Assembly (NCBI GenBank): GCA_947258615.1
Contig: CAMYIX010000069.1
Location: 1 to 53,887 of the forward strand
Reading direction: 5' to 3'
DNA: 53,887 nt
DNA from: an uncultured Ectothiorhodospiraceae bacterium
GTDB taxonomy: Bacteria; Pseudomonadota; Gammaproteobacteria; UBA9214
Positions 1-53,887 of this stretch are shown one piece after another (within the stretch, counting starts at the first letter, position 1; every line of letters begins with the position of its first letter). The translations under genes and the position numbers were made by a program. The notes under the pieces were generated by a model. The model worked only from the letters and a program-made list of their open reading frames with translations. It was not told the origin of the DNA and did not search any database.

Positions 1-107
1 CCGGTGATGACATTCGGGGCCCAGGAAAAATCATGAAAGTTGCTGACCCGGGCCCAGACATCGGCAACGGCTGCGGGCACGACTATCGACTGGCTGGTTG
101 ACGGCAT
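1..107 (-). CDS. SRPBCC-type protein, N-terminal fragment
   Basis: The first 35 codons of a minus-strand gene run off the left edge of the window. The translation begins MPSTSQSIVVPAAVADVWAR and continues with a VSNFHDFSWAP-like stretch. This resembles the N-terminal strand and helix of START/polyketide-cyclase-like (SRPBCC) proteins, a hydrophobic ligand-binding fold; the ligand cannot be guessed. The ATG at 107 follows a good GAGGAAGAG ribosome site. The frame stays open upstream for about 20 codons without an ATG, so a longer form with a rare start is possible. It lies 68 bp after the aminotransferase gene and probably shares its transcript. Many gammaproteobacteria have ybeD-lipB-lipA here instead. 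Confidence 0.5.
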   Translation of the reverse strand, partial: MPSTSQSIVVPAAVADVWARVSNFHDFSWAPNVIT

Positions 108-175
108 CTGCTCTTCCTCGGAGATTACGTTGATTTGACAGGAGGATACATCGGCAGGGCCCTCCAGGGTAACCG

Positions 176-1039
176 TTAGCTCGCCGCGCCGCTGCGCAGG
201 TCCTGCTTGTAATCCTGGTAGAGCAGGATCATGCGCTGCCAGAGCGGGCCGGGCTGTCCGTCCCCGACGCTTTTGTCATTGAGATGGGTGACCGGTGATA
301 TTTCCCGGGTGGAACTGGTGACCCAGATTTCTCCGGCCTGTTCGAGTGCCTGCTCCGTGATGCCGGCCTCACGGAACGGAATGCCGTTGGCGGAAGCCAG
401 CTCCAGGACCAGTTCGCGGGTGATGCCGGGCAGCAGTGAGGGGCCCTTGGGCGGTGTCACCAGGACACCGTTGTGGACGATGAAGACATTACTCGCCGCA
501 CCCTCGGTGGCATGGCCGTTCTTGATCAGGATAGCCTCGGCCGTCGAAGCATCGATGGCCTGCTGGCGCAACAGGACATTGGGCAGCAGGGTGATTGCCT
601 TGATGTCGCATTGTTGCCAGCGGATGTCCGGCAGGGTGATGGCCCTGATCCCGGCCTCGCCGGCGCTGTCTCGTACAGCGGGCGCCGGCGTGCTCATGGC
701 GAATACCGTCGGAAGGGTAGCGAGCGGAAAGGCATGGTCACGCTTTGCAGCCACGCCCCGGGTGACCTGCAGATAGACGGCCTGTTCGCTGCCGGTGTTG
801 CGCGCCACCAGGCCGGTGAGCAACTCGGTCCATTCGTTTTCTGTCATCGGGTTGCCGATACGCACGCCATCGAGGCTGCGCTGCAGGCGCCTGAGGTGCT
901 GGGCGAGCCGGAACAGCCTGCCGTTATAGACGGGTATGACCTCGTAGACACCGTCGCCGAACAGAAAGCCCCGGTCCATGACAGACACCTGTGCCTGGTC
1001 CAGTGGCAGGAAGGTACCGTTCAGGTAGGCAGTGGACAT
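176..1039 (-). CDS. dat: D-amino-acid transaminase (class IV aminotransferase)
   Basis: A fold-type IV PLP aminotransferase of 287 residues. Near the N-terminus it has the family signature VMDRGFLFGDGVYEV. The PLP lysine is in CDIKAITLLPNV, and the cofactor glutamate is in the GHATEGAASNVF segment. This set fits D-alanine transaminase, which makes D-Glu or D-Ala for peptidoglycan; branched-chain aminotransferase or aminodeoxychorismate lyase are less likely alternatives in the same fold. The start was set at MSTAYLNG (1039) because the family begins there; the frame is open further upstream with unrelated residues, and no strong ribosome site is visible. It follows dacA by 43 bp, the usual dacA-dat arrangement of wall genes. 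Confidence 0.85.
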   Translation of the reverse strand: MSTAYLNGTFLPLDQAQVSVMDRGFLFGDGVYEVIPVYNGRLFRLAQHLRRLQRSLDGVRIGNPMTENEWTELLTGLVARNTGSEQAVYLQVTRGVAAKRDHAFPLATLPTVFAMSTPAPAVRDSAGEAGIRAITLPDIRWQQCDIKAITLLPNVLLRQQAIDASTAEAILIKNGHATEGAASNVFIVHNGVLVTPPKGPSLLPGITRELVLELASANGIPFREAGITEQALEQAGEIWVTSSTREISPVTHLNDKSVGDGQPGPLWQRMILLYQDYKQDLRSGAAS

Positions 1040-1082
1040 GTGCGTTTTGGGAACCGGCTGGTGAGCGCTTAGGCAAGCCGCC

Positions 1083-2286
1083 CTATTCGAAATAGAGCAG
1101 GGCTTCATCCACGAGGCGTTGCCAGAAGGAGCCTTCACCAACGCCCTGCAGCGCGATCAGTTCGTGTTCTGTGACCAGTTCCTCGCCCAGCTGCACCTGT
1201 ACCTTGCCAAGGGTCTGCCCCTGGGTGACCGGGGCGGTGATCTGGTTGTCGATGGTCATGGAGGCATCCAGTGACTTGTATTGTCCCCGCGGGATGGTCA
1301 CATAGAGGGGACTGTGCAGGCCGAGTGAGACGGATTCTGTTGCACCCTTCCAGATGCGCGTCGTGGTCAGCTGGGCCCCGGCATCGTACAGTTTATGGGT
1401 CTCGAAAAAGCGGAAACCGTAATTGAGCAGGGCCTGGCTGGCATCGGCGCGGGCATTCTCGCTCTTGGTGCCGAGCACTACGGTGATCAGGCGCATGTTG
1501 TCCTTCACGGCCGAGGTCACCAGGCAATAGCCTGCCGATTCGGTGTGTCCCGTCTTGACACCATCGACGCTGTCATCGCGCCAGAGCAGCTTGTTACGGT
1601 TGTACTGGGTGATCTCGTTAAAGGTGAATTCCTTTTGCGAGTACCACTTGTAGTAATCCTGAAAATCGGCGATCAGCAGTTCGGCAAGCCGCGCTATGTC
1701 CCGGGCCGTCATGTAGTGATCGGGACCGGGCAGGCAGTTCGGCAAGCCGCGCTATGTCCCGGGCCGTCATGTAGTGATCGGGACCGGGCAGGCCGGTCGA
1801 ATTGGTGAAGTGGCTGCCTTGCAGGCCGATATCCTCGGCATGGCGGTTCATCAGGGCGGCAAAGGTTTCCTCGCTGCCGGCGATATACTCGGCCAGCGCC
1901 ACGGTGGCATCGTTGCCCGACTGGATGATCATGCCCTTCAACAGGTCCTCCACGGAGACCTGCTTGCCGACCTCGATGAACATGCGTGAACCGGGTGTGC
2001 GCCAGGCCTTTTCGCTCACCGTCACCATGTCGCTCAGGCTGATATTGCCCGACAGCAGTTCCTTGAAGACCACGTAGGCCGTCATCAGCTTGGTGATGCT
2101 GGCAGGTTCGACCGCTGCTTCCGAGTCCTGCTCGGCAATGATCCGTCCACTGTTGAAGTCCTGGATGATAAAGGCCTTTGCGCCGGTGGAAGGCGGCTTC
2201 GGGATCGGCAGGGGGGCGGCCTGGGCGGCGGCGAGTACTAGGAAAAAGGGGATCAGCGTAATGATGCGAATGATACGAGACGGCAT
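1083..2286 (-). pseudogene. dacA: D-alanyl-D-alanine carboxypeptidase (PBP5/6 type), frameshifted by a tandem duplication
   Basis: PBP5/6-type DD-carboxypeptidases trim the terminal D-Ala of the peptidoglycan stem peptide in the periplasm. The upstream part (from 2286) has a signal peptide ending near residue 23, the SxxK motif SITK at 63-66 and SGN at 123-125. The downstream part carries KTGHTES and a C-terminal domain ending in a probable amphipathic anchor (FWQRLVDEALLYFE). The parts lie in different frames because a 58-bp unit is present twice in tandem at 1676-1793. Removing one unit gives a continuous protein of about 381 residues, close to the family's usual ~400. As it stands, translation leaves the frame before KTG, so the product should be inactive. 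Either a real recent mutation or an assembly error. Confidence 0.85.
1676..1793. repeat. 58-bp tandem duplication inside dacA
   Basis: Positions 1676-1735 and 1734-1793 are identical when shifted by 58 bp; matching stops at 1675/1733 and 1736/1794. Because 58 is not a multiple of three, the second unit shifts the dacA frame. The perfect identity means the event is very recent or artificial. Confidence 0.95.
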
Positions 2287-2380
2287 GACGTTCCTGTGCT
2301 GATGTGGGTGGAAAAACTCACTGCATTGTCCGGATGTCAGGGGCGATTTGCAACGCCAGCCGGGGTGGATACAGGCAGTG

Positions 2381-3286
2381 TCAATAGATGATCACCTGGG
2401 TGTCATTGATTCCCAGTGATATCAGGTTGTTGGCGACCTGGTCGGCCTCGTCGACGGAAGCCAGCGGGCCGACCTGGACACGGTGCAGTGCCGGGCTGGC
2501 CGTGGCCCCGGTGACAATGCGCACTGGTCCGAGGTTCGATGCGGCCAGGCGGTCCTTCAGGCGTTGCGCATTGTCCCTGACACGAAAGGCGCCGACCTGG
2601 ATAAACAGGCTGATTTCCCCGGCCACGGTGGTTTGCTCCGGGCGGGTCTGTTGCGGTCCCGCCTGCGGGGGGGCGGCGGTCGTGGTCGCCGCGATGGCCG
2701 CTTCCGCAGGGTCGGTTGGGGCAGTCACCGCAGTCGTTGCCGCAGCGGGGGCCCTGGTGTCGATCGCCTCGATTTCTACCAGTCCGGTGCCGTACTCGAG
2801 GATACCGAGCTTGGCGGCCGCCACGTAGGACAGGTCGATAATGCGGTTGTTGTGGAACGGTCCACGGTCATTGACCTTGACGACAATGCTGCGTCCGTTG
2901 CGCAGATTGGTCACCCTGACATAGGTGGGCAGGGGCAGGGACTTGTGGGCCGCCGTCATCTTGTAGATGTCGTAGACCTCGCCACTGGAGGTGCGCCGGC
3001 CGTGGAACTTGGTGCCGTACCAGGAGGCGATGCCGCGCTCCTTGTGGCCGCGGCTGCTCGGCATGGTGTAATAGCGCTTCCCGTAGACCACGTAGGAACT
3101 GGGGTTGCCGTAACGGCTTAGCGGCTCGGCACGCGCGACGGCGTCCTGGATACCGGAAATATCCCGGGGCTGCGGCGGGGCCTGGTCGACCTGTTCCAGC
3201 GGGCCGCGGGTACTGCAGCCCGCGCTGATCAGGGTGCCGAGCAGCGCGGCCAGAAACGGTATTTTGGGTAACGGACGCTTAATCAT
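2381..3286 (-). CDS. rlpA: RlpA-type septal-ring lytic transglycosylase lipoprotein
   Basis: RlpA proteins are outer-membrane lipoproteins that cut glycan strands lacking stem peptides and gather at the septum. Starting at 3286 gives 301 residues with a lipobox (LISAGC, Cys24). A double-psi beta-barrel domain follows at about 85-175 (RGIASWYG, the His in TAAHKSLPLP, the Asp in VNDRGPF). An Ala/Thr/Pro linker comes next, and a C-terminal SPOR domain covers about 222-301 (FIQVGAF...HRVQVGP). The longer open frame upstream was rejected because it would bury the lipobox. The ATG overlaps the 3' end of mltB by 8 bp, so the two are translationally linked. Confidence 0.92.
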   Translation of the reverse strand: MIKRPLPKIPFLAALLGTLISAGCSTRGPLEQVDQAPPQPRDISGIQDAVARAEPLSRYGNPSSYVVYGKRYYTMPSSRGHKERGIASWYGTKFHGRRTSSGEVYDIYKMTAAHKSLPLPTYVRVTNLRNGRSIVVKVNDRGPFHNNRIIDLSYVAAAKLGILEYGTGLVEIEAIDTRAPAAATTAVTAPTDPAEAAIAATTTAAPPQAGPQQTRPEQTTVAGEISLFIQVGAFRVRDNAQRLKDRLAASNLGPVRIVTGATASPALHRVQVGPLASVDEADQVANNLISLGINDTQVIIY

Positions 3287-4331
3287 GCCTCGCCTGAAGG
3301 GACTGCTCGCGCGCCTGCCGGATCGCCTCACTCAACTGGTAGACCGCCATGGCATAGAGGGGGCTGCGGTTGTAGCGGGTGATGACATAGAAATTGTTCA
3401 TGGCCAGCCAGTACCCCGGTCCATCCCTGTTCTCCAGCGAAACCAGAGCAGCGAGCGTGTCATCCGGTTGCGCCAGGGAAGGCGTGATGCCGGCCTGCTG
3501 CAGCTGTTTCATGGCCGTGTGCGGTTTAAGGCCCTTGTCCAGCACTGCACGGTAGGCATCACCTGATACGGCTGCGGGAATGATCACCGGTGCCCCGAGG
3601 TCCCAGCCATGCTCGTGCATGTAGTTGGCGACACTGCCGATAATATCCATGGGGCTGTTCCAGAGATCGCGCCTTCCATCCTGGTCGAAGTCAACGGCGT
3701 AGTGCCGGTAGCTGCTGGGGATGAACTGGCCATAGCCCATTGCGCCGGCATAGGAGCCCTTGGTCGACAGCAGGTCGATATTCTCCTCCTGGGCAAGCAC
3801 CAGGTAGTGTTCCAGTTCGCCGCGGAAGAACTTGCTGCGCGGTGGGTAGTCGAACGCCAGCGTGGACAGTGCATCGAGCACGCGGTGCGAGCCGGTGTTG
3901 CCGCCGTAGCGGGTCTCAACGCCGATGATGGCCACAATGACCTGGGAGTCGACACCCAGCTCCCGTTCCGCCTTTTCCAGGATCCCGGCATGCCGGTTCC
4001 AGAAGGCGACACCACCGTCGATACGGCTCTGGGTCAGGAAGATCTTGCGGTATTCGTGCCAGGCCAGGCGCTTTTCCGCAGGCCGGCTCATCAGCTTGAG
4101 GATGTCTTCCCGCCGCTGTGCCGCGCGGAAAACCGCATTCAGTTCGGCCTTGCTGAAATCATGGCGGGCAGCCATTTCCTTAATGAAGGCCTGAGCCTCC
4201 GGGTGGGTTATATAGCCGGGGGAGGACCCCGGGGCGGCGGCGGTCGTGGTGCAGGCCGGCGTGGCAGCCAGCGATGCAAGCAGGACAACAGAGGTCTTAA
4301 AAATCCTTTGCATCATTACAGCGCATTCCAT
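3279..4331 (-). CDS. mltB: Membrane-bound lytic murein transglycosylase B
   Basis: MltB cleaves the MurNAc-GlcNAc bond, forming 1,6-anhydro ends during wall turnover. The 350-residue product has a lipoprotein signal (AATPAC, Cys27). The SLT_2 catalytic domain has its glutamate at E139 in GVETRYGGNTGS, followed by the GAMGYGQFIPSSY and DFDQDGRRDLW motifs of this family. It lies between rodA and rlpA in the elongasome operon. Start at 4331, where GGAG sits 9 nt upstream; an internal ATG pair at 4316/4313 is also possible and would keep the signal peptide. Confidence 0.92.
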   Translation of the reverse strand: MECAVMMQRIFKTSVVLLASLAATPACTTTAAAPGSSPGYITHPEAQAFIKEMAARHDFSKAELNAVFRAAQRREDILKLMSRPAEKRLAWHEYRKIFLTQSRIDGGVAFWNRHAGILEKAERELGVDSQVIVAIIGVETRYGGNTGSHRVLDALSTLAFDYPPRSKFFRGELEHYLVLAQEENIDLLSTKGSYAGAMGYGQFIPSSYRHYAVDFDQDGRRDLWNSPMDIIGSVANYMHEHGWDLGAPVIIPAAVSGDAYRAVLDKGLKPHTAMKQLQQAGITPSLAQPDDTLAALVSLENRDGPGYWLAMNNFYVITRYNRSPLYAMAVYQLSEAIRQAREQSLQARHD

Positions 4332-4361
4332 GATTGATGGCTCCGGCCGTATTCTATCATT

Positions 4362-5486
4362 TCACGTCGGCAGTAGCTTGCGGTGTGTCTGGATTGACAT
4401 CAATATCCCAAAACCGGCCATCAGGGTGACGATCGATGTGCCACCGTAACTGATCATGGGCAGGGGCAGCCCCACGACCGGCAGCAGGCCGGTCACCATG
4501 CCGGTATTCACAATAATATAAACAAAAAAGGTCAGCGCAAGGCTGCCGGCCAGCAGGCGCGTGAAGGTGTCCTGGGCCTGGGTGGCGATCAGGATGCCGC
4601 GAACCACAATGAAGATATAGAAGGCGAACAGCAGCAGGATGCCGATGAAGCCGAATTCCTCGCCGAGCACGGCGAAGATGAAGTCGGTCGAGCGCTCCGG
4701 GAGGAAATCCAGCTGTGACTGGGTGCCGTTCAGCCAGCCCTTGCCGAACAGCCCGCCCGAACCGATGGCGATCTTGGACTGGATGATATGGTAGCCGGCT
4801 CCGAGGGGGTCTCTTTCAGGGTTCAGGAAGGTAATTACCCGGATGCGCTGGTAATCGTGCATGAAATGCCACAGCAGGGGGGTGGCCGCGGCAGCAACCG
4901 CTGTCAGAAAGGCAAGCAGGCGCCACTGCAGACCGGCCAGAAACAGCACAAAGAACCCCGAGCTGGCAATCAGCAGGGAGGTGCCCAGGTCGGGCTGCTT
5001 GGCGATCATCAATGCGGGGACGACAATGATCACGCCGCCGGCAAGCAGCTGGTAGCGGTTGGGGGGGAGGCGGGCATCGGCGAGATACCAGGCCACCATC
5101 ATGGGAACGGCCAGTTTCATCATCTCCGATGGCTGGAAACGGACGAAATACAGGTCCAGCCAGCGCTGGGCGCCGCCGCTTACCTCGCCCATGACCAGGA
5201 CCGCCAGCAGCAGCAGGATACCGGTCACGAACACCCAGGGTGTCAGGCGTTGCAACACCTGCGGGGTGATCTGGGCAATGGCGAACATGCCGGCAAAGGC
5301 CAGGCCGAGGCGTGCCAGCTGGCGCTGGATCAACCCGGCATCCTCGCCGCCGGCGCTGTACAACACCATCAGCCCGAGAGTCGAGACACCGATGAGTGCA
5401 AACAGCAGCGGTGCGTCGATGTGCAGCTGGTATTGCCAGCCGCGCCGGCTGGCATCCATGTGGCTGCTGGGGACCCGGGGTCTCAT
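4362..5486 (-). CDS. rodA: Rod-shape peptidoglycan polymerase RodA (SEDS family)
   Basis: RodA is the SEDS glycosyltransferase that polymerises lipid II with PBP2 during side-wall growth. The 374-residue protein has about ten hydrophobic segments. SEDS hallmarks include RPSEMMKL-like FQPSEMMKLAVP, KQPDLGTS, the extracytoplasmic loop GAGYHIIQSKIAIGSGG, and FLPERSTDFIFAVLGEEFG. Its ATG overlaps the mrdA stop codon (ATGA), the usual tight coupling with its partner transpeptidase. Confidence 0.95.
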   Translation of the reverse strand: MRPRVPSSHMDASRRGWQYQLHIDAPLLFALIGVSTLGLMVLYSAGGEDAGLIQRQLARLGLAFAGMFAIAQITPQVLQRLTPWVFVTGILLLLAVLVMGEVSGGAQRWLDLYFVRFQPSEMMKLAVPMMVAWYLADARLPPNRYQLLAGGVIIVVPALMIAKQPDLGTSLLIASSGFFVLFLAGLQWRLLAFLTAVAAAATPLLWHFMHDYQRIRVITFLNPERDPLGAGYHIIQSKIAIGSGGLFGKGWLNGTQSQLDFLPERSTDFIFAVLGEEFGFIGILLLFAFYIFIVVRGILIATQAQDTFTRLLAGSLALTFFVYIIVNTGMVTGLLPVVGLPLPMISYGGTSIVTLMAGFGILMSIQTHRKLLPT

Positions 5487-7333
5487 GACGCCTTGTCCAC
5501 CAGGTAACTGTCCATGATTGCGCGTGCGATGGGTGCCGCGACAGCGGCGCCGCTGCCGCCATTCTCGACGATAACGGCCACCACGATTTGCGGGTCATCG
5601 ACGGGTGCGAAGGAAATGAACAGGGCGTGGTCGCGCAGTTTCTCCGCGATCGCCTCGGCATCATATTTCTCTTCCTCTTTCAGGCCGAACACCTGGGCGG
5701 TGCCGGTCTTGCCGGCAATGCGGTAGGGACTGTCGAGGCCGATGCGACGTGCTGTGCCGCGCTCTCCATGGACGACGTGGATCATGGAGTCGATGACAGC
5801 GTCCCAGTGTGCGGGGTCATTTATTGCAATGGACCGGTTCTGCCCGCGCAGGTGTGGTTGCAGCGTTGAATCGCCCGCGCGCTGTTCGATGTGGATGATG
5901 TTCGGTTTTATTCCCTGCCCCCGGTTGGCCAGGGTGGCCGTGGCGACTGCAAGTTGCAAGGGCGTGGACAGGAAAAAACCCTGACCGATTCCGGTGATGA
6001 TGGTTTCTCCCGGGAACCAGGGTTCCCCGCGACGTGCACGTTTCCACTCCGGCGAGGGCAGCAGGCCGGGCAGTTCACCCTGGATGTCGATGCCGGTGCG
6101 CTTGCCGAAGCCGAACTGTTGCAGGTAGTCATGAATGCGGCCGATGCCCATCGACAGGGCCAGGTCGTAGAAATAGACATCGCAGGACTGGGCAATGGCG
6201 TCGTCCAGCCTTACCGTGCCGTGCCCGGTGCGTTTCCAGTCGCGGAATTTGCGGCTGCTGCCAGGCAGGGTATAGAAACCGGGGCAGTAGGTGCTGGAGT
6301 TGTGACCGGTGATGCCCTGTTCCAGTCCGGCCAGACCGATAAAGGGTTTGACGGTTGAGCCCGGCGGGTATTGACCGCGCAGGGCGCGGTTGAACAGTGG
6401 TTCCCGCTCGTCCTCCCTGAGCGCGGTATAGTCGGCGTACTCGATGCCGTTCACGAACGGGTTGGGATCGTAGCCCGGCAGGCTGGCCATGGCTAGGATG
6501 TCACCGGTCTTCGGGTCAAGTGCGATGGCCGAACCTGCGTGGTCAGCCAGTGCCCTTTCGACATCGGCCTGCAGGCGCGAATCCAGTGTCAGGAAGAGAT
6601 TGTTTCCGGGGACGGGCGGGGTGCGTTTGAGCACGCGCAGCACCCGGCCCTGGGCCGTGGTCTCGACGTGTTCAAGACCCACCGTGCCGTGCAGCAGGTT
6701 CTCGTAGCTTTTTTCCACGCCGGTCTTGCCGACGTGCGTGGTGCCGCTGTAATTCGAACTGTCCAGGGACTTCAGGGCCTGCTCGTCGATGCGCCCCACG
6801 TAACCCAGGGCATGCACACCGAGCTTGCCGAGCGGGTAGTGTCGGGCGAGGCCGGCCTGGATATCCACACCCGGAAAGCGATGCCGGTTGACGGAAAAGC
6901 GCGCCACCTCTTCGTCGCTGAGATGAAAGCGCAGCGGCACGGCCTCGAAGCGCGGCTTGCGCTTCAACAGTTTTTCGAAACGGCTGCGGTCGGTGTCCCG
7001 GATGTGGATGATCTCCTCGAGTGCGGTCAGCGTTGCGGGTATGTCATCGAGCTGTTCCGCGGTGATCTCCAGCCGGTAGGAGGGGAGGTTCTCGGCGAGA
7101 ATGATGCCGTTACGGTCATAAATCAGGCCGCGACTGGGCGCGATGGCGCGCAGTTTTACCCGGTTGTCTTCTGACAGGGTGGTGAAGTGTTCGTGGGCGA
7201 TGACCTGCAGGTAGATAAGCCGGCTGAAAAGCAACACTAACAACAGACTGCAGAACATGAGCATCACGATCGCCCGGTTGGAAAACAGGCGGTACTCGAG
7301 AAAGTGGTCTTTCAGCGTGAGCTGTCGCAGCAT
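5483..7333 (-). CDS. mrdA: Penicillin-binding protein 2 (peptidoglycan DD-transpeptidase)
   Basis: PBP2 cross-links new peptidoglycan in the elongasome. It has 616 residues, close to the family's usual length, with one N-terminal membrane segment (about 22-44). A dimerisation domain precedes the transpeptidase domain. The three active-site motifs are intact: STVK at 326-329, SCD at 383-385 and KTG at 542-544. PSRGLIYDRNG near residue 66 is typical of class B PBPs. It lies 27 bp after mreD and overlaps rodA by 4 bp. Confidence 0.96.
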   Translation of the reverse strand: MLRQLTLKDHFLEYRLFSNRAIVMLMFCSLLLVLLFSRLIYLQVIAHEHFTTLSEDNRVKLRAIAPSRGLIYDRNGIILAENLPSYRLEITAEQLDDIPATLTALEEIIHIRDTDRSRFEKLLKRKPRFEAVPLRFHLSDEEVARFSVNRHRFPGVDIQAGLARHYPLGKLGVHALGYVGRIDEQALKSLDSSNYSGTTHVGKTGVEKSYENLLHGTVGLEHVETTAQGRVLRVLKRTPPVPGNNLFLTLDSRLQADVERALADHAGSAIALDPKTGDILAMASLPGYDPNPFVNGIEYADYTALREDEREPLFNRALRGQYPPGSTVKPFIGLAGLEQGITGHNSSTYCPGFYTLPGSSRKFRDWKRTGHGTVRLDDAIAQSCDVYFYDLALSMGIGRIHDYLQQFGFGKRTGIDIQGELPGLLPSPEWKRARRGEPWFPGETIITGIGQGFFLSTPLQLAVATATLANRGQGIKPNIIHIEQRAGDSTLQPHLRGQNRSIAINDPAHWDAVIDSMIHVVHGERGTARRIGLDSPYRIAGKTGTAQVFGLKEEEKYDAEAIAEKLRDHALFISFAPVDDPQIVVAVIVENGGSGAAVAAPIARAIMDSYLVDKAS

Positions 7334-7360
7334 GAGGGCAGGTCCTGGCGTATCGGGTGA

Positions 7361-7849
7361 CTAGCTGACCCTGAAGCCGCGCCGCAGCGAGCGCAGTGCG
7401 ATATAGATGAAGGGCCAGATAAACATCCCCGCCAGCGAGGGTGCCCAGTAATACAGGGGAGGTCCGGGCCTGCCGATAAAACGACTGACCCACAGGGACA
7501 GCAGCTGGTGCAGGATCAGCAGTACCAGCACGGTAAGGGCCTGCTGCCATACCGGGAACAGCCTGACGCGCAGATGGAGCCTCAGCGTCAGGTAGGCCAC
7601 GATGGTCAATGCCATGGCATGTTGCCCCAGCAGGCTGCCGGTCAGCAGGTCGACCAGCAGACCCATGACCCAGCCGGTGCCGACACCGACCCGGTCCGGC
7701 ACGGCCAGGCACCAGTAGATCAGCACCAGGCCGACCCAGTCCGGGCGCAGGTAACGCGCCCACTCAGGCAGGGGCACGATGGTCAGCAACAGGGCTGTGA
7801 CAAAGGTCACGGCGATAACGCCACCGCCATGGTGCCGACCGATGATCAC
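7361..7849 (-). CDS. mreD: Rod shape-determining protein MreD
   Basis: MreD is a small inner-membrane protein linking MreC to the wall synthases. The 162 residues are almost entirely hydrophobic, with five or six predicted membrane segments. It has the family-like GWVMGLLVDLLTGSLLGQHA stretch with its conserved acidic residue, and LHLRVRLFPVWQQA. The first codon overlaps the 3' end of mreC by 4 bp. Assignment rests mainly on hydropathy, length and position between mreC and mrdA. Confidence 0.92.
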   Translation of the reverse strand: MIIGRHHGGGVIAVTFVTALLLTIVPLPEWARYLRPDWVGLVLIYWCLAVPDRVGVGTGWVMGLLVDLLTGSLLGQHAMALTIVAYLTLRLHLRVRLFPVWQQALTVLVLLILHQLLSLWVSRFIGRPGPPLYYWAPSLAGMFIWPFIYIALRSLRRGFRVS

Positions 7850-8778
7850 GGTGTCTCCGCCTCCTCATCCGCGGCCAGCGGTTCGGGGGCGACCTCCGGG
7901 TCGTCCTCCAGCTGTTGTTCTTCGGCCTGGGTCGCGGCCTTCATTTCCAGGGTGCTGGTGTCATCCGGCCAGACCAGCAGGATCTCGCGGCTACGGTTCA
8001 GTTGCGCGCTCGGTGTGGCGATCACGGCCGCAAAGGGGCGTCCCGGGTCATGCTGCACCCCCTGGACTACGGCCACCGGATAGCCTGGCGGGAAGCGCCC
8101 GCCCAGCCCGGAACTGACCAGCAGATCGCCTGGCTGGATGTCGGCATTGTTGGGAATATACGGCAATTCCAGCCGGTTGATGGTGCCGCTGCCGAGGGCG
8201 ATGGTGCGGATGCCGTTGCGGTTGACCTGTACCGGCAGGGCATGGGCCGTGTCGGTGATCAGTACCGCGGTCGAGGTGTACGGGCCGACGTGAACCACCT
8301 GTCCCATGATGCCGTCTGCGTCCAGGATTGGCTGGCCCGGGTAGATCTTGTCGAGTTCCCCCTTGTTGATTACGACCTGGTGCTTGTAGGGATCGAGGTT
8401 GACCGACATCAGTTCCGCGACGAGCACCCGCTCGCCGATCTTGAACGAGGAGTCCAGCAGTTCGCGCAGGCGGATGTTTTCGGTCTCCAGCGCCTGCAGC
8501 TTTTGACTGCGGGCCTTGAGCATCAGCAGTTGGGTGCGCAGGCTGACGTTTTCCTCCTGTAGCTGGCGGCGGGTTGCTAGGGACTCGCGGAACCATTCCG
8601 ACACGGCACCCGGCATCTCGACCGCCAGTTGCAGTGGATAGACCAGGACGGACAGGCCGGCGCGCAGGGATTTAATGTGGTTCTGGCGGTGGTCCATCAT
8701 CATCAGGGCTATCGACAGTGTGACGAGCAACACCAGTCGTGTCGTGATCGATGGACCCTGTGTGAAGATGAGCTTGAT
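7846..8778 (-). CDS. mreC: Rod shape-determining protein MreC, apparent AUC start
   Basis: MreC is a bitopic periplasmic protein that organises PBP2, RodA and MreB. After a membrane segment it shows a coiled coil (about residues 55-90, QLQEENVSLRTQLL) and the beta-rich MreC core. Core motifs include PYKHQVVINKG, GIMGQVVHVG, HALPVQVNRNGIR and GDLLVSSGLGGRFPPGYPVA. An acidic Pro/Glu tail ends it. The first usable GTG (8733) would start inside the membrane helix. The homologous N-terminus (KLIFTQGPSITTRLVLL) extends 15 codons upstream and begins at an ATC (8778-8776). That codon is preceded 7 nt upstream by AGGGG, and an in-frame stop lies further up. I used 8778; 8733 is the conservative choice. 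Confidence 0.88.
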   Translation of the reverse strand: MKLIFTQGPSITTRLVLLVTLSIALMMMDHRQNHIKSLRAGLSVLVYPLQLAVEMPGAVSEWFRESLATRRQLQEENVSLRTQLLMLKARSQKLQALETENIRLRELLDSSFKIGERVLVAELMSVNLDPYKHQVVINKGELDKIYPGQPILDADGIMGQVVHVGPYTSTAVLITDTAHALPVQVNRNGIRTIALGSGTINRLELPYIPNNADIQPGDLLVSSGLGGRFPPGYPVAVVQGVQHDPGRPFAAVIATPSAQLNRSREILLVWPDDTSTLEMKAATQAEEQQLEDDPEVAPEPLAADEEAETP

Positions 8779-8888
8779 GAGCGCACCCCTGTATGAATGC
8801 CGGAGTTATCCTGCCGGGAAAATTGTCAGCCGCGACAAACTGCGGGCCATTCTAGCGTAACCGGGCGCAGGTGGGCCGCCGCGGTGGG

Positions 8889-9938
<1,050 letters not shown>

Positions 9939-10107
9939 TTATTCTTTAATCCATAGCGGTCATGCGTCGTTGCAGGGGGGTAATCTATCAACGGGGGGAG
10001 ATTTGGGCAAGGAATTAGCCGTGTTCTGAATCCTTCATGCATTGGATGGGTGTGTATGCTACCTTTGCGCCCCTGCTGAAATCAGTCAGTCAGTGAGCGG
10101 AGTCGCC
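9939..10107. promoter_or_regulatory. Divergent promoter region between mreB and gatC
   Basis: This 169-bp gap separates two diverging operons, so promoters for both must lie here or close by. On the plus strand a TGTGTATGCT sequence near 10051 looks like an extended -10 for gatCAB, with no convincing -35. A GCGGAG ribosome site precedes gatC. No operator can be named. Confidence 0.35.
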
Positions 10108-10395
10108 ATGGCAATTGAGGGATTTGAAGTCGAAAAGATCGCGCACCTGGCACGCCTGGGCATCGACCCGGACGATGTTCCCGAATATGCGCGTAATCTG
10201 TCGGACATCCTTGCGTTCGTGGAGCAGCTGAACAGCGTCGATACCCGGGGCGTGGATCCGCTGGCGCACCCCCTGGACGCCATCCAGCGCCTGCGACCGG
10301 ACAGCGTTACCGAGGCCGACGAGCGTGATAATTTTCAGCAAAACGCACCCCTGACCGAGGCCGGGTTGTACCTGGTACCCCAGGTTATCGAGTGA
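10108..10395 (+). CDS. gatC: Asp-tRNA(Asn)/Glu-tRNA(Gln) amidotransferase subunit C
   Basis: GatC is the small subunit that clamps GatA and GatB together. The 95-residue product has the usual N-terminus, EVEKIAHLARLGI, and the conserved RPDSVTE segment in its C-terminal half. The start was placed at MAIEGFEV (10108), which has GCGGAG upstream. The frame is open for 22 codons before it but unlike the family. First gene of gatCAB. Confidence 0.95.
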   Translation: MAIEGFEVEKIAHLARLGIDPDDVPEYARNLSDILAFVEQLNSVDTRGVDPLAHPLDAIQRLRPDSVTEADERDNFQQNAPLTEAGLYLVPQVIE

Positions 10396-10467
10396 CCGGG
10401 ACGGCAGCATCCCGCGGAGTCAATGTTCCAGATAGCGGATTAGGATGATTCATTCCCGAGCCGATTT

Positions 10468-11922
10468 ATGCACCAAAAGACCCTTGTTGAACTAGGTGCT
10501 GGCCTCCGCCAGGGGGAGTATTCCAGCGAAGAACTGACCCGTGTCTGCCTGGACCGGGTGTCCGCGCTGGACAAGCAGCTCAACAGCTTCATCACGCTCA
10601 CCGAGGAACTGGCGCTGCAGGCGGCCCGGGATGCCGATGCCCGTATCCGTTCCGGCGAGGCCGGTCCCCTGACCGGGATCCCCTACGCCCACAAGGACAT
10701 CTTCTGTACCCGGGGCGTCAGGACCAGCTGCGGATCGCACATGCTGGATAACTTTATTGCACCCTACGATGCCACAGTGACGCAACAGCTGAATGCCGCC
10801 GGTGCAGTGATGATCGGCAAGACCAACATGGACGAGTTCGCCATGGGGTCTTCCAATGAAACCAGTTTCTATGGTCCGGTGACCAATCCCTGGGACAGCG
10901 AGACTGTGCCGGGCGGGTCCTCCGGTGGCTCGGCCGCGGCGGTTGCCGCGCGCCTGGTGCCGGTCAGTACCGGTACCGATACCGGTGGCTCGATTCGCCA
11001 GCCCGCCGCCCTGTGCGGGATCACCGGCCTCAAGCCGACCTACGGGCGTGTCTCGCGCTACGGCATGATCGCCTTTGCATCCAGCCTGGACCAGGCCGGA
11101 CCGTTTGCGCGCACGGCAGAGGATGCGGCACTCATGCTCGGCGCCATGGCCGGTTTTGACCTGCGTGATTCGACCAGCGTGGAACGCGCCGTCGATGATT
11201 ACACGGGCGGACTCAACGAGTCCCTGCAGGGGCTGAAGATAGGCCTGCCCACGCAGTTCTTCGGCGCGGGTCTGGACAGTGCGGTGGCCGCGGCCATCGA
11301 GTTGGCCCTGGACGAGTACCGTAAACTGGGTGCGGTCATTACGGAAATCTCGCTGCCGAATTCGCAGCTGGCCGTGCCGACCTACTATGTGGTGGCACCG
11401 GCCGAGTGTTCATCCAACCTGTCACGCTTTGACGGCGTGCGTTTCGGTTACCGCGCCGAGCATCCCGCGGACCTGGAGGACCTGTACAAGCGCTCGCGCG
11501 GGGAGGGCTTCGGCGCGGAGGTCAAGCGCCGTATCATGATCGGGACCTATGCCTTGTCGGCGGGTTACTACGATGCCTACTATCTGAAGGCACAGCAGGC
11601 CAGGCGCCTGATCCGCGAGGATTTCATGCGCGCCTTCGAGCAGGTGGACGTGATCATGGGACCGACCGCACCGTCGGCAGCCTTTCGGCTGGGCGAGAAG
11701 GCCGATGACCCGGTAACCATGTACCTGTCCGATATCTACACCATCGCGGTGAACCTCGCCGGGTTGCCGGGCATGTCGATCCCGGCCGGATTCGCTGCGG
11801 ATATGCCCGTCGGACTGCAGCTCATCGGCAACTACTTCGAGGAGGCACGTCTGCTGAATGCCGCGCACCGCTACCAGCAGGTGACGGACTGGCACGCGCG
11901 CTGCCCGCAGGGATACGAATAG
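10468..11922 (+). CDS. gatA: Asp-tRNA(Asn)/Glu-tRNA(Gln) amidotransferase subunit A
   Basis: GatA is the amidase subunit that releases ammonia from glutamine. The 484-residue protein has the amidase-signature triad: Lys76 in YAHKDIF, Ser151 in PGGSSGGS and the nucleophile Ser175 in [31 protein letters not shown] follows, as in bacterial GatA. It begins 72 bp after gatC. In bacteria that may also charge tRNA directly with GlnRS or AsnRS, GatCAB makes Asn-tRNA and/or Gln-tRNA; which applies here cannot be seen. Confidence 0.96.
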
Positions 11923-11980
11923 TGCAGGTCGCTTCAGGCCATTGGCCGTCATCCGGGCTGCCAGAATCAGAATAAAAGTT

Positions 11981-13420
11981 ATGGAATGGGAAACAGTCAT
12001 CGGGCTTGAGATACACGCCCAGCTCGCGACCCGGAGCAAGATCTTCTCCGGGGCATCCACCCGTTACGGTGCGGAACCGAATACCCAGGCCTGCGCGGTG
12101 GACCTGGGTCTGCCGGGCGTGCTGCCGGTGCTGAACGGGGAGGTCGTGCGCATGGCCGTCAAGTTCGGCCTGGCAACGCATTCCACCGTGGCGCCCCGCT
12201 CGGTATTCGCGCGCAAGAATTATTTCTACCCGGACTTGCCGAAGGGCTACCAGATCAGCCAGTACGAGTTGCCGATCGTGCATGACGGTTACCTCGACAT
12301 CGAGGTGGACGAGGACACGGTCAAGCGCATCGGTATCACCCGCGCCCATCTCGAGGAGGACGCCGGCAAGTCCCTGCACGAGGACTTTCACGGCATGACC
12401 GGTATCGATCTCAATCGTGCCGGGACCCCGCTGCTGGAGATCGTATCCGAGCCCGACATGCGTTCGGCCAGGGAGGCCGTCGCCTACATGAAGAAGATCC
12501 ATTCACTGGTCAGGTACCTCGGGATCTGCGACGGCAACATGCAGGAGGGCTCGTTTCGCTGTGATGCGAACGTGTCGGTGCGGCCGCAGGGGCAGCAGGC
12601 GTTCGGCACCCGTGCCGAGCTCAAGAACATCAATTCATTCCGCTTTGTCGAACAGGCCATCAACTACGAGGTCGAGCGCCAGATCGCCCTGCTCGAGAGC
12701 GGTGGTACGGTGGTCCAGGAGACGCGCCTGTTCGATGCCGACAGGCACGAGACCCGTCCCATGCGTACCAAGGAAGAGGCCAATGACTACCGCTACTTCC
12801 CGGACCCCGACCTGTTGCCGGTCGAGATCGATCCGGTCTTCATCGAAGAAGTCGCCCGGACACTGCCGGAGTTGCCCGAGGCCAAGAAGCAGCGTTTCAT
12901 GGATGACTACGGCCTGTCTGCCTACGACGCGGGTGTGCTGACGGCAAACCGGGAGCTGGGTGACTACTTCGAGGCCGCGGTCGAGGCCTCCGGCGGGCAG
13001 GGCAAGCTGTCCGCCAACTGGGTGATGGGCGAACTGTCCGGCGCCCTCAACAAGGCCGGTCTGGAGATCGGCGCCAGCCCGGTCAGTGCCGGGGCGCTGG
13101 GGGGGATGTTGCGGCGTATCGAGGACGGCACCATCTCCGGCAAGATCGCCAAGCAGGTATTCGAGGCCCTGTGGGCAGGGGAGGGTTCCGCCGACGAGAT
13201 CATCGAAACCAGGGGGCTGAAGCAGATCTCCGACAGCTCCGCGATCGAGGGCATCATCAGGGATGTGCTTGAGAACAGCCCCAAACAGCTCGAGCAGTAC
13301 CGCAATGGCCAGGAAAAGGTGTTCGGCTACTTCGTCGGCCAGGTCATGAAGGCCACCCAGGGCAAGGCCAACCCCAAGCAGGTCAACGAACTGCTCAAGA
13401 AGATGATCAATAACGCCTGA
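11981..13420 (+). CDS. gatB: Asp-tRNA(Asn)/Glu-tRNA(Gln) amidotransferase subunit B
   Basis: GatB is the kinase and transamidase subunit: it activates the mischarged aminoacyl-tRNA and transfers ammonia to it. The 479 residues start [15 protein letters not shown], the family signature. [12 protein letters not shown], the EEDAGKS loop, [14 protein letters not shown] and [10 protein letters not shown] follow. The YqeY-like helical tail ends with [13 protein letters not shown]. The start was taken at 11981, because the 13 upstream residues in frame are not family-like. Confidence 0.96.
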
Positions 13421-13466
13421 TATCCTGCAGCCTATTAGGCTGTGTGTGGTCATTCCATAATAATCA

Positions 13467-13847
13467 TTCACCGCAGAGACGCAGAGGACGCAAAGAACAA
13501 ACACAGCAAAATAATAGTTAAAGAAAGTCTGATCCAGCCGTCATTCCGGGCGGAGCGTAGCGGAGACCCGGAATTCAGTCGTTGCTAATCAGGCGGTTAC
13601 TGAATTCCGGCCTTCGCCGGAATGACGATAGATGAGTTAATCAGTCCTTACTTGATAAATAACAGCAATTACTTTTGAACATTTTCGTGAGGACGTCTAC
13701 CCGTTGATTCTTCTTGGAAGATAAAAAGTCCAGAGCATTCCTAGCTGCAAGAAATAATTTTTGGATTGTTCTTTGCGTCCTCTCGGTAACTGCTCCATGC
13801 GTTACTCTACCTCCTGCATCCATGCAGTCGTGCGTCTCTGCGGTGAA
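13467..13847. repeat. Outer inverted-repeat element (381 bp) upstream of pdxB
   Basis: The left end (13467-13498) reads TTCACCGCAGAGACGC then AGAGGACGCAAAGAAC. The reverse complement of the right end contains the same two blocks (13831-13847 and 13768-13783), separated by about 47 extra bases. This is a decayed element with matching ends. It surrounds the inner repeat and ends 27 bp before the pdxB start codon. Confidence 0.6.
13518..13650. repeat. MITE-like palindromic repeat, copy 1
   Basis: Outer ends TTAAAGAAAGTCTGATC (left) and TAAGGACTGATTAA (right, read on the opposite strand) flank an 87-bp core. The core runs from GTCATTCCGG at 13540 to CCGGAATGAC at 13626. A core of the same length and ends occurs at 29236-29322. 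There is no coding capacity, so it would be non-autonomous. Confidence 0.65.
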
Positions 13848-13874
13848 ATCTTTTGTATTTAATACAGTCAACCA

Positions 13875-15029
13875 ATGAAAATCGTCGCCGATGAAAACAT
13901 TCCCTGCGTGGAGCAGGCCTTTTCCACGCTGGGCGAGGTGACCCTGGTCGCCGGCCGGGAGTTGCAGGCCGGGCAGGTGCGCGACGCCGATATCCTGCTG
14001 GTGCGTTCCGTGACCCGCGTGGATGCGGCGCTGCTGGACGGTTCGCGGGTGCGTTTCGTCGGCTCGGCAACCATCGGTTTCGATCACGTCGATCGGGACT
14101 ATCTGCAGTCACACGGCATCGGCTTCTCGACGGCGCCCGGCAGCAATGCCGTTTCGGCCGCCGAGTACGTCGTCAGCGCGCTGCTGGCACTTTCCGGGCG
14201 GCAGCAATTCGATCTCGCCGGCAAGCGCGTCGGCATCATCGGCTGCGGCAATGTCGGGTCACGCGTGCGCCAAAAACTGACGGCACTGGGTGTCGAGTGT
14301 CTGGCGAATGACCCGCCGTTGCAGGAGCAGGGCGGGGGGCAGGACTTCGTCGGTCTGGAGGAGGTCCTGGAGGCCGACATCATTACCCTGCACGTGCCGC
14401 TGACGCGTACCGGCAGACACCCGACCTTTCATCTGGTCGATGCGGATCTCATGGCGCGGTTCAGGCCGCACGCCATACTGGTAAACACCGCGCGCGGCGC
14501 GGCCATCGACAACCGCGCGCTCGAGCGACTGCTCGAGGGGCGGCCGGACCTGTCGGTGGTGCTGGATGTCTGGGAGGGCGAGCCGGCGATCGACATGGCC
14601 CTGCTGGAAAAGGTGGTGCTGGGAACGCCGCACATCGCCGGCTACAGCCTGGACGGCAAGATGCGCGGCACCGGGATGATCTACCAGGCGGTGTGCGAGC
14701 ATTTCGGCCTGGCGCAGCAATGGCAGGCGGCCGATCACCTGCCGGCCAGCCAGCCGCTCGACCTGGCAGCGCTTGATGAAACCGACCTGGCCGCGTGCCT
14801 GCGCGAGGCCGTGTTCCATTGCTACGATGTCCGCAACGATGACCGGCTGCTGCGGGCATCACTGGCAATGGCGCCGGCGGAACGTCCCGGCTACTTCGAC
14901 CGGCTGCGCAGGGAGTACCCGGTGCGCCGCGAGTTTTCCGAGACCCCGGTCAGCCTGGGCGGGTCACAGGCCGCACTGCGACCAGTGCTCGAAGGGCTGG
15001 GTTTCAAGGTCCGTGATGCCGCCAAATAA
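13875..15029 (+). CDS. pdxB: Erythronate-4-phosphate dehydrogenase
   Basis: PdxB oxidises 4-phosphoerythronate in the DXP-dependent vitamin B6 pathway. The 384-residue protein begins MKIVADENIPCVEQAF, characteristic of PdxB. It has the NAD-binding GIIGCGNVGSRV loop, the catalytic Arg in VNTARGAAID, DVWEGEP, and His in TPHIAGYSLDGK. The C-terminal PdxB dimerisation domain (from about 280) distinguishes it from other D-2-hydroxyacid dehydrogenases. It stands alone, facing moeB. Confidence 0.95.
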   Translation: MKIVADENIPCVEQAFSTLGEVTLVAGRELQAGQVRDADILLVRSVTRVDAALLDGSRVRFVGSATIGFDHVDRDYLQSHGIGFSTAPGSNAVSAAEYVVSALLALSGRQQFDLAGKRVGIIGCGNVGSRVRQKLTALGVECLANDPPLQEQGGGQDFVGLEEVLEADIITLHVPLTRTGRHPTFHLVDADLMARFRPHAILVNTARGAAIDNRALERLLEGRPDLSVVLDVWEGEPAIDMALLEKVVLGTPHIAGYSLDGKMRGTGMIYQAVCEHFGLAQQWQAADHLPASQPLDLAALDETDLAACLREAVFHCYDVRNDDRLLRASLAMAPAERPGYFDRLRREYPVRREFSETPVSLGGSQAALRPVLEGLGFKVRDAAK

Positions 15030-15107
15030 AGGTGTCAGGAACCTTTTCTAGTGACGTAATGGATAGCGCAAGCCAGGCATAAAGAAAAGGTTCCTGACAC
15101 CTTTATT
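15025..15107. terminator. 24-bp perfect inverted repeat between converging pdxB and moeB
   Basis: Arms 15025-15048 and 15084-15107 are perfect inverted copies separated by a 35-bp spacer. Each arm contains GGTGTCAGGAACC. The stop codon of pdxB lies in the left arm and that of moeB overlaps the right arm. It could work as a two-way terminator, but long perfect arms with a spacer look more like a transposable or REP-type unit. Confidence 0.6.
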
Positions 15108-15852
15108 ATTGCTGGCCACACACCGGGCAACCCGGGTCACGCGGCACCTTCAGGCTGCGCCACTCGTGGTGAAAGGCGTCGAATACGATCAGGCGCCCGC
15201 ACAGGTCTTCCCCCAGCGATAGCACCACCTTCACGGCCTCCAGCGCCTGCAGGCTGCCGATAATGCCGACCAGGGGTGACAGCACGCCGTTCTCCGAACA
15301 GGTCTGGTCCGGTTCTTCACCTTCACGGTACAGGCAGCCGTAACAGGGGCTGTCCGGGCGCCCCGGGATGAAGACGGCCACCTGTCCCTCCAGGCGTACC
15401 GCGGCACCCGACACCAGCGGTGTGCGCTGGTTGATGCAGGCCTGGTTGACGGCAAAGCGAGTGGCGAAATTGTCGCTGCAGTCGAGCACCACATCGGCCT
15501 CATTCACTGCCCGTTCCAGCCGGCTGCCCTGCAGACGTTCGGCAACCGGAGTGACTTCGACCTCCGGGTTGATGGCGGTCAGCGTGTCCTGCGCCGAGGC
15601 GACCTTGTCACGGCCGATGTCGCTCTGGTGGTGGAGGATCTGGCGTTGCAGGTTGGACAGTTCGACCGTGTCGTCATCGGCAATGACCAGCCGGCCCACG
15701 CCGGCGGCTGCCAGGTAGATGGCAGCCGGCGATCCCAGTCCGCCGGCGCCCACGATCAGGGCGCGTGTGGCGAGCAGCCTTTCCTGGCCCGCGATCCCCA
15801 CCTGGGGAAGCAGGATCTGGCGGCTGTAGCGCAGCAGCTGGTCATCGTTCAT
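15106..15852 (-). CDS. moeB: Molybdopterin-synthase adenylyltransferase (ThiF/MoeB family E1-like)
   Basis: E1-like enzymes of this family adenylate the C-terminal glycine of MoaD or ThiS. The 248 residues show RYSRQILLPQVG, the nucleotide loop VGAGGLGSPA, the metal/ATP segment DDTVELSNLQRQ and DCSDNFATR. Zinc-binding pairs CYGC and CPVC are present. MoeB and ThiF cannot be separated by eye; length and the SRQILLP start favour MoeB. It is the last gene of a minus-strand run beginning near prfA, where moeB is often found. Confidence 0.88.
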   Translation of the reverse strand: MNDDQLLRYSRQILLPQVGIAGQERLLATRALIVGAGGLGSPAAIYLAAAGVGRLVIADDDTVELSNLQRQILHHQSDIGRDKVASAQDTLTAINPEVEVTPVAERLQGSRLERAVNEADVVLDCSDNFATRFAVNQACINQRTPLVSGAAVRLEGQVAVFIPGRPDSPCYGCLYREGEEPDQTCSENGVLSPLVGIIGSLQALEAVKVVLSLGEDLCGRLIVFDAFHHEWRSLKVPRDPGCPVCGQQ

Positions 15853-15921
15853 GGCCGGTGTTCAGGTCGCTTTGCCGGGCGCAGTCCGGGAATAACGGCA
15901 TGCGGATCGCGGCGTGTTTGA

Positions 15922-16314
15922 CTACAGGTAGCGCCGTAGGTAGTCAGGCCGCTGGTCGCGGCAGCCGTGCTCCCGGCGCAGGTAGCGCGTAATGAATACA
16001 TCGCGGGTGCATTCCGCCTGGTCATGAATTGGATCGCTGCATTCGATATCTTCGAGGTAGTAGAACACGGCACGCATGCAGCGACACAGCAGGCCGGTTT
16101 CCAGCTGGTAGCCGAATTCCCTGAGCAGTGCCTCGATGACCTGCAGGGTGATCTGGCGCACGTTGTAACGTACCACCAGCCGGTTACGGGATACGATATG
16201 GACCTCGCTGACGCCCTTGACGTCACGCAGTAGACGGGCCGCGGAACGCACCCGCTCCGGGTTGGCGTCCGCGCCACCGAGCCGGATTGTCCGCCGTTTG
16301 AGTTTCTCGGTCAC
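15922..16314 (-). CDS. Small Cys-rich protein with an HMA-like N-terminal half, function unknown
   Basis: The 130-residue product starts at a GTG (16314, VTEKLKRRTIRL). Residues about 5-75 show an alternating helix and strand pattern (VRSAARLLRDVKGVSEVHIV, then RLVVRYN, ITLQVIEALLREFGY) like heavy-metal-associated domains, but without the CxxC metal site. The second half has cysteines at 77, 79, 92, 102 and 118 and ends GCRDQRPDYLRRYL, a tail I recall from conserved hypotheticals of sulfur-oxidising gammaproteobacteria. It lies between prmC and moeB. The frame extends upstream with low-complexity residues, so the exact start is uncertain. A metal or redox role is only inference. Confidence 0.7.
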   Translation of the reverse strand: MTEKLKRRTIRLGGADANPERVRSAARLLRDVKGVSEVHIVSRNRLVVRYNVRQITLQVIEALLREFGYQLETGLLCRCMRAVFYYLEDIECSDPIHDQAECTRDVFITRYLRREHGCRDQRPDYLRRYL

Positions 16315-16354
16315 ACTCTGAGTATAACGCCAAAGCCGGCAGGCGGGCAGCAGG

Positions 16355-17206
16355 TCAGCTTCGCCGGCCGCGCCTGCCCAGGGTGACCCGGGCGAGTCCG
16401 GCAGTGTCTTTATGGCTGCTGATATCGTCGTAGCCTTCGTCCTGCAGCACCCGCATGACCTTCCCGCCCTGGTCGTAACCATGTTCCACGATCAGCCAGC
16501 CGCCCCGGTGCAGGTGGTCGTTTGCGCAGCGCGCAATCAGCCGCAGTGCATCCATGCCCTCGGAACCGGCTGCCAGAGCCCGGCGTGGTTCAAAGCGCAC
16601 GTCACCCGACTCCAGGTGCGGATCCTGCTCGGCCACGTAGGGGGGGTTGCTGAGGATGGCGTCGAAGTAACCGGCCGGCAGGGATTCGCACCAGTCACCC
16701 GCGATGAAACGGACATTTTCCAGGCCAAGTCGCTGTGCGTTGCGCCTGGCGACGGCGAGGGCCGGTTCCGATATGTCCGTGCCAATGACCTGACAGCGCG
16801 GTCGCTCGCTGGCGATGGCCAGTGCAATGGCGCCACTGCCGGTACCCAGGTCGGCGACCCGCAGCGGCGTTTCAGGGGGCAGCCTGTCCAGGGCCAGTTC
16901 CACCAGGGTCTCGGTCTCCGGCCGCGGGATCAGGGTGTCGGGCGTGACTTCCAGTGACAGTGACCAGAATTCACGCTGACCGGTGAGGTGGGCCACGGGT
17001 TCACCGCGGGCGCGGCGTCCGATCAGCCGTTGGAAACATTCCAGTTCACCTTGATCGATTCCGCGCTCCGGCCAGGTATGCAGGTAGCTGCGTGGTTTGC
17101 CGAGGCAGGTGGCAAGCAGTACCTCCGCATCCAGTCGTGCCGATTCGGTACCGAGTTCGCGGCTGGCCTGTTCCAGCAGCGCCTTGATCGAGGGTATATC
17201 GTTCAC
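16355..17206 (-). CDS. prmC: Peptide chain release factor N5-glutamine methyltransferase
   Basis: PrmC methylates the glutamine of the GGQ motif in RF1 and RF2. The 283-residue protein has an N-terminal helical domain, then a Rossmann methyltransferase with the SAM loop ADLGTGSGAIALA. The catalytic NPPY motif is at 187-190, and the HLTGQREFW and LIPRPETE signatures are present. It sits 27 bp downstream of prfA, which encodes its substrate. Confidence 0.95.
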   Translation of the reverse strand: MNDIPSIKALLEQASRELGTESARLDAEVLLATCLGKPRSYLHTWPERGIDQGELECFQRLIGRRARGEPVAHLTGQREFWSLSLEVTPDTLIPRPETETLVELALDRLPPETPLRVADLGTGSGAIALAIASERPRCQVIGTDISEPALAVARRNAQRLGLENVRFIAGDWCESLPAGYFDAILSNPPYVAEQDPHLESGDVRFEPRRALAAGSEGMDALRLIARCANDHLHRGGWLIVEHGYDQGGKVMRVLQDEGYDDISSHKDTAGLARVTLGRRGRRS

Positions 17207-17233
17207 TGCGGGTGGGTGCTGCGGCTTTGCTGT

Positions 17234-18325
17234 CTAGCTGCCCTGCGCATCCAGTGCGGCGAGCTGGTCGGCCTGGTTTTCGCTGACCAGCGGGTCGATG
17301 ACCTGGTCGAGGTTGCCGGCCATGATTTCGTCCAGCTTGTAGAGTGTCAGGTTGATGCGATGATCGGTCAGGCGCCCCTGGGGGAAATTGTAGGTGCGGA
17401 TGCGCTCCGAGCGGTCGCCGCTGCCTACCAGGGAGCGACGGGTTTCGGTTTCCTCGGTCTTTTGTTTCTCCAGCTCCGTATCCAGCAGGCGGGCCGCCAG
17501 CAGGGACATGGCGCGCGCCCGGTTCTTGTGCTGGGAACGCTCGTCCTGGCATTCCACCACGATCCCGGTCGGCAGGTGGGTCAGGCGAATCGCCGAGTCG
17601 GTCTTGTTGACATGCTGCCCGCCAGCCCCGGAGGCGCGGAAGGTGTCGACCTTCAGGTCCGCGGGGTTGACCTCGATGGCTTCGATTTCATCGGCCTCGG
17701 GGAGCACGGCGACCGTGGCCGCGGAGGTGTGGATACGGCCCTGGGACTCGGTCTCGGGTACCCGCTGCACCCGGTGCGCCCCGGATTCGAATTTCAGGCG
17801 TGAATAGGCACCCTGTCCGATGATGCGCGCAATGATTTCCTTGTAGCCACCGTGCTCGCCGGGGCTCTCGTTGAGGGTTTCCACCGTCCAGCCGCGGAGT
17901 TCCGCGTAACGGGAATACATGCGGAACAGGTCACCGGCAAACAGGGCAGCCTCGTCACCGCCGGTACCGGCGCGAATCTCCAGGAAGATATTGCTGTTGT
18001 CGTGCGGGTCTTTCGGCAGCAGCAGCAGTTGCAGTTCAGTCTCCAGCCCGGCGATGCGTTCATTGATCCCCTTGAGTTCCTCCTCGGCCATGTGCTGCAT
18101 GTCGGGGTCGGGGTCGGCGAGCATTTCCCTTGCGGATGACAGGTCCTCACGTGCCTCACGGTAGGCGCGGAAATTATTCACCAGCGGCGTCAGCTGGGCA
18201 TATTCCATGGACAATTGCCGGTAACGGTCCTGGTCCGCAATGGTCTCGGCATCGGCGAGCAGGGCACTGATTTCGTGGTGGCGCTCTTCGATACTCTCAA
18301 GCTTTCCGAGAATGGAGGTTTTCAT
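17234..18325 (-). CDS. prfA: Peptide chain release factor 1
   Basis: RF1 recognises UAA and UAG stops. The 363-residue protein has the codon-recognition PxT motif as PET ([15 protein letters not shown]) and the catalytic GGQ in [34 protein letters not shown] is the family's central segment. PET, rather than SPF, separates it from RF2. It is 19 bp downstream of hemA, a conserved arrangement with prmC following. Confidence 0.96.
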
Positions 18326-18344
18326 GCTGCGGGTGACGGGGGGG

Positions 18345-19601
18345 TCAGCTGTTCTTCAGCCGGAACAGGGAACGCACGGCATCGAGCATGCCGGTCTGGC
18401 CATCCACGGTGGCCTGGCGCAGGTTGACGCTGGGTTCATGTGCCAGCTTGTTGATCAGGTTGTGCGTCAGCGCCTCCATGACCTCCCGGGGATCCTTGCC
18501 GCTGGCGAGTTGCCGCTTGGCCTTTTCAAGTTCCTGCGTACCGATGTGCTCGGCATGTTCGCGGTAGGCGCGCACGGCCGGTACGGCATCCAGCGAGCGC
18601 ACCCAGGACATGAAGTGTTCAACCTGGACGTCGATGATCTCTTCGGCCTGTTCGGCCGCATCCTGGCGTGATTTCAGGTTTTCCTCGATCACTTCCTGCA
18701 GGTCATCCACGGTATAGAGATAGATGTCATCGAGTTCGGCGACATCCCGTGCGATGTCGCCGGGGACCGCGATATCCACCATGAACACGGGACGGTGCTT
18801 GCGCTTGCCCAGCGCCGCGCTGACCATTTCCTTGTCGAGAATGTGGGTCGGGCTCCCGGTCGATGAGATCACGATATCGGCCTCCACCAGGTGCGCCGGG
18901 ATCTGGTCCAGCGCGATCCCGTAGCCGCTGAACTGGTCGGCGAGTTCATGGGCGCGTTCGATGGTGCGGTTGGCGATAATGATCTTGCCGATGCCGTGAT
19001 CGTGCAGGTGGCGTGTGGCCAGTTCGATGGTCTCGCCGGCGCCGACCAGCAGGGCGGTATTTTCCTCGAAGCTACCGAATATCTGGCGGGCCAGGCTGAC
19101 GGCGGCAAAGGCCACCGACACCGGGCTGGCGCCAATGGCCGTGTCCGTGCGGATCTGCTTGGCAACCGAGAAGGTGTGCTGGAACAGGCGGCTTTCCACG
19201 GTATCCAGGGTGCCGGCGCGGGTCGCCTGCTGGTAGCTTGCCTTCATCTGGCCAAGGATCTGGGGTTCACCAAGTATCATGGAATCGAGACCGGCGGCGA
19301 CGCGCAGGATGTGACGCACCGCGGCGGCATCTTCATAGCTGTAGAAGTGCGGTTCCAGCTTGTCCCGCTCCAGGTCGTGAAAGCGGCATAGCCAGTCGGC
19401 GATGGTGTCGAGCCCCTGTCCCTGCTCCGTGCAGTAGAGTTCGGTGCGGTTGCAGGTGGAGAGGATGGCCGCCGCCTGGATGCCGTCCAGCGAGGTCAGT
19501 TCGCCCAGCGCCCGCGGCAGTTGCTCAGGCGGGAACGCAACCTGCCCGCGAACTTCCACGGGGGCTGTGCGATGATTGATGCCGAGAACCGTCAGGCGCA
19601 T
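18345..19601 (-). CDS. hemA: Glutamyl-tRNA reductase
   Basis: HemA reduces glutamyl-tRNA to glutamate-1-semialdehyde, the first committed step of tetrapyrrole synthesis. The product has 418 residues from [18 protein letters not shown]. The catalytic Cys50 is in STCNRTELY, the NADPH loop is [14 protein letters not shown], and the C-terminal dimerisation helices are present. The start was set at 19601; eleven further in-frame codons upstream are not family-like. It diverges from the TPR lipoprotein gene and leads hemA-prfA-prmC. Confidence 0.96.
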
Positions 19602-19763
19602 GTCGGAATTGGAGCAACCCTGAAACAAACCCAAAATTCTGCATGGTGAAGTACTTTAATACAAGTTTCATTTCAGCGTGCCAGCGGTGATACGGGTATA
19701 AAAACGGCGGCTGCCCGTGATGTTAGCTGATTTAACAAACTATCCCACGGGCAAACTGCTAGA

Positions 19764-21533
19764 ATGTCGGGCATGTGTGCGCAGCCGTTATCCACATCCA
19801 CTTTCCTGTCCAGGGCAGGCATGATTATTGCCTTGGTCGGGGTGTTGTCCGCCTGCGCGGTGCCGGGCGTTGTGCAAACCCGCGCTGGACAGACGAGCGA
19901 GGCCGAGGCGCCGGAGAAGGCGGCTGCGCCCGTGCCTGCCGGGCCGGTGGAGCCGCTGACCCGGCAATTGCTCTACGATATCCTGCTGGGCGAAATCTCC
20001 GGTCAGCGCGGGCGCTTCGATGTGTCTGTACCCCATTATCTGCAGGCCACCATGGACTCCAATGATCCCCGGGTCGCCGAGCGGGCGGTCACCATCGCCA
20101 CGTTTGCCAAGGATTTCGACGTGGCCGCGCGGGCCGCACGGCGCTGGATAGCGCTGGATCCGGACAACCTCGAGGCACGCAAGGTGCTGACCGCGCTGGC
20201 CCTGCGAACGGGGTCAACGGATGAGGTGGTTACGCAGCTGGAATACCTCGTAAATGCCTCTGCGGACCTCGAAGAGGGCTTCGGTCTTGCCACGGCCATC
20301 CTGGCCCGGCACGCTGACAAGCAGGCCGCGCTGCAGGCCATGGAGCGCCTGGCCGCACGCTATCCTGAGAGTCCCGAGGGGCTGCTCGGCGTCAGCCGGC
20401 TTGCCATCCTCGGCGAGGATCTGACGCGTGCCCTGCAGGCCGTTGAACAGGCCCTCGGGATGCGCCCGGGTATGTCCGGGGCGGAGATCCTCAGGGCGCA
20501 GATCCTGATCGAGCAGGACAGGAAGCCCGAGGCACTGCAGGCGCTGGAGCAGGCGGTCAGGCGCAACCCGCAGGACGCGGAGCTGCGCTTTGCCTACGGC
20601 CACCTGCTGCTCGATGCGGGTGACCAGGAGGGTGCCAGGCAGCAGTTGCGCAGCGTCGTCGAACTGGATCCGGCCAATACAAATGCGCTCTATTCGCTTG
20701 CCCTGCTGGAACTGGAGGCCAAGCAATTCAAGGCCGCTGAACGGCACCTGAAGCAACTGCTGGAACTGGAAGAGAAGCAGCAGAGTGCCTATTACTACCT
20801 GGGTTATGCCGCGCAGGAGCGGGGCGACGCTGCTAGCGCCATCGAGTGGTACCGCAAGGTGGAGGCCGGCGAATACTGGACGCAGTCACGCCTGCGCATC
20901 GGCAAGCTCATGGCCGGGCAGGGTCGGCTGGAGGAAATGCGCGCAGAAATGCAGGCCCTGCGCCGCGGCAGTCCGGAAAATGCCATTGCCATCTACCTGG
21001 TCGAAGGACAGGTGTTGTCGGACCTCGGCCTCCATGAGGATGCCTATGCACTGTATGAGCAGGCCCTGGTGGATGCCCCGGCGAATGAGGACCTGCTTTA
21101 TTCGCGCGCCCTGGTTGCGGAAAAGATCGATCGCATCGATCTTGCCGAGGAGGACATGCGGCGCATCCTGGCGAATGACCCGGACAATGTCAGGACCCTG
21201 AACGCGCTCGGCTACACCCTGGCCGACCGCACCGAGCGCTATCAGGAGGCCTTGCAGTATATACAGAAGGCCTATGCGCAGAAGCCGGACGACCCGGCCA
21301 TCATCGACAGCATGGGCTGGGTACATTTCCGGCTGGGCAAGCTGAACGAGGCCAGGCTCTATCTGCAGCAGGCGTGGGACATGACCGGTGATGGTGAAAT
21401 CGGCGCCCACCTGGGAGAGGTCCTGTGGACCCAGGGTGAACATGACGAGGCGCGTCGCATCTGGGAAGAGTCCCGCAAAAACTCACCGGACAATCCCGTC
21501 CTGAAAAAAGTGCTCGACCGCTTCATGCCGTGA
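19764..21533 (+). CDS. Tetratricopeptide-repeat lipoprotein upstream of lolB
   Basis: A 589-residue predicted outer-membrane lipoprotein (lipobox LSAC near residue 31) is followed by an Ala/Pro-rich linker. About twelve TPR-like helical pairs span 65 to 585 (for example RWIALDPDNLEARKVLTALA and LNALGYTLADRTERYQEAL). Proteins of this layout commonly precede lolB in gammaproteobacteria, where they are suspected to scaffold envelope assembly; the partner is unknown. It overlaps lolB by 4 bp (GTGA). The first ATG (19764) lacks a good ribosome site; one at 19773 is equally possible. Confidence 0.85.
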   Translation: MSGMCAQPLSTSTFLSRAGMIIALVGVLSACAVPGVVQTRAGQTSEAEAPEKAAAPVPAGPVEPLTRQLLYDILLGEISGQRGRFDVSVPHYLQATMDSNDPRVAERAVTIATFAKDFDVAARAARRWIALDPDNLEARKVLTALALRTGSTDEVVTQLEYLVNASADLEEGFGLATAILARHADKQAALQAMERLAARYPESPEGLLGVSRLAILGEDLTRALQAVEQALGMRPGMSGAEILRAQILIEQDRKPEALQALEQAVRRNPQDAELRFAYGHLLLDAGDQEGARQQLRSVVELDPANTNALYSLALLELEAKQFKAAERHLKQLLELEEKQQSAYYYLGYAAQERGDAASAIEWYRKVEAGEYWTQSRLRIGKLMAGQGRLEEMRAEMQALRRGSPENAIAIYLVEGQVLSDLGLHEDAYALYEQALVDAPANEDLLYSRALVAEKIDRIDLAEEDMRRILANDPDNVRTLNALGYTLADRTERYQEALQYIQKAYAQKPDDPAIIDSMGWVHFRLGKLNEARLYLQQAWDMTGDGEIGAHLGEVLWTQGEHDEARRIWEESRKNSPDNPVLKKVLDRFMP

Positions 21534-22162
21534 GACTGTTACCCGTTTTGATCCTGGCGCTCTACCTGGCGGGGTGCGCAACGGCACCGGTCGACACTGG
21601 CAAAGGCGCCTTGCTGCCGGGACCGGGCATCGACGACTACCCGGTCTGGCAATTCCGGGGGCGCGTGTCGCTGATCCAGGGCGAACAGGGCTGGCATGCC
21701 AGTCTTAACTGGCGTGAGGCTTCCGGTCTCTACCGCCTGAATCTGGCCGGTCCCATGGGTCAGGCGGCCGTGCAGCTGGATGGCGATGCTAGCGGTGTCA
21801 GGTTGCGGACCGCCAACGGCGAGGAACTCGCGGCAGGGGATGCCGATGCCCTGGTCGAATCGGTGACCGGCTGGCAATTTCCCGTGACCGGGATCCGCTA
21901 CTGGGTGCGGGGCGTGCCGGCACCCGTTGCCGAGGCGCAGGTCTTTACCGACGCAAGCGGTCGCCCGGCGCGCCTGTTGCAGTCCGGCTGGGACATCCGC
22001 TACAGCCGCTTCCAGCAGGTCGAGGGTCGGGACTGGCCGACCCGCATGCGGCTGGTGGCGGGAGATATCTCGGTTCGCCTGGTGATCGATGAGTGGCGGT
22101 TGTCGGCCGGCGGGGGCGCGACAGGGGCCACGGGCGCTGCATCTGCCAGCCCGGCCCCATGA
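21530..22162 (+). CDS. lolB: Outer-membrane lipoprotein insertion protein LolB
   Basis: LolB receives lipoproteins from LolA and inserts them in the outer membrane; it is itself a lipoprotein. The 210-residue product has a lipobox (YLAGC). WQFRGRVSLIQGEQGWHASLNWRE-like beta strands follow, with the typical GWQFPVTGIRYWVRG segment. It starts with GTG overlapping the preceding stop codon, and its own stop overlaps the ispE start. The Gly/Ala/Ser-rich C-terminal tail is longer than usual. Confidence 0.9.
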   Translation: MRLLPVLILALYLAGCATAPVDTGKGALLPGPGIDDYPVWQFRGRVSLIQGEQGWHASLNWREASGLYRLNLAGPMGQAAVQLDGDASGVRLRTANGEELAAGDADALVESVTGWQFPVTGIRYWVRGVPAPVAEAQVFTDASGRPARLLQSGWDIRYSRFQQVEGRDWPTRMRLVAGDISVRLVIDEWRLSAGGGATGATGAASASPAP

Positions 22163-23049
22163 CGGGGCTGCGGATCCCTGCCGGCGCGCAGGGGCCCTGG
22201 CCGGCGCCGGCCAAGCTGAACCTGTTCCTGCACATCACCGGGCGGCGTGCCGATGGCTACCACAACCTGCAGACCGTCTTCCAGTTCCTGGATTACAGCG
22301 ACCGGCTCTACTTCGCTCCCCGCGCGGATACCGCTGTCCATGCCCATGGCGGTCCCCCAGGGCTGGCCCCGGAATCCGACCTGTGCGTGCGTGCGGCGCA
22401 GCTCCTGCAGCTGTACGCGGGATATGAGAAAGGTGTTGATATATATAATGAAAAATGCCTGCCCACTGGGGGTGGGCTGGGCGGTGGCAGTTCCGATGCG
22501 GCGACCAGCCTGGTGGTGCTCAACCGCCTCTGGGGCCTGGGCCTGGACAGCGGCGAACTCGCCAGGCTGGGATTGCAGCTGGGTGCCGACGTGCCGGTCT
22601 TTATCCACGGCCAGGCGGCCTGGGCGGAGGGCGTGGGGGAGGTATTGACGCCGGTGGAGTTGCCGGAACCGTGGTACCTGGTGGTTAATCCCGCGGTAAG
22701 CGTATCAACAGCCGATATTTTCTCCGACGTCGAATTGACACGGGACACGCCCGGTATGACAATACGCGCCTTTCGTTCGGACGGCGGTCATAATGACTGC
22801 GAGGCCGTGGTGCGGCGCAGGTATCCCGAGGTCGGAGCGCTGCTTGACTGGTTAAACGGATTCTCCGCGGCACGGATGACCGGGACCGGCGGGTGCGTGT
22901 TTGCGTCCTTCGATTCAGAGGACGGGGCACGGGCCGTTGAACGCCAGGTCCCGGCGGCGTGGTCCTGTTTTGTTGCCCGGGGCGTCAATCAGTCACCCCT
23001 GCTGGCGGCCATCAGGCGAGCCCCCGGCAGTATTTCGGAAGACGGTTAA
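22159..23049 (+). CDS. ispE: 4-diphosphocytidyl-2-C-methyl-D-erythritol kinase
   Basis: IspE phosphorylates CDP-methylerythritol in the MEP isoprenoid pathway. The 296-residue protein has PAPAKLNLFLHITGRRADGYH at its start, the GHMP-kinase ATP loop LPTGGGLGGGSSDAATSLV, and a C-terminal MTGTGGCVFASF segment. Its ATG overlaps the lolB stop (ATGA). tRNA-Gln and prs follow, the classical order in gammaproteobacteria. Confidence 0.95.
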   Translation: MTGLRIPAGAQGPWPAPAKLNLFLHITGRRADGYHNLQTVFQFLDYSDRLYFAPRADTAVHAHGGPPGLAPESDLCVRAAQLLQLYAGYEKGVDIYNEKCLPTGGGLGGGSSDAATSLVVLNRLWGLGLDSGELARLGLQLGADVPVFIHGQAAWAEGVGEVLTPVELPEPWYLVVNPAVSVSTADIFSDVELTRDTPGMTIRAFRSDGGHNDCEAVVRRRYPEVGALLDWLNGFSAARMTGTGGCVFASFDSEDGARAVERQVPAAWSCFVARGVNQSPLLAAIRRAPGSISEDG

Positions 23050-23072
23050 TTCACGTCGCTTTGATGAGTCAT

Positions 23073-23147
23073 TGGGACGTCGCCAAGTGGTAAGGCACGG
23101 GGTTTTGATCCCCGCATTCGCAGGTTCGAATCCTGCCGTCCCAGCCA
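23073..23147 (+). tRNA. tRNA-Gln (anticodon TTG)
   Basis: A 75-nt tRNA with encoded CCA. The acceptor stem TGGGACG pairs with CGTCCCA. The D-arm has CCAAGTGGTAAGG, the anticodon arm GGGGTTTTGATCCCC presents TTG, and the T-arm is GCAGGTTCGAATCCTGC. It closely matches bacterial glutamine tRNAs, which typically begin with an unusual U1. Located between ispE and prs. Confidence 0.97.
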
Positions 23148-23262
23148 TATTCAGGCCAGTGCCGCAGGCGCCGGCAACAGACAGACGGGCGGCAGGATGA
23201 GAACCTCAAGGTTCGACCCGAGCGCGGCAGGATGCTGCTGATCTACAGAGTGCAGCTAACAG

Positions 23263-24273
23263 ATGGCATATACATCAAGTAACAGATTCGAACCCGATAT
23301 GAACGGTTTGCCTGCATCCGATTCCGACGCCCACATGATGGTGTTCAGCGGTAATGCCAACCCGAAACTGGCGCGGGACATCGTCGACCAGCTGCGCCTG
23401 CAACTCGGCAACGCGATTATCACCTGCTTCAGTGATGGTGAGGTACAGGCCGAGATCATGGAAAACGTCCGCGGCAAGGATGTTTTCGTGGTACAGCCGA
23501 CCTGTGCACCCACCAATGACAACTTGATGGAACTGCTGGTCATGATCGACGCGCTGCGCCGCTCATCGGCCTGTCGTATCACGGCGGTAATCCCATACTT
23601 TGGGTATGCCCGTCAGGATCGCCGGCCGCGTGCCGCGCGCGTGCCGATCACCGCCAAGGTCGTGGCGAAGATGATCGGCAGCGTCAAGGCCGACAGAGTA
23701 CTTACGGTCGATCTGCATGCCGACCAGATCCAGGGATTCTTCGACATCCCGGTGGACAATGTGTATGCGTCGCCGATCCTGCTCGGGGATATCTGGCGGC
23801 AGAAGTACCCGGACCTCATCGTGGTTTCACCCGATGTGGGTGGTGTGGTCAGGGCGCGGGCGCTGGCCAAGCGTCTCGATGATGCCGACCTGGCAATTAT
23901 CGACAAGCGCCGGCCGCAACCAAACGAGGCCAAGGTGATGAACATCATCGGCGAGGTCAAGGGACGCTCCTGTGTCCTGATCGACGACCTGGTCGACACC
24001 GCCGGCACCCTGTGCCAGGCGGCCGCGGCCCTGAAGGCCGAGGGTGCCGCCAGGGTACTGGCCTACTGTACCCACCCGGTCCTGTCCGGCAATGCGGTCG
24101 CGAACATCGAGGCGTCAGTGCTCGACGAGCTGGTGGTGACGGACACTATCCCGCTGCGCGAAGACGCGCGCTCCTGCAAACGCATACGCCAGTTGAGCAT
24201 TGCCGCCATGCTGGCGGAAACCATGCGGCGGATCAGCATGGAAGAGTCCGTCAGTTCCATGTATATGGATTGA
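23263..24273 (+). CDS. prs: Ribose-phosphate pyrophosphokinase
   Basis: Prs makes PRPP from ribose-5-phosphate and ATP for nucleotide, His, Trp and NAD synthesis. Conserved parts include [49 protein letters not shown] (metal/ATP) and the PRPP-binding loop [14 protein letters not shown]. Class I features are intact. Homology starts around [13 protein letters not shown] (residue 25), giving about 312 residues as usual; internal ATGs at 23299 and 23335 are therefore alternatives to 23263, which lacks a clear ribosome site. Confidence 0.95.
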
Positions 24274-24388
24274 TACGCTTTAAACCGCGGGCCTGTTTCC
24301 ATGACGGGGCAGGCGCGCATTCATGCCGACCCTGGTCGCGGGGACGGTACATTTGGCCGCCGCAAGGCGGATGTCTGGAGAGAAAGAA

Positions 24389-25057
24389 ATGGCTATCAGC
24401 TTTGAACTTAATGCAGAGCCACGCAGTGATACGGGTAAGGGTGCGAGCCGCCGCCTGCGTCACGCGGGCAAGGTACCAGCCATCATGTATGGCGGGGACA
24501 AGGACCCGGAGTCGCTGACACTGTCCCACAACGAAGTCATACGTAACCTGGAACACGAGGCCTTCTATTCGCACATCCTGAACGTGAAGGTCGGCGGTGC
24601 GACGACGCGTGCCGTGCTGCGTGATTTGCAGCGTCATCCCAGTCGGCCGGTAGTCATGCACATGGACCTGCAGCGCGTCAGCGAATCGGAAAAAATCAAG
24701 ATGAATGTGCCGCTGCACTTCGCCGGTGAAGATGTCGCGCCGGGCGTCAAGGAGGGCGGCCTGGTCTCGCACGAACTCGTTGAAGTCGAGATCGAGTGCC
24801 TGCCCAGGGACCTGCCGGAGTACCTCGAGATCGACGTTTCCACGCTGGAACTCGGCGAGTCGATCCACCTGAGTGAGCTTGTGGTTCCCAAGGGCGTTAC
24901 CCTGCTCGAACTGGCGCGCGGTGAAGGTCATGACCTGGCCATGGTCAGCATACATGTCCGCCGCGGCGGCGCCGAGGAGGAAGAGGAGGCGCCGGAGGCG
25001 GCGGCCGAGGGTGGTGAAGAGGCCAAGGAGGCCGGTGAAGGTGAAGGCGCCGACTGA
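24389..25057 (+). CDS. rplY: 50S ribosomal protein L25/general stress protein Ctc
   Basis: L25 binds 5S rRNA. The 222-residue product is the long Ctc type: an N-terminal L25 domain ([20 protein letters not shown]...VPAIMYGG) plus a C-terminal TL5-like beta domain ([18 protein letters not shown]...[17 protein letters not shown]). An acidic Glu/Ala/Gly tail ends it. The start at 24389 follows GGAGAGA. It lies between prs and pth as in many gammaproteobacteria. Confidence 0.95.
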
Positions 25058-25075
25058 GCGGTTGGCGTCTGACCG

Positions 25076-25522
25076 TTGACTGCCATACAGCTCGTTGCCG
25101 GGCTGGGTAATCCCGGAGCAAAGTACGAACAGACCCGGCATAATGCCGGGTTCTGGTTTGTGGATGCGGTTGCCTCCCTGGCGGCTTTCTACCGAATTGC
25201 ACGCAGCTGCATCCTGGTGGTGCATGATGATCTCGACCTGCCACCCGGGACCGTGCGGCTCAAGCGCGGTGGCGGCCACGGCGGTCATAACGGCCTGCGC
25301 GACCTGATTCCCAAGCTGGGCGGCAATGACTTCCTGCGCCTGCGCATCGGTATCGGGCATCCGGGCCACCGTGACGACGTGGTCGGCTATGTGCTGAAAC
25401 CTGCGCCCCATGACGAGCAGGCCGCCATCGATGCCGCCATCGATGCGGCGCTTGGGGTGCTGCCGGATATCGTTGCAGGCAGGCTCGACAAGGCCATGAA
25501 GGAACTGCACACCACAAAGTAA
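25076..25522 (+). CDS. pth: Peptidyl-tRNA hydrolase with an internal deletion
   Basis: Pth recycles peptidyl-tRNAs dropped by the ribosome and is normally essential. The N-terminus ([22 protein letters not shown], catalytic His22) and the C-terminal half ([11 protein letters not shown] with Asp51, [22 protein letters not shown]) are typical. About 46 residues are missing between WFVDAV and AAFYRI. They normally hold the conserved TFMNLSG segment, whose Asn takes part in catalysis. The frame is intact: 148 residues against the usual ~190-195. Start is TTG, the only candidate. Function is doubtful, or the deletion is an assembly artefact. Confidence 0.88.
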
Positions 25523-25602
25523 TTTTTCAGGCCTGGCCAGAACGCCCGTATCCCCATGCGCGCCATCCGGGCCACGACTGACACAATGGAAACCAGGATC
25601 AC

Positions 25603-26694
25603 ATGAGCGTCAAATGCGGTATCGTCGGTCTGCCCAACGTCGGCAAGTCCACCCTGTTCAATGCCCTCACCGAGGCGGGTATTCAGGCCGAGAACTACCC
25701 CTTCTGTACCATCGACCCGAATATCGGCGTGGTGCCCGTGCCGGATCCGCGCCTCGACAGGCTGGCAGAGATAGTCAAGCCGCAGAAGGTCATTCACACC
25801 ACCATGGAGTTCCTGGATATCGCCGGACTGGTGGCGGGCGCCTCCAAGGGCGAGGGGCTGGGCAACAAGTTCCTGGCCAATATCCGCGAGACCGATGCCA
25901 TCTGCCAGGTGGTGCGCTGCTTCGACGATGACAACGTCGTACACGTCAGCGGCAGCGTCGACCCGGTACGTGATATTGATGTCATCAATACCGAACTGGC
26001 ACTGGCCGACCTGGAGACCGTAGAGAAGGGCATCCAGCGTGTTTCCCGGGTTGCCAAGAGCGGTGACAAGGAGGCCAGGGTGCAACTGGCGGTATTCGAG
26101 GCAGTGCGCGAGCATCTCGATTCAGGTCGGCTGGTTATCAGCATGGGCCTGGACGAGGAGCAGCGTGAGGCGGTCTACGAATTGCACCTGCTGACCGCCA
26201 AGCCGGTCATGTACGTGGCCAACGTCATGGAGGACGGCTTCGAGAATAACCCCTACCTGGATGCGGTCAGGCAGCGCGCCGAGGAAGAGGGGGCCGAGAC
26301 GGTCGCTGTTTGTGCTGCCATTGAGGCTGAACTGGTTGACCTGGATGCGGCCGAGCGCGGCGACTACCTGGATGAACTGGGCCTGGATGAGCCGGGACTG
26401 AATCGTGTCATCCGTGCCGGTTACAAGCTGCTGGGCCTGCAGACCTACTTCACCGCCGGCGAGAAGGAGGTGCGGGCCTGGACTGTGAAGATCGGTGCCA
26501 GCGCCCCGCAGGCGGCCGGTGTGATTCACACCGACTTCGAGAAGGGCTTTATCCGCGCCGAGGTGGTCTCCTATGACGATTTCGTCGCCTGTGGGGGGGA
26601 ACACGGCGCGCGCGAGGCGGGCAAGCTGCGCCTCGAGGGCAAGGACTACGTGGTGCACGATGGTGATGTCATGCACTTCCGCTTCAACGTGTAG
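25603..26694 (+). CDS. ychF: Redox-regulated ATPase YchF (OLA1 type)
   Basis: YchF is an Obg-family P-loop protein that prefers ATP and binds the ribosome. The 363 residues have the P-loop [14 protein letters not shown], the [11 protein letters not shown] switch and the [17 protein letters not shown] motif. A helical insert and a C-terminal TGS domain ([18 protein letters not shown]...DVMHFRFNV) complete it. Second-last step of the conserved prs-rplY-pth-ychF order, and followed by tRNA-Met. Confidence 0.96.
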
Positions 26695-26764
26695 GCGTAC
26701 CCCGCGGGCGCGATCGGGTGCTTGTCCCTGCACCGCGTTTTCAGGTACCCTTTGCAGCCCCTTT

Positions 26765-26841
26765 GGCTACGTAGCTCAGCTGGTTAGAGCACAGCACTCA
26801 TAATGCTGGGGTCGGTGGTTCAAGTCCACCCGTAGCCACCA
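26765..26841 (+). tRNA. tRNA-Met (elongator, anticodon CAT)
   Basis: A 77-nt tRNA with encoded CCA. The acceptor GGCTACG pairs with CGTAGCC; the D-arm is GCTCAGCTGGTTAGAGC, the anticodon loop CTCATAA and the T-arm GGTGGTTCAAGTCCACC. The GG start and full pairing at position 1 mark it as elongator rather than initiator. Its 3' part is repeated at 29516-29563. Confidence 0.97.
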
Positions 26842-27526
26842 TTATTTCAAAAAGCTGAATCAATCATAAACTGGCAATAAATAAAAATTAAATCATGAAG
26901 TCACGCCCCGGCCATACAGAATTTCGGGCATGAAGGAGCTCGGCACGAGGTCGGGCTGCACCCTATCCCTGCAATACCAGATCGCAGACAGTCTTACCCT
27001 TGTGGCCCAGGTCACAAGGGTGCGGTATCAGTATGAATGAATCAGGTGTGGTGGTCTTCAGGACACATTTGATATTTATACCTGCCAATCCTTAAGGGCT
27101 GGAAACGACCTAACGCATTAGAGACGTTACCGGGGCGCGCGGGGACCTGTGAATTCATATGACCGGCAAGGATGCTGGCTCGCAAGAATTCAGGCGGCAG
27201 GATGCCGGTGTGACGGCCGTTTCCTGGCTGGATTCTCCCGGAATGCGTGGGTTATGTTTCCTATACACAGAATATTAAAATATTTTCATAAAATCATTTT
27301 ACTGATTTTCATTAGATAATCTCGGCTTCACGACGCGATCTATCGTAGCGTTCCCCCTGATTTCCCCGCAGACAAACTCCGCATCCGCCTGCCAGCGGAG
27401 CGTAACAACGCAGCCAGCGCCTTCCACAGACCACCCCTGCCCAGGCCAGTTCACCTAAATTGCTGGCATAAAACAGGAAATTACCTATACTGCATCAACA
27501 CAAACAAACATCATGGAGGGGGAGCC
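26842..27526. other. 685-bp non-coding stretch between tRNA-Met and soxX
   Basis: No credible gene is seen on either strand. It contains a hairpin (CCCTTGTG 26997-27004 with CACAAGGG 27013-27020). An AT-rich patch near 27255-27325, including AATATTAAAATATT, looks like bent or protein-binding DNA. The soxX leader has TTGCTG near 27461 and TATACT about 20 bp later, a weak promoter candidate, and a strong GGAGGGGGAG ribosome site just before the start. Confidence 0.5.
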
Positions 27527-27901
27527 ATGAAACACATCAAAACGAAGTTGTTCACTTCTGTCGCCAGCGCCCTGGTCATCGGGGGACTCGCCATATCAAC
27601 CGGCGCAGCCGCGGCGGAGAAACAGGAGAAACCCAAGACCCCGCTGGAAAAAGGCAGGGATCTGACCATTACCATGTGCCAGGCGTGCCACCATTTCGAG
27701 GGAACGGACCAGGCCGGTACGCTCGGGCCACCCATCGTGGCAATGAAGGCCCGCTTCCCTGAAAAGAAAAGACTCTACGACATCATCTACGACCCCCATG
27801 TCGCCATCAAGTCGGACACCATGATGCCGCCATTTGGTCGCAACGGGCTCCTTGATGACAAGGAGATCGGGCTGATTATCGATTACCTCTACACGCTGTA
27901 G
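27527..27901 (+). CDS. soxX: Sulfur-oxidation c-type cytochrome SoxX
   Basis: SoxX is the monohaem electron acceptor of the periplasmic SoxAX complex, which attaches thiosulfate to SoxYZ. The 124-residue product has a signal peptide ending near residue 30, one haem site CQACH at 51-55, and the axial Met in the SoxX-like MMPPFGRNGLL segment (99-109). It ends DYLYTL, as family members do. A very strong ribosome site (GGAGGGGGAG) precedes it. soxA begins 108 bp later. Confidence 0.9.
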   Translation: MKHIKTKLFTSVASALVIGGLAISTGAAAAEKQEKPKTPLEKGRDLTITMCQACHHFEGTDQAGTLGPPIVAMKARFPEKKRLYDIIYDPHVAIKSDTMMPPFGRNGLLDDKEIGLIIDYLYTL

Positions 27902-28009
27902 GTAACAGGGCCGCATATACACACAACAGCTATCCGAGGTCTTTCTGTCCGGGGGCAAGCAGGCGTTTGCTGGCAGCAAGGACTCTAAAACTCTACGGAG
28001 GATGACACG

Positions 28010-28852
28010 ATGAAGACTTATATGGTACCGGCGATCTGCCTGGCGTTACTGGGCACGGGAGCGATAACCGCACTTGCAGCCTCTTCCCCCGATGCCGACC
28101 TCAAGATCTACCAGGAATACTTCAAGAAGAAGTTCCCGGATTTCACAGAAGAGAACTACAGTCTCGGCATGTACAACTTCAATGAAGACAAGCGCAGTCA
28201 GTGGGAAGCAATCATGGAATTCCCGCCCTACGAAACCGTGGTGGACAAGGGTGAGAAACTGTTCAATACCCCGTTCAAGAATGGCAAGACCTATGCGGAC
28301 TGCCTGGAAAACGGTGGCATCGGCATCAGCCACACCTACCCCCGCTTTGATGCCGGGTCTGGCAAGATCAGGACCCTGTCGATGGAAATCAACGACTGCC
28401 GGGAAAGCAATGGCGAGAAGCCGCTCAATCTGCTCAAGGGTGACCTGCCGACCCTGCTGGCCTACATGGCCGAGACCTCCCGCGGCAAGGCACTCGATAT
28501 CCAGGTGCCCGACGATCCGCGCGCACTGGCCGCCTACGAGGACGGGAAACGCATCTATTTCACGCGCCGAGGCCCGCGTGGCTTTGCCTGCTACAACTGC
28601 CACTGGGATGCGGCAGGCGGCCGTATCCGCGGTAATGAACTCAGTCCCGCCATCGGCCAGGCGACCAACTTCCCGGCCTACCGCTCCAAGTGGGGCGCGA
28701 TGGGCCCGATCCAGCGCCGCTACAAGGGCTGCATGAAGAACATCGGTGCCAAGCCGCTGAAGGCGGGCAGTGACGCCATGAACAACCTGGAGTACTTCCA
28801 TCGTTTCCTCAGCAACGGCCTGCCCTCGAGTGCGCCGAACAACCGGTTCTGA
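28010..28852 (+). CDS. soxA: Sulfur-oxidation cytochrome SoxA, single-haem form
   Basis: SoxA carries the active-site haem of SoxAX, where thiosulfate is coupled oxidatively to the SoxY cysteine. The 280-residue protein has a signal peptide (cut near residue 24) and one haem site, CYNCH at 194-198. Cys241 in RRYKGCMKNIGAKP matches the persulfidated cysteine ligand of the catalytic haem. The N-terminal domain keeps two cysteines (98, 130) but no CxxCH, as in SoxA types that have lost the first haem. A GGAGG ribosome site is just upstream. Confidence 0.92.
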   Translation: MKTYMVPAICLALLGTGAITALAASSPDADLKIYQEYFKKKFPDFTEENYSLGMYNFNEDKRSQWEAIMEFPPYETVVDKGEKLFNTPFKNGKTYADCLENGGIGISHTYPRFDAGSGKIRTLSMEINDCRESNGEKPLNLLKGDLPTLLAYMAETSRGKALDIQVPDDPRALAAYEDGKRIYFTRRGPRGFACYNCHWDAAGGRIRGNELSPAIGQATNFPAYRSKWGAMGPIQRRYKGCMKNIGAKPLKAGSDAMNNLEYFHRFLSNGLPSSAPNNRF

Positions 28853-28876
28853 ACACTGGATAAGGGAGATAGCATT

Positions 28877-29188
28877 ATGAAAATCCTAATGGCATTGATT
28901 GCAACCGTGGTGCTGTCTGTTCACACCGGCGTGCAGGCCGCGGATACCGATGCGCAGCAGGCCATCGATGCCGCCAAGGCAGCCCACAAGAAGGCGGATT
29001 CCCTGCAGGGCGGCTGGGTGAGCACCGACAAACTCATCAAGAAGGCAGAAGAGGCCAGCGCCAAGGGCGACGGGGACAAAGCCCTGAAGCTGGCAAAGAA
29101 AGCCCAGAAGGAAGCGGAGCTGGCCCACGCGCAGGCGGAGTACGAACTCAAGAACTGGGCACCACCACCCTACCTGATGCCGAAATAA
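28877..29188 (+). CDS. soxK: SoxAX-binding subunit SoxK
   Basis: The 103-residue secreted protein (signal peptide about 1-21) is Ala/Lys-rich and helical. It contains the pattern AAKAAHKKADSLQGGWVST then KLIKKAEEASAKGDGDKALK, typical of SoxK/SaxB, which binds SoxAX and raises its activity. It follows soxA by 24 bp with a GGGAGA ribosome site. Named from position and this pattern; there is no catalytic motif to confirm it. Confidence 0.8.
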   Translation: MKILMALIATVVLSVHTGVQAADTDAQQAIDAAKAAHKKADSLQGGWVSTDKLIKKAEEASAKGDGDKALKLAKKAQKEAELAHAQAEYELKNWAPPPYLMPK

Positions 29189-29235
29189 CGGTGGCAAGGT
29201 CCAGGTACACAACCCAGGGTACGTCTGATCAGCCC

Positions 29236-29322
29236 GTCATTCCGGGCGGAACGCTGTAGTGACCCGGGATCCGGGTATTGCCTGTCAGGTGGTTACTGGG
29301 TTCCGGCGTTCACCGGAATGAC
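29236..29322. repeat. MITE-like palindromic repeat, copy 2 (core)
   Basis: An 87-bp core from GTCATTCCGGGCGGA to CCGGAATGAC, the same length and ends as the core of copy 1. It shares the inner GGTTACTG block near 29291. It is preceded by GTCTGATCAGCC, like the left end of copy 1. Confidence 0.65.
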
Positions 29323-29333
29323 AAACCATGAGC

Positions 29334-29396
29334 TAAGGAAACTCTGATTAATCCGTCATTGCGACGACTGCATGGATGCAGTCGTCGCAATGACGG
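29334..29396. repeat. Palindromic repeat with MITE-like left end
   Basis: The sequence starts TAAGGAAACTCTGATTAAT, the same terminal sequence as the repeat at 48874-49079. It continues into a perfect inverted repeat with 21-bp arms (29353-29373 and 29376-29396) around a 2-bp centre. It could form a very stable hairpin and may also end soxXAK transcription. Confidence 0.7.
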
Positions 29397-29496
29397 GAAT
29401 ATTTTCGGTAGTTTTCCGGGATTAGGTCAGGGATCGTTAAGCATTGTCCAGTAAAACAGGCAACCGGCGTCCCGGATTCGATTAACGAAAACAAAT

Positions 29497-29562
29497 GGCT
29501 AAAAACCAGCAATACCACTCATAATGCCGGGGTCGGTGGTTCAAGTCCACCCGTAGCTACCA
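29497..29562 (+). pseudogene. Decayed tRNA-Met copy
   Basis: The 3' part, from the anticodon loop to CCA (29516-29562), matches the intact tRNA-Met at 46 of 48 positions. The D-arm and most of the 5' half are absent, though a GGCTA at 29497 may be a trace of the acceptor start. It cannot fold as a tRNA. Confidence 0.8.
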
Positions 29563-29716
29563 TACTTTCAATGAGTTAAAAGTCCTTCCTGTTTTTTCTC
29601 CACACACTGGCGCCGGCTCCCATCCCGCAAGGCGTCAACGCCCCGGTCGCCGTTTGTTCTTCAGTCTCGGCAGGAGTGCCGGGGCACCAGCTGATGCCCG
29701 GGGCGGGTCAGTCTGA

Positions 29717-30205
29717 CTATTTGCTGTTCATCCGGTCCACGACGGCCATGCCCAGCGCGGAAAGCACGAAGGTCAGGTGGATGACGACATACCAGACGAG
29801 TTTGTCATTGCTGATCTGCTGTACGTTCATGAAGGCCTTGAGCAGGTGGATCGAGGAGATCGCCACGATGGAGGCCGCGACCTTCTGCTTAAGCGAGCCG
29901 GAATCGAGTTTTCCGAGCCACGAAAGTTTTTCCCTGCCGTCGGCGATATCGATGCGCGAGACGAAGTTTTCGTAGCCGCTCAGCATAACCATGATCATCA
30001 GCCCGCCGACCAGTGCCATGTCCACCAGCGACAGGGTCACCAGCACCAGGTCCGCTTCCTTCATGTCCAGCACCAGCGGCAGTGTGTGCACGGCCTCCTG
30101 GAAGAATTTTATACCCAGCAACAGCAGGGCAATGCTGAGTCCGAGATAGATGGGCGCCAGCAGCCAGCGGCTGGCATAGAGCAGGGATTCCAGTGTGCGT
30201 TCCAT
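29717..30205 (-). CDS. UPF0114 (YqhA-like) inner-membrane protein
   Basis: A 162-residue membrane protein with about four hydrophobic segments, starting [20 protein letters not shown], the family signature. Other marks are [17 protein letters not shown] and a [19 protein letters not shown] segment. UPF0114 proteins have no established function. The start was set at 30205; 28 extra in-frame residues upstream are not family-like. It stands alone, converging on the sox segment. Confidence 0.88.
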
Positions 30206-30558
30206 GGTAATTCCAGAGTTTGGGATGGATTCGGCTGCGGACTCTAGCCGATGCCCGGTGGCATTGCACCGGGTGCAGCGAGAGGCCATGAAACCGGGAC
30301 GGGATGCATTCCCTCTGCCATGGAAACACCTGCTTGCCGGCCCCTGTTCCCGGTTTTCAAAAGATAGCGGAAATGCTCAGGTTTTCGGGAGTTTTGTCGT
30401 TATGGATTAAAACGGCGGTTAGCAGGAGCGGGTTTCCTCTCGTCGGCACCCGTTCCCTGAACGCTACGCGGTCGCTGCGCGACCCGCGGCAGATGGGTGT
30501 TACTGGGTAAAAAATCAACTTAACCATAGTGTTAGACCTGCATTACAGGGAACATACA
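30206..30558. other. Intergenic region between the YqhA-like gene and the coiled-coil gene
   Basis: About 350 bp separating divergent genes. No gene is seen. A clear AGGGA ribosome site precedes 30559. No promoter or operator stands out. Confidence 0.5.
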
Positions 30559-33500
30559 ATGAGCAAAAGCAGCGAGACATCTCAAGAAAACGAACTGAGC
30601 AATCCGCATTCCGGTGAAACGCCAGACGCGGGAAATGCTGTGGCGGGGCCGGCGCAGGCAAACCCGGCCGCACCCGGAGAGGGGGATGCAGGATTTGTAC
30701 CCAGGGTGGCTGAGCTGAACGAAGAGATCAATCGACTGTATGGAAAGATGCATGGCCTGGATGCGGCACTGCGTGAAAGTGATGACCGCGCCCGGCAGAT
30801 TGAAGAGAAGCGCGAGGCCATTGCCGAACTACAAGGCCAGATTGAAGAAAAAAACAGAGAAATCGATCGTCTGCAAAACAATATCGATGGCCTGCAGGGT
30901 TCTTTGCACGACCATGCGCAGCAGTTCAAGGAACAACTGAAAGACAAGCAGGCGGAGATTGGTGAACTGGAAGAAAAGGTATCGGAACGTGAGCAGGAAA
31001 TTAGTCGTCTGCATGGGCATGTAGAGGAAAAGGGGCTGGTCATCAATCAGCTGACTGAGCAGCTGGATCAGAGGAATCAGGAGGTCACCGGTCTGCATGG
31101 CGATATTGAGGACAGGCAGCAAACGATTGTCCGCATGGAGGGTGAGCTCGGTGAACTGGATACCTGTCTGAAGCAAGGCAAGGAACGCAGTGATACGCTA
31201 CTGGAAGAGAAGCAGGAGCTGATCACTCGACTGGAGTGGAAGGTCAAGGAGAAATACAAGGAGATCACCCAGCTGCATGGCAAGGTTCATGATCTGGGTG
31301 ATGAACTGCGTTACAGCGAGGAACGTGCCGAACAACTGCAGGAGGAAAAGGGGCGGGTCACTGATGAACTGGAGGGACGGATATCAGAAAAAGAGCAGGA
31401 GATCGCAGGACTGAACCAGCGTAACGGCGATATGGCAGAGCAAATCGCCAATCTGACCGGACAGTTGGATGAGCAGGCGCAGACCATCACCGGTCTGGAG
31501 CAACAGATCGTGGATTTGCAAAACAGCCTGCGTTTTGTCGAGGAGCAGGCCGAACAGCGGCTGGAAGAGAAGCAGCGTGAAATCGCCGGCCTGCATGAGC
31601 AGATCGAGGAGCTGAATGCGGCCCTGCATGTCAGCGAAGAGCAGGCCGCCCGGCAACTTGCGGAGAAGGGCGATGAAATTACCCGACTGGTTGCGGATCT
31701 GGAAGAGAAAGATCAGGTGCTGGCCCGGTTGCATGCCAGTGCCGCAGCGAAAGACGAGGTGATCGACGGGCTGGAAGAGAGTATTCAGCAATTGAACATG
31801 AGCATGCGTACTGTCGAAGAGCAGGCCGCACGGGAACTCGAAAGCAAGCAGCAGGAAGTCACCGAACTGGAATGGAGTGTCAAGGACAAGAATTCTGAAA
31901 TCAGCGAGCTGCATGGCAATATCCGTGATCTGAGTGCCGAGTTGAGCGCCAGCCAGGACCAGGCCGAAGAGCAACTGGAAGCGAAATCACGGGACATGGA
32001 GCAGCTGGAAAACCGTATTCAGCTGCTACAGCAGGAGCAGCGCGAGAGCGCCGAGCAGTCCGGTCAGGAGTTACAGGAGAAACGTAAACTTGTCAGCCAG
32101 CTGCAGGCCAGGGAGGAACACCTGAACAAGGCCCTGCATGACAGCAAGCAAGGCGCAGCAGAACAGCTGGCAGAGATGACGCGGAAGCTCGAGGACAAGA
32201 TCCAGACGATCAGCGGGCTGGAGCAGCAGCTTGAGGCGCAGGAGGCAAGCATGAGTGCCCGCGTCGAGAACGAGAACCGGGAACTGCAGCTCAAGGACCG
32301 GACGATCGGCGAACTGACCGCGCAACTAGAAGAACAGGCCGAGGAACTCACCGGTCTGCATGGCACGATCCGAGATATCGGTGCGGAACTTGAGGCCAGA
32401 CAGGCAAACAGGGCCGCGCTGGTGAAGGAGCATGAACAGGAAGCGCGCCAGTTCAAAGACAAGGTCAATCAGCAGTCATTCGAGCTGCAGAGTCTGGCTG
32501 AACATGCCAGGCAAAATCAGGAAGAACAGGCGCAAGCGATCTGCGAGCTTGAAGAAAAGCTCAAGCAGCAGACAGAAGCCAGCAACGGCGACGCCGGAAT
32601 AATTGCCCACGAGCTCGAAGAGCAGCAGGAGATCATCAAGCAACTCGATGAGCAGCTGAAAGAAAAGGACGATGAGATAGGCAAGCTGAATTCCACCCTG
32701 GAAGACCTGAACGCAAGGCTGGAAGAAGGCGGGGCGCGCGTCGCCGATGAGGCCAGGAAGCATTCCAGTGAGGTAAGTCAACTCAAGGCGCAACTCAAGC
32801 AGAAAACAGTTGAAACGCGGGACAGTGCCAGGCTTGCAGCGCAGCAGCTGAAAGAGAAGGACAGGGTCATCAAGGACAAGGCGCAGCTGATTGGCCAGCT
32901 CGAGGATCAGGTCCGGGACCTGGAGGTGGCTGTGCACTCAGCCACAGAGACGGCAGAGCAGCTGAAGCAGGAGGCCGGCCGGCCACAAGGACAGCTTGAA
33001 AAACCCGGGCGTACAGATTCCACTGAGCAGGATGAGGTCAGCCCGGCGGAGAGCCGTGACAGGAGTGATTCAGCATCAAGTCAGAAAGAGCAGGAAGTCG
33101 CCAGGTTTCAAGGTAAGGAGGTCGCCCGCCTGCAGCAACATATTCAGGAGCTGAAGATCGCTTTGAGCGAGAAGGCCGAGCGTATGCGATCGAAAAAACA
33201 GGAAAATGAAGGAGATCCTGAGCCGGTAACCAACACCATCAAGACCCTGATGGAAGACAAGCTGAAGAAATTGAGTACCCTGGACATGCTGACCGGGATG
33301 ATGAACCGACAGTTTTTCATGAAGGTCCTGGATGAATCAGTCAGCACTAGGAGTGATGACGAATCTGAGCGGTCGGTATTCTATATCCTGCTGGATAATT
33401 TCAGGGAAATCCGTGACGAGGTCGGGGTGTCTGACAGTGATGTGGTCCTGCGCAATGCCGCCAGTATCATCCAGTCCGGTATTGGCGAGCGAGATATCGT

Positions 33501-34581
33501 GTCACGCTTTGGCTACTATGTCTTTACGGTCCTGCACTACAATAATGATGCAATGACTACCCACGAGTTTGCCGCAAGAATATTGCGTAACCTGGAGGAA
33601 CATACCTTCAGTGTTGGTGATAACAGCGTCAGGGTAAGGGCAAGTATCGGGATCAGTACTGTCATCGGTGGCGAGCATAATGCCGAGGGCCTGATCCTGC
33701 GCGCCGACCTTGCCTGCGAGGTGGCCCGCTCGTCCAGTGACGCCAGGATCTACACCCACAATGCCGCGGTAGAGGAACAGCTGGCGCCGGAGCATGAGGC
33801 GGAATCGCACCTGATGGTGAAGAAGACGCTGCAGGATGAGCGCTTCTACCTGGTGTATCAGCCGATAGTCAGCCTGTCTGAAGACAAGCGACAGCGTTAC
33901 GAGGTGTTATTGAGAATTCTTGATGAGGAAGGCGAGGTTGTCCTGCCGAGCCAGTTCCTCGATGTGGCAAAATCCATAGGACTTGGTGGTGAGATAGATA
34001 AATGGGTGATCGACAATGCCTTTGCAAGGCTTGCTGACATGCAGCGTCAGGATGCAGACGCCACTTTCTATATCAAGGTCTCGGAAAAGACAATTGCCGA
34101 TCAGGGGATGATTCCTTGGCTGGATGCGAAACTGAAGGAATACCGGTTACAGAGAGAAAACGTAATTATCGAGGTTGCGGAAGAGGCCGTGCTCGATGAT
34201 ATGGAGAACAGCATGGCGTTCGTGGGCGCCCTGCATGAGCTGGGGTGTAAGGTGGCGCTGGAACACTATGGTGCGTCCAGTCCACCGCAGGTCCTCAAGC
34301 GTCTTCCGGTGGATGTCCTGAAGGTGAATGGCGGCTTGATTAGTGGCATGGCGGTGAACAAGGAAGACCAGGTCACGGTAAAAACCATTATAGAACTGGC
34401 GCGCAATCTCGGCATGGAATGTGTTGCCGAAAAGGTAGAGGATACCGCCGTCCTTGCGCTGCTATGGCAGTACGGTGTCCAGTTTGTTCAGGGAAACTTC
34501 GTCCAGATACCGAGCAGGAACCTCGACTACAATTTCGAGGCCAGCGTCACGGGTAACGAATCCGGTACCTTCGCCGCCTAG
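30559..34581 (+). CDS. Giant coiled-coil protein with degenerate GGDEF and EVL (FimX-like) domains
   Basis: A 1340-residue cytoplasmic protein with no signal peptide or membrane segment. Residues about 45-880 are nearly unbroken Gln/Glu-rich coiled coil with recurring units (LEWKVKEKYKEITQLHGK and LEWSVKDKNSEISELHGN). A GGDEF-like domain (about 903-1065) has GYYVF at 985-989 instead of GGDEF. An EAL-like domain (about 1085-1330) has EVL at 1115-1117 and EHYG at 1235 where active enzymes have DDFG. Catalysis in either domain is unlikely. EVL, YLVYQPIVSL, LKRLPVDVLKVNG and VQGNFVQIPS recall FimX, a c-di-GMP-binding regulator of type IV pili. Role as a c-di-GMP-sensing scaffold is inference. It may instead start at a GTG ten codons upstream (30529). 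Confidence 0.85.
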   Translation: MSKSSETSQENELSNPHSGETPDAGNAVAGPAQANPAAPGEGDAGFVPRVAELNEEINRLYGKMHGLDAALRESDDRARQIEEKREAIAELQGQIEEKNREIDRLQNNIDGLQGSLHDHAQQFKEQLKDKQAEIGELEEKVSEREQEISRLHGHVEEKGLVINQLTEQLDQRNQEVTGLHGDIEDRQQTIVRMEGELGELDTCLKQGKERSDTLLEEKQELITRLEWKVKEKYKEITQLHGKVHDLGDELRYSEERAEQLQEEKGRVTDELEGRISEKEQEIAGLNQRNGDMAEQIANLTGQLDEQAQTITGLEQQIVDLQNSLRFVEEQAEQRLEEKQREIAGLHEQIEELNAALHVSEEQAARQLAEKGDEITRLVADLEEKDQVLARLHASAAAKDEVIDGLEESIQQLNMSMRTVEEQAARELESKQQEVTELEWSVKDKNSEISELHGNIRDLSAELSASQDQAEEQLEAKSRDMEQLENRIQLLQQEQRESAEQSGQELQEKRKLVSQLQAREEHLNKALHDSKQGAAEQLAEMTRKLEDKIQTISGLEQQLEAQEASMSARVENENRELQLKDRTIGELTAQLEEQAEELTGLHGTIRDIGAELEARQANRAALVKEHEQEARQFKDKVNQQSFELQSLAEHARQNQEEQAQAICELEEKLKQQTEASNGDAGIIAHELEEQQEIIKQLDEQLKEKDDEIGKLNSTLEDLNARLEEGGARVADEARKHSSEVSQLKAQLKQKTVETRDSARLAAQQLKEKDRVIKDKAQLIGQLEDQVRDLEVAVHSATETAEQLKQEAGRPQGQLEKPGRTDSTEQDEVSPAESRDRSDSASSQKEQEVARFQGKEVARLQQHIQELKIALSEKAERMRSKKQENEGDPEPVTNTIKTLMEDKLKKLSTLDMLTGMMNRQFFMKVLDESVSTRSDDESERSVFYILLDNFREIRDEVGVSDSDVVLRNAASIIQSGIGERDIVSRFGYYVFTVLHYNNDAMTTHEFAARILRNLEEHTFSVGDNSVRVRASIGISTVIGGEHNAEGLILRADLACEVARSSSDARIYTHNAAVEEQLAPEHEAESHLMVKKTLQDERFYLVYQPIVSLSEDKRQRYEVLLRILDEEGEVVLPSQFLDVAKSIGLGGEIDKWVIDNAFARLADMQRQDADATFYIKVSEKTIADQGMIPWLDAKLKEYRLQRENVIIEVAEEAVLDDMENSMAFVGALHELGCKVALEHYGASSPPQVLKRLPVDVLKVNGGLISGMAVNKEDQVTVKTIIELARNLGMECVAEKVEDTAVLALLWQYGVQFVQGNFVQIPSRNLDYNFEASVTGNESGTFAA

Positions 34582-34588
34582 AGTGGAG

Positions 34589-34622
34589 GGGTCAGTACCC
34601 GACGGTTGCGGGGTGCTGACCC
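34589..34622 (+). terminator. Hairpin just after the coiled-coil gene
   Basis: A 12-bp stem (34589-34600 with 34611-34622, one G-T pair) with a 10-nt loop begins 8 bp after the stop codon. No T-run follows, so it may be a transcript-end stabiliser or an inefficient terminator. A second hairpin, AGCATGCCC/GGGCATGCT with a 4-nt loop, lies at 34661-34682. Confidence 0.5.
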
Positions 34623-34750
34623 ACGGCCTTCCCGTCTATCAGGCTCTCCACTGTTCAGGCAGCATGCCCCTGCGGGCATGCTGACTCGATTATCCGCTCT
34701 TGCACCCCTGCAAGGTCTAACACGCAGATATACCGGAAAGTGCTGACTGA

Positions 34751-34783
34751 TCGTTACTGGTTTCCGGCTTACGTCGGAATGAC
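34751..34783. repeat. MITE-like repeat, partial copy 3 (right end)
   Basis: The stretch CGTTACTGGTTTCCGGC ... GTCGGAATGAC matches the right half of the 87-bp core seen at 13540 and 29236. Its terminal C is the first base of the stop codon of the neighbouring minus-strand gene. Confidence 0.6.
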
Positions 34784-35463
34784 TAAGAGCGGGTACAGCG
34801 GCAGGCCAGCTCCAGCCGCCAGGCGAGTTGCTGCAGGCTGGTGGCGCCGAAGGTCGCGGCGCCGGACTTCAGGCTGTGGGCCTCGCGTTGCAGTGTCTCC
34901 AGGTCCAGCGGCGACAACAGGCGGTTTATCGCACCCACACGTCGCGCGGTTTCCCTGCGGAATGCAGCCAGCAAGCGCGGCATGGCCGCCACACTGGTGT
35001 CGCGTTCGAGTTGTTCCAGCTGGCGGTTATCGAGTGTCGCCTGCGGTGCTGCCGCCGCGTCGGGCAGCCACTGGTCGAGCACCTCGAGCAGTGGTTGGCG
35101 TCCGAGCGGACCGGCAAGGCATACATCCATACCGGCTGCCAGGCAGGCTTCCTCGCAGTCAGCCTGGTGCCCGCTCGTGATGGCGATAATGGGCATGCGA
35201 CCCCTGTCGCCGGGCAGTTCGCGGATGGCGCCGCTGGTCTGTGTCGTGTCCAGTTCCTGCAGGCCGGTCGCCATTATCACCAGTTGATAGATACAGTTCT
35301 TTGCGGCTTCTACCGCGGCCGGCCCGTTCGCCATCGTGTCGACGTGATGGCCGCGGTCCTCGAGCATGGCGAGCAGGCCGCGGGTTTCCGTAGCGTTTTC
35401 TCCCAAGGCCAGCAGGATGCGCGCCCCCCGCCTGGATGGCCGGGATGCGATCGCGACTTCCAT
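34783..35463 (-). CDS. Degenerate receiver plus HPt protein, apparently cut short at a repeat
   Basis: The 226-residue product has a receiver-like domain (about 14-133) followed by an HPt domain (about 145-226). The receiver lacks its acidic pair (ALGEN where family members have VDDN), the phosphoacceptor Asp (Ala65 in IMATGLQELD) and the conserved Lys (Gly118 in CLAGPLG), so it should not take a phosphate. The HPt histidine is intact (His196 in REAHSLKSGAATFGA). The protein stops soon after, about one helix short of a normal HPt, where a repeat end supplies the stop codon. It may be the tail of a former hybrid kinase. Partner unknown. Confidence 0.75.
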   Translation of the reverse strand: MEVAIASRPSRRGARILLALGENATETRGLLAMLEDRGHHVDTMANGPAAVEAAKNCIYQLVIMATGLQELDTTQTSGAIRELPGDRGRMPIIAITSGHQADCEEACLAAGMDVCLAGPLGRQPLLEVLDQWLPDAAAAPQATLDNRQLEQLERDTSVAAMPRLLAAFRRETARRVGAINRLLSPLDLETLQREAHSLKSGAATFGATSLQQLAWRLELACRCTRS

Positions 35464-35901
35464 GATTATGCCTGCCTCTCTGTTTCGTGTTGTGTCAACA
35501 TAGCGTTTCCCTGTTGAGCCACTGTCCCGCTTGATCGGCCACGCGTCCGCCCCGGGGCTGCGGCCTTATTTATTGGCCGGCAGTTTTCGCACCTTCTTCA
35601 GCCCGGTTGGCGCTACCCCTGTTGTCAGCCGGCCACGCGGTATTCATGCGCAGCTGCTGCAAAATGAAAAGGGTGATCCTATTGTGTTGCGTTTTAGACC
35701 AAAATACCCCGGTTTTTATGCCCTGAAATGTAAAAAATATATAATTAACAGCGGCATGGAATGGTTCCAGGACTGCTGCCCGGTGCCACGCGGGGACGCT
35801 GTAAGTGCCCGGTAGGGCAAGAAAACTGTTCAGGCCGTGCCAGAATGGCCGGGATACCGACCCTTGGAGTATAGGTTGCTAGTAAGTACCCCGTTTAGGG
35901 C
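35464..35901. other. 438-bp gap, nothing convincing
   Basis: A 94-codon plus-strand frame at 35531-35815 has no ribosome site, no family resemblance and mixed composition, so I do not call it. The middle (about 35675-35755) is AT-rich and may hold a promoter. Both flanking genes are on the minus strand, so this is upstream of the receiver-HPt gene. Confidence 0.5.
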
Positions 35902-36513
35902 TCAGAACGGCCAGAGGTCCCAGCCCGTGTCCAGATCGTCGGCGCAGCGGGACAGCTGGGTGTGGTAGTCCTGCGCGCGCGCGGCCACCTTCTTCGCCAC
36001 CTGCTTCAGCCATGGTTTGGCGTTATAGGTCTTGCGTTTGTAGCCGCCATGCCCCTCGTGGTAGGCCAGGTACTGGTTATAGGCATCCCACTTGGAGATG
36101 CCCGCCAGCTTGTGGCTCATGTTGCCGTACCAGGCGATAAAGTCCACGGCGTCGGCAAAGTCATCCCGGTCCGCGCCGCGATTGCCGGATTCCTTGATGT
36201 ACCAGTCCCAGGTCGAGTCCTTGGCCTGGGCGTAGCCGTAGGCGGAGGAGATGCGTCCCCAGGGGATCACCCACAACACATGGTCGCGAGGCGGCTTGGC
36301 ATCGTGCACGAAGCGCGATTCCTGGTAGATGATGGCCAGCTGGATATGTACCGGTAGACCCCAGCGCTCACTGGCCTCCAGGGCATCACGGTACCAGCCG
36401 CTCTTTTCCGCAAAGATATCGCAGCTATTGCTGAGGTCCCTTGGCGGCTCGGTCGAACATCCCGCCAGGGACGCCAGCAGTATCAGTAGACAAACGGGAT
36501 TGGATGTGTGCAC
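35902..36513 (-). CDS. SLT-domain lipoprotein, probable lytic transglycosylase
   Basis: A 203-residue lipoprotein (lipobox LAGC, Cys19) with a lysozyme-like fold. The probable catalytic Glu65 is in LAIIYQESRFVHDA. SSAYGYAQAKDSTWDWY resembles the GLMQ-type motif, and YNQYLAYHEGHGGY is the usual C-terminal segment. It would cut glycan strands from the outer membrane. The start is GTG at 36513 with a weak ribosome site. It diverges from the phosphatase gene and shows no operon partner. Confidence 0.82.
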   Translation of the reverse strand: MHTSNPVCLLILLASLAGCSTEPPRDLSNSCDIFAEKSGWYRDALEASERWGLPVHIQLAIIYQESRFVHDAKPPRDHVLWVIPWGRISSAYGYAQAKDSTWDWYIKESGNRGADRDDFADAVDFIAWYGNMSHKLAGISKWDAYNQYLAYHEGHGGYKRKTYNAKPWLKQVAKKVAARAQDYHTQLSRCADDLDTGWDLWPF

Positions 36514-36631
36514 GCTGCCAGTTTAAAACGTTGTAGCTGTCGATGACCAGCCGGGTGTGGCACGATTTGCATGCAACAGCCGGTGTCTGGTATCTACTTT
36601 TAAGTTGAACACTGATGACGGGGTTGAGTCC

Positions 36632-37438
36632 ATGAAGCAGGATGCATTACTCGAACTGGAACGTAGTCTGTGTGCGGCGGCCGAGGCGGAGCTGCTGCCC
36701 CGTTTTAACCGCGTTGATGTCGAGCTCAAGGCGGATGGCTCGCTGCTGACCGAGGCGGATCATGCCATGCAGTCGCGCCTGCAGCATGAACTGAACGCCT
36801 TGTTCCCGGATACGTCCCTGCTGGGGGAAGAAATGGATGCCGATGAACAGCGTGAGCGGCTGGCCGGTGCCGAACACGGTTTGTGGGTGCTGGATCCCTT
36901 GGATGGCACCAGCAACTTTGCCAGCGGGATTCCCTATTTCTGTGTATCGCTGGCGCTCTTGGTACGCGGTGCGGTGCAGCTGGCGCTGGTCTACGATCCG
37001 GTGCGCCGCGAGCTGTTTCAGGCGCGGGCCGGGGCGGGCGCCCAGCTGAACGGGAAGCCGCTGGGGCGTCGTCTGCCCCTGACGCCATTGCAGCACGGTA
37101 TCGGGCTGGTCGATTACAAGCGCTTACCGCCGCCGCTGGCGCGGCGCCTGGTGGACGCACCGCCCTACAGTTCCCAGCGCAGCTTCGGTTCGGTGGCCCT
37201 GGACTTTTGCTGGCTGGCAGCCGGGCGGGTGCACGTCTACCTGCACGGCCGCCACAATCTGTGGGACTACGCGGCCGGGCTGACCATCCTGCACGAGGCC
37301 GGTGGCGACTCGATCACGCTGCAAGGTGTGTCTCACCCGACCCTGGACCTGGAGCCGCGATCGACCGCCGCCGCCCTTGACGCCGGCCTGTTCCGGGAGT
37401 GGTGTGCGTGGCTGGGCGTCGTGCCCCGCGCGGACTGA
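36632..37438 (+). CDS. Inositol-monophosphatase-family phosphatase
   Basis: A 268-residue metal-dependent phosphatase. The Mg sites are visible as LLGEEMD, DPLDGTSNFASGIPYF and the C-terminal WDYAAGLTILHEAGG. The family includes SuhB, CysQ (PAP phosphatase) and histidinol-phosphatase-like members; the substrate cannot be told by eye, and the sequence is not a clear SuhB. The start was placed at MKQDALLELE (36632); 25 earlier in-frame codons are unlike the family. Confidence 0.88.
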   Translation: MKQDALLELERSLCAAAEAELLPRFNRVDVELKADGSLLTEADHAMQSRLQHELNALFPDTSLLGEEMDADEQRERLAGAEHGLWVLDPLDGTSNFASGIPYFCVSLALLVRGAVQLALVYDPVRRELFQARAGAGAQLNGKPLGRRLPLTPLQHGIGLVDYKRLPPPLARRLVDAPPYSSQRSFGSVALDFCWLAAGRVHVYLHGRHNLWDYAAGLTILHEAGGDSITLQGVSHPTLDLEPRSTAAALDAGLFREWCAWLGVVPRAD

Positions 37439-37465
37439 GTCGGCTGGCCCGGCGAGAAATGCGGG

Positions 37466-38857
37466 CTATAGCTGGCGCAGGCAGTCCAGGGCCGCGCTCT
37501 TGTAGCACTGGGCCAGAGTCGGGTAGTTGAAGACGCTGTTCGCCAGCACATCCACGCTGGCGTGGCAGTTCATGGCCATCTGTCCGACGTGAACCAGTTC
37601 GCTGGCCGACTCGCCGATGATGTGCACACCGAGGATCGTCCGGCTGCCGCGTTCCACCAGGAGTTTCATGAAACCACGCTCGGCACCGATGATCTGGCCG
37701 CGGGCGGTCTCCGCGAAGTGCGCACGACCCGTGACGTAGATGGCCCCGCGCTCCTGCAGCTCGCGTTCCGTCTCGCCCACATAGGACAGCTCGGGGATGG
37801 TGTAGATGGCCATCGGCAGCAGCCCCGCGGTGTGGGCGTTTTCATGGGCAAAGGCATGGTTGACGGCGACCCGCCCCTGTTCCATGGCCGTGGAGGCCAG
37901 CGACGGCCGGCCGGCGAGGTCGCCGATAATGTAGATGTGGTGGCGGGCGGTCTGGAAGTTCTCATTGATGCGCACCCAGCCGTGGTCATCGGCCACCAGT
38001 CCGGCCGCATCCAGGTCCAGGCCGGCGTAGTTGGGTTCGCGCCCCAGGGCATAGAGCAGTACATCCGACTCCAGGACTTCGCCATTGTCCAGGCTGGCCA
38101 GTACCCGGTCCCCCTCGCGGCGGATGCCCTGCACCCGGGTCTGCATGTGCAGCTGTATCCCCATGTCCAGCAGCTGTTCCTCCAGCTCGTGCTGGATGTC
38201 CGCGTCCAGGTAGGCCAGCACGTGTGCATGCGAGTCCACCACTTCCACCTGCACGCCCAGCGGTGCGAACAGGGTGGCGAATTCACAGGCGATCACGCCG
38301 CCGCCGACCACCAGCAGTTGTTGCGGCAGCCGCTTCAGCTTGAGGATGGCGGTGGAATCCAGTACCCGTTCCCGGTCGAACGGTACATCGGCCGGACGGC
38401 GTGGTCGTGAACCGGTGGCGAGGATGATGACCCCGGCACGCAACCGGCTTGCGTCACCGTCGGGATGGCGCAGGGTCAGGGTATGGGAGTCGTGGAACGC
38501 GGCCTCGCCCGGTATCAGGGTCACGCCCGCAGCCATCAACTGGCTGAGCAGCAGGCTTTCCTGGCTTTCGATGACGCGTTTCTCGCAGGCGAGTGCCTCG
38601 CTCAGAAAACCGCTCGGCAAGCGACCGCGCGCCTGCACGGCCTCGCGCATGCCGCGTCCCGCAAACCGCGAGGCCAGGTAGGCGGCCTCGCGCAGCGCCT
38701 TGCTCGGGATGGTGCCGGTCTGCAGGCTGACGCCACCGAGGTAAGGCTTGCGTTCAACCAGGCCGACACGTTTGCCCAGGGCGGCGGCCTGGAGGGCGGC
38801 ACTCTGGCCGCCGGGTCCGGAGCCGATGATCAGCAGGTCATAGTCGTAGGGTTCCAT
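37466..38857 (-). CDS. sthA: Si-specific NAD(P)+ transhydrogenase (soluble)
   Basis: SthA is a soluble FAD enzyme that exchanges reducing equivalents between NADPH and NAD+. The 463 residues have the FAD loop IIGSGPGGQSAALQAA, the NAD(P) loop VVGGGVIACEFATLF, and the second FAD motif IYIIGDLAGRPSLAS. Where dihydrolipoamide dehydrogenases have CxxxxC, this has VSLQTGTIPSKALRE: both redox cysteines are replaced, as expected for a transhydrogenase rather than a disulfide reductase. E. coli SthA keeps the first Cys, so this variant is slightly different. Confidence 0.88.
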   Translation of the reverse strand: MEPYDYDLLIIGSGPGGQSAALQAAALGKRVGLVERKPYLGGVSLQTGTIPSKALREAAYLASRFAGRGMREAVQARGRLPSGFLSEALACEKRVIESQESLLLSQLMAAGVTLIPGEAAFHDSHTLTLRHPDGDASRLRAGVIILATGSRPRRPADVPFDRERVLDSTAILKLKRLPQQLLVVGGGVIACEFATLFAPLGVQVEVVDSHAHVLAYLDADIQHELEEQLLDMGIQLHMQTRVQGIRREGDRVLASLDNGEVLESDVLLYALGREPNYAGLDLDAAGLVADDHGWVRINENFQTARHHIYIIGDLAGRPSLASTAMEQGRVAVNHAFAHENAHTAGLLPMAIYTIPELSYVGETERELQERGAIYVTGRAHFAETARGQIIGAERGFMKLLVERGSRTILGVHIIGESASELVHVGQMAMNCHASVDVLANSVFNYPTLAQCYKSAALDCLRQL

Positions 38858-38921
38858 ACAGGGTCCATTGTTGGTGGCGGCCTGAACCAGGCCACGGTGT
38901 CATGCGCACAGCAGTTTATTT

Positions 38922-40043
38922 TTACCATTGCGCCGTTTGATTTTCGAATGCCGGTACGCTGTGGTCTGCAAACGGGGCCGCCAGGGGCTCGCCGATGAAC
39001 AGGCCCTGCCCGGGCCATTCCACGCTCTTCCAGTAGGCCTCGATCAGTGTCTCCCCGTCCAGGTAGCGGTCGATGGCGATGTCGGGGCGCGGGAATTTCT
39101 GCACGAAGGCGCAGGGCTCGACCACGCTGCCATAGCTCCCGGTGGCACCGGCCTCCAGCCAGCGCAGGCTGCTCATCTGGCGGCTGCCGTCGAGCTTGCC
39201 GCCGGCGGAGGTCAGGTGGTCGGCCAGGGCACCGGGCCGGTAGCGGTTGGTGTCGATGTCCGCCACCCGGGCGCGGCCGGTGAAGTAGAACAGCACGTCG
39301 GTGCGGTGGCGTAGCACATCGGCCTCGATAATCTCGAAGCGAAAACGGTCGGACTGCAGCAGGGCGATACCGGGAAAGAAACGGGCACGCACGTTGCGGG
39401 CCCGGTCCCGTGTGCTGAGGAGATAGCCGCTGCCGCGCGGCCTGGATCCGTCCGCAGAGACTCCCCGGTCGATGAGTGATTGCACGGCGGCGAAGTCCGT
39501 TCCGGCCAGCAGTATTGCCGGGCGCCAGCCGTGATCGTCGTGGGGACGCCGGGTGGCGCTGTCGAAATAGGGACTGGCGCGCGTGGCCTTGCAGCCCTGG
39601 GCACAGAAGTCCGCGTCGAAGCCGGCCGCGAAGGCCGTGGTGATGGACATGCAGCCGACGCGGTAGGGCAGGGTCCACGCCAGGGCATAGGCCTGGACCG
39701 TGGACGGGACCTGGCGATTCACGGCCGCCATGACCTGCCTGAACTCGCCCTGCGGCATCAGCGCCCGCCCCGGGGTGAAACGGACGTGGATCATGTTTTC
39801 TGCCGGGATCCGGCGCGCGCTACGGTAATAGTCCGCTACCCGCACACTCACCGGGTCGGCATCGTTGACCACGATGGCCAGCTGTTCCGGGCCCAGCGGC
39901 TCAGCCGTGGAACCGGGCTGGTCTGCGGATCCCGGCGTGGCGTTGCAGGCGGACAACTGTGCCAGGGACAACAGGCAGGCCAGCCAGCGTATTCGCACAG
40001 GTAAGGTATGCCAGGTCCGGGCGGGGCGGTCTGTGCCGGTCAT
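38922..40043 (-). CDS. TIGR03790-type lipoprotein of unknown function
   Basis: A 373-residue predicted lipoprotein (lipobox LSAC, Cys33). The recognisable pattern is LAIVVNDADPVSVRVADYY, RIPAENMIHVRF, and YALAWTLPYRVGCMSITTAFA, then HDDHGWRPAILLAGTDF. This matches my memory of the TIGR03790 group, whose function is not known. The start was set at MTGTDRPART (40043), because the longer upstream frame overlaps nadA with Arg/Ser-rich shadow sequence. It lies 58 bp downstream of nadA. Confidence 0.75.
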   Translation of the reverse strand: MTGTDRPARTWHTLPVRIRWLACLLSLAQLSACNATPGSADQPGSTAEPLGPEQLAIVVNDADPVSVRVADYYRSARRIPAENMIHVRFTPGRALMPQGEFRQVMAAVNRQVPSTVQAYALAWTLPYRVGCMSITTAFAAGFDADFCAQGCKATRASPYFDSATRRPHDDHGWRPAILLAGTDFAAVQSLIDRGVSADGSRPRGSGYLLSTRDRARNVRARFFPGIALLQSDRFRFEIIEADVLRHRTDVLFYFTGRARVADIDTNRYRPGALADHLTSAGGKLDGSRQMSSLRWLEAGATGSYGSVVEPCAFVQKFPRPDIAIDRYLDGETLIEAYWKSVEWPGQGLFIGEPLAAPFADHSVPAFENQTAQW

Positions 40044-40101
40044 CAGTCGGTGTCGATGGGCCTGCAGCGGGTGTCCGGTCCGGACCGTCGGGGGGCGGGT
40101 G

Positions 40102-41160
40102 CTAGCCCCGCGTGGCAACAAAGTCCACCATGCGCTGGGTGGCCTTGAGGGCCTTCTTGCGGATGTCTTCCGGGACGTGGATTTCGTTGCTGCCGTTCTT
40201 GAGCACCTCGGCAAGGTTGCGCAGGTGGTTCATGGCCATCCACGGACAGTGCGCGCAGCTTTCGCAGGTGGCGCCTTCACCGGCGGAGGGTGCCTCCATG
40301 AAGATCTTGTCGGGGGCCGCCTGTTTCATCTTGTAGAAGATGCCGTTGTCGGTGGCGACGATGAAACGCCGGTTGGGCAGGCGCTGGGCGGCCTTGATCA
40401 GCTGGGTGGTGGAGCCCACCACGTCCGCCATTTCGATGACCGCCTCCGGTGATTCCGGATGCACCAGGATCGCGGCATCCGGGTAATGCTGTGCCAGTCC
40501 CTGCAGGGCCTCGGCCTTGAAGCGTTCATGCACAATGCAACTGGCCTGCCATAGCAGCATGTCGGCACCGGTCACCCGCTGGACATAGTTGCCGAGGTAG
40601 CGGTCCGGCGCCCAGAGGATCTTCTCGCCCTTGTCCTTGAGGTGATTGACCACGTCGACGGCGATGCTCGAGGTGACGACCCAGTCTGCGCGGGCCTTCA
40701 CCGCGGCACAGGTGTTGGCATAGACCACGACCGTGCGCTCCGGGTGGGCATCACAGAAGGGGATGAATTTCTCCGGAGGGCAGCCCAGGTCCAGCGAGCA
40801 TTCGGCCTCCAGCGTGGGCATCAGCACCCGCTTCTCCGGGTTGAGGATCTTGGCGGTCTCGCCCATGAAACGGACCCCGGCCACCACCAGGGTGCTGGCC
40901 GGGTGGCGGTTGCCGAAGCGTGCCATTTCGAGCGAGTCGGCGACAGTGCCGCCGGTCTCGTCGGCGATCATCTGCAGGTCCTCGTCGGTGTAGTAGTGCG
41001 CGACCAGGACCGCGTCCTTTTCCCTGAGCAGCTGCCTGATTTCCTCGATCAGGGCCGCGCGCTCGCCGGGTCCATATTCCGGCTGGGCAATACTCCCCGG
41101 CAAGGGGTAGGACGGATGCAGCGGGATCGGTGCGAGAGGCTCTGCGTCTGTCTGTTTCAT
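40102..41160 (-). CDS. nadA: Quinolinate synthase
   Basis: NadA condenses iminoaspartate with dihydroxyacetone phosphate to quinolinate in NAD synthesis and holds a [4Fe-4S] cluster. The 352-residue protein has [25 protein letters not shown], and cysteines in [20 protein letters not shown] and [13 protein letters not shown]. All three cluster regions are present. No partner gene nadB or nadC is seen nearby. Confidence 0.96.
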
Positions 41161-41300
41161 TACAGTGGTTACCCGGGATTACGGCGTTCGTGGCCAGTAA
41201 TTATACAACTTCCTGTTTTATCTAAATATAGCCTGCGGGACGCGGGAGTTACGCCGGACCTGCGGGTAGTGTCCGGGGCAGGGCGGGGTGTGGGCGGGGC

Positions 41301-41672
41301 TCAGTCCGCGATCAGGCCCAGGTAGCGTTCGGCCTCTGCATCCCCCTGGTCGGCGGCCATCCGAAACCACTTCGCGGCCTCCTGGAGGTCATGGTCTACG
41401 CCCTGTCCGTGGTAGTACATCATGCCCAGGTTGGTCTGGGCATCCAGGAAGCCCTGCTCGCCGGCCCTGCGGTACCAGTCGGCGGCAAGGGCCAGGTCCT
41501 GGTCGACGCCCGCGCCTTCATCAAACAGGACGCCGATGTTGTACTGGGCCTCGGCATCACCCAGTTCCGCCAAGGGCAGCCACTCGTTATAGGCGGTCTG
41601 GTAGTCGCCTTTCAGATAGGACTGGTAACCACCACCGAGGATGGTCCAGGTGGGCATGCCGGACATCAACAC
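41301..41672 (-). CDS. Sel1-like repeat protein without a visible signal peptide
   Basis: A 123-residue protein with about three Sel1 repeats (AEAQYNIGVLFDEGAGVDQD, DAQTNLGMMYYHGQGVDHD, and a final AEAERYLG). Family members are usually secreted scaffold proteins. This one starts directly with a helix (MPTWTILGGGYQSYLKGDYQTAYNEW in part) and shows no clear export signal. The start may be misassigned among three close ATGs, or the N-terminus may have been lost. It stands between nadA and a thioredoxin-fold gene. Confidence 0.75.
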   Translation of the reverse strand: MLMSGMPTWTILGGGYQSYLKGDYQTAYNEWLPLAELGDAEAQYNIGVLFDEGAGVDQDLALAADWYRRAGEQGFLDAQTNLGMMYYHGQGVDHDLQEAAKWFRMAADQGDAEAERYLGLIAD

Positions 41673-41891
41673 CGCTCCGGGGTTTCACAATGGATGTGCA
41701 TTAGGGGATTCTAATGACTTTGCCACTGTCCTGTATAGCCATAGTTGGGTAGTCTTTCTACAATAGTCAGAGGGACAGAATCCGGTTTGTCGGTACGCTG
41801 CGATTTTCCGATGCATGGGCGAATTGATGCAAACCGCCGTACAGGCGACAGGATTCCGGGGACAACATCAATAATGATTGGGGGCGGGTCG

Positions 41892-42938
41892 ATGTCGCTG
41901 CGCCGATTCTCGTTAACAGGGGTCTTGTGTTTTTCACTGTGCGCGCTGTTGTCGGCGCGCGCATTCGCCGCCGCCGGGGACGATTTCCTGAACTTCGATG
42001 ACCAGCCGTTACAGGAACCACTGACCTTCCCTGAATGGTTCAAGCTCAGCTTTCTCGACTTCCAGGAGGACCTGAAAGAGGCGCTGGAGTCGGGCAAGGA
42101 TGGCCTGCTGGTCTATTACGGCCAGAAATATTGCCCCTACTGCAAGCAATTCCTGGAGATGGACCTCGCCAGAGAGGACATCCATGCCTACACGCTGGAG
42201 CGTTTCGATGTCATCGGAATCGATATTCACGGTGATCGAACCGTCGTCGACCTGGCAGGCAATGAACTGAGCGAGCGCGAGCTCGCCATACGGGAAGAGA
42301 CCAACTTCACCCCGGCGGTGGTGTTCTATAACGGCGAGGGTAAAGAGGTCCTGCGCCTGCGCGGTTATTATCCGCCATACCGGTTCCGAGCGGCGCTGGA
42401 ATTTGCCGCGGATGGCCACTACAGGAACGAGACATTCAGGGAGTACCTGGCACGGGCGGACGTGCCGCTGGTATTCGAGCCGGGCGACCTGAACGAACAG
42501 CCCTTCTTTATGCCGGGTCCGATGATGCTGGACCGGAGCCGGATACCGGGCGAGCGGCCGCTGGTGGTGTTCTTCGAGCAGGGCAATTGCCATGCCTGTG
42601 ATGTCCTGCACAGTGGCCCGCTCGCTGACCCCGAGATTCGCCAGCGCATCGCCCGTCTCGAAAGTGTGCAGCTGTCCTATTGGGAAGATACGCCCGTGAT
42701 CACCCCTGCGGGGGAACGCACCAGCGCGAAGAGATGGGCCGAATCACTGGGTCTGTTCTATACCCCGACCCTGATTATCTTCGATGACCGGGGCCTCGAG
42801 ATTATTCGCATCGACTCGGTGGTGCAGTTCTACCGCCTGCGCAATATTCTCGATTTTGTGTTGACGGAAGGCTACCGGGACTTTCCCACGTTCCAGAGCT
42901 GGCGAGCCTCGCGCAGTCCGAGGATGTACCTGAAATAG
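41892..42938 (+). CDS. Periplasmic protein with two thioredoxin-fold domains
   Basis: A 348-residue exported protein (signal peptide ending at about ARAFA-A, residue 27). It has two thioredoxin-like domains: the first with CPYC at 81-84 and cis-Pro in NFTPAVVF, the second with CHAC at 233-236 and cis-Pro in FYTPTLIIF. Similar proteins in sulfur oxidisers are called SoxW-like or thioredoxin-family. Thiol-disulfide exchange in the periplasm is likely; the substrate is unknown. The start was set at 41892 to give a clean signal peptide; an ATG at 41874 is possible. Confidence 0.8.
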   Translation: MSLRRFSLTGVLCFSLCALLSARAFAAAGDDFLNFDDQPLQEPLTFPEWFKLSFLDFQEDLKEALESGKDGLLVYYGQKYCPYCKQFLEMDLAREDIHAYTLERFDVIGIDIHGDRTVVDLAGNELSERELAIREETNFTPAVVFYNGEGKEVLRLRGYYPPYRFRAALEFAADGHYRNETFREYLARADVPLVFEPGDLNEQPFFMPGPMMLDRSRIPGERPLVVFFEQGNCHACDVLHSGPLADPEIRQRIARLESVQLSYWEDTPVITPAGERTSAKRWAESLGLFYTPTLIIFDDRGLEIIRIDSVVQFYRLRNILDFVLTEGYRDFPTFQSWRASRSPRMYLK

Positions 42939-42941
42939 TTC

Positions 42942-42958
42942 GCGCCCGGGGGCGGCGC
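42942..42958. terminator. Possible two-way terminator hairpin
   Basis: A short GC hairpin (GCGCC 42942-42946, GGCGC 42954-42958, 7-nt loop) fills the 22-bp gap between the converging thioredoxin-fold gene and fabB. There is no T-run. Weak call. Confidence 0.3.
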
Positions 42959-42960
42959 TA

Positions 42961-44181
42961 TCAGTCGTCCTGCCAGCGCCTGAAAACCAGGGTGGCATTG
43001 GTGCCACCGAATCCGAAGCTGTTGGACATGATGGTGTTCAGTGTGGCACCGGTCGTGAGTTCGCGCACGATGGGGAAATCGGCACCGGCCGGGTCCGGTT
43101 CGGTGATGTTGGCCGAGGCGCTGATGAAATCCTCGTTCATCATCAGCAGCGAGAAGATGGCCTCGTGGACACCGGCGGCGCCCAGGGAGTGGCCCGACAG
43201 GGACTTGGTGGAGCTGATCAGGGGTATGTCCTCTCCAAACACCGTACGTACGGCTTCCAGTTCGCGCATGTCACCGACCGGCGTGCTGGTGCCGTGGGCA
43301 TTGATGTAGTCGATCGGCGCATCCACAGTCGCCATGGCCTGCTGCATGCAGCGCACGGCACCTTCGCCGGAAGGCTGCACCATGTCATAACCATCGGAGG
43401 TCGCACCGTAGCCGACCAGTTCGGCGTAGATCCTTGCGCCGCGCTTGCGGGCGTGCTCGAGCTCTTCAAGCACCACCATGCCTCCGCCGCCGGCGATGAC
43501 AAAGCCGTCGCGGGTCGCATCGTAGGGCCGTGATGCCGTTGTCGGGGCGTCGTTGTACTTGGAGGACAGGGCGCCCATGGCGTCGAACATCAGCGTGAGT
43601 GTCCAGTGCAGTTCCTCGCCGCCACCGGCGAACACGATGTCCTGTTTGCCGAACTGGATCAGTTCATAGCCGTTACCGATGCAGTGGGCGCTGGTCGAGC
43701 AGGCGGAGCTGATGGAATAGTTCACACCATGGATTTTGAAAGGGGTGGCCAGGCAGGCCGAGTTGGTGCTGGACATGGTACGGGGCACCATGTAGGGGCC
43801 GACGCGGCGAATGCCCTTCTTTCTGAGCAGGTCTACCGCCAGCGCGACATTCTCTGTAGAGGCCCCGCCGGAACCGGCTATCAGGCCGGTGCGCGGGTTG
43901 GATATCATGTCTTCACCGAGGCCGGAATCCTCCACGGCCTCCTTCATGGCAATATAGTTATAGGCCGCGCTGTTGCCCATGAAGCGCCGCAGCTTGCGGT
44001 CGATGTTCGCTGCCAGGTCCACGTCAACGGTACCTGCAACATGGCTGCGAAACCCGAGTTCCTCGTATTCCGGTATGAACTCGATACCGGAACGTCCTTC
44101 CCTCAGTGAGTCGGTGACTTCCTGTTTGTTGGTGCCAATACTCGAGACGATGCCCAGTCCGGTAACTACAACACGACGCAT
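42961..44181 (-). CDS. fabB: 3-oxoacyl-ACP synthase I
   Basis: FabB elongates the unsaturated acyl chain made by FabA. The 406-residue protein begins [16 protein letters not shown]. It has the nucleophile Cys161 in [14 protein letters not shown], the histidines in [12 protein letters not shown] and [14 protein letters not shown], and ends with [13 protein letters not shown]. Placement after fabA and the FabB-like [11 protein letters not shown] segment favour FabB over FabF. The start was set at 44181, where the family begins. Confidence 0.95.
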
Positions 44182-44191
44182 GACAAGTTTC

Positions 44192-44743
44192 CTAGAAATT
44201 ATCTGTGGATGTGAACAGGCCGACACGCAGGCCATTGGCCACGTATATTTCGCGGCCATCGACGGACACGACGCCATCCGCAATGCCCATGTTGAGCTTG
44301 CGCTGGATGACGCGCTTCATGTCAATCCGGTAGGTCACGAGTTTGTTCTTGGGTGTGACCTGGCCGGTGAACTTCACTTCACCCGCGCCCAGCGCACGTC
44401 CGCGGCCCGGGGCGCCGTTCCAGCCCAGGTAGAAACCCACGAGTTGCCACATGGCATCCAGTCCCAGGCAGCCCGGCATGACGGGGTCGCCTTCGAAATG
44501 GCACTGGAAGAACCACAGCTCCGGTTTGATGTCCAGTTCGGCGATGATCTCGCCCTTGTTGTGGGCGCCGCCCCGGTCGCTGATATGGGTGATCCTGTCG
44601 AACATCAGCATGGGAGGCAGCGGCAGCTGGGCATTGCCCGCGCCAAACATCTCGCCGCGTCCGCATTCCAGCAGTTCCTCGTGGTTATAACTGCCCTGCT
44701 GGGGGCGGGATGGTTGTACCGGTGTCTGGGTGGGTTGTGTCAT
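44192..44743 (-). CDS. fabA: 3-hydroxydecanoyl-ACP dehydratase/isomerase
   Basis: FabA dehydrates 3-hydroxydecanoyl-ACP and isomerises the double bond, starting anaerobic unsaturated fatty-acid synthesis. The 183 residues have the active-site His82 in [16 protein letters not shown] and Asp96 in [19 protein letters not shown] is typical. fabB follows 10 bp later, the classical fabAB operon. Confidence 0.96.
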
Positions 44744-44950
44744 GCCTGCGGCGTATGCCCCGTATATGGGTGAAGGCAGCTATTCTAGTCTACTTTGCGA
44801 CCAGTCTGAATAGCTGACATTATCCCGGCCCGCTTGACGACAGGGGGCGCACCCTGTATTGCGACAGGCCCCGTGGCCACGCGATCTGCGGCCCCCCCTG
44901 GATGCCTGTCTGCAAGCATTGCCGCTAACCCCCTCTGGATAGAGTCCAGC

Positions 44951-45433
44951 TCAGTCGCGGAAATTGATATGCTGCAGGGGCAGGTCGATACTGGATTCGC
45001 GCAGCATGGCAATGACTGCCTGCAGGTCATCGCGCTTCTTGCCTGTGACCCGTACCTTCTCGCCCTGGATGCTGGCCTGCACCTTGAGCCTGGTTTCCTT
45101 GATCAGCTTGATGATCTTTCTGGCGCTATCCTGGTCGATGCCCTGGCGTACGGTTATCACCAGAGAGGCCTTGTTGCCGCTGGATTCGATCTCGGCTTCC
45201 GCCAGGGCGGCGATGTCGATACCGCGCTTGGCCATTTTCTTGTACAGGATATCGAGTATCTGCTTTATCTGGAAATCGTTCTCACTCTTCAGGGTGAGCG
45301 TGGAATCGCCCTGTTCAACGGTGGCACCGGTCCCCTTGAAATCGAATCGGTTGCCTATCTCGCGATTGGTCTGGTCGACCGCGTTGCTGACCTCGTGGGT
45401 GTCGACTTCTGAAACGATATCGAATGAGGGCAT
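44951..45433 (-). CDS. yajQ: YajQ-family nucleotide-binding protein
   Basis: A 160-residue protein with the family's start MPSFDIVSEVDTHEVSNAVD and end LQHINFRD. QTNREIGNRFDFKGT and QGEKVRVTGKKRDDLQAVI are diagnostic. YajQ proteins have been reported to bind c-di-GMP and other nucleotides; the role is unsettled. The start was placed at 45433, dropping 21 unlike residues. It lies next to a receiver plus degenerate GGDEF gene on the same strand. Confidence 0.93.
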   Translation of the reverse strand: MPSFDIVSEVDTHEVSNAVDQTNREIGNRFDFKGTGATVEQGDSTLTLKSENDFQIKQILDILYKKMAKRGIDIAALAEAEIESSGNKASLVITVRQGIDQDSARKIIKLIKETRLKVQASIQGEKVRVTGKKRDDLQAVIAMLRESSIDLPLQHINFRD

Positions 45434-45575
45434 GGAGACTCCCGGTGGCCCTGGTGCGGGGCGGTGTGGACAGGGGACGCCATTATAGTCGTCCACCCGT
45501 TGACGGAGAACCCCACTACTCCATGGCGGCAGGACTCCGGGATTGGTTCAGCTGAGGCTGGGGAGACAGGTACTG

Positions 45576-47168
45576 TTAACCTGCGCGACCAAACAATGCA
45601 GCCAGCATCCGGGTGAAGATGCCGCGGCGTTCGGCGGGTGCCGCTGGTTCCAGCGTTTCCTCGGGCGTTTGCCATTGCGAACGGTCGATTTCGGCGGGTG
45701 CCGGACCTGGGCCTGGTTCGTCATGGCTGTTCGCCCCATCCGTGTTTCCGGGTAGGCCGGACGGATCCAGGGGACAGAGATCCGCGATCATGCCATTATC
45801 CGCAGCCGCATGCTGCGGCGGCTCTTCGAACCAGTCTGCGGACGGCACGCTGGTCGGTGCATCCGTTGTGATGGCTATCGAGAGCGTGGGTATTTCACTG
45901 GCAGGAACCGAATCCGTGGTCGCATTTTCTTTAGTGATACCGGTGAGGTCATTATCCGGTACCGGTCCTGCAAAGGTATCCGGCAGCGGCTCGCGCGGGC
46001 TGGCGACAAGTGCCTCGACAGCGGTCGGGTTGCCGATATTCCCCGGCTCCTGAGGAGTGGTCGGGGTGAACAGTTCGATTTCCTCGACATCCCCGGTCTC
46101 GTCCAGGGCCAGGCTCATGTGGGCCGCGCCGGGCCCGGGTTCGTCAGCGACAGGAACGGCCGTCAGCGCCTCTTCCACGACCGGCTCCGTGACCCGGTCG
46201 AATACCCCCTCCTCACTTAGGGTCGGGCCGCTGCCCTCGCAGACGACCTGGTTGCCGCCCTGGGTGATCGCACGTGCCAGGCGCTGGTCGGCCAGTGAAA
46301 TCAACTCGTCGAGTCGTGTGTTCCTGCGGATGTCAGGCGCGGCAATGCCGACACTAATGCTCACGCGTACGATGCTGCTGTCGTGCTTGAAAATACGGGC
46401 ATTGATCTCCCGGCGGATGCGTTCGGCAAGATTGCGCACCGCGGTTCTGTTGACGCCGGGCGAGAGCAGTGCAAAGCGTGCCGTACCAATGCGTGCGGCC
46501 GTGTCCTCCTGACGGATTACCTTGCCAAGGATATTGGCGGTAGCCTGTATGACCGATTCGGTAAAGGCCTCGCCGTATTCCCTGAACAGATGGCCAAAGT
46601 CATCGATCTCGAGTCGGTACATGGCCAGGCTGCTGTTGTGGCGTATGGCGAAGGAAAGCTGTTGATAGCCACGTTCCATGAAGGAGATCTCGTTGGCCAG
46701 TTCGGTCAGCGCATCAACCGTTGTGTGCTCCTCCAGTGCGGTCACCTCCTGCTTCAGGATGCTGGTGGCGGCATGGGCATCGGCGTGCGACTGTGTACGC
46801 GCCAGTAACAGGACCGAGTCGAAGGGCTTGCCGATAAAATCCGTTGCACCGGCTTCGCGCGCCTTCTTCATGGTGCCTTCGCTGTCATTGGCGCCGGTGA
46901 TGACGATAACAGGCAATTCGCTGATATGGGGCAGGGGCGAGTTCCTGATGCGCCCCAGCAGTCCATAGCCGTCCAGGTTCGGCATGGTGAGATCGGACAC
47001 CACCAGCGAGAACGGGTCCTGAGTGGAAAGTATCTCCCAGGCATTCTCGCCATCGACGGCTTCGATAGTTTCAAAGTGGTCGCGCAGTATTTTGCGGGCG
47101 GTCACGCGAATGACCTTGGAATCATCGACGATCAGCAGGCGCTGTCTGGTTTCGGGGTTATTGCTCAT
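45576..47168 (-). CDS. Receiver domain plus degenerate GGDEF domain with long disordered tail
   Basis: A 530-residue cytoplasmic signalling protein. Residues about 9-128 form an intact receiver (VDDSK, phosphoacceptor Asp59 in VVSDLTMPNLDG, Lys114 in FIGKPF). Residues about 150-310 form a GGDEF-like domain in which the motif reads GTARF at 228-232 (RIGTARFALLSPG), so c-di-GMP synthesis is improbable. Residues about 315-510 are Pro/Glu/Asp/Thr-rich and probably unfolded. A short basic amphipathic end (RRGIFTRMLAALFGRAG) may touch membrane or a partner. It could pass a phosphorylation signal by binding. The start was chosen at MSNNPETRQR (47168). Confidence 0.85.
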   Translation of the reverse strand: MSNNPETRQRLLIVDDSKVIRVTARKILRDHFETIEAVDGENAWEILSTQDPFSLVVSDLTMPNLDGYGLLGRIRNSPLPHISELPVIVITGANDSEGTMKKAREAGATDFIGKPFDSVLLLARTQSHADAHAATSILKQEVTALEEHTTVDALTELANEISFMERGYQQLSFAIRHNSSLAMYRLEIDDFGHLFREYGEAFTESVIQATANILGKVIRQEDTAARIGTARFALLSPGVNRTAVRNLAERIRREINARIFKHDSSIVRVSISVGIAAPDIRRNTRLDELISLADQRLARAITQGGNQVVCEGSGPTLSEEGVFDRVTEPVVEEALTAVPVADEPGPGAAHMSLALDETGDVEEIELFTPTTPQEPGNIGNPTAVEALVASPREPLPDTFAGPVPDNDLTGITKENATTDSVPASEIPTLSIAITTDAPTSVPSADWFEEPPQHAAADNGMIADLCPLDPSGLPGNTDGANSHDEPGPGPAPAEIDRSQWQTPEETLEPAAPAERRGIFTRMLAALFGRAG

Positions 47169-47411
47169 CCTGGATCTCAAGCGGGTGATTACAGTGCACA
47201 CACTGATATCGACCTCCGCAGCCTGATCTTTAGGTCAGCATCCGGTCCCGGCAGGCCCCGTGGACATTCATGGGCTTGCGGGCGGGGTGCTATGATGGGG
47301 ATGCGACAGGGCCCGGTTTCCGACCAGTGCTGCGCGGCTGGCGCCGACGCTGGTGGCAGCAGTCAGTGCCGGGGTGGCCCGGGTCCGCGAGTGAATCGAC
47401 GGGGTGTCGGA

Positions 47412-48761
47412 ATGAGACAGAAATTCCAGGAACTGAGGACATGGTTCGCCGCCTATGTGTGGGAGGACGACCTGCGCCATCTGGGCGGGCTGCGCAAGGT
47501 GCTGGTGTTTGTCCTGCGGGTCCTGCACATGCTGCTGAGGGAGTTGCTGGGCGGCCAGCTGAATCTCCGCGCCATGAGCCTGGTCTATACCACGCTGCTG
47601 TCACTGGTCCCGCTGCTGGCGGTCAGCTTCTCGGTGTTGAAGGGTTTCGGCGTGCATACCAAGATCGAGCCGCTGCTTTACAATTTCATGATGCCCCTCG
47701 GGCCCAAGGGTATCGAAGTGGCGGACAGGATCATCAGTTTCGTCGAGAATGTCCAGGTGGGCGTGCTCGGCTCCGTGGGCTTCGCGTTGCTGATCTACAC
47801 CGTCATCGCACTGCTGCAGAAGATCGAGGCGGCTTTCAACTTCGTTTGGCAAATCGATCACCTGCGCTCCCTGTCGCAGCGTTTCAGTAATTACCTGAGC
47901 GTCATACTGATCGGTCCGGTGCTGGTGTTCAGTGCGCTGGGACTCACCGCCACCATTCTCCACACCGAGCTTGCCCAGAAGCTGATAACCATCGAGCCGT
48001 TGGGTACGCTGGTGGTCTATTCGGGCAAACTCATTCCCTACCTGCTGGTCTGCATGGCCTTTACTTTCGTCTATATCTTCATTCCGAATACCCGGGTGCA
48101 GTTCAGGGCGGCACTGGTGGGCGGTGTCATTGCCGGCGTGCTGTGGGAGACAACAGGCTGGGGTTTTGCCACCTTTATCGCCTCTTCCTCGAAGTACGCC
48201 GCAATCTACTCCAGCTTTGCCATCCTGATCATGCTGCTCATCTGGCTGTATATCAGCTGGCTTATCCTGCTGGTCGGTTCGCAGATTGCCTACTTCGTGC
48301 AGTACCCGAAATACATGACCCTGCACCGGGTGCGCTTTGCGCTGAGCAACCGCCTGCGTGAGCAGTTGGCCCTGCAGGTCATGTATCTGGTGGGTTACAA
48401 CCACTACTTCAACAGGCCGCCCTGGAACTTCGATGCCCTGGTCGAGCGCCTGGACCTGCCCGGTGAACCGGTGCATCGGGCGATCGACGTCCTGATCGAT
48501 GCCGGATACCTGATCGAGGTCGGTGGTGAAGACCCGCCGGTCTACCTGCCGGTGCACGATATCGGTACCATGCACATTGCGGACCTGCTGGCGGATATCC
48601 GCAAGGCCGGGGAGAGCCGTTTCCTGAATGTTGAGCAACTGGAGGCCATCGAGGCGGTTGACCGGGTGATGTCGGATATCGGGGATGTTTGCCGGGACAC
48701 TTTGGGTACCCGCACCCTGAAGGACCTGGTGCTGAGCGGGACACCGGTGCCCGACCAGTGA
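47412..48761 (+). CDS. YihY/RNase-BN-like family inner-membrane protein with C-terminal winged-helix region
   Basis: A 449-residue membrane protein with about six hydrophobic segments. LRAMSLVYTTLLSLVPLLAVSFSVLKG, YIFIPNTRVQFRAALVGG and IYSSFAILIMLLIWLYISW are hallmarks of YihY/virulence-factor BrkB (UPF0761). The old name RNase BN is not supported for this family. After about residue 315 a soluble part follows (LREQLALQVMYLVGYNHYF...PGEPVHRAIDVLIDAGYLIEV), which looks like a winged-helix domain. The start at MRQKFQELR (47412) follows a G-rich site; upstream residues are shadow sequence. Confidence 0.88.
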   Translation: MRQKFQELRTWFAAYVWEDDLRHLGGLRKVLVFVLRVLHMLLRELLGGQLNLRAMSLVYTTLLSLVPLLAVSFSVLKGFGVHTKIEPLLYNFMMPLGPKGIEVADRIISFVENVQVGVLGSVGFALLIYTVIALLQKIEAAFNFVWQIDHLRSLSQRFSNYLSVILIGPVLVFSALGLTATILHTELAQKLITIEPLGTLVVYSGKLIPYLLVCMAFTFVYIFIPNTRVQFRAALVGGVIAGVLWETTGWGFATFIASSSKYAAIYSSFAILIMLLIWLYISWLILLVGSQIAYFVQYPKYMTLHRVRFALSNRLREQLALQVMYLVGYNHYFNRPPWNFDALVERLDLPGEPVHRAIDVLIDAGYLIEVGGEDPPVYLPVHDIGTMHIADLLADIRKAGESRFLNVEQLEAIEAVDRVMSDIGDVCRDTLGTRTLKDLVLSGTPVPDQ

Positions 48762-49122
48762 GTCGGTCAGCTTCCGGGCCCGCTATTTTACCGGGGTGGA
48801 CAGTCCGGCTCGGGCCACCGAACTGCTATTATAGTGTTTATACTGTGTTGCCAGCCGGGTCGAATGGCAAGCGTTAAGGAAGCTCTTATTAATTGAGGAA
48901 AACGCGTCATTGCGAGCGCGATGTACATGGAGAAGGTGAGACCGGGAACCGGTCGAGAGGCTGGCCTGGGCCAAGCCGGGAACGGCCAGCGCGGCAATCT
49001 CAGGATTTGGAATCAATCGGTTGGGGATTGCTGCGTCACTTTGTTCCTCACAATGACGGATTAATCAGAGCTTCCTTAATCACATTACCGGTCGCGCAGC
49101 CGGCGGTTACTGGAACTGGGTT
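48762..49122. other. Gap holding a MITE-like repeat
   Basis: 361 bp with no gene. More than half is the repeat at 48874-49079; the remainder before it is AT-rich near 48820-48845 and may hold a promoter. Confidence 0.6.
48874..49079. repeat. MITE-like element with terminal inverted repeats (206 bp)
   Basis: Left end TTAAGGAAGCTCTTATTAAT and right end, on the opposite strand, TTAAGGAAGCTCTGATTAAT match at 19 of 20 bases. The right end continues into CCGTCATTG, as does the unit at 29334. Inside lie CGTCATTGCGAGCGC near the left and several short internal palindromes. No gene is encoded. The AATT/TTAA-rich ends suggest TTAA- or TA-type target sites, which is inference. Confidence 0.75.
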
Positions 49123-49326
49123 ATGTCCGGACAGACAGAAAAGGTCGAATCCTGCATCGAAGCCTTGTGTCAGCGAGGTTGCAATCAGGTGACTGGCTAC
49201 ATCAAGGCACTCGAGATGGGTGAGGAATTTCCCGAGGTCGCCCACCTCAGCATTCAGGAGCGCCGCGCGGTGCTGCTGGAGCTCATCGCCATCATGGATG
49301 TATATGACGGTGCTTGTGACATCTAG
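49123..49326 (+). CDS. Small conserved-looking protein of unknown function
   Basis: A 67-residue acidic, helical protein. It has two cysteines close to the N-terminus (SCIEALCQRGCNQV gives three in all), then YIKALEMGEEFPEV and RRAVLLELIAIMDVYDG. The frame is closed 14 bp before yjbQ and shares its strand, so the two are probably co-transcribed. A weak GGAACTGGG lies upstream. I recall similar short proteins annotated as hypothetical in gammaproteobacteria, but no function. Confidence 0.7.
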   Translation: MSGQTEKVESCIEALCQRGCNQVTGYIKALEMGEEFPEVAHLSIQERRAVLLELIAIMDVYDGACDI

Positions 49327-49340
49327 GAGCAGCTAACGGG

Positions 49341-49757
49341 ATGGTGTTCCAGGAACGCTTCCAGGTTGCCACCCGCGGACGCGGTACCTACCTGATTACG
49401 CAGGAAGTGAATGAAAGGGTGCGTCATTCGGGCATCGCCACGGGCCTGTGTCATGTATTTCTCCACCATACCAGTGCCTCACTGATCCTCTGCGAGAATG
49501 CTGACCCGGATGTGCGTTCGGACCTGGAGCGCTATATGGAGCGGCTGGTGCCGGACGGGGATCCGCTGTTTGAACACACGGCGGAGGGGCCGGATGATAT
49601 GCCTGCCCATGTCAGGAACATCCTGACCAACACCGACGTCACCATCCCGGTGAATCGGCAGCGCTGCGAAATGGGTACCTGGCAGGGTCTCTACCTGTGG
49701 GAACACCGCAGTTCGGGGTTTCAGCGCCGGCTGACGGTAACGGTCTACGGGGACTAG
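49341..49757 (+). CDS. yjbQ: YjbQ/UPF0047 family protein
   Basis: A 138-residue protein with the signature FLHHTSASLILCENADPDVR, then EGPDDMPAHVRNIL and GTWQGLYLWEHR. His residues of the HHTSA motif and the later conserved Glu and His form a metal site. Family members have weak thiamine-phosphate synthase activity when tested, hence the label secondary thiamine-phosphate synthase; the cellular role is not settled. GGAG lies 13 nt upstream of the start. Confidence 0.93.
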   Translation: MVFQERFQVATRGRGTYLITQEVNERVRHSGIATGLCHVFLHHTSASLILCENADPDVRSDLERYMERLVPDGDPLFEHTAEGPDDMPAHVRNILTNTDVTIPVNRQRCEMGTWQGLYLWEHRSSGFQRRLTVTVYGD

Positions 49758-49766
49758 TGTTCGCGC

Positions 49767-50267
49767 TCAGTGCTGACGCGGTTGCTGCGCCCCGGCCGGG
49801 GCGCTGATGTCGAGGTCGGAGATGCGCGGCGAGTCTCCCAGCAGGTCTTCCGGGTCCATTTCCTCGACCAGATAATCGGAACCGGTGCCGTCCGGTCGGT
49901 CGTCATTCCCGGTGGCCGCGTCCTGGCCGGCATCGGTGAGCTGGTCCTTCCCTGAAGACTCCAGCCGGTTGATGTCGTTTGCATCAGTACACAGGTGTTG
50001 CGCGCCACTGGCGAGGTGTTCATAGACGGCGCGGTAACTCTGGGTCATCTCCTGCACCAGTTCGGAGGTGCGCATGAAATGCTGGGTGACCTGGTCACGG
50101 TAATCGGTGAAGCGTTCCTTGAGCTGGTTCAGCTCTTCCTGCAATTCGCGGGTCCGGCCATAACGTGCGACAACCAGGTAGGTGGCCATGCAACCGAGTA
50201 CCAGGCCGATGGCAAAAACCAGTACCCCGAATACCCAGGTTGACGCTATCCCGTCGAGTGAAATCAT
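49767..50267 (-). CDS. zapG: ZapG (YhcB)-like division-associated membrane protein
   Basis: A 166-residue bitopic protein with one N-terminal membrane segment (about 11-33), followed by a coiled coil (RTRELQEELNQLKERFTDYRDQ in part, HFMRTSELVQEMTQSYRAVYEHL) typical of DUF1043/YhcB. The acidic C-terminal half looks disordered. YhcB proteins link cell division and envelope growth. It converges on yjbQ with a 9-bp gap. Confidence 0.85.
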   Translation of the reverse strand: MISLDGIASTWVFGVLVFAIGLVLGCMATYLVVARYGRTRELQEELNQLKERFTDYRDQVTQHFMRTSELVQEMTQSYRAVYEHLASGAQHLCTDANDINRLESSGKDQLTDAGQDAATGNDDRPDGTGSDYLVEEMDPEDLLGDSPRISDLDISAPAGAQQPRQH

Positions 50268-50508
50268 GTGTGGCTTCTCCCGTTAGATTGATCAGTCGCT
50301 GTAGCTTACCCGATAACCGCATGCGTTACAGGGTTGGTTCCGTGGGGACTCCTGCATCGCCTTGGGCGCTGATTGTACTGGATGGCGGCACCGGTGGCAG
50401 CGCGTACGGCGGCGTTCGGATGTCCAAGTTTTATATAACATAATATATATAAATAACAGGAACTAGCGAAACAGTCTTAATAAAATATCTTGAGAATATT
50501 CTCGGGCG

Positions 50509-51219
50509 CTACTGCGGTCGCGGGCCGAATATGGCGCTGCCGATGCGCACCATGGTGGCCCCCTCGCTGATGGCGATCTCGTAGTCGTCGCTCATGCCCA
50601 TGGACAGTTCGGCGAAGTAGGGCGCGCCGAAACGCGTGCTGCAGGCAACGCCGAGTTCGCGCAGTCCGGCGAATTCGCGGCGACGCTCGGATTCGTCGAG
50701 CCCGCGCCGTCCGATGGTCATCAGTCCGTGCAGGGAAATGGCGCTGAGCCCGGCCTCCAGGAATGCCTCGACAAACCCGGCAACGGCCTCCGGGGCCAAC
50801 CCGAACTTGTCCGGGTCGCCCGAGATGTTCACCTGCAGGAGCGCCCGGACCTGCCTGCCCGCCGCCTCGGCATGGCGGGCAAGCGTGCGAGCGAGCTTGA
50901 GGCTGTCGAGGGTGTGAAACCAGGCAAAGTTGGCGGCGATGTGCCGTGCCTTGTTGGTCTGCAGGTGGCCGATAAAGTGCCATTCATTCAGCGGGTCCTG
51001 GATCAGCGCCAGCTTGTTCAGCGCGTCCTGCACGGTGTTCTCTCCGAATGCATGTTGGCCTGCCTGCATGGCGCGGCTGATGTGCGCTGGCGTCATGTAC
51101 TTGGACACGGCAATCAGCCGGATGCTGTCTGGATCACGGTCGGCGCATGCCGCTGCACGGCGGATGCGTTCGCGCACCATTTCCAGGTTATGCTCGATGT
51201 CGGGCAGGGCCGTCGTCAT
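50509..51219 (-). CDS. YggS-family PLP homeostasis protein
   Basis: A 236-residue single-domain PLP-binding protein of the alanine-racemase barrel type. The PLP lysine is Lys40 in LIAVSKYMTPAHI. GENTVQDALNKL, WHFIGHLQTNKAR, and LSMGMSDDYEIAISEGATMVRIGSAIFG are family marks. These proteins maintain PLP balance and have no clear catalysis. Often located beside proC or pilT; here it follows a dehydrogenase gene instead. A short palindrome GAGAATATTCTC lies just after the stop (50492-50503). Confidence 0.93.
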   Translation of the reverse strand: MTTALPDIEHNLEMVRERIRRAAACADRDPDSIRLIAVSKYMTPAHISRAMQAGQHAFGENTVQDALNKLALIQDPLNEWHFIGHLQTNKARHIAANFAWFHTLDSLKLARTLARHAEAAGRQVRALLQVNISGDPDKFGLAPEAVAGFVEAFLEAGLSAISLHGLMTIGRRGLDESERRREFAGLRELGVACSTRFGAPYFAELSMGMSDDYEIAISEGATMVRIGSAIFGPRPQ

Positions 51220-51245
51220 TTGACCGGGTTGGCGCTGATGGTTAC

Positions 51246-52202
51246 TCAGGGACAGACAAGGTTGCGCGTCGAGCCGGCCAGCCAGGCCTGGATGTTGCGG
51301 GTTATTTCATCGATGAGCCGTTGCCGTGCATTGATGCTGGCCCAGGCGATGTGTGGCGTGACCAGCAGGTTGGGCATCGAGACCTCCAGCAGCGGATTGC
51401 CCTGACGCGGCGGTTCCTCAACCAGCACGTCAACGGCGGCCCCGGCCAGCCGGCCGGTCTGCAGGGCATGGAGCAGGGCGGCTTCATCCACGATGCCGCC
51501 ACGTGCGCTGTTGATGAGGACGGCATCGCGGCGCATCAGCCCGATTTCCGCTGCCCCGATCAGGTTGCGGGTTGACCCGGTCAGGGGGCAATGCAGGCTG
51601 ACCACGTGGGACCCGGCCAGCAGTGACTTCAGGGGGACGCGTCCCGGGCGCGGGGTGGCATTCGCGCGTTCGGCGACCAGCACCTGCATGCCGAAGGCCT
51701 CCCCCATGCGGGCAACGGCCTGGCCCAGTTCGCCATAACCGATAATCCCCAGGGTCAGCCCCTTGAGTTCGCGAATGGGGAAATCCAGCAGGCAGAATCC
51801 CTCGGTCTGCTGCCAGCGCCCCCGGGCCACGGCATCGCGGTAGGCGTAGAGCTGTCTGTTGAGGATCAGGATCTGGGCAAAGACGTGCTCGACCACGGAC
51901 GGGGTCGCGTAGCCGGTCGCATTGCACACGCTGATGTTGCGGGTGCAGGCCGTCTCCAGGTCGATATTATTGGTGCCGGTGGCGGCGATGCAGACCAGCT
52001 TCAGGCGGTGCGCCGCAAGCAGGGTGTCCCGGTCGAGCGGGACCTTGTTGCTGACGACGACCTCGGCATCCCGGACCCTTCGGTTGACCTCGGCCGCTTC
52101 AGTGCGCGGATAGGGTGTCCATTCAGGCAGCGTCGCGAACAGCGGCCCCAGGTCCAGGTCGCCCCGGTCGATGGTGTCGACATCCAGGAAGACGCCGCGC
52201 AT
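51246..52202 (-). CDS. D-2-hydroxyacid dehydrogenase, probably hydroxypyruvate/glycerate type
   Basis: A 318-residue NAD-dependent dehydrogenase. It has CIAATGTNNIDLE, the Rossmann loop GIIGYGELGQAVARM, the catalytic Arg in INSARGGIVDE, the Glu in VLVEEPPRQGNPL and the His in VTPHIAWAS. MRGVFLDVDTID and the overall length resemble hydroxypyruvate reductase (HprA), but substrate is not certain. The start was taken at ATG 52202; a TTG at 52214 overlapping the previous stop is also open. Confidence 0.85.
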   Translation of the reverse strand: MRGVFLDVDTIDRGDLDLGPLFATLPEWTPYPRTEAAEVNRRVRDAEVVVSNKVPLDRDTLLAAHRLKLVCIAATGTNNIDLETACTRNISVCNATGYATPSVVEHVFAQILILNRQLYAYRDAVARGRWQQTEGFCLLDFPIRELKGLTLGIIGYGELGQAVARMGEAFGMQVLVAERANATPRPGRVPLKSLLAGSHVVSLHCPLTGSTRNLIGAAEIGLMRRDAVLINSARGGIVDEAALLHALQTGRLAGAAVDVLVEEPPRQGNPLLEVSMPNLLVTPHIAWASINARQRLIDEITRNIQAWLAGSTRNLVCP

Positions 52203-52210
52203 GGCCGTGC

Positions 52211-52783
52211 TCAATCCCTGCCCAGCATGCCCTGTTTCAACCCCTTGCTGACCGGGTGCGTACCCAGCCAGATTTTGAGCAGGGCGGGGTAGAAACCGTC
52301 TCCGGCAACGGTCCCGCTGAGTGCCCCGTTGATCAGGACCCGTGTTCCGGACCCGGGGAGGTGATCGATCCGGATGACATCCCCCTCGCGTGCCGTTTCG
52401 AACAGGGCATTGAAGGCGTCCAGCTGCGGCTGCAGTGCGGCCATCTCCTCTGCCGTGTGATTGGCAGCAAAGCCATCATTCCATCCCCCGGTGATCTTTT
52501 CCTTGCTGACCTCCTTGTAAACAAAATGCATGAGCACACTGGCGGGACCGGTGTCAGCGAGGATGGCCGCGGCATCTGTCGTCCTGGCCGGCAGGTAGAG
52601 CGCGCCGACATAGATGTCCATAAATAACTTCTTGCGGATGCCGGCGCCATTCAGTACCAGTGGAGGTCCGTCCTCCGCCAGTGTGATCGTGTCGGGGATA
52701 TCAACGCCGCCAAACTGGTAGGCGCTGACCGGCATGCCGGTTGCCATCAGGCTGAACATCAGAAGAAGGGTCAGTGTGCGCAT
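52211..52783 (-). CDS. Chalcone-isomerase-like exported protein
   Basis: A 190-residue protein with a signal peptide (MRTLTLLLMFSLMATGMPVS, cut near residue 21). VLNGAGIRKKLFMDIYVGALYLPA and LMHFVYKEVSKEKITGGWNDGF match the bacterial chalcone-isomerase-like fold. GDVIRIDHLPGSGTRVLING and the C-terminal FYPALLKIWLG also fit. Bacterial members are periplasmic with no known reaction. The start was set at 52783. Confidence 0.85.
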   Translation of the reverse strand: MRTLTLLLMFSLMATGMPVSAYQFGGVDIPDTITLAEDGPPLVLNGAGIRKKLFMDIYVGALYLPARTTDAAAILADTGPASVLMHFVYKEVSKEKITGGWNDGFAANHTAEEMAALQPQLDAFNALFETAREGDVIRIDHLPGSGTRVLINGALSGTVAGDGFYPALLKIWLGTHPVSKGLKQGMLGRD

Positions 52784-52838
52784 GCGCTTGTCTCCGTTGC
52801 TGCGGTTGTGATTGGGCCATGCATCGAGGCAGGGATTG

Positions 52839-53387
52839 CTACCTGCGTCTGGACGGGTGGCGGGTGATGTCCTCGACATACACGGGAAAGTCTTTCTTTT
52901 TAACGTCGCTGTAATACTTTTCCAGGGACAGCTTCATGACAGGGAAGGCGAGTTCATCCCAGGGTATTTCGTGTTCCTCGAACAGGCGCACCTCCAGGCT
53001 TTCCGGGCCCGGGGCATATTCCTCTACCTGCAGGCGCGCGCGGAACATCATGTAGACCTGGCTGATATGCGGGATGCTGAATACGCCGTAGAGGGTCATG
53101 TTTTCAACCCGTGCACGGGCCTCCTCCCAGGTCTCGCGTGCGGCGGCCTGCTCGGTGGTCTCGCCGTTTTCCATGAAGCCCGCCGGCAGGGTCCAGAGTC
53201 CGTGGCGCGGTTCGATGGCGCGCCGGCACAGCAGCAGGCGGCCGTTCCACTCGGGGATGCAGCCGGCCACGATCTTGGGGTTCTGGTAGTGGATGGTGTG
53301 GCAGGCCTCGCAGACAAACCGGGACCGGTCGTCGCCTTCCGGTACCTTCTCGGTGACCCGGGCGCCGCATGTGCTGCAATAGATCAT
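52839..53387 (-). CDS. NUDIX hydrolase with N-terminal zinc ribbon
   Basis: A 182-residue protein with a zinc ribbon (MIYCSTCGARV...FVCEACHTIHYQNP) followed by a NUDIX domain. The Nudix box is GFMENGETTEQAAARETWEE with the metal-binding glutamates present. It resembles the NADH-pyrophosphatase-related group (ADP-ribose or nucleotide-sugar hydrolases), but the substrate is unknown. It leads the minus-strand run NUDIX, chalcone-isomerase-like, dehydrogenase, YggS. Confidence 0.9.
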   Translation of the reverse strand: MIYCSTCGARVTEKVPEGDDRSRFVCEACHTIHYQNPKIVAGCIPEWNGRLLLCRRAIEPRHGLWTLPAGFMENGETTEQAAARETWEEARARVENMTLYGVFSIPHISQVYMMFRARLQVEEYAPGPESLEVRLFEEHEIPWDELAFPVMKLSLEKYYSDVKKKDFPVYVEDITRHPSRRR

Positions 53388-53610
53388 TATAAAATAAAGC
53401 GTTTTTACAGACGGGTGTGCATGCTACCTTGGGACAATAGCATATCTGCCGAATATGCGTCAGGATTGGGATATCTACTAAGAATAATGTGCCCGATTAG
53501 TAATATTGTGAGACGCCGCACGCAAAGGTGCATCGAGATATATAAAAGTAACTCTCATCAAGTAACGATTTCCAATAATTCTCTCCCGGCTTGTATTTGA
53601 GGTAAAGGCC

Positions 53611-53887
53611 ATGAAAATCAGAAAAAGTTTCCTTGTGATGTCCATGCTCGCCCTGTCGGGCCTGGCGTTGATGCTGACCGCGTGTGGCGGTGGCGGTGGG
53701 TCTGCCACCGGCACGCTGAATCTGTCGTTGACCGATGCCCCGATCGATGAGGCGGAAAGCGTGGTGGTTAATTTTGTCGGCGTTGAGCTGCAGCCGGCAG
53801 AGGGCGAACGCCTGATGTTCGACTTTACGGCGCCTGGTGAAATGTGCGAGACCGACATGACTACCTGCATGATCGACCTGACGGATT
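53611..53887 (+). CDS. DUF4382-type lipoprotein, N-terminal fragment
   Basis: The first 92 codons of a gene that runs off the right edge. A lipoprotein signal (MKIRKSFLVMSMLALSGLAL, then LTACGGGGG) is followed by TGTLNLSLTDAPIDEAESVV and NFVGVELQPA, the start of a DUF4382 beta-sandwich, a surface or periplasmic domain of unknown function. GAGGTAAAGG is a strong ribosome site. The AT-rich stretch before it (53440-53600) probably holds its promoter. Confidence 0.8.
   Translation, partial: MKIRKSFLVMSMLALSGLALMLTACGGGGGSATGTLNLSLTDAPIDEAESVVVNFVGVELQPAEGERLMFDFTAPGEMCETDMTTCMIDLTD

Follow-up and report, generated by a model that had tools for sequence, protein, structure and literature searches.

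A FimX-type head carried on a coiled coil of about 800 residues in an uncultured Ectothiorhodospiraceae bacterium

Introduction

What does a FimX-type head do when the half that normally precedes it has given way to a rod? FimX of Pseudomonas aeruginosa and Xanthomonas is a protein of about 700 amino acids (aa) in which REC/PAS domains are followed by a degenerate GGDEF-EAL head that has no active site and ends in a D/NYxF tail. The REC half has been linked to dimerization and polar placement (PMC5595344, PMC11656802), and the Xanthomonas protein acts by way of PilZ (PMC8389850). Since polar P. aeruginosa FimX also requires the EAL domain (PMC5595344), the N-terminal half is not the sole targeting part. 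The window analyzed here, a stretch of 53,887 nucleotides from an uncultured Ectothiorhodospiraceae bacterium (GenBank contig CAMYIX010000069.1), encodes a 1340-aa protein that shares the degenerate head and the tail but has a coiled coil of about 800 residues instead of REC/PAS.

Results

The gene and the anatomy of its product are listed below, with the basis of each assignment in parentheses.

30559..34581, + strand: gene of the coiled-coil FimX-type protein, ATG to stop, 1340 aa; solitary, with neighbors on the opposite strand
30559..30693, + strand: residues 1-45, Pro/Gly-rich, probably disordered, without a membrane segment (sequence, coil scoring)
30694..32982, + strand: residues 46-808, main coiled coil (coil scoring, periodicity, internal similarity, low-confidence model)
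32983..33081, + strand: residues 809-841, Pro/Ser-rich hinge, weakly conserved and indel-prone (coil scoring, ortholog alignment)
33082..33216, + strand: residues 842-886, second short coil toward the head (coil scoring, low-confidence model)
33277..33735, + strand: residues 907-1059, degenerate GGDEF domain (Pfam PF00990, E 1.6e-22)
33511..33525, + strand: residues 985-989, GYYVF instead of GGDEF (alignment)
33820..34506, + strand: residues 1088-1316, FimX-type EAL domain (Pfam PF00563, E 1.8e-55; head model)
33901..33909, + strand: residues 1115-1117, EVL motif, identical to P. aeruginosa FimX 475-477 (alignment)
34075..34077, + strand: Lys1173, where active EAL domains have the metal-site Asn (alignment)
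34261..34266, + strand: Glu-His 1235-1236, at the position of the catalytic Asp-Asp (alignment)

The ATG at 30559 is preceded by an AGGGA-like ribosome site and is backed by an M-K/S-x-SET start common to two orthologs; identity to the orthologs in residues 1-45 is only 36-57%. A Pfam search of the whole 1340-aa protein found no REC or PAS domain ahead of the GGDEF-EAL head, while ordinary FimX proteins of the family carry PAS and sometimes REC, which bears out the proposal of the initial annotation that a coil has replaced these domains. The Pfam result and the ortholog starts together rule out a wrong start hiding REC, PAS, or a membrane segment. Coil scoring, pN/pS, and periodicity rule out a chance or low-complexity reading frame, and an assembly fusion of coil and head was rejected because the same fusion is present in two other genomes. 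No NCBIfam equivalog model reached its cut-off for the protein, and no tandem repeats were found at the DNA level.

In COILS-type scoring with a reconstructed matrix, for which shuffling served as the check, 715 of the 805 core residues scored as coil; 50 shuffles gave 136 on average and 269 at most. The coil comprises residues 46-808 (763 aa) and 842-886, about 800 residues in total; the long coil proposed at the outset is thus real, but at about 840 residues it had been overestimated, and the hinge at 809-841 interrupts it. Taking 0.1485 nm per residue, a straight main coil would be about 113 nm long. The estimate of a rod over 100 nm long holds for a straight coil, whereas its comparison with a cell radius or more was excessive, the usual cell radius being 250-500 nm. 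Bends in the rod are possible, given 39 glycines in the coil and the hinge. AlphaFold placed helices at residues 145-380, 407-673, 679-802, and 841-877 (one chain, residues 142-1340; mean pLDDT 60, low confidence).

The hydrophobic power of the main coil was 11.2 at 3.54 residues per turn, compared with at most 1.6 in 200 shuffles and at most 9.2 in 300 block shuffles (blocks of 24-47 residues); as it exceeds the block-shuffle maximum, the hydrophobic phase is held across all 763 residues. Along the coil there are 15 shifts of the best-scoring heptad register, 13 being by +3, the signature of stutters. Similarity within the coil is highest at offsets of 46 and 32 residues, the latter being four heptads plus four. 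Across the coil, 59% of the core face is invariant, against 43% of the outer face. A single alpha-helix in place of a coiled coil is unlikely, because Leu and Ile keep to one face.

The best solved match of the head was P. aeruginosa FimX (4j40, E 1.4e-63), in agreement with its first description as FimX-like, followed by PA0861 (E 7e-50). A head model built from 36 relatives reached a pLDDT of 85, and its EAL domain superposed on the c-di-GMP-bound EAL domain of FimX (3hv8) with a TM score of 0.94 (target length) at 1.5 Angstrom. In a fold search with both domains, PA0861 and other GGDEF-EAL tandems ranked top by E value, but whole-chain superposition was poor, so that the search backs the EAL match only. 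The D/NYxF tail of FimX heads is retained at the C terminus.

Alignment (FimX numbering) showed Q461, E475-V-L477, R479, D507, K616, and Q671 to be kept in the head, the EVL motif being shared with P. aeruginosa FimX, and H533 to be changed to Lys, S595-Q596 to Glu-His, and F652 to Lys; the GGDEF position, GDSIF in FimX, reads GYYVF. Most c-di-GMP-contact residues of FimX are therefore retained, but not Phe652, which stacks on guanine in FimX (PMC3527489). The substitution of GYYVF, EVL, and EHYG for the catalytic motifs, noted from the start, was seen on alignment, and no intact catalytic site was found. The head is predicted to be catalytically dead, and turnover of c-di-GMP is unlikely since the Asn and Asp-Asp of an active EAL domain such as PA0861 are Lys and Glu-His here. 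Because Lys and Glu-His at the metal site are common to every family FimX aligned, activity was probably lost before the coil was gained.

Orthologs were present in two congeneric genomes (L055 and L056; 1343 and 1353 residues), with 75-76% identity in the head and 57-64% in the coil. The three-species alignment was free of gaps over residues 46-648, and the sole large indel in the coil was one of 32 residues, one repeat unit, in L056. Against these orthologs, pN/pS was 0.34-0.40 for the coil (first 600 residues and whole), 0.5-0.8 for the hinge, and 0.18-0.22 for the EAL domain, figures that are rough because dS is near 1 between the orthologs. By this measure the coil is under purifying selection. 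A search for related loci with the head as the query returned one true relative, L012.

Just downstream of the gene, on the opposite strand, lies a gene for a receiver plus Hpt protein (34783-35463, -), and next come genes for a transglycosylase SLT, an inositol monophosphatase, and a pyridine nucleotide oxidoreductase, which appear to be retained downstream in the ortholog loci. Elsewhere in the window, at 27527-29188 (+), are two cytochrome genes resembling soxX and soxA, the second matching the SoxA-TsdA cytochrome family, and after them comes a 103-aa protein without a Pfam match. The soxX/soxA-like genes suggest that the organism may be a sulfur oxidizer.

Three congeneric genomes carry a sister paralog, here called type 2 (L044:5278-10605, L045:4199-9419, and L057:5870-10329). 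It has the same head and a coil that starts alike (LVSEIEQEINQLHGKVHYLDAAYxES in L044 versus FVPRVAELNEEINRLYGKMHGLDAALRES in the window protein), but differs in its N-terminal membrane segment, 31-residue repeats, a period of about 3.45 residues per turn, and a coil that is longer and varies widely in length between species. In L044 it is a single frame of 1775 aa that starts with MRILIGVFIMLAGLMAATISALKS; the membrane segment was assigned by eye, and since basic residues come after it, the coil should be cytoplasmic. The L044 coil consists of 31-residue units (28 + 3) with a period of 3.455 and a power of 16.0, almost none being found at 3.5; the periodicity of type 2 coils, about 3.45 residues per turn, persists in phase for up to 1200 residues. 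Whereas the window protein has stutters, the type 2 coil is thus built with the opposite, stammers, in bulk; coils departing from heptads mostly lie above 3.5, and stammers over-wind the helix (PMC4786415). Two of the three genomes have the type 2 gene as two separate frames, broken near residue 528 (L045:5595-5785 and L057:7430-7490). One break is at an AAAA run and one at a joined 21-nucleotide repeat, due to assembly error or a real split.

In a maximum-likelihood tree, the six coil proteins formed one clade (99/100) within the FimX group of the family, and both subtypes were supported at 100/100. Ordinary FimX proteins of about 715 residues are encoded in the genus alongside the coil proteins, and FimX-like paralogs number as many as four in one genome. 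The order sample consisted of one family (23 genomes). In the class, 63 of 370 genomes gave a strong match, the FimX-like ones being mostly about 700 residues long, and in the phylum sample only two others among 397 genomes passed the threshold, both of about 710 residues. None of the other long frames checked had a long coil (at most 39 coil residues each). A widespread architecture was not seen in these 370 class and 397 phylum genomes, and the combination, suspected from the outset to be unusual, is rare in the family, class, and phylum samples alike. Only two unstudied congeneric orthologs match the window protein in coil length, so no close well-studied homolog of that length came to light. 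Among the papers retrieved from the open literature, none describes, by title and abstract, a FimX with a long coil. Another genus of the family encodes a 1121-aa FimX-like protein with 453 coil residues on a long branch (L058:6463-9828); its coil may be a second, independent gain.

In the genus, PilB and PilQ were found above curated cut-offs; in the incomplete genome of the window, only PilQ was. A PilZ gene lies beside holB in two congeneric genomes (match to Xanthomonas PilZ, E 2.9e-50), and its product keeps Ile10, Phe49, and Leu51, the residues with which Xanthomonas PilZ holds FimX (PMC8389850). On the FimX side, the PilZ-contact residues reported to be critical in Xanthomonas are W445, M487, M488, and A493 (PMC11656802); as read by eye from the alignment, the window protein has Leu, Val, Val, and about Gln at these positions. 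No pilus gene adjoins the coil-FimX gene in the window.

Discussion

The explanation we favor, at even odds (probability about 0.5), is that of a c-di-GMP-gated effector of the pilus motor, from the FimX lineage and with a dead head, in which the REC-PAS targeting half has become a coiled-coil scaffold or tether. The protein is a FimX by descent and, probably, in the mode of action of its head, but it is set apart from FimX proper as it has no REC-PAS, a defining feature of FimX. This explanation builds on the observed anatomy, FimX descent, and selection on the coil, and on the occurrence in the genus of PilB, PilQ, and a PilZ compatible with FimX. We infer that the protein binds c-di-GMP, dimerizes, docks by its coil, and acts on PilZ/PilB. 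The coiled coil of about 113 nm, taking over from the REC-PAS half, would most likely dimerize the protein and serve as a tether or scaffold, docked by its N-terminal part at a fixed site. From there the paired heads would reach out and, when bound to c-di-GMP, engage the pilus extension motor via PilZ and PilB. With REC-PAS removed and a rod in its stead, the job of the head would most likely be kept and its place changed. The sister paralog would act likewise from a membrane anchor. As the genus also retains ordinary FimX proteins, the paralog may have a new job. Also counting against the favored explanation are the Lys at the Phe652 position, the changed PilZ-contact positions, the lack of an adjoining pilus gene, the part that the EAL domain plays in polar placement of P. 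aeruginosa FimX, and the glycines of a coil modeled with low confidence.

A different partner for the head is one of two unlikely alternatives. The head would then be a c-di-GMP receptor, or a pure scaffold, for a process other than the pilus, its partner having changed after duplication; the multiplicity of FimX-like paralogs (as many as four in one genome), the lack of a pilus gene neighbor, and the loss of the PilZ-contact residues reported to be critical in Xanthomonas FimX speak for this, while FimX features are retained up to the C-terminal D/NYxF tail, and the pilus motor, the secretin, and PilZ are all present in the genus. Equally improbable in our estimate is polymerization of the coil, laterally or by its ends, as in crescentin or other proteins rich in coiled coil, to form a filament or cap clustering many c-di-GMP-sensing heads. 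The long regular repeat with its phase-coherent pattern and the weak matches to Filament, crescentin-rod, and tropomyosin models would fit, but these matches are far below the cut-offs (Rod_CreS, 16.9 bits against 100) and of a kind that long coils commonly give, and the C-terminal heads are large. We consider residual slow hydrolysis of c-di-GMP by the head highly improbable: the head retains the Glu of EVL, a second Glu (Q565 position), a Lys, and a Gln, and full-length FimX acts very weakly on a model substrate (PMC3527489), yet the metal-site Asn is Lys and the Asp-Asp is Glu-His in all family members aligned.

The initial annotation had suggested that the rod could measure distance. This is the weakest step of the mechanism, since length is conserved in the three orthologs and not in the sister paralog, where it is widely variable, and as a claim it is unsupported. 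A molecular ruler of fixed length, spacing the pole, the motor, and another site, is accordingly very doubtful. The equal coil length in three species at a dS near 1, gap-free over 46-648 and with a single large indel of one repeat unit, would suit it; against it stand the small number of species (three), the difference of 32 residues (about 5 nm) in one of them, the variation of the sister coil between species, and the bending that glycines and hinge permit. Hardly less speculative is a two-part distance system, in which the rod of the cytoplasmic receptor would be fixed at about 113 nm and that of its membrane-anchored partner would be longer. With their 32- and 31-residue units under- and over-twisting the supercoil, the two would together gate pilus motors by reach and c-di-GMP. 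With regard to the favored tether, the protein probably holds the sensor at a distance, or bridges it, rather than making or breaking c-di-GMP.

Some polar regulators share single traits with the protein. TipF and PopA of Caulobacter, unlike the window protein, have no giant coil and play a role in flagellum placement or the cell cycle. Both are enzymatically inactive GGDEF/EAL proteins acting at the pole (PMC3764195). FrzS of Myxococcus xanthus, taken here as an analogy and as a precedent for the favored tether, is a regulator of pilus motility with a long coiled coil, which alone suffices for localization to the pole (PMC11580455); in contrast to the window protein, it has a pseudo-receiver domain and no c-di-GMP domain.

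In the samples taken, the architecture appears confined to a small bacterial group, the FimX head being known and the variant with a coil apparently new. The coil itself is a very long phase-coherent one for bacteria, and the bulk stammers of the sister are rare among known coiled coils. The natural rod-head chimera addresses the question of how N-terminal targeting and c-di-GMP sensing by the head are coupled in FimX. With only a rod for its N-terminal half, it offers a clean test of whether placement of the head is the whole role of that half, and it has been retained in several species, alongside a membrane-anchored sister.
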